Below the pieces are notes generated by a model that saw only the letters and a program-made list of their open reading frames with translations, did no database searches and was not told where the DNA came from. A stretch of 21,565 nt of DNA, from IMG/VR virus record IMGVR_UViG_3300030329_001111, positions 1 through 21,565 of that record; one strand, written 5' to 3'. The position numbers and the translations under genes are program-made. This document shows, in pieces, positions 1 through 21,565 of this stretch (its first letter is position 1; every line of letters begins with the position of its first letter). This stretch comes from a virus.

Positions 1-395
1 TAGATGTAGTGTCCTAGTCCGAAGTACGCCATGCACTTCACCAAGCATCGCTTCAACGCTGTATTGACAGCGAACGAATCAGGATTCTTGATGGACTTGT
101 TCTGATGGTTCAGAACAGGGAAGTCTTCGCAATGGCACACTTCATCAATGCACAAGGTCACACGCACCATCGCATTCCCATTGGCATCAAAAAAGCATGG
201 ATATCCATCAGAGTTCAAGTGATTGTCGAAGGTTGCGTTTGGATAATGTTCCATGAGGATTCCCCAAGCCCACGCCCATGAGAGATATGAAAATCTCCCT
301 TTCTTTTCGACATGCTCTGAACAGTCAATCTTTGACAAGACTTCCCATGTTGATTTTGTCTTTGCTTTTGTTGTTGTTGTTTTCTTTTTCGTCAT
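1..395 (-). CDS. Sak3/DUF1071-type single-strand annealing protein, partial at window edge
   Basis: Reading from ATG at 395, the frame stays open for 131 codons to the left edge, so the C-terminus is missing. After a Lys/Thr-rich start the protein has a TWEVLSKIDCSEHVEKK segment, then SYLSWAWAWGIL at about residues 42-53, and later NTALKRCLVKCMAYFGLGHYI. The SYLSWAWAW core and the FGLGxYI end are typical of the DUF1071/Sak3 family of phage annealing proteins. Such proteins coat and anneal single strands during recombination in the cytoplasm. The start lies one base after the stop of the preceding gene, and a GGAG ribosome-binding site sits in that gene's last codons. The RecE-like exonuclease two genes upstream is the expected partner. 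Family assignment is by recognition; the pairing is inferred from context. Confidence 0.85.
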   Translation of the reverse strand, partial: MTKKKTTTTKAKTKSTWEVLSKIDCSEHVEKKGRFSYLSWAWAWGILMEHYPNATFDNHLNSDGYPCFFDANGNAMVRVTLCIDEVCHCEDFPVLNHQNKSIKNPDSFAVNTALKRCLVKCMAYFGLGHYI

Positions 396-396
396 A

Positions 397-410
397 TCAT
401 TCAACTCCAT
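397..410 (-). repeat. 14-base junction repeat, copy 1
   Basis: ATGGAGTTGAATGA on the minus strand, at the end of the 113-residue gene and before the annealing protein start. The GGAG is the next gene's ribosome-binding site and the same bases encode the GVE end. Confidence 0.85.
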
Positions 411-738
411 ATTCCAATTCATGTTGTTCTTTTTCTTCAAGGGCTTTTCGATTTTCAATCATTTCTTGTGAGTACATTGATTTCGCTATCAATTCAGATT
501 CGCCACCACACTGACATTCCACAGCAATTCTGATGTTGTTTCTTGGACTGCAACTGAATATCTCTTTTGTCAGTGTTACACCGTAGTAGTTTGAATCACT
601 GCACTCGACATGTCTTTTGTACATGTCAACTGCGTCTTTCTTTCTCAGGAAAGTGTAGATGTCATCATCACCTCTTTCGTGAAAAAGATTTGAATCGCAG
701 TCAATATGCAATACCAATTTGTATATGTAGGACTTCAT
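397..738 (-). CDS. Hypothetical protein between exonuclease and annealing protein
   Basis: Family not recognised. The 113-residue product begins MKSYIYKLVLHIDCDSN and has an ECQCGGESEL patch near residue 80. It ends in a charged Glu/Lys-rich helix and the tripeptide GVE. The start at 738 is preferred over 753 because a GGAG motif lies about nine bases upstream, inside the last codons of the exonuclease gene. Its own end repeats that arrangement for the next gene. It lies inside the recombination operon, so an accessory role there is possible but only inferred. Confidence 0.75.
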   Translation of the reverse strand: MKSYIYKLVLHIDCDSNLFHERGDDDIYTFLRKKDAVDMYKRHVECSDSNYYGVTLTKEIFSCSPRNNIRIAVECQCGGESELIAKSMYSQEMIENRKALEEKEQHELEYGVE

Positions 739-739
739 T

Positions 740-753
740 TCATTCAACTCCAT
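740..753 (-). repeat. 14-base junction repeat, copy 2
   Basis: The same 14 bases as 397-410, at the end of the exonuclease gene, again encoding GVE plus stop and followed within a few bases by ATG. Confidence 0.85.
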
Positions 754-1525
754 TCTTTGCCCAATGTGGCAAATCTAAAACATGAACATCATCGCCATAA
801 GCGAATGCAGTTCCGTCATCCATCGCACAATCAAGTTTGTACGCTTTCCAATCTTCAGCCGCTTGGCAACACAACTCCCAACCTGTCACCATTGCTTCTG
901 TGCTGAGTTTGTACACAGCGACAGCGTGTGGCGCAGTGTTTTCAACAGCAATGATGTATGCGTTCGCTTCAGATGGATGCACGCCAAGAGCGTTTGCATA
1001 CCACGCCATCTGCATGTGGTACAACAGATTGGCACTTTGTTTCATGAACGCTTCAGGTGAAGCATCCTGCGTGGTCTTAATGTCCACGACAGTTCCCAAG
1101 TCATCGCACGCATCAATCAACGCTTTGCACTTCAAGCCGCCAAACTCAAATTCGGTTTGGAACTCATAGGCATAGCACTTCTTCAACAACGCTCTGACTT
1201 CAGGATGCGACTGACAGTTCTCTTGCATAGCATCAACAAGAAGTGATTGATCATGCGTGATCACTGTGCGGCCGCCAACACCTTCAAGGAACTTTGCATA
1301 TTCTTCCTTCCCTGCTTTTGTACGCCTGTCAACATGCGGACTGACAGCAATCAAGTCGTCATATTGATGACCTTCAAGAATAGCCGCGTGAAACGCTGTG
1401 CCAAGTTTCATGTTCGCGGTTGGTTCAAAACTTTTCATGCGATGTTCTGCATGCGCAGGTGATTGCTTCACGACCGCTTTCAAGAGCGATGCGGAAACGG
1501 CTTCAATTTCATAGTAGTTTTTCAT
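740..1525 (-). CDS. RecE-like PDDEXK exonuclease
   Basis: The 261-residue product looks like the exonuclease VIII/RecE C-terminal nuclease family. It has MKLGTAFHAAILEG near residues 39-52, a catalytic-type ALIDACDD at about 136-143 and VVDIKTTQDASPEAF at about 146-160. The D...DIKTT pair fits the D and (D/E)xK metal-binding motif of PDDEXK nucleases, and QMAWYANAL follows as in relatives. Such enzymes degrade one strand of duplex DNA to leave 3' tails for an annealing protein. The start ATG overlaps the upstream stop as ATGA and has AAGGATATTGAACA in front of it. Together with the Sak3-like gene this forms a Red-type recombination module. Confidence 0.85.
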   Translation of the reverse strand: MKNYYEIEAVSASLLKAVVKQSPAHAEHRMKSFEPTANMKLGTAFHAAILEGHQYDDLIAVSPHVDRRTKAGKEEYAKFLEGVGGRTVITHDQSLLVDAMQENCQSHPEVRALLKKCYAYEFQTEFEFGGLKCKALIDACDDLGTVVDIKTTQDASPEAFMKQSANLLYHMQMAWYANALGVHPSEANAYIIAVENTAPHAVAVYKLSTEAMVTGWELCCQAAEDWKAYKLDCAMDDGTAFAYGDDVHVLDLPHWAKNGVE

Positions 1526-1540
1526 TGTTCAATATCCTTT
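1521..1540 (-). repeat. Repeated gene-junction/RBS sequence, copy 1
   Basis: A perfect 20-base copy of the sequence also found at 1700-1719 (minus strand AAAGGATATTGAACAATGAA). It supplies the ribosome-binding site and start codon of the exonuclease gene. Here it is also coding, giving the KDIEQ end of the upstream gene. Confidence 0.9.
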
Positions 1541-1704
1541 TTGTTTGTCATATCCTTGCACATCTTTAACAAAATATCATCCACATCACACATTGCATCA
1601 TGAAGGGAATCATTTTGATACTTTGATTCTTCAATGCGCATTTGTATTTGGTGTAGGTTTTTTCGTAGGTTTTCAAAGTAGTCGTTTATTTGGTGATTAT
1701 TCAT
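1522..1704 (-). CDS. Small helical hypothetical protein
   Basis: Not recognised. The 60 residues (MNNHQINDYFENLRKNLHQI...) are charged and look wholly alpha-helical, possibly a short coiled coil, with no metal motif. The start is supported by AAGGATATTGAACA before the ATG. The stop overlaps the exonuclease start as ATGA, so translational coupling is likely. Its last five residues KDIEQ are dictated by the ribosome-binding site of the next gene. Confidence 0.7.
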   Translation of the reverse strand: MNNHQINDYFENLRKNLHQIQMRIEESKYQNDSLHDAMCDVDDILLKMCKDMTNKKDIEQ

Positions 1705-1719
1705 TGTTCAATATCCTTT
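1700..1719 (-). repeat. Repeated gene-junction/RBS sequence, copy 2
   Basis: Perfect 20-base match to 1521-1540, placed in the short intergenic gap upstream of the 60-residue gene. It carries the AAGGATAT ribosome-binding site and the ATG. Confidence 0.9.
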
Positions 1720-1721
1720 CT

Positions 1722-2087
1722 TTATGATTCACGAATTGGTTTATCTGTCATTCGATGTGTCCAATTAAGTTGTCCACCTTCTTGCACACAGCATTCACAA
1801 ACTTTCCAATTGCCATAATTCGGCAACTTTTGATTCCCATAAACTTTCCAAGTTTGCACTATCCTGTCGCCTTCGGTTGGATTCTCCAACATAGATTCCA
1901 AATGGCGTTGTGCCGTTCTAGTACATTCTGTTTGTAGCGTTTCAGTATCATTGGAAGTAAAAATCATTAACTTTGATTGCATTGTTTTATCCTTCTTGTT
2001 TTCTGGCAATATCTCGGTGTAGCCGCTTGATGTCAAACCATCAGCGAGTTCGTTGACGAGTTCCAATATCCATTTGATGTACTTCAT
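1722..2087 (-). CDS. Hypothetical protein, two possible starts
   Basis: Family not recognised. From ATG at 2087, which overlaps the upstream stop as ATGA, the product has 121 residues. From ATG at 1982 it has 86 residues beginning MQSKLMIFTSNDTETLQ. The internal start has the better ribosome-binding site, GAAGGATAAAACA, which matches the leader style of the neighbouring small genes. The C-terminal part has WKVYGNQK, WKVCECCVQEGG and NWTHRM, suggesting a small binding fold and perhaps a metal site at the CxCC. The first 35 residues could be an added segment or a separate small open frame fused in phase. Confidence 0.65.
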   Translation of the reverse strand: MKYIKWILELVNELADGLTSSGYTEILPENKKDKTMQSKLMIFTSNDTETLQTECTRTAQRHLESMLENPTEGDRIVQTWKVYGNQKLPNYGNWKVCECCVQEGGQLNWTHRMTDKPIRES

Positions 2088-2257
2088 ATGAGTTCACCAT
2101 CCCACGCTTCACAACCCTCTTGAGGACACGCAGGAACATGCTGACACACAGGACATTGTTCACGCTCTGTTTCAGGGTCAACATCACGACCACATTTTTG
2201 ACAAATCGCACCTTCGTGTTCAGTCATCATTTCAATGCACTTTTCTTTGTACTTCAT
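2084..2257 (-). CDS. Small zinc-ribbon protein
   Basis: The 57-residue product contains CQKCG (about residues 20-24) and CPVC (36-39), then CPQEGC. The spacing fits a four-cysteine zinc ribbon. Such small proteins are common in phage early regions, where they may bind nucleic acid or host enzymes. The specific role is unknown. ATG at 2257 is chosen because GAAGGATAAAAAA lies directly upstream and the sequence before it is a duplicated structured leader, although the frame remains open to 2335. It ends with an ATGA overlap into the next gene. Confidence 0.75.
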   Translation of the reverse strand: MKYKEKCIEMMTEHEGAICQKCGRDVDPETEREQCPVCQHVPACPQEGCEAWDGELI

Positions 2258-2301
2258 TTTTTTATCCTTCGCCTTGCGGCTTATGTCAGCACCATTACTG
2301 A
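2258..2301 (-). promoter_or_regulatory. Structured leader of zinc-ribbon gene (leader family B, copy 1)
   Basis: On the minus strand the leader has TCAGTAATGGTGCTGA (2286-2301), then GCCGCAAGGC, then GAAGGATAAAAAA and ATG. The first element can fold with TCAG pairing CTGA. The second is a GCC/GGC stem with a GCAA tetraloop just before the ribosome-binding site. The same layout precedes the gene starting at 2520. A role in translation control is inferred. Confidence 0.6.
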
Positions 2302-2304
2302 AAT

Positions 2305-2328
2305 GCACGCACTCCGAAGAATGCGTGC
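2305..2328 (-). promoter_or_regulatory. Ten-bp UUCG tetraloop hairpin between two small genes
   Basis: The minus strand reads GCACGCATTC, TTCG, GAGTGCGTGC. In RNA this is a ten-base-pair stem with one U-G wobble closed by the very stable C(UUCG)G loop. No U-run follows, so it may be a stability or processing hairpin rather than a classical terminator. Confidence 0.75.
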
Positions 2329-2349
2329 GATTCAAAAATGGTTAGTTCA

Positions 2350-2520
2350 TTAGCAACCTGTTTGCATGTTGTCCAAACTGATTGCATGGTCTAATGCCCT
2401 GAGCAATGCGCGTTCAAGTTGTTCTTTTTTGCGCTGTTCTTTCCTGTTGCTTGTTTGCACCTGATCAAGTTTGAAGTAGTAAGCATTTTTTAGGGCTTCT
2501 CTGATTTCATTTATAGTCAT
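2350..2520 (-). CDS. Small basic helical protein, 56 residues
   Basis: A short gene starting MTINEIREALKNAYYFKLDQ and ending DNMQTGC. It is mostly helical, with a strongly charged centre containing RKEQRKKEQLER. No family is recognised. It is supported by a good GAAGGATAAAAA ribosome-binding site, by its position as first gene after the promoter candidate at 2573, and by a leader shared with the next gene. The highly charged helix could bind nucleic acid or protein; this is only a possibility. Confidence 0.65.
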   Translation of the reverse strand: MTINEIREALKNAYYFKLDQVQTSNRKEQRKKEQLERALLRALDHAISLDNMQTGC

Positions 2521-2565
2521 TTTTTATCCTTCGGCATTCGCCACTGTGATCAGCACCATTGCTGA
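2521..2565 (-). promoter_or_regulatory. Structured leader of 56-residue gene (leader family B, copy 2)
   Basis: The minus strand has TCAGCAATGGTGCTGA (2550-2565), which folds with TCAGCA pairing TGCTGA, then a GGC-GAAT-GCC stem, then GAAGGATAAAAA and ATG. It matches the leader at 2258-2301 in 15 of 16 bases of the first hairpin. The second stem has the opposite base-pair order (GGC/GCC here, GCC/GGC there) but is still paired. Confidence 0.6.
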
Positions 2566-2572
2566 CCTGTGT

Positions 2573-2603
2573 AAGATAACAGGATCGGCACATCTTTGGA
2601 CAA
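2573..2603 (-). promoter_or_regulatory. Probable sigma-70-like promoter for the leftmost operon
   Basis: The minus strand has an extended -10, TGTTATCTT, with TATCTT at 2573-2578. A weak -35 TTGTCC lies at 2598-2603 with 19-base spacing. It lies just upstream of the structured leader of the 56-residue gene. The extended -10 is the stronger part; the long spacing lowers confidence. Confidence 0.5.
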
Positions 2604-2606
2604 CTC

Positions 2607-2623
2607 TTGACAACGAATGTCAA
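2607..2623. promoter_or_regulatory. Operator-like inverted repeat TTGACA-N5-TGTCAA
   Basis: A perfect six-base inverted repeat separated by ACGAA lies immediately upstream of the promoter candidate. Related TTGTC half-sites occur on both sides on the minus strand. This is a typical layout for a dimeric phage regulator, but no regulator gene is visible in this window. Confidence 0.45.
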
Positions 2624-2776
2624 AAAAAGACAAGAAAAAACGACCTCAAAATATAGGGCTAGGATCGCATTTCTGGCGTTTGATTTTCAGATGACTACTC
2701 ACCCACCTAAGCGGCTCAAATGGACTGTGCGGGATTCTAGGGCTTCTCAAGCGAAATGGGGCATCGTTCACATGCG

Positions 2777-2804
2777 TCTTTGATAGTTGAATACTGTGCT
2801 GTTC
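2777..2804 (+). repeat. Inverted-repeat pair 1, arm downstream of gene 2815-3099
   Basis: This 28-base arm matches the reverse complement of 3118-3145 at 26 positions, with two adjacent mismatches. The 17-base core is TGAATACTGTGCTGTTC. It lies ten bases past the stop codon of the gene it helps enclose. Confidence 0.9.
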
Positions 2805-2814
2805 GGTTCAGTGT

Positions 2815-3099
2815 TTAATCAGTCCAATTCTTGAGTGTAGGTGGCAAATCTTTAACCGCATCTTGCAATGAATCAAAACGATTTTCGCGGTCATCAAATT
2901 CCCAACCAACAACTTCAAACTTGCCATCTGGCAACAATTTGATTTCTTCTTCATTTCGTGCCAAATTTGATGACCACCATACATAGATATATCTTTGTTG
3001 TTGGCGGCTGTAATACAAACCATTTGTATCTGTGCGACACCATCCAAGTTTTTCTAACCTGTCAGGTTGTTTGCTGAATCTTTTCAATTTTTCGTTCAT
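2815..3099 (-). CDS. Hypothetical protein in inverted-repeat-enclosed cassette 1
   Basis: Not recognised. The 94-residue product starts MNEKLKRFSKQPDRLEKLGW and contains GLYYSRQQQRYIYVWW and GKFEVVGWEFDD, suggesting a small beta-rich domain with many aromatics. The frame is open up to 3135. The start at 3099 is chosen because AGAAAGAAGGATATTTTT precedes it and because the upstream part is a duplicated leader whose two copies differ by a single-base gap, so it is not coding. The gene is enclosed by the 28-base inverted repeat pair 2777-2804 and 3118-3145. Only its first few residues (MNEK) resemble the neighbouring cassette gene. Confidence 0.75.
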   Translation of the reverse strand: MNEKLKRFSKQPDRLEKLGWCRTDTNGLYYSRQQQRYIYVWWSSNLARNEEEIKLLPDGKFEVVGWEFDDRENRFDSLQDAVKDLPPTLKNWTD

Positions 3100-3145
3100 A
3101 AAAATATCCTTCTTTCTGAACAGCACAGTATTCACTTATCAAAGA
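3100..3145 (-). promoter_or_regulatory. Leader family A, copy 1, with inverted-repeat arm
   Basis: On the minus strand this is the 28-base arm (3118-3145) followed by AGAAAGAAGGATATTTTT and ATG. It is nearly the same as the leader of the upstream gene (3528-3571), including the first codons ATGAACGAAAA. A strong ribosome-binding site is clear; no -10 box is convincing inside it. Confidence 0.75.
3118..3145 (-). repeat. Inverted-repeat pair 1, arm upstream of gene 2815-3099
   Basis: Partner of 2777-2804: 9 plus 17 paired bases with two mismatches between them. It lies within the gene's leader, ahead of the ribosome-binding site. Confidence 0.9.
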
Positions 3146-3160
3146 ACTATTGCAACTTGG

Positions 3161-3180
3161 CAACTGAAGATGTGCTGTCC
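3161..3180 (+). repeat. Inverted-repeat pair 2, arm downstream of gene 3192-3527
   Basis: The 20 bases CAACTGAAGATGTGCTGTCC match the reverse complement of 3546-3565 at 18 positions, including 14 in a row. One of the two differences is a G-U pair in RNA. The arm lies 11 bases past the stop codon. Confidence 0.9.
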
Positions 3181-3191
3181 AATCTGATTGT

Positions 3192-3527
3192 TTAGTCGAG
3201 TAAGAAAGTTGAACCGGAATCTATTTTGCTAGATTCTGATTTGTACAACTCTTTGGTTGAAGTTGTGTATTTCTTGGTTGCCCTTTTTCGTAAATCGAAT
3301 ACAGGGAAATACTTTGAAAACTCTTTTTCACCTTCTGCTTTGTTCATCATGACACGACCAAGACCATCTACCCATGTTGGGCAAGGTGGTTCGATCGCAT
3401 AAACAATGCAATCCTTAAAATCAACAGAGAAGATCTGTTTTATTTCATCGATGGTGTCGCCAGCCGCCCAAGTGTGTTGAGCGATCGCCAAGAACCTTCG
3501 ATTCTTTTTTTCAATCTTTTCGTTCAT
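3192..3527 (-). CDS. Hypothetical protein in inverted-repeat-enclosed cassette 2
   Basis: Not recognised. The 111-residue product starts MNEKIEKKNRRFLAIAQHTW. It has a central VYAIEPPCPTWVDGLGRVM and a Lys/Ser/Thr-rich end (KRATKKYTTSTKELYKSESSK). There is no signal peptide or metal motif. The start at 3527 is set by GAAGGATATTCAT upstream. It is the first gene after the promoter at 3610 and is probably the first translated gene of that transcript. It is enclosed by its own inverted repeats (3161-3180 and 3546-3565), which differ from those of the next gene. Confidence 0.75.
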   Translation of the reverse strand: MNEKIEKKNRRFLAIAQHTWAAGDTIDEIKQIFSVDFKDCIVYAIEPPCPTWVDGLGRVMMNKAEGEKEFSKYFPVFDLRKRATKKYTTSTKELYKSESSKIDSGSTFLLD

Positions 3528-3571
3528 ATGAATATCCTTCTTTCTGAACAGCACATCTTCACTTGTCAAAG
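3528..3571 (-). promoter_or_regulatory. Leader family A, copy 2, with inverted-repeat arm
   Basis: The minus strand begins CTTTGACAAGTGAAGATGTG, continues CTGTTCAGAAAGAAGGATAT and then reaches ATGAACGAAAA. It aligns with 3100-3145 across its whole length apart from a few substitutions and a one-base gap. It contains the arm 3546-3565. Confidence 0.75.
3546..3565 (-). repeat. Inverted-repeat pair 2, arm upstream of gene 3192-3527
   Basis: Partner of 3161-3180. It lies between the 5' hairpin and the ribosome-binding site of the first gene of the early transcript. Confidence 0.9.
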
Positions 3572-3577
3572 AGCGAT

Positions 3578-3603
3578 ATGGAGAAACTTTTTTCTATCTC
3601 CAT
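3578..3603 (-). promoter_or_regulatory. Hairpin at predicted transcript 5' end
   Basis: ATGGAGA and TCTCCAT form a perfect seven-base inverted repeat with a 12-base loop. The -10 box ends at 3610, so the transcript should start at or next to the first arm. It could be a 5'-end stabilising hairpin or an operator over the start site. Confidence 0.6.
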
Positions 3604-3609
3604 GTGCGT

Positions 3610-3638
3610 ATTATACCAGAAGCAAAAATTGCTTTCAA
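3610..3638 (-). promoter_or_regulatory. Near-consensus sigma-70 promoter
   Basis: On the minus strand TTGAAA (3633-3638), a 17-base spacer and TATAAT (3610-3615). The TGG before the -10 makes it an extended -10, and an A/T-rich stretch upstream could act as an UP element. The spacer contains AAGCAATTTTTGCTT, an inverted repeat that could be an operator. It points at the two cassette genes. Confidence 0.85.
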
Positions 3639-3830
3639 AATTTTATTTTCGTTTTGTGCGCAACATGGTCAAAGTGAATAGAAAAGATTTGATTCCAAAA
3701 CGCAAACGCAACAAAAACTTTTTTCAAAAATCTTTTTCGTGTGGTTTTTGATTGTTTTTGTTTAAGATTGATTACAACTTTCTTTGTTTATGTATTCAAA
3801 ACAAAGATTCGTTGCAAAGAAAAAAAAGTT

Positions 3831-4190
3831 TCAGCGTCTTCTTTTGCATGGCATCAAAAGTGGCAAACCGAAGACCGCAATTGCACTTGGACTTGGCAAA
3901 ACCGACACGCCCGCAAAGCCGTTGTCAAACGATTCTTGAAGCGGCTCATCGGTCAAACTGATGGACTTCTCGATTGCTTGTTTTACTTTGTCATATTGCT
4001 CAAAATAGGACAGGATTTCATCAAGTGTTTTTTTGCCAATGAGCGTTCCACCAATCGCAATTGCAATCGTCAACGCCATGATCTTCTTGTTCAGCCGCGC
4101 AATCTCTTTGTCTTTGATTTTGCCACGCTCTTTGCAAGACTTCAAATCACTTTCATTCTTCTTCGTATGACAATCACAATCACATTTCAT
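3831..4190 (-). CDS. Small membrane protein with PEP-CTERM-like C-terminus
   Basis: The 119-residue protein begins with Cys/His-rich MKCDCDCH and then a charged helix. A transmembrane segment follows at about 37-52 (KIMALTIAIAIGGTLIG), and the end is PSPSAIAVFGL (99-109), a short hydrophobic run and KRRR. That end has the order of a PEP-CTERM sorting signal: proline motif, hydrophobic segment, basic cluster. The proline motif is PSPS rather than PEPS and the hydrophobic run is short. No N-terminal signal peptide is visible. One transmembrane helix late in the structural operon also allows a holin- or spanin-like role. The start overlaps the previous gene by 11 bases. Confidence 0.75.
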   Translation of the reverse strand: MKCDCDCHTKKNESDLKSCKERGKIKDKEIARLNKKIMALTIAIAIGGTLIGKKTLDEILSYFEQYDKVKQAIEKSISLTDEPLQESFDNGFAGVSVLPSPSAIAVFGLPLLMPCKRRR

Positions 4191-4455
4191 CTGTGTTCAC
4201 CCTGCACCCCATACGATAAAGAACTCTTGCAATGTCTGTGGCTGATTCTGTGACGGCTTCTTCGGCAAGGTCTGGCACACAAGCGTGCAAGCACTCGTGA
4301 ATCACTGTGTCAAGCAAGTCCTGTGGGGTCTGGTTCAATGCAACAAGAATCCGTTTTTGTGGCGTGTCAATCGGGTCGATGCTTCCGCAACTACCATCCT
4401 GCAAGTATTCTATGCCCTCTAGATTCCACCGTCTGTTTCGCAGTTCAACCCTCAT
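4180..4455 (-). CDS. Small HExxH putative metallopeptidase
   Basis: The 91-residue product has LLDTVIHECLHACVPDLAEEAVTESATDIARVLYRMG. HECLH is at residues 53-57 and is followed by EE at 65-66, which could supply the third zinc ligand. This compact helix pair is seen in small phage-encoded zinc-peptidase-like proteins of unknown substrate. ATG at 4455 overlaps the upstream stop as ATGA, which fixes the start despite an open frame further up. The N-terminus is a short basic beta-like segment. Peptidase activity is inferred from the motif alone; the protein is much shorter than typical SprT proteins. Confidence 0.7.
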   Translation of the reverse strand: MRVELRNRRWNLEGIEYLQDGSCGSIDPIDTPQKRILVALNQTPQDLLDTVIHECLHACVPDLAEEAVTESATDIARVLYRMGCRVNTDEM

Positions 4456-5219
4456 AGATAGACCAACTCTGCTTTCCATGAGTCCTTGCCCATGCGACCT
4501 ACTCGACCAAGTTGACATTCACCAAAGATGCAAGCGTGTTTCCACTCGCTAATAGAAAAGCGATATGTATATGCGGCTCGCTTGTTCCCATTCCCGAACG
4601 CCATATATCCTGCGTTCGCATACCACAATGGCAACTTCACTCTTTGTGAACGCTTGCACTGTGTTGGTGGAACAGGTCGGTGCGTGTGACCACGAATGAC
4701 AAGTTGATTCGCAAGCATTCCATGACAGTCTTGTGCAAGTTGTATGGCTTCCATTTCATCATTGGTGCTGAACCCATGTGTGAAGATCACATTTCCAAGT
4801 CGGTATGTTCCGACTTTCCCATGACGGTATGGAACATGCGTCCATCTTTGATACTCATCTTTGACACCTTCGAGATTGCGAGGGTCAAGCAACGAACGCA
4901 AGTCATGTTGAATGCGTCCTGCTTTTTGAATATTGTCATCATGGTTGCCATCAAGTGCAATCAACTCGCAACCCTTTGGAAGTGCTTTGCGGATTCGCTT
5001 CAGCAAGTCAGCCGCACACAAGAACTCGTCATATAACGAATGCAATGAAGGGTCGTCCTTCCATTGACTGCTTGCTTGACCTTCGCACAGGTCGCCAAGA
5101 TGCAACATATGCGTGATGTCACGACCTTTGATTTCACGCAATAGATTTTCAACCGCTTCTTCACTTTGATGCGGACAGTGAGTGCAAGAGATTGCGCAGA
5201 ATCTAGCCCATTCAGCCAT
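4452..5219 (-). CDS. Calcineurin-like metallophosphoesterase with altered motif I
   Basis: The 255-residue product carries GD (42-43, LHLGDLCEG), GNHDD (91-95), THG (147-149) and GHTHRP (177-182). These are the ordered metal-binding motifs of calcineurin-like phosphoesterases. The first motif, normally DxH, reads SCTHC with Cys12 in place of Asp and His14 kept. Phage members may act on nucleic acid ends, nucleotides or phosphorylated signals; the substrate here is unknown. It sits between a fiber gene and a small HExxH gene, an odd place for a DNA enzyme. The start is ATG, 17 bases after the fiber stop. Confidence 0.85.
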   Translation of the reverse strand: MAEWARFCAISCTHCPHQSEEAVENLLREIKGRDITHMLHLGDLCEGQASSQWKDDPSLHSLYDEFLCAADLLKRIRKALPKGCELIALDGNHDDNIQKAGRIQHDLRSLLDPRNLEGVKDEYQRWTHVPYRHGKVGTYRLGNVIFTHGFSTNDEMEAIQLAQDCHGMLANQLVIRGHTHRPVPPTQCKRSQRVKLPLWYANAGYMAFGNGNKRAAYTYRFSISEWKHACIFGECQLGRVGRMGKDSWKAELVYL

Positions 5220-5235
5220 ACAGAATCACTTGCTA

Positions 5236-6153
5236 TCAAGTGCCTTTTGCTGATGTCGTTGTCACTGACTGCTTCGGTGCTGAGTATGAACCCGCATATG
5301 CGTTGTATGCAGTAATGATTTCAATGTTCGCAAAACTAGATTGAAGATTCAGTGTGCCACCGTATTGATTGATGGTCGTGAATCCAACTTGTGCTTTCAC
5401 ATTTGACGCAGTGGTGAAAGTTCCACCATACACATTCAGTGTTGTGACAGTTGTTGCGGTTGCAGTATCGACACCACTTGAACCTGCGTTCCAATTGACA
5501 GTGCCACCAAGTACATTGAACACATCACTGCTGACTTTCGTCCAATCGGAAACAGTAACCGTTCCACCAGATTGATTGATCGTTGAAGATGCACCACAAT
5601 TTTCGCCAAGTTTGAGTGTGCCAGATAGAACATTGACGGTTGATGATGATTGCCAAGCAATGTTTGCGGCTGTGTCTGCATCGACCGTTCCTGATGAAGT
5701 CAACATCACAAGGTCTTTTGGTGCGCAAGTTTTTGAACCACTCACACCAAGATACGCTGTTCCAACAAAGTTTGGTTCAACAATAATCAAGTCAATTGAA
5801 CCTGCAAGATAGACTGCATTGCCTGTCTTTGAACCATCAATCATGACGGTTGCTGTATATGTTGAACCTGTCTTTTCAATCCAATGCGTTGAACCTGAAT
5901 TGGTGTTGTCAACTGACAATTCTTCAAAGTCAAGTTCAAGTGGCGTGCCTGTCGAACCAATCGCACCTGTGTATGTGCTTGCAACATAGACACGAGCAAC
6001 ATCGGTGTTCGTCACCGAGCCACCTGCAATGCTCACTGAACCGTCAATGATTGCTGTTCCGTCTGCGTCTGGTACACCGTTCGACCAATTTCCCGCAGTA
6101 TCCCATGCCGTAGAACTCGCACCTGTCCATGTGGTTGTGTCATTCAATGCCAT
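5236..6153 (-). CDS. Beta-solenoid tail fiber or receptor-binding protein
   Basis: The 305-residue product starts with TTWTGASSTAWDTAGNWSNG and VPDADGTAIIDG, a segment common at the start of secreted beta-helix proteins. About five repeats follow with the pattern T(I/L/V)N..GGT(L/V/F): STVNVLSGTL (171), STINQSGGTV (190), DVFNVLGGTV (210), TTLNVYGGTF (237) and TTINQYGGTL (259). The spacing of about 20 residues fits right-handed beta-solenoid coils. At the distal end of the tail gene cluster it is the best candidate for host binding. The start has AGAGG nine bases upstream. The protein is short for a fiber, and no catalytic residues are evident. Confidence 0.75.
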   Translation of the reverse strand: MALNDTTTWTGASSTAWDTAGNWSNGVPDADGTAIIDGSVSIAGGSVTNTDVARVYVASTYTGAIGSTGTPLELDFEELSVDNTNSGSTHWIEKTGSTYTATVMIDGSKTGNAVYLAGSIDLIIVEPNFVGTAYLGVSGSKTCAPKDLVMLTSSGTVDADTAANIAWQSSSTVNVLSGTLKLGENCGASSTINQSGGTVTVSDWTKVSSDVFNVLGGTVNWNAGSSGVDTATATTVTTLNVYGGTFTTASNVKAQVGFTTINQYGGTLNLQSSFANIEIITAYNAYAGSYSAPKQSVTTTSAKGT

Positions 6154-6165
6154 TGTTGTTTACCT

Positions 6166-6552
6166 CTATTGTTTCCATTTCTTTTCAGGGCAAGTCGCCA
6201 TAGGCATTTTACACTTCACCGTCAAGGCGGCTCGCTTTCCCTGTCCACAGCCGCAAGCACCACAATGACCTACCTCGTCATATGTCTGCTTTAATTTGTC
6301 ACATGACTTGCATGTTTCAATCCTGTGGTTGTACACGCCTTCATCAACCTCGCCTTCATTTGCAAGCGATGATTCGGCACGAATGTATTGCTTGATCTTT
6401 GACACAACCTTCTTCAATCCTGATTGATTCTTTGATGTGTTGTGTTCGCAGATTTGTAAGCACACGCCAAATGACGGCTTTTCATAGATGCCAATCTTGC
6501 AACATCCACCGTCACCGAGTCCGCAATCTTCCCAATGTTTGCATTCAATCAT
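6166..6552 (-). CDS. Cys-rich zinc-binding-type tail-region protein
   Basis: The 128-residue protein has two cysteine groups. The N-terminal one is MIECKHWEDCGLGDGGCCKIG with CLQIC. The C-terminal one is RIETCKSCDKLKQTYDEVGH then CGACGCG, followed by ALTVKCKMPMATCPEKKW. The latter looks like the zinc-ribbon tail found on many marine-phage structural or assembly proteins. A basic linker of about 25 residues joins them. It overlaps the large Cys-rich gene by ATGA, suggesting coupled expression and a shared tail-tip role. Function is inferred from context. Confidence 0.75.
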   Translation of the reverse strand: MIECKHWEDCGLGDGGCCKIGIYEKPSFGVCLQICEHNTSKNQSGLKKVVSKIKQYIRAESSLANEGEVDEGVYNHRIETCKSCDKLKQTYDEVGHCGACGCGQGKRAALTVKCKMPMATCPEKKWKQ

Positions 6553-7943
6553 GATATTGAAAATCCTATGTTGTCAAGGTAATCTGAAGCAGGAGTGATA
6601 TGATGTGGATTGATGATTTTCATCCAATTATCACTGCCACATTGAGTGTTGTATTCAAAATACCGATAGCCACCAACACCATGACTTGGGTCTGCGCCTG
6701 TTGGTGGAACAGTCGCAGGGTCAAACGGATTCCAATGTGCATTGCTTTGCGTCAATCCCGCAGGACAACCGCAACCATCTTGGCGAATGTACCAATTGTG
6801 AGTGCCACCACCAACAAAAGAACATGATGTGTATGTGCTTGAATCGTTTTCACATACTTGCGAACTCTCATCTGGTGATTCACATTGCAAACAATAACCA
6901 CACCTTATTCCATCAACGCAAGTTGTTCTTTTAATGTACTCCACAATGGCAACCCGCCAAACTGCGCAAGGTGCAGGTGTGCAACAATCATATGGAATGT
7001 TACCACCCCCACCACAAGGGTAGTTTACTTGACTCACAATCTGTGAAACTTCAACTCTGTAGTACCAAGACAACAACTTATATGCACCACACACAGGGCA
7101 ACCAAAATTGCATGGCAAACATTCACAGTCATCGCAAGGATTTTCTTCGGGGCAACTACCGCATGAAGCGTATGGCATTACTTGATTCAAATACCCACCA
7201 AACACTTTTTCACTTGACTTCCATTTGCCAGACACAGGATCAAAAGTCAGTGTTGTTGTGTGCGACCTTCCACTGAGCGTTCCATTCGTGGTGCAATAGC
7301 CATCTTCAATGTAACCTGAAGTCGACTTCAACACTGCATCGGGAAATGAAACCGTCATTGAATAAGTCGATGCACAACCTGACACCGTTTCAGGATCGCC
7401 ACAAACTGACACTTGACCTGATTCATCTCGACAAACGCCTTTGAAGTTTTGACAACCATCTTCTGTTGGACAGGGATTTGGAAAGCATGTTGTTCCTGCG
7501 CCAATCCATTTCGAGTCTGCGCCATATGCCATACATTCATCGAATGTTTTGTTTGCAAAGCAACTTGTTCCACGACTACCAACAACACAACACGCACCTG
7601 TTTCCTGTTCACAAACTTCACAATCATCGGCTCGTGGATATACTTGAATCGGTGTTCCCGCTTGATTTTCTGTAATTGAATATATGATGACACCGCTGAC
7701 ATCTGCAATGTTGTATCGGTTTGAAATGTCGTCTGTCGAACTTGTCACTTCCAAGCAACAGTATTCATTGAATAGGATGATATATGGTGGTGAGTTTGGC
7801 TGTTTCAATACCCAATCAAGTGCGGCTTCTGACAAGTACACATCATCAGGACACTTTGTCGAGTCTTCGCATGGTTCAACTTTATAGCAATAACCACTGT
7901 TTTCTACACAACAACACTTTCTTGATTTGCTTCCAATTTTCAT
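6549..7943 (-). CDS. Large cysteine-rich tail protein
   Basis: The 464-residue product has about 42 cysteines, near 9 percent. They include CCC at the start, a dense CGSCPEENPCDDCECLPC stretch, and a GACC...C...T...C...W.G.GTTC....CP module at about residues 116-159. That module resembles short disulfide repeats I associate with secreted proteins of Planctomycetota and related marine bacteria. There is no signal peptide. ATG at 7943 overlaps the upstream stop as ATGA and is preferred to GTG at 7949. It lies in the tail-tip block and is probably a virion surface protein stabilised by disulfides or metal. The exact role is unknown. Confidence 0.75.
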   Translation of the reverse strand: MKIGSKSRKCCCVENSGYCYKVEPCEDSTKCPDDVYLSEAALDWVLKQPNSPPYIILFNEYCCLEVTSSTDDISNRYNIADVSGVIIYSITENQAGTPIQVYPRADDCEVCEQETGACCVVGSRGTSCFANKTFDECMAYGADSKWIGAGTTCFPNPCPTEDGCQNFKGVCRDESGQVSVCGDPETVSGCASTYSMTVSFPDAVLKSTSGYIEDGYCTTNGTLSGRSHTTTLTFDPVSGKWKSSEKVFGGYLNQVMPYASCGSCPEENPCDDCECLPCNFGCPVCGAYKLLSWYYRVEVSQIVSQVNYPCGGGGNIPYDCCTPAPCAVWRVAIVEYIKRTTCVDGIRCGYCLQCESPDESSQVCENDSSTYTSCSFVGGGTHNWYIRQDGCGCPAGLTQSNAHWNPFDPATVPPTGADPSHGVGGYRYFEYNTQCGSDNWMKIINPHHITPASDYLDNIGFSIS

Positions 7944-8527
7944 TCGCACTCGCCATCATGCGTGCCTTGTCGTTCAAAGAAGAAGTGAACACGACCTTCA
8001 GTGTCAACAAACTTTGTCAAGTAGACCAACGCATTTTCAGGAACGCTCTGTGGTGTGTATCCTTCGGGATAGCCGTTTGCTGACATATCAATTCCAAACA
8101 CGATTGGTTGCGTGTTGATGTTTGTCAATTCAGCCATGTTGTACGCATACGCCTGATCGCCTGAGATTTCATCAAGAGATTCCCGAATCTTGTGTGATGT
8201 TTCATCTATCAATGCACCATTGTCATATGCTTCAGATGTGTAAAAGCCGTCCTCAAAACCACCGTTGAGCATATTAGGAAGATCAATGAACTCAACCCTT
8301 CGCCAATCATATTTCCATGCAATACCCATATCCATATACTCGGCAATTTCTTCGCTTTGTTTAATCAATGCAAAGAATGAATTTGCAACTCCCTTTGTTT
8401 TGCCGACCATTGCTGACAAAGCATTTTCCATTTGTGCAAATGAATCAGAACGCTTCGCAAGTGTGTTCATGTAGGTTTGGTCAATGATGCCAAACTTCAT
8501 TGTGTTGATGTGTGGTAGTTGTGCCAT
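7940..8527 (-). CDS. Hypothetical tail-region protein
   Basis: Family not recognised. From ATG at 8527 the 195-residue product begins MAQLPHINTMKFGIIDQTYM. The middle is helical (AQMENALSAMVGKTKGVANS), and the end is beta-rich, with ENALVYLTKFVDTEGRVHFF. The start one base after the upstream stop is preferred over GTG at 8563. No strong Shine-Dalgarno is seen, so coupling to the upstream gene is likely. Flanked by tail-tip genes, it probably belongs to the distal tail. Confidence 0.65.
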   Translation of the reverse strand: MAQLPHINTMKFGIIDQTYMNTLAKRSDSFAQMENALSAMVGKTKGVANSFFALIKQSEEIAEYMDMGIAWKYDWRRVEFIDLPNMLNGGFEDGFYTSEAYDNGALIDETSHKIRESLDEISGDQAYAYNMAELTNINTQPIVFGIDMSANGYPEGYTPQSVPENALVYLTKFVDTEGRVHFFFERQGTHDGECE

Positions 8528-8528
8528 A

Positions 8529-9428
8529 TTAGAAATCAGGAAGGATAGACCAACCTTTGCCACCTTTCACAAATGGCTGAACCCAATAAACATGAGTAGC
8601 CGCATAATACTGAACATCGCCTTCAGTGAACTTTGAAGTGATAATGTCACCAGATGGATTGCACTTCGGCACTTGCTCACAATGGTGCGTTTGCTTGTCA
8701 ACTGCAAACTGATGAGTCACAACCCAAACTGAATTGCTGAAGTCATAGTTCCAAGAAAAGCCAAGATAGAGAACTGTTCCCGCTTCAGCACCTTCATATG
8801 GAATAGGATTGCGAGTGCCAACAATGTTTGACAATTCATCAAGTTTTGGTGCAACAATTCTGCGTTCGGTTGTATTGAATCTCCTGTCAATCGTTGTGAT
8901 CGTTGTTGGCGTTCCTGCTGAATCAACTTTCTTTCCACCAATGTTGCCCTTTGTCGGCTCATCCCAACCGCCTTCAGGTTCATTCCATTTGCCATATGAA
9001 CCACCACTGCACTTGTCCGCACCTGCACTTGTGCAAGGTGAACGCCATACATTCTTTGTCACTGCTTTTGTGTCGCCTTGCGTTTCAACCGACACCATCA
9101 AGTTTTGCGTTGTTGAAAATTGCAAGTCAAAGAACCAAGTGTATTCATTCCCGCTTGCACGCCTCCAACTTCGTTGCCCATAATAATACGCATACACTTG
9201 AACACCGTCTGCATCCAAGCCCATTTCAATTGAGGGAATCGCACCTGTGCATTTGTCGCCATGTGGACACACAGTTGCATCAAGTGCATCAATCGCTTTG
9301 TCAAGCGATGTGTCAGATTCATCGGGAGTGAATAAGACTTGGTAGGTTCTTGTGACCGTCCTGTTTCCAACAGCGTCAATCGATCCGCTACCCTGTGAAC
9401 CAAAAACTTCTTCGACTGTTATTGACAT
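8529..9428 (-). CDS. Probable distal tail structural protein
   Basis: Not assigned to a family. The 299-residue product begins MSITVEEVFGSQGSGSIDAV and has alternating beta-type segments such as RTVTRTYQVLF, YTWFFDLQFSTTQNLMVSVE and VWVVTHQFAVD. Cysteines are few (CPHGDKC, SPC, KC, HHCEQVPKC). It follows directly after the tape measure gene, where siphoviruses encode the distal tail protein and baseplate components, so a tail-tip role is the best inference. Confidence 0.65.
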   Translation of the reverse strand: MSITVEEVFGSQGSGSIDAVGNRTVTRTYQVLFTPDESDTSLDKAIDALDATVCPHGDKCTGAIPSIEMGLDADGVQVYAYYYGQRSWRRASGNEYTWFFDLQFSTTQNLMVSVETQGDTKAVTKNVWRSPCTSAGADKCSGGSYGKWNEPEGGWDEPTKGNIGGKKVDSAGTPTTITTIDRRFNTTERRIVAPKLDELSNIVGTRNPIPYEGAEAGTVLYLGFSWNYDFSNSVWVVTHQFAVDKQTHHCEQVPKCNPSGDIITSKFTEGDVQYYAATHVYWVQPFVKGGKGWSILPDF

Positions 9429-9437
9429 AATGATTCC

Positions 9438-10649
9438 CTATTTTGCAACAACCACTTCACCAGAAGTTCCGTTCTTTTTAAGTGCATCAGCCACTTCTTG
9501 ATTGCTGTCCGCAATCTTCTGAAGCAATGATGTCTGCTTCTTGCCTTCCGACCTTCCTGTTGCAATGGTAAAGCCGCCAACCGCTGTTGATGCTGTAATT
9601 GTTCCACCTGTTCCTTCACTTGTTTGATTAGCCGATGAAACACCCGCCATTTCGATTGCTTGCATTTGATTGATGATTGCAAGTTGTGCTTCTGTCGCAC
9701 CCTTCTTCATGGCTTCATATCTTCCTTCAATTGCAAGCGTTCTTGCTTTTTCTTCATCACCTGCTTGTTTTGCCAACATGATGTCAAGTCGTTTTTGCAA
9801 AGAAAGTGTTTTTTCTGCTTTTGCTTTTTCTGCTTCTTCGTCCGCTTTCTTTTTTTCTTCTCTTGCTCTTTTTGCTTCCCGAATAGCCGCATCCGCTTTG
9901 TCAATCTCTATTTGGTCAAACTCTTGCAATTCACGCATTTGCATTTCCCTAAACAGTTCAAATGCTTTGTCAAACTTTTCTTGCTCTCTGTCTAAATAAT
10001 CCTGACTAGAGTTTTGTGCGGCTTCATTTTGTTTTTTTGTAAAATCTTCAAGAAGTGCTTCCTGCTGTCTTTGTTGTTTTAGCAACAACTTTTCTCTATC
10101 TGAACCAAGACCAGCCATTTCAGATTCATCTTCCATGAGTTTCAAAAACTCATTTGTCGAGTCGGTCAATTCCTTTCTTTGTTTTTGTCGTTTTTCATAT
10201 GCTTCCATTTGTGCTTTTGCGGCTCGCTCAATAGCCGCAGTCCGCTTGTCAATTTCCATGCGGAGTTGCTTTTCACCTGAAATCCAATCGCCAATGCCAC
10301 GACCAATTGCAAGGAATTGTGAAACAATTGGAATCCCTGCTTGTTCAATGGCATCCATTGCACCTGTCATCTTTTGACTTGCGTTTGCTGTGCTGTCCGT
10401 TACAGCAGTCAAAACGCCATCAAGTGCGTTCCAAGTTTGTTGAGCAATTGCACCGACTTGTTGAATCACGCCCATCTTTGAAGCGAACTCTGTCCATGAC
10501 TTTTCGGCACGCTGTGCAAGGTTCTCGGTCTGTTGTTCCATCTTCTTTGCAGAATCTTTGACGGCTCGTTCAGCAGATGCCAGACCAGATTTGAGTTCAT
10601 CTGTTTGTGCTTCAATTGCAACTGTGATTGTGCCGATGTTGTCAGACAT
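9438..10649 (-). CDS. Short tape measure protein
   Basis: The 403-residue protein starts MSDNIGTITVAIEAQTDELK, a typical tape-measure start. A mildly hydrophobic helical stretch lies at about 55-125. A long highly charged coiled coil follows, about 125-310 (for example EEKKKADEEAEKAKAEK), and the end is Gly/Thr-rich. Tape measure proteins set tail length by running through the tube. The position directly after the G/GT chaperone frame is diagnostic. At 403 residues it is short for the family, predicting a short tail of a few tens of nanometres. No lytic-enzyme domain is visible. Confidence 0.8.
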   Translation of the reverse strand: MSDNIGTITVAIEAQTDELKSGLASAERAVKDSAKKMEQQTENLAQRAEKSWTEFASKMGVIQQVGAIAQQTWNALDGVLTAVTDSTANASQKMTGAMDAIEQAGIPIVSQFLAIGRGIGDWISGEKQLRMEIDKRTAAIERAAKAQMEAYEKRQKQRKELTDSTNEFLKLMEDESEMAGLGSDREKLLLKQQRQQEALLEDFTKKQNEAAQNSSQDYLDREQEKFDKAFELFREMQMRELQEFDQIEIDKADAAIREAKRAREEKKKADEEAEKAKAEKTLSLQKRLDIMLAKQAGDEEKARTLAIEGRYEAMKKGATEAQLAIINQMQAIEMAGVSSANQTSEGTGGTITASTAVGGFTIATGRSEGKKQTSLLQKIADSNQEVADALKKNGTSGEVVVAK

Positions 10650-10651
10650 TG

Positions 10652-11268
10652 TTATTCCTCAAAGTTTTGGAAGTTTGCCATGAAATCCACAAACTCCCTG
10701 TCAGATGAAATGCCACTTTCCATTTGTTGTACATAAGCAATTCTATCAAGCAAGAGCAAGAACAAGTCCAATGGCAAATCAAGCGGATTGCCAAACCCTG
10801 CAAAGTTTCTGGCAATCATTGCTGAATGGGTCATCCATTTTGGCTTTTTCTCTACTTCTTTTTTTTTGTAGATTTTGACGCAGGTTCATCACTTGCGTTC
10901 AATTCAGCACCAACAAGTTCCAAAGCAATGCGAATTGCGTCTTCAGTTGTTCCCGCAAAAGAATCTGGCAACCCGCTTGCATTTTCAGAATGCTCGCTCT
11001 TTGATGCTTCTTCGATAATATCCAACGCACCATGACTTGTGATCGCGTATGAAATGACTTCAGACATCAAGCCACGCTTTCTTTCATGCTCTCGAAGTGC
11101 AACCATTCTTTCCGCAGAATCGACTTCCGCTTCTTTCATATCAAGAATCAATTGCTTTCGCTGTTCAGACCAAAGACGGTCACCGATGGCAATCATCTGT
11201 CTTGGGCTTAATCGCACAAGCCATGCAATTCCATCGGCAACCGCCACTTCAATTCGTTCGCATTTCAT
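10652..11268 (-). CDS. Tail assembly chaperone GT fusion, made by -1 frameshift
   Basis: This is the predicted frameshift product of the chaperone gene. The zero frame ends at 10852. A slip back by one base on A-AAA-AAG (10858-10864) continues through EVEKKPKW into MTHSAMIARNFAGFGNPLDL and on to 10652, giving about 205 residues. The extension has PLDLFLLLLDRIAYVQQMES, like the T part of lambda-type gpGT proteins. The first ATG of the extension, at 10834, has no convincing ribosome-binding site, which argues against a separate gene. GT proteins bind tape measure and tail tube during tail assembly. Frame continuity is seen directly; use of the slip is inferred. Confidence 0.85.
10852..11268 (-). 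CDS. Tail assembly chaperone (gpG-like), unshifted product
   Basis: The 138-residue zero-frame product begins MKCERIEVAVADGIAWLVRL. It has long helices (QRKQLILDMKEAEVDSAERM) and ends in a lysine run coded by A-rich codons. It lies between the tail tube gene and the tape measure gene, the fixed position of gpG-type chaperones, and its end carries the slippery site. Sequence alone shows no clear family signature, so the call rests on synteny and on the frameshift architecture. Confidence 0.8.
   Translation of the reverse strand: MKCERIEVAVADGIAWLVRLSPRQMIAIGDRLWSEQRKQLILDMKEAEVDSAERMVALREHERKRGLMSEVISYAITSHGALDIIEEASKSEHSENASGLPDSFAGTTEDAIRIALELVGAELNASDEPASKSTKKKK
10858..10864 (-). promoter_or_regulatory. 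Slippery heptamer A AAA AAG for -1 frameshift
   Basis: On the minus strand the codons are ACA AAA AAA AAG AAG TAG, giving a perfect X XXY YYZ heptamer two codons before the zero-frame stop. The -1 frame is open for 68 codons downstream. I did not find a definite pseudoknot by eye. Confidence 0.85.
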
Positions 11269-11311
11269 TCCTGAATCATATCAACAAAAGCAAAAGTCAC
11301 TACCACCAACA

Positions 11312-11701
11312 TCAACCCCAAGTTTCAGTGACATTGCCTGTGAATGTGAAGTCAAAAGAAATTGTGGCATCACCTGTTTTTGAACTTGCGACTGAAACGC
11401 CACTGACAACAGCATCGCCATTCCATGAGTTTCCACTTTGTGCAGTGAGCGTCACAGCAACTGTGTCACCTGTTTCAAAATAATCCGTCACCGCATTGCC
11501 GATGTTTGGGTCGGATGAATCATCCATGAAACCTGAAACGCTTCCACTGTATGTTGGCACTCCGCCACGAACATTTGTGCTTTTGTCGCCAAATGCTGTG
11601 ACATCGCTGACAACACGGCTGATGGTCATTGACCACGCATTTGCTGTGATGTTGTGTACACTGAATGAAATACTTCCTTCGTTGCCGACTATTCTTGCCA
11701 T
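11312..11701 (-). CDS. Tail tube (major tail) protein
   Basis: The 129-residue product reads MARIVGNEGSISFSVHNITA, later YSGSVSGFMDDSSDPNIGNA and GDAVVSGVSVASSKTGDATI. This is an all-beta pattern with the SGSVSGF and late V.SG..V..... D..T signatures of short tail tube proteins. It forms the hexameric tube rings. It lies between the tail completion gene and the chaperone gene, as expected. Confidence 0.8.
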   Translation of the reverse strand: MARIVGNEGSISFSVHNITANAWSMTISRVVSDVTAFGDKSTNVRGGVPTYSGSVSGFMDDSSDPNIGNAVTDYFETGDTVAVTLTAQSGNSWNGDAVVSGVSVASSKTGDATISFDFTFTGNVTETWG

Positions 11702-11711
11702 TTTAATTTCC

Positions 11712-12131
11712 TCAACTTGTTGATGTGGTTGCCTCTAATGAATATACGCTTTCGATTGCAATGATTTCATCAAATACCGTTCGCCTGTCGCGGTCAACGC
11801 AAATCATCACTGCATTGCTATCATACCCACTCGGTGCAAGTGATCCACCATTCAACAATGTGAACAACTTGTCTTCGACTGCACCAAGAGCGGCCGCGCC
11901 AAGTCGCCTGTGTCCATACAGCGTCAAGATGACTTGTGCTTTCAGCATGAATGTTCCGTTGTACAACGCTTGAATTGGAGTGCTTGTGACTTCGTATGTC
12001 AAAAGCGGAAGTGGCACATCATCCTGACCTTCAAGTTCATAGATGCGACCGCCCACTGCTTCGTACAACGAACCTGCTGATTGGTCTGTTGTCAGTTTTG
12101 TATATAACGCTGACTTGATTGCTTGGCTCAT
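11712..12131 (-). CDS. Tail completion/terminator protein (DUF3168-like)
   Basis: The 139-residue product begins MSQAIKSALYTKLTTDQSAG. It has RIYELEGQDDVPLPLLTYEV and ILTLYGHRRLGAAALGAVED, followed by a C-terminal VYSLEATTSTS. The layout of an N-terminal helix, P-LPLLTY strand and a central beta sheet matches DUF3168 proteins, which cap the tail at the head-tail joint. The start overlaps the upstream stop by ATGA. Confidence 0.8.
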   Translation of the reverse strand: MSQAIKSALYTKLTTDQSAGSLYEAVGGRIYELEGQDDVPLPLLTYEVTSTPIQALYNGTFMLKAQVILTLYGHRRLGAAALGAVEDKLFTLLNGGSLAPSGYDSNAVMICVDRDRRTVFDEIIAIESVYSLEATTSTS

Positions 12132-12571
12132 TTTTTCAAACTCCGAGTTGCACTTGAAATCAATCTCTTTGCATCCAAACGCTTCAACATCATTTGCTTT
12201 GTTTTTCTACGCCAACCCAAGCGACCGTCCATGTAGTTTCTTCTGCCTTTGCCTGTTCTGTCTAGTAGTATTTTTGCATATTTAACATTTGTTCCAACTT
12301 TGACAGTAAACTTCCCTTCGCTTCGCTGTGCTTTTGAAGATGATTGCCAACTTCGTGCAAGCGTTCCTGTGATGTTGAAAGGAATATAAGAACCATCTGG
12401 TGAATGAACAGCAGGTTGCCCTTTTTTTGCTTTCTTGCCTTTGCCTGTTGTACGAAGTACCGTTGACAAATTGCGTCTAAAAATAGCCGCAGACTTCACG
12501 AGTTCTTGGTCAATTGCCCTAAAAAACTCCAACTGAAACTTCGCAGTGTTCAAATCTACTTGAACGCCCAT
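12128..12571 (-). CDS. HK97 gp10-like neck/tail protein
   Basis: The 147-residue basic protein has VDLNTAKFQLEFFRAIDQEL, a lysine-rich KGKKAKKGQP, the segment SYIPFNITGTLARSWQ and KVGTNVKYAKILLDRTGKGR. The G.L..S......VGTNV.YA pattern is typical of HK97 gp10-like proteins, which sit at the neck or tail-completion position. The start codon directly follows the upstream stop. An internal RRNYMDGRLGWRRKTKQ patch is strongly basic. Confidence 0.8.
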   Translation of the reverse strand: MGVQVDLNTAKFQLEFFRAIDQELVKSAAIFRRNLSTVLRTTGKGKKAKKGQPAVHSPDGSYIPFNITGTLARSWQSSSKAQRSEGKFTVKVGTNVKYAKILLDRTGKGRRNYMDGRLGWRRKTKQMMLKRLDAKRLISSATRSLKK

Positions 12572-12937
12572 TCATTCAATCTCCACAAGGTCAACGATTC
12601 GTTTGTTCATGTGGCTGTCTTGATGAAGCATCAGTGATCGTCTTGAACCTGTGACCTCGAAAGTGCGTGTCGTTCCTGTGTCGCTGTCTTCAAAGACAAT
12701 GCGGTCGGTATGTGTGATTGATACGGTTGGCATCAAATACCCTCGTGCCATTATCTTACCACGAGGACGACCACCTTCAACCACGCTGTCGGCTGATGAT
12801 GGAAAGATTGCACAATCCACATTGCTTTGTGAAAGGGCGTATGTGCGAATAGGGAAGCCACCTGCGTCAACCGTTTCAGTCACAGTGTGGATGTCAACCT
12901 TGACACCATTCGATTGAATCATGCCTCGCAAACTCAT
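12572..12937 (-). CDS. Head closure / head-tail adaptor protein
   Basis: The 121-residue beta-rich product begins MSLRGMIQSNGVKVDIHTVT, then GFPIRTYALSQSNVDCAIFP. It ends with a TDRIVFEDSDTGTTRTFEVT strand pair and HMNKRIVDLVEIE. This matches the small beta-barrel stopper/head-closure proteins that bind the connector ring. Overlap with the upstream connector is ATGA. Confidence 0.75.
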   Translation of the reverse strand: MSLRGMIQSNGVKVDIHTVTETVDAGGFPIRTYALSQSNVDCAIFPSSADSVVEGGRPRGKIMARGYLMPTVSITHTDRIVFEDSDTGTTRTFEVTGSRRSLMLHQDSHMNKRIVDLVEIE

Positions 12938-13809
12938 TCAGCCGTTCTCCTGTATGTGTACATCCTTCGCATCTGATCATCACGAAGTTCAATCGCATTG
13001 CGTGTTGAATATGAATATCCGTCAAGTGATTCGCTTGCAACTGTGGGGTCGTGCTTCCCGCCATGATATGCAGACGCTACCAACTCCCATGCAATCTCTT
13101 GCAACGCTTGTGGAACTGTTGCTTGTGTGTATCCTGCGTCATAATCGACAAAGATGTTGTGTGAACCTCTTGGAAATGACCTTGCATTCGGGTCGAATGG
13201 ATACCACAACGAATCAAACTGTGAAGATAGCAAGTCAATTCGACCTGTTGCTTCGTCAACCCGATATTCAGAATCAGTTGCGTCAATGTAGTAAAGTTGC
13301 GCAGAACTTGACAACGCATCTTGACCACCGAGCCGCACAAGTTCATCAGTAAGAACATTTGAATCCGAAGTCGCTGACCATCCTGTTGTCAGGTTAATTT
13401 GTGCCACCAAATCAGTAACCGTTGGACATGATGAAAAGGTGATGTTTGTTGTGGTTTCAACTCCTGCAAGAGTCCATCTTTTCAGCACAAGTTGGTCATC
13501 CTGCACTTCAACGGTCGCACGCAAGTCGCTTGATGTTGTCGCTGAAACTGACAGTGCGTTGTTCCTATCCCAACCAATTCTTCGTATTGCTGTGACAGGA
13601 TAGTTCTGAAGAAGAAGTGTGCCTGTTCCTGAACCTGAAACGAACTCTTTGTATGACGCACTAACAAATGTGCGTTGACAAAAGTGTTCGATTCTATCAG
13701 TAGCCGCGTCAAGCAGTTCAGTCAGCAACCTGTCATCGTCAGTTGTCGTCAAACGCAAGTACCTTTTGACGGCTTGAAGTGATGTGATTGAAGTGCTTGA
13801 TGTTGCCAT
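12934..13809 (-). CDS. Head-tail connector (gp6-like), enlarged
   Basis: The N-terminus SITSLQAVKRYLRLTTTDDD with LLTELLDAATDRIEHFCQRT is the helical signature of gp6-like connectors. The C-terminus returns to VDYDAGYTQATVPQALQEIA and WELVASAYHGGK, also typical. At 291 residues it is longer than usual gp6 proteins, with about 120 extra residues in the middle (roughly 75-195) that look beta-rich and Ser/Thr-rich. The protein forms the ring under the portal. It is the first gene after a strong hairpin following the capsid gene. Confidence 0.8.
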   Translation of the reverse strand: MATSSTSITSLQAVKRYLRLTTTDDDRLLTELLDAATDRIEHFCQRTFVSASYKEFVSGSGTGTLLLQNYPVTAIRRIGWDRNNALSVSATTSSDLRATVEVQDDQLVLKRWTLAGVETTTNITFSSCPTVTDLVAQINLTTGWSATSDSNVLTDELVRLGGQDALSSSAQLYYIDATDSEYRVDEATGRIDLLSSQFDSLWYPFDPNARSFPRGSHNIFVDYDAGYTQATVPQALQEIAWELVASAYHGGKHDPTVASESLDGYSYSTRNAIELRDDQMRRMYTYRRTAE

Positions 13810-13837
13810 TGACTTTCCTTTGATTGTCTTGGCTGAA

Positions 13838-13867
13838 GGGCGGACAGGTCAATTGACTTGCCCGCCC
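13838..13867. terminator. Strong palindromic hairpin after capsid gene
   Basis: A 30-base palindrome built from GGGCGGGCA and TGTCCGCCC arms around a TCAATTGA centre, with one mismatch and one G-U pair. It lies 27 bases after the capsid stop. No U-run follows on the minus strand, so it may be a partial terminator or a 3'-end protector of the capsid message. Confidence 0.65.
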
Positions 13868-13893
13868 CATATTGCCAATGCTAGTTCCTAAGA

Positions 13894-15279
13894 TTAGGAA
13901 GCGGCTGTTGCTAGTGCCACGAATGAAGAACCATCGTGAACCTGAATGTCATATCGTGATGTCGCACGAATGTTGATTTGGTCACTTGCAAAGTCTACAT
14001 GGTCGCTTGTTGCGATTTCAATGCCTTGCCTGTTTGCATAAACAACACCATCAAGCCAATTGCCGAAGTACACAGTGTCAATGTCAACTGCTGTTGCAAT
14101 TGGGCATTGGTCACTGAAGTGGATTGGGTATCCAAGCAGTTGTGCGCCTGTTGTGCCAACACCGAGTGAATCCATTGTGTTTCCACCTGCGGCTGCGATT
14201 ACACGAAGAACAACTTGTCCATAGAATTGTCGTGACATAATCCATGAAGCACCTGCGTGATATTTGTCATCAAGCAGACCTGCTGTTGATACAAGGTTTG
14301 CAAGAGTAAGGTCTGACCATGTTGTTCCCGCACCTGTGACGAATGAGTGTGCTTTGTTTTTGAGTCCTGTAACTCCACCAAAACTTGCACCACCATCACC
14401 TTGAATGAACTCATTGTCAGATTTTTCTGCCATGCTTCTGCCCATATAATCTGAGAGTGTTTCAGACATTGACCAGAGTGCATCTGCACCAAGTTCTGCT
14501 GACCACTTCATCAGTGAAGCACGCTTCTTGGCTACGCATGAAACTGCGCCCCAAACTGCTGAACTTTCTGTGATGCTTGCGGCTTCGTCAACAACATAAG
14601 TTGTTGCACCACTTGTGAGTGATGGAATTGAAAGCGTATCGCTTGTCATTGGGAATGTGCGAGCAACTTTTTGAACCAATCCATGTTCACCCCAAACAGC
14701 AAGAATCGCATCACTTAGCGGGTCGGGAACTAAGTTTCCACCTGCTGTTGCAGTGCCTTCGTTTTGTGCTTTGAGTCCTGATGGAGCATTGTTGTTCCAC
14801 CATTTGATTGAACTTGGTTGCTTCAGAAGTTTTGCACCAATCCATTGTGCTGAAAGATATTGGTCTTCTGCACTTGCGAATTGTTTTGCATGTTTTCTGT
14901 TGTTGGTCATTTTGATTCCTGTTGTGCGAGGAAGTGCAAGTGATTTGCGCTTTGCGAGTTCATCACGAACAGAGCGTGAAACCATTGCTTGAACGGCTTC
15001 TTCGTCAGCCATGATTTCTGCGGCTTCTTCAGTTGCTTCTTCGACTTCATCTTCAAGTGGCATTCCTGCGTGAAGTGATACTTCAGCAGGGTCACCGTCT
15101 TCAAAGATTGCTTCGAGTGGGAGTGCGTTTCCGTCTGCGTCCAAAAGTGTAGCATCGCCAAGCCATGCTTCGACTGCTTTCAAGTTTCCTTGACCTTTGA
15201 ACGGAGATTCAACGCCCAATTGTTCGCATTGAGTTGCACTCAAGTTGCGAATCTGTTTGAGTAGTTGTTTTTTGTTCAT
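13894..15279 (-). CDS. HK97-fold major capsid protein with delta domain
   Basis: From ATG at 15279 the product has 461 residues. Residues 1-115 are acidic and helical (PLEDEVEEATEEAAEIMADE), like the delta scaffolding domain of HK97-type capsids. The capsid fold follows with GTATAGGNLVPDPLSDAI (about 175-192), TFPMTSDTLSIPSL, FIQGDGG near 292-298, YGQVVLRVIAAAGG and LLGYPIHFSDQCP. The upstream protease probably removes the N-terminal domain. The start is set by TTGGAACATAAAACA upstream; TTG at 15294 is less likely. A 110-base gap separates it from the protease gene. Confidence 0.9.
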   Translation of the reverse strand: MNKKQLLKQIRNLSATQCEQLGVESPFKGQGNLKAVEAWLGDATLLDADGNALPLEAIFEDGDPAEVSLHAGMPLEDEVEEATEEAAEIMADEEAVQAMVSRSVRDELAKRKSLALPRTTGIKMTNNRKHAKQFASAEDQYLSAQWIGAKLLKQPSSIKWWNNNAPSGLKAQNEGTATAGGNLVPDPLSDAILAVWGEHGLVQKVARTFPMTSDTLSIPSLTSGATTYVVDEAASITESSAVWGAVSCVAKKRASLMKWSAELGADALWSMSETLSDYMGRSMAEKSDNEFIQGDGGASFGGVTGLKNKAHSFVTGAGTTWSDLTLANLVSTAGLLDDKYHAGASWIMSRQFYGQVVLRVIAAAGGNTMDSLGVGTTGAQLLGYPIHFSDQCPIATAVDIDTVYFGNWLDGVVYANRQGIEIATSDHVDFASDQINIRATSRYDIQVHDGSSFVALATAAS

Positions 15280-15405
15280 TGTTTTATGTTCCAAAAAGAG
15301 TTCCGTTTACAAATTGCCTTGCTTTCGTCTTCGCATCCAACCCGCATTCGCTTTGGCTCGCTTCAAACTATGCGACAAAACCTAGTTCAATAATACAAAA
15401 CCGAG

Positions 15406-16098
15406 TCAATAGACACGACCTTGCATCTTTTCAATTTCCAATCTCGTCATTTTTGCAGGATCAATTGACCGCAATCGCAATGAATGCTGTGGATTCAAAC
15501 GAACACTTCGCTTCACTCCACCATCGAGTTCAAGACGACACGCCTTGACTGCACGACTATCAATCGAACCATCCTTCTTCAAGAATCCTCGCCTTGCGGC
15601 TACAACCAAAGCGTCTTCATTCATCGGCAATGGTGCAAGTGAGTATTCAAGCAAGCGTGATTTGCTGACAACACGCTTCAATTCGTTGCCTGTTGTTTTG
15701 AATTGCTTGACATCTTTTGGCGTTGGTTGTCTTGTTTCAATATATGAAAAGCCAATGGATACGCCACGACACAATCCTGCGGCTACCAATGACAACACAG
15801 CGTCAGGTCGCCATTCGCCTTTGTGTCCTTCTGGTCGTTCAGGGAAGTATGTGGAAGCGACAACGCCACTGTCAGTGAGTTCAAGCCATTGGCAAGTTGC
15901 AACAGGGTCGGCATAGTCATGATTCCAAAACACTGTGCCTGTTGACTTGAATCGGTTGGTCTGAATGCCACTCGGAAGGACGACTTCGCCTTCTTCATCA
16001 ACGGTCGATGTTGTAATGTATGCAACGCAAGTTCGTGCGGGAATATCCGCACTCAAGTTTGCTGTGTAGTCTTTTAGGTCGATTCTGTCTTTGTCCAT
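15406..16098 (-). CDS. HK97-type prohead protease
   Basis: The 230-residue product has VFWNHDYADPVATC with His60, GLCRGVSIGFSYI with Ser114, and LLEYSLAPLPMNEDAL. These are the catalytic His, catalytic Ser and following strand of HK97 prohead proteases (U35 family). It cleaves the capsid delta domain during head maturation. It lies between portal and capsid, the usual position. ATG at 16098 is favoured by AGGACATTTGAAA upstream over TTG at 16104. The C-terminal 50 residues are basic, with RLNPQHSLRLRSIDPAKM. Confidence 0.85.
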   Translation of the reverse strand: MDKDRIDLKDYTANLSADIPARTCVAYITTSTVDEEGEVVLPSGIQTNRFKSTGTVFWNHDYADPVATCQWLELTDSGVVASTYFPERPEGHKGEWRPDAVLSLVAAGLCRGVSIGFSYIETRQPTPKDVKQFKTTGNELKRVVSKSRLLEYSLAPLPMNEDALVVAARRGFLKKDGSIDSRAVKACRLELDGGVKRSVRLNPQHSLRLRSIDPAKMTRLEIEKMQGRVY

Positions 16099-16100
16099 TT

Positions 16101-18626
16101 TCAAATGTCCTGTTGTACAAATTGTCGTTCGAGTTCTGTTTCATCGCCAAGCACTTCAATCGTTCCGCATCTACAATTCGGATGAAGTGGTGCTGTCATC
16201 ATGTTTCGCCAAACTTTGATTTTACCAACAATCTGACCTGACTTCGCAAACGGCTCGTCAACAGGAATTGGAATTGGTCGCATGACGGCAAGTGCTTTGC
16301 ACGATTCACACGCACCTGCTGACAGTTGCCATTGCTTGAATTGAACAACGCCAGATTCCTTCCATGCTTGCAACTTCCCTTCTTCATGAATCATTGCGAG
16401 TTCTGTTCTTGCGATCATTTCGGCTCTTGCACGAATTGGAATGATGCCTGTCTTTGGTTCTTCTTCCAACAGACCTGCAATGCTTCGTGCAATCTCGTCT
16501 GTTCCAAGACCATTGCGAACACCTGTTTCAATCTTGCGGTCAAGTTCCCTTTGCGTTCCTGTTGCAAGCGTGGTTGTCAATTGTGCTGTGTAGTCTTCAA
16601 GAGCGTTGGCAATGTCTGGACTGAGGAAGTTGAAGTCAAGTTCCATGTCTGGCACTAGCCGATTCAATTCCTGTTGACCTGAATTGCCCATGACTTCTTT
16701 GACAAACTCGGAAGCCGCATTTGCCATTTCATCTTGTGATGCTGTGTCAAACAATACTGATGACATTCCCGTGTCAAGAAAGCGATTGACCTGTCTTCTG
16801 AAAACAGATTCAAGCGTGTTCAAAAAAGTATCGCTTGCAGGTTTGTTTTGCTTTTCAGTTTCCTTCCATGCTTCATTGCCATCATCAATTGGCGCACGCT
16901 TTTCACCAATCAAAGAACGGTGACTTTCAAACAACGACTTTTGACATGACACAAGTTTGCTATTGCATCCGCAGTCATCATGACTTTTCGCTTCTGTTTG
17001 ATTCTCTTGTTTCCCGCACATTGAATATGCAATCGCAACCGCTTGGCTTCTTTCATATCCTTCTGCAAGTAGCGTGCGAATCTTTGATGAAACGCAATCG
17101 TCTGCTTTGTCAATCGAATAGGTTGAAGGATGTGATTCGCCACGCATACACCAACCATCAGGATGGTCTTCGTCTGGTGGCATCCAATGCGAACCTTCAG
17201 GGCAATCGCCTTCCGCTTTGACATCAGTTGGCTCAGTCGCAAACGCACCGAATGGCATTGGTTGTGGCTGTGGATTGCGTGCTTGCTCGACCGCAACATC
17301 AATCGGAACTGTTCCTGCGGGAACAAGCAATTCATCGCCACCCTCAACAGGTTCAAGTCCACGATCAGAACGGATTTCATTGCGTGTTCTAATTCCTGCG
17401 GATGCGTCAATTGAATCAATGCTTGCTTGTGCTTGTCTGTCTTGCGTCACAGGGTCGTCATAACACAAGAACAGGTTTGAAGCGTATTCGCCAAACATCG
17501 GAAGCAAGTTCCTGTTCAAGAACTGTTCATCTAGTTTAAGATATGGAACAATGGTGTCACGCAACCAACCCATGTTGCCTTCACGAGCGTTTGCAAGATT
17601 CGGGTCATTGGCTTTCAACTTTGAAACAGGAACGCCACTGATCGCGGCTATGACTTCAATCTTTCGTGCTTCGCCACTAGCAAACGCCAAATCTTGTGGA
17701 CTGAATGACATTGGCTTGCCATCTGTGCCACCTTCAAAGATGAATGGACGACTTCGATTGCTACTTCCACCGAGTTGTCGTTCAATCTGTTGCATCAAGC
17801 GTTGATACTGTGCATCGGTCAAATGCTCATTCACCATGACCGCCCAATCTGGTCTGGCCTGATTGTCAAGGACATTCTGTTCATAGTCGTCCATTGATTC
17901 AAGAAGGTCAGCCGCACCAAGAGCCGCAGACACCCATCCTCGACCATAGAAAGGGTCGGATGGATTCGGTTGCTTTTCATGCAACACTTCATCTCGTCTG
18001 AACTCGGTGACATTAGGATGGCGACCGTATGCGTATGAATCAACCAAATCCAATTCGCCATCAGGGATGATTGTGACTAAATCGCTTTGCATGTTCCAAA
18101 GTTCAACAGGAACGCCAAGTGATTCGCTGATGATTGGATGCAGATATGCGTTGCCTGTCAATTGCAGATTCAATATGCGTTGAATGGTCAGCGTGTAGCC
18201 GTCCATTTCAGGTGATGGATTGTCAAGCAGTTCAAGAATCGGATGGTCAAAGACCTCGACCACTTCACCTTGCATTGCCTTGCGTTGGACGAATGTTGAT
18301 GGCTTGCTTTCAAGTTTGCCTTGAAGGAATGCTTGCTTTTGGGATGTGACCTTCTCGGTTGGCAACAATGACTTCGCACCTGTCTTCGGTTGCTTCGCAT
18401 ACAACTTCAAGGTCTGTGCGGCTACGCCACGAGCGTTGACCATGCAAGCCGCATAAATCCAACCATCAAAGCGTTCCATCAAAGATGAGAAAGCACGACT
18501 GCGTTGTGCAGACATGCTTGGCGTTTGCCATGCAGGAATGCTTCCGTGCATGTATCCAAGACGATCGGTTGCCTTTGTGTTTGTTTCTTCTTCCTTGTTT
18601 CCTTTGTTCAGGAACTTGTCAAGCAT
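16101..18626 (-). CDS. Portal protein fused to Mu gpF-like head morphogenesis protein
   Basis: The 841-residue protein has an HK97-type portal part at about 20-440 (RFDGWIYAACMVNARGVAAQ, LTGNAYLHPI, EVLHEKQPNPSDPFYGRG, ANAREGNMGW). A linker follows with CPEGSHWMPPDEDHPDGWC (475-493) and CVSSKIRTLLAEGYERSQAV (511-530). The third part, about 600-830, is Mu gpF-like, with ARAEMIARTELAMI, CESC (773-776) and HPNCRC (815-820). The portal ring is the DNA entry channel; gpF-like proteins help head assembly. No break separates the domains. It starts three bases after terL. Confidence 0.9.
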   Translation of the reverse strand: MLDKFLNKGNKEEETNTKATDRLGYMHGSIPAWQTPSMSAQRSRAFSSLMERFDGWIYAACMVNARGVAAQTLKLYAKQPKTGAKSLLPTEKVTSQKQAFLQGKLESKPSTFVQRKAMQGEVVEVFDHPILELLDNPSPEMDGYTLTIQRILNLQLTGNAYLHPIISESLGVPVELWNMQSDLVTIIPDGELDLVDSYAYGRHPNVTEFRRDEVLHEKQPNPSDPFYGRGWVSAALGAADLLESMDDYEQNVLDNQARPDWAVMVNEHLTDAQYQRLMQQIERQLGGSSNRSRPFIFEGGTDGKPMSFSPQDLAFASGEARKIEVIAAISGVPVSKLKANDPNLANAREGNMGWLRDTIVPYLKLDEQFLNRNLLPMFGEYASNLFLCYDDPVTQDRQAQASIDSIDASAGIRTRNEIRSDRGLEPVEGGDELLVPAGTVPIDVAVEQARNPQPQPMPFGAFATEPTDVKAEGDCPEGSHWMPPDEDHPDGWCMRGESHPSTYSIDKADDCVSSKIRTLLAEGYERSQAVAIAYSMCGKQENQTEAKSHDDCGCNSKLVSCQKSLFESHRSLIGEKRAPIDDGNEAWKETEKQNKPASDTFLNTLESVFRRQVNRFLDTGMSSVLFDTASQDEMANAASEFVKEVMGNSGQQELNRLVPDMELDFNFLSPDIANALEDYTAQLTTTLATGTQRELDRKIETGVRNGLGTDEIARSIAGLLEEEPKTGIIPIRARAEMIARTELAMIHEEGKLQAWKESGVVQFKQWQLSAGACESCKALAVMRPIPIPVDEPFAKSGQIVGKIKVWRNMMTAPLHPNCRCGTIEVLGDETELERQFVQQDI

Positions 18627-18629
18627 GTT

Positions 18630-19943
18630 TCAAATCTCCGTCCACAACCTTTCGTCAAAGGTCGGGTCATAATTTTCTGCAACCTCTACATCCAAAGCAC
18701 GAATCGCAGGTGCTTTGCGAATGCCGTCTGTGTATACAACAGCATAACGAAGTGCATCAAGTGCGTGGTCGTGTTCTTTCTTTGGTTGGTCTTTCATTGA
18801 GCCATCTTGCTTGCTCATCCATTCATATGAACCAAACTCCCGAAGCAAGTTTGAACAGCGTTGATGAACTTGAAGTCTTGGTTTTCCTGATGGGTCATTC
18901 GCCAATCTTGCTGAAACTGTTTGGATTCCACTGAACACAGCATTGTCAGCAGGAACAGCATCAAGCCCATAATGACGCATAGCCGCACGAAGTTTGGCGG
19001 CTGAAGGGTCAATGACAAAGCATTCAATTGGATGCAATCCACGCAACCGCTTGGCTTCTGCAATCACCTGTTCTTCCAACTTGTGTCGTTCATACCATTC
19101 ATCAATGACATACATTGTGTCATCCTTGATGCCAATCAACAACAGGACAGCAGGATTGTTGTATCCCTCGTCCATGCCAACCAACATGCGGTCAAACGAA
19201 TCTGGCACTTCATCAACAACGAACTTCGCTTCATCCCATTGATCGTACACCAATCCATCAGAACCGCACCAGATGCCTTCAACATATCGCTTGCGTGCAA
19301 CGCCTGTCATGGTTTCCAAGTCTTCAACATAGTCTTTTGGCAAGAACCAATTGTCGCGGCTTGTCGTTGTTATGGCTTCACAGTTCGGTTGTGGCTCATG
19401 ACCACCTGCAAGCCCGAACCGCTTTGCAAGGAAGTGTTGTGGTGTCGATGGATTGCACGCACCATATATTTGATTCCTCATCTTTGGCAACTGCAATCGA
19501 ATGCGACCACGAAGCATGTTCCAATCCTGTTCAGTCAGTTCAACGGCTTCGTCAACTGCAACGCCACTCAAGTTCATTGAAGCGATGCGTGCTGAATCTT
19601 CCATCCCAAAGAGCATGATTGAGCCGCCACCATGAATCTTGATTTCACCGTCTATCTTTTTGTATTCATACGAACCCTGTGGAAGTATTGGTGGAAGCAG
19701 TCCATCTGGTTCAAGTAGCGTTTTGAGTGTCGAGCGTTTAAGGGCAACGACAGTCTTGCGACACAATCCCTCTCTTGCACCTTGAACAGATGCTCGCATG
19801 GCACAACGCAAGCAGATCGCACGAGTCTTTCCCGCACCGAACGCACCGCTGTAAAGAACTTCCCTTGCATCAGATGTCAAGAATCGCAATTGTTGTGGAA
19901 GAACTTCAAGTCGGTGCGTGTTGTCAGTTTCGTGTCTGTCCAT
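18630..19943 (-). CDS. terL: Terminase large subunit
   Basis: The 437-residue protein has a Walker A GAFGAGKT at 33-40, a Walker B-like GVAVDEA at 127-133 and the coupling motif GACNPSTP at 161-168. The RNase H-like nuclease has acidic residues at D258 (LVGMDEGYNNP), D312 (VIDPSAAKLRAAM) and D392/D396 (HDHALDALRYAV). It packages DNA through the portal and cuts concatemers. ATG at 19943 has no Shine-Dalgarno. The preceding bases are one copy of a 29-base repeat that also forms the terS end, so translation may have depended on coupling. Confidence 0.95.
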   Translation of the reverse strand: MDRHETDNTHRLEVLPQQLRFLTSDAREVLYSGAFGAGKTRAICLRCAMRASVQGAREGLCRKTVVALKRSTLKTLLEPDGLLPPILPQGSYEYKKIDGEIKIHGGGSIMLFGMEDSARIASMNLSGVAVDEAVELTEQDWNMLRGRIRLQLPKMRNQIYGACNPSTPQHFLAKRFGLAGGHEPQPNCEAITTTSRDNWFLPKDYVEDLETMTGVARKRYVEGIWCGSDGLVYDQWDEAKFVVDEVPDSFDRMLVGMDEGYNNPAVLLLIGIKDDTMYVIDEWYERHKLEEQVIAEAKRLRGLHPIECFVIDPSAAKLRAAMRHYGLDAVPADNAVFSGIQTVSARLANDPSGKPRLQVHQRCSNLLREFGSYEWMSKQDGSMKDQPKKEHDHALDALRYAVVYTDGIRKAPAIRALDVEVAENYDPTFDERLWTEI

Positions 19944-19961
19944 TGTTCATTGATTGTACTG
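19933..19961. repeat. 29-base direct repeat at terL start
   Basis: Identical over 29 bases to 20046-20074, offset by 113 bases. It spans the terL start codon. In the terS reading frame this copy also encodes the same last residues as the real terS end, including a stop at 19924-19926. Confidence 0.95.
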
Positions 19962-19972
19962 AAAGAAAAGCA

Positions 19973-20030
19973 ACCTTCTGTGTTCGTCAAACACTATCAT
20001 CTTCGGCTAATAACTATTAACACAGAAGGT
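19973..20030. repeat. Perfect 12-base inverted repeat in terS-terL gap
   Basis: ACCTTCTGTGTT (19973-19984) and AACACAGAAGGT (20019-20030) pair perfectly across a 34-base loop. The stem extends by three more pairs, including a G-U pair. It lies between the two 29-base direct repeats. Confidence 0.9.
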
Positions 20031-20036
20031 CGCCAA

Positions 20037-20381
20037 TCAATTCCTTGTCTGTCCATTGTTCATTGATTGTACTGCTTCGCTCAGAACAAATGTCAGTGAT
20101 GAACCTTCTGCATCTGCAATTCGGTTCGGAACTTTGCCATCAATGCGTTCGATGATTTCATGCCAAAAGCGGAAGTCGCCTTTCAACGCATGGTCAATTG
20201 CAACCTTGACAAGTGCATCACACAGTTGCTCGCCTGTGACTTCATCTTCAAGTATCTTGCGAAGGTGGTCTTGAATTGAACGACCTTTAGGACGACCTTT
20301 CTTGTTGATGGCTTGTGGTCGATTAGCAAACGAATGCTTGTTTCCTTTCGCAAACTTTCCTCGTTCATCAAAGTCAGACAT
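20037..20381 (-). CDS. terS: Probable terminase small subunit
   Basis: The 114-residue product begins MSDFDERGKFAKGNKHSFAN and continues RPQAINKKGRPKGRSIQDHL. This matches DUF5681-like terS proteins, where F..GN and GRPKG precede a helical DNA-binding part. It ends VQSMNNGQTRN, and those residues are re-encoded downstream at the terL start. ATG at 20381 is chosen because GGAAGGA lies about nine bases upstream; it overlaps the upstream stop by eight bases. TerS recognises phage DNA for packaging. The position just before terL supports the call. Confidence 0.8.
   Translation of the reverse strand: MSDFDERGKFAKGNKHSFANRPQAINKKGRPKGRSIQDHLRKILEDEVTGEQLCDALVKVAIDHALKGDFRFWHEIIERIDGKVPNRIADAEGSSLTFVLSEAVQSMNNGQTRN
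20046..20074. repeat. 29-base direct repeat at terS end
   Basis: This copy of the repeat encodes the C-terminus of TerS. The nine bases that follow differ from the other copy, but only by synonymous codons (AGG AAT TGA against CGA AAC TGA). Confidence 0.95.
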
Positions 20382-20643
20382 CGTCTTCATCCTTCCCGCC
20401 AAGATGCAGTTCGTCAAAGAACTCTTCGTCAATCTTGACTTCTGAATCTTTCAACAAGTCGGCTGTGATAATCATGTGCGGTTGATTGTCTTCCATAGTA
20501 TGCCAACCGATTGAGAAGTTGACAATTGGCAAATCCAAAGTCATCAACCAATCAACGAACCTTGAATGCAATGTCAGCAATGTCAGGTCATAGCCGCAAT
20601 CAATCTGTTCTTGTGTGATGTCGCATGTCAAGCGTATGTGCAT
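20374..20643 (-). CDS. Small acidic hypothetical protein upstream of terS
   Basis: Not recognised. The 89-residue product begins MHIRLTCDITQEQIDCGYDL and ends with acidic FDELHLGGKDEDDV. AGGGAA lies eight bases before the ATG. The last codons hold the terS ribosome-binding site and the genes overlap by eight bases, so expression is probably coupled. The 124 bases upstream hold no gene I trust, only a possible open frame of about 21 to 29 codons. Confidence 0.7.
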   Translation of the reverse strand: MHIRLTCDITQEQIDCGYDLTLLTLHSRFVDWLMTLDLPIVNFSIGWHTMEDNQPHMIITADLLKDSEVKIDEEFFDELHLGGKDEDDV

Positions 20644-20767
20644 CCAAAGTTCCCTAATATATTGAGGATGTCATTTCCATAGATGACCATCATTCGTGAA
20701 TATGTGAAAGCAATCACGATCAAACCAAAATTGGCGTTGCGTTTGCATACATGGCTTATTGATTTGA

Positions 20768-21145
20768 TCATGATGTGAATACTTCCACTGTGTCAATCTC
20801 ATAAATGACAAAGTATTGTGAACCGCTTGCCGGTGTGAACTTGAACTCGACAGTGTATGTCGCATCGCCATCATCAAAGACAGAAGCGATGACCGCATAT
20901 CTGAAGTTGTACCCTGTTGAATCCTTCGACCACCTTGCATCGGTTTGAAGTGCATTGAACACAACATCAGCGACAGTGAGTGAAGCCGTATATGTTGCGG
21001 TCGTGTTTGCGTTCTTGAATACAGCAACGGTGATTGCACTTGTGGCCGCTTGTGTAATGTTGACCGCATCGTCACCTTGAATCCTTGCCATGCAAGTGAT
21101 TCCTGTGTCTTCGTATATTGTCGCTCTTGTTGGAGTGTTGCTCAT
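20768..21145 (-). CDS. Probable phage structural protein
   Basis: The 125-residue beta-rich product has MARIQGDDAVNITQAATSAI and LTVADVVFNALQTDARWSKD followed by STGYNFRYAVIAS. The DDA.ITQA and LQTDARW...TGYNFR patterns recur in small structural or accessory proteins of environmental phages whose precise role I do not know. Its start overlaps the upstream gene by ATGA, and both look like virion surface domains. Confidence 0.7.
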   Translation of the reverse strand: MSNTPTRATIYEDTGITCMARIQGDDAVNITQAATSAITVAVFKNANTTATYTASLTVADVVFNALQTDARWSKDSTGYNFRYAVIASVFDDGDATYTVEFKFTPASGSQYFVIYEIDTVEVFTS

Positions 21146-21565
21146 GTTGGATTCACCTCTGCGGCTCTGTCACCACTATTGTATGTTGAAGACGCAACAT
21201 CACCTGATGTGTGCGTGTCGCTTGCTATTGCTTGATAGTTGATCGGTGCTGTTTCTGGTATCTCGGCACTGAAGATTGCAAGCGTGTATTCTTGCCATCC
21301 ATATTCTGCGGACGCTTCCTTCTTGACATCCCAATCAACGGTGTCTGAAACTCCTGCTGATCCTGTGTACTTCGTGACATAGAACATCGGCAACAGTGAA
21401 CTGCTATCACGAAGATTCACTGCACGATATGAATCTGGTTGCGAGTTTGGCGATGTTGTTCCGTCAACTTGAACACGACCATATGACTTGCGTGTTGTTG
21501 ATTCGCCTTCAAAGATTGCTGTTGCAAAGACAAGCACATCGCCTGATGATGTTGGCGTGAACGCT
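21142..21565 (-). CDS. Probable virion beta-sandwich protein, partial at window edge
   Basis: The frame is open to the right edge, reading AFTPTSSGDVLVFATAIFEG at the edge, so the gene starts outside the window; the GTG at 21537 is unlikely to be the real start. The visible part has SYGRVQVDGTT, DTVDWDVKKEASAEYGWQEY and TLAIFSAEIP, a beta-sandwich pattern seen in phage fiber or decoration proteins. The C-terminus ends NSGDRAAEVNPT. A structural role is inferred. Confidence 0.65.
   Translation of the reverse strand, partial: AFTPTSSGDVLVFATAIFEGESTTRKSYGRVQVDGTTSPNSQPDSYRAVNLRDSSSLLPMFYVTKYTGSAGVSDTVDWDVKKEASAEYGWQEYTLAIFSAEIPETAPINYQAIASDTHTSGDVASSTYNSGDRAAEVNPT

What the first reader, a model, noticed from the sequence alone, without database searches (positions are those of the whole stretch)
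2777..3565. Two adjacent small genes, each enclosed by its own matched pair of inverted repeats
Seen directly: gene 2815-3099 lies between 28-base arms (26 paired), and gene 3192-3527 lies between 20-base arms (18 matched, one more as G-U). The two pairs are related but differ in the middle (GAATACTGTGC against GAAGATGTGC), and each arm matches its own partner better than the arms of the other gene. The change was therefore made on both sides of each gene. Leaders, first codons (ATGAACGAAAA) and stop regions (TAAACA) are shared while the proteins are unrelated after MNEK. Inference: each is a unit, either a tiny mobile cassette with terminal inverted repeats, an mRNA whose two ends pair, or an invertible segment. 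I know of no named system with this layout; the closest idea is the promoter/stem-loop cassettes of T4-like phages.
Basis: partly seen in the sequence, partly recalled or inferred. Interest (0 to 1): 0.8.

Follow-up and report, generated by a model that had tools for sequence, protein, structure and literature searches.

The report
Phage mRNAs built like rRNA precursors
Two small genes of this phage each lie inside an RNA helix formed by the two ends of their own message and starting at the boxA signal of ribosomal RNA operons; unrelated phages, some infecting E. coli, wrap other small genes the same way, so phages seem to have borrowed the layout of ribosomal RNA precursors for messenger RNA.

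Summary
Both genes (minus strand) are bracketed by matched arms: 26/28 bp, and 22 WC + 1 GU in 25 bp. The 5' arm is not an arbitrary repeat. It starts at an rRNA-operon boxA (CGCTCTTTGACAAGTGAA) behind a sigma70-like promoter match and a 5' hairpin. The same motif lies before 16S and 23S genes, and in the five 16S loci I could test it opens the 16S leader-trailer helix.

Four related phage contigs carry eight further units around unrelated small ORFs. Across the ten units 11 of 26 base pairs show double compensatory changes (0/500 shuffles); own-partner pairing beats every other assignment. Non-WC pairs beyond boxA are GU 15 : AC 2, favouring pairing in the mRNA. In 902 phage genes, strong 5'/3' arms occur in 14/21 boxA leaders against 6/881 others, and those six look boxA-like too. 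Unrelated phages, including E. coli Kuraviruses, share the plan; one jumbo-phage pair brackets tRNAs.

Best reading: an rRNA-like, Nus-tethered leader-trailer helix giving end-protected or individually processed mRNAs. Helix and boxA are well supported; Nus and RNase III involvement is inferred. TIR, inversion and convergent-promoter readings are disfavoured.

The parts
3610..3638 (-). sigma70-like promoter match TTGAAA-17-TATAAT with TG before the -10
   Evidence: consensus scan, 11 of 12; about 300 nt of promoter and leader 80-85% identical in L010, L011 and L053
3578..3603 (-). 5' hairpin ATGGAGA...TCTCCAT at the expected 5' end of the RNA, placed like boxB of rrn leaders
   Evidence: sequence and fold; a hairpin with different stem sequence at the same place in L010, L011, L053, L032
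3564..3575 (-). boxA of unit 2, CGCTCTTTGACA
   Evidence: the same motif precedes 16S and 23S genes in bacteria
3545..3578 (-). 5' (leader) arm of unit 2, overlapping boxA
3192..3527 (-). small gene of unit 2, 111 aa, no detected homologue
3148..3181 (-). 3' (trailer) arm of unit 2, directly before boxA of unit 1
3137..3147 (-). boxA-like sequence of unit 1, GTTCTTTGATA
   Evidence: sequence; homologous to the boxA of the other units
3118..3145 (-). 5' (leader) arm of unit 1
   Evidence: 26 of 28 paired; paired in the predicted fold (z -5.2)
2815..3099 (-). small gene of unit 1, 94 aa, no detected homologue
2777..2804 (-). 3' (trailer) arm of unit 1

Best explanation
Each unit is a messenger RNA built on the plan of a ribosomal RNA precursor. 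Host RNA polymerase starts at a strong promoter; the nascent RNA shows a 5' hairpin and a boxA. By analogy with rrn operons, NusB/S10 bind boxA and keep the leader tied to the elongating polymerase, so that when the trailer arm emerges after the stop codon it pairs with the tethered leader arm. The leader-trailer helix (about 17-28 bp in this family) closes the message just outside the ribosome-binding site and the stop codon. The likely payoff is an end-protected or individually processed (RNase III-type) stable mRNA for each small, probably early gene, with processive transcription through consecutive units. Shown here: promoter match, boxA identity with rrn boxA, helix by covariation, modular units, recurrence in unrelated phages. 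Inferred: Nus binding, tethering, RNase III cleavage, mRNA stability, early timing.
For: boxA identity and 16S leader-trailer geometry in bacteria; 11 of 26 pairs with double compensatory changes, 0/500 shuffles; own-partner assignment best of 5040 for 7 units, and 0 of 200,000 for 17 units; GU 15 vs AC 2 beyond boxA; arms in 14/21 boxA-led genes vs 6/881 others, the six being boxA-like too; unrelated phages incl. E. coli Kuraviruses; tRNA cluster bracketed in L023/L045; folds of both units z -5.2 and -6.1. Published model of boxA tethering and leader-trailer pairing: PMC4807359, PMC10250234.
Against: All evidence is sequence. Nus binding, RNase III cutting and stability are untested. Some boxA sites in phages have no arms, so boxA can act without a helix. 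The ten family units share ancestry, so changes are not all independent events. Only one of four 23S loci gave significant arms. The host is unknown.
Confidence: 0.7

Rival explanations
1. Fold-back control of translation, as in hok-type toxin mRNAs: the 5'-3' helix keeps the message silent until the 3' end is trimmed.
For: Long-range 5'-3' closure of a small gene; such mRNAs are known from plasmid and phage toxin loci (own knowledge).
Against: In the window family the ribosome-binding site lies outside the helix (arm end to ATG 15-18 nt); no antisense promoter was found over the genes; the proteins show no toxin-family match; boxA is unexplained.
Confidence: 0.1
2. Antitermination only: boxA acts as a nut-like site; the arms are incidental or act as small hairpin spacers.
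For: boxA-like sites without arms exist in phages such as SPO1.
Against: Arms track boxA and covary across units.
Confidence: 0.08
3. DNA-level cassette: terminal inverted repeats of a tiny mobile element, or an invertible segment.
For: Units are gained and lost, with unrelated ORFs between conserved ends.
Against: Arms differ between neighbouring units of one phage; boxA always on the 5' side; conserved A.C mismatch at boxA (9 of 10 units); GU rather than AC mismatches beyond boxA; no flipped unit seen.
Confidence: 0.04
4. Convergent promoters or operators in inverted orientation around the gene.
For: TTGACA occurs in boxA; in L208/L209 the same motif is followed by a -10 (TTGACA-17-TAAGAT) and its inverted copy closes what looks like an Fst-type type I toxin locus.
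Against: No -10 hexamer follows TTGACA at 16-18 nt in the window units, and the scan finds none there on the minus strand. Neighbouring arms differ, which does not fit one repressor.
Confidence: 0.03

Closest known systems
Bacterial rRNA operon: boxB-boxA leader and 16S/23S leader-trailer helices (PMC10250234, PMC4807359)
   Same: promoter, hairpin, boxA, 5' arm, RNA body, 3' arm, repeated for consecutive RNAs; boxA at or next to the start of the helix, as in the Phycisphaerales 16S locus L092
   Different: the body is a protein-coding ORF (or tRNAs in L023/L045), not rRNA; found in phages; processing untested
boxA sites outside rRNA operons (suhB and a Citrobacter ParE-like toxin gene, PMC5725501)
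   Same: boxA in the leader of a protein gene
   Different: no matched trailer arm described there; in suhB boxA represses
lambda nut sites
   Same: boxA in a phage leader, with a hairpin nearby
   Different: hairpin precedes boxA here; no N-like protein recognised; helix spans the gene
hok/sok-type and Fst-type type I toxin loci
   Same: small genes with long-range or inverted repeat structure
   Different: RBS free here, no antisense promoter found, no toxin match; in Fst-like L208/L209 the repeats look like convergent promoters
T4 early promoter/stem-loop cassettes (from memory; not found in PMC2988022)
   Same: modular repeated control elements around variable small phage genes
   Different: local hairpins, not a helix spanning a gene; no boxA

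Membership tests
rrn-type boxA leader | boxA sequence (Y)GCTCTTTRACA near the 5' end of the transcript | tested here: met
   unit 2 CGCTCTTTGACA; the same motif precedes 16S and 23S genes. Unit 1 is a weaker match (GTTCTTTGATA)
rrn-type leader-trailer helix | complementary sequences on both sides of the RNA body | tested here: met
   positive control on 16S loci
rrn-type leader-trailer helix | cleavage by RNase III | not testable with these tools
   needs RNA end mapping in rnc strains
Nus-factor antitermination complex | NusB/S10 bound to boxA and to the elongating polymerase | not testable with these tools
   needs ChIP, CLIP or in vitro binding
rRNA operon | encodes rRNA | tested here: not met
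   ORFs in the body; no Rfam match at gathering threshold
lambda nut site | boxA followed by boxB hairpin plus phage N protein | tested here: inconclusive
   hairpin precedes boxA as in rrn, rather than following it; an N-like protein cannot be recognised by sequence and was not searched for
Type I toxin-antitoxin (hok, Fst) | toxin ORF plus antisense RNA from a convergent or internal promoter | tested here: not met
   no plus-strand promoter match over the genes other than a weak 9/12 one at 2767-2795, within shuffle expectation; no toxin-family match
Mobile element with terminal inverted repeats | same ends in all copies, movement or target-site duplication | tested here: inconclusive
   ends differ between units; operon absent in L007; borders not examined for target-site duplication

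The most novel reading that the evidence does not exclude
Many phages of distant hosts use a general 'pre-rRNA mimic' expression module: boxA-tethered, helix-closed, separately processed mRNAs, a distinct class of bacterial message that exploits the host ribosome-synthesis transcription machinery during takeover.
Probability: 0.5. Interest if true: 0.93.

Novelty: new variant of a known kind. Interest (0 to 1): 0.86.

Why it matters
Leader-trailer helices with boxA are known as the way bacteria fold and cut ribosomal RNA. Finding the same plan around protein genes in unrelated phages would mean that phages feed their messages into the ribosomal RNA production line, and would give a natural system in which to ask what boxA tethering does independently of the ribosome. 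E. coli Kuraviruses (for example Bas86, Bas88) carry one such unit around a 66-aa ORF, followed by further boxA sites in a non-coding stretch, so the question can be tested in the laboratory.

Tried and rejected
Protein searches for homologues of the two genes gave nothing. Exact searches for the window arm and leader found nothing in IMG/VR. Rfam has no match at gathering threshold in the 16 sources searched. Convergent promoters considered and rejected for the window; L208/L209 set aside as Fst-like loci. The L007 inverted repeat 9833-9862/10124-10153 was not pursued: no boxA and it appears to lie within coding sequence. SPO1, RHEph21, Leuconostoc vL_291, the APSE-2 strain tested and Streptococcus IPP61 (Tn916 region) have boxA-like sites but no significant arms. 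Repeated boxA sites in Phycisphaerae genomes have no significant arms. 23S arms: one of four loci significant. L079 (Lachnospiraceae MAG) scores as a unit, but its arms enclose more than one gene and an internal terminator-like hairpin, so it is not counted. Literature searches for phage boxA, leader-trailer helix and related terms found no description of this arrangement (open-access library only).

Full report
WHAT WAS CLAIMED AND CHECKED. The window is the whole of a 21,565-base virus record: a tailed-phage fragment with terminase, portal, capsid, an exonuclease VIII-like protein and a phosphoesterase, all on the minus strand. The two small genes are minus-strand ORFs. Gene 2815-3099 is bracketed by 28-nt arms, 26 paired; gene 3192-3527 by a 25-bp core with 22 WC and 1 GU pairs, extendable to 34 nt. 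Both are far beyond chance (z 11.4 and 9.0, 0/60 shuffles each), and among 37 testable ORFs of the window they score 22 and 18 against a next best of 10. Swapping partners within the window drops the pairing scores from 22 and 18 to 10 and 10.

WHAT THE ARMS ARE. Read on the transcribed strand the order is: promoter match TTGAAA-17-TATAAT with TG extension (3638-3610); a hairpin at the expected 5' end (3603-3578); CGCTCTTTGACAAGTGAA; arm; AGAAAGAAGGATATT; ATG. CGCTCTTTGACA is a boxA, the NusB/S10 site of ribosomal RNA operons. In the five 16S loci where both ends are available, a stretch starting 2-25 nt into that motif pairs with the region after the 16S (0/100 shuffles in each). In the Phycisphaerales locus L092 the helix begins inside boxA (TCTTTGACAAGTGAATAGTCGG / CCGACTATTCATCTGTCAAAGA), the same geometry as the phage units.

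RELATIVES. Using the phosphoesterase I found related contigs. L010 (three units) and L011 (two), and by boxA pattern L053 (two) and L032 (one) have a similar promoter, hairpin, boxA and arm, but enclose ORFs with no detected similarity to the window's or to each other. About 300 nt of promoter and leader are 80-85% identical between window, L010, L011 and L053; beyond the leader the similarity is confined to short stretches around the arms. The closest relative found, L007 (phosphoesterase 91% identical, DNA 75-80% identical over long stretches), lacks the whole promoter-plus-two-unit operon: about 1.2 kb in the window corresponds to 0.14 kb there. The slot is therefore optional and its contents are exchanged.

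COVARIATION. On the ten units: 90.7% of cells form standard pairs, 11 of 26 pairs change on both sides, 0/500 shuffles reach any of the measures, and sliding the partner by 1-3 columns reduces pairing to 32-44%. For seven non-redundant units the true assignment of 3' arms to 5' arms is the single best of 5040; for 17 units none of 200,000 random assignments reaches it. Non-WC pairs beyond boxA are GU 15, AC 2 on the coding strand (p 0.002; over the whole helix GU 21, AC 9, p 0.04), which is expected for RNA pairing on that strand and not for DNA repeats. Within boxA there is a conserved mismatch (9 of 10 units), which suggests that boxA and the trailer each keep their own sequence. The units are different genes of related phages, so the changes are not all independent events.

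GENERALITY. Two boxA pattern scans of IMG/VR and BLAST searches of annotated phages with boxA-like queries brought in unrelated phages. Arms with shuffle p of 0.01 or below surround the first ORF behind boxA in L024/L040, L030/L048, L046, L197, L200, L202 and L190/L194/L198, and a longer region in Streptococcus phages MissE1 and Javan326. L023/L045, from contigs of 224 and 184 kb, have boxA plus arms around part of a tRNA-rich region. A scan of 902 ORFs in all these phage loci found arms of score >=15 in 14 of 21 genes with a strict boxA leader (one of them the Fst-like L209) and 6 of 881 others, and I read boxA-like sequences in the leaders of those six. Two of the six are the same gene in E. 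coli phages Bas86 and PAS59: GCTCTTTAATAATTCGATTAGTGTATCTTGATAAACT / AGTTTATCAAGATGCATTAATCGAA around a 66-aa ORF, preceded by hairpin-forming sequence. Further boxA sites in that non-coding stretch have short arms, one with a compensated change (ATCATCT/AGATGAT against ATCGTCT/AGACGAT), but their shuffle p values are mostly above 0.02.

MECHANISM. [quoted passage not shown] By analogy the phage leader would be held until the trailer appears after the stop codon, closing the message. In the window family the helix ends 15-18 nt before the ATG, leaving the ribosome-binding site outside it, and restarts 10-23 nt after the stop codon. I infer that the result is a processed or end-protected mRNA. 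Nus binding, RNase III cutting and stability are not shown.

RIVALS. DNA cassettes or inversion: no flipped unit, arms unit-specific, GU bias. Convergent promoters: no -10 in the arms; L208/L209 look like that. hok-like fold-back: RBS outside the helix, no antisense promoter found, no toxin-family match. Antitermination alone: possible for leaders without arms, but arms and boxA go together.

LIMITS. Everything is sequence. The pattern searches chose boxA, so the 902-gene scan is not a random sample, though its controls are the other genes of the same loci. The host of the window phage is unknown. The literature library is open access only, so novelty is 'not found', not 'absent'.

NOVELTY. 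Every element is known from rRNA operons; their use around small protein genes in unrelated phages was not found described in the literature searched. I call it a new variant of a known kind.

Noticed in passing
window 2270-2600 (-); L007 9300-10080: A second repeated leader before other small genes: a hairpin (CGCACGCATTCTTCGGAGTGCGTGC) and TCAGCAATGGTGCTGA followed by a GGCGAATGCC / AAGGATA stretch, present several times; possibly another cassette leader.
   Followed up: no
window 2590-2630 (-): Palindrome TTGACATTCGTTGTCAA just upstream of the next gene group, possibly an operator overlapping a second promoter.
   Followed up: no
L010 1850-1900, 2320-2355; L011 2018-2050: Hairpin GNCTAGGGTATTYGTTCTAGNC after some trailer arms, with matching changes on both sides of its stem.
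   Followed up: no
L212 1700-3000 (Bas86), same region in L222-L230: E. coli Kuraviruses have a long non-coding stretch with several promoter-like and boxA sites in tandem, each with short possible arms; candidate small RNAs.
   Followed up: partly
L023, reverse strand 7070-7900: Jumbo-phage contig (224 kb) with boxA and matched arms around part of a tRNA-rich region.
   Followed up: partly
L069, L071, L072, L084, L085, L086, L096, L098, L113, L124: Phycisphaerae genomes carry a repeated element, GAGAGTGCGTGTGTTCCCCGCC plus boxA, many times away from rRNA genes and without arms; function unknown.
   Followed up: partly
L209 2000-2650 (Streptococcus phage Javan576), L208 3689-4600: boxA-like sequence that is really a promoter -35; inverted copies close what look like Fst-type type I toxin loci.
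   Followed up: partly
L218 1801-1820 (Streptococcus phage IPP61, Tn916 region): A perfect Firmicutes-type boxA TGTTCTTTGAAAACTGAATA lies between a Tn916 ORF and xis, a possible antitermination site of the element.
   Followed up: no
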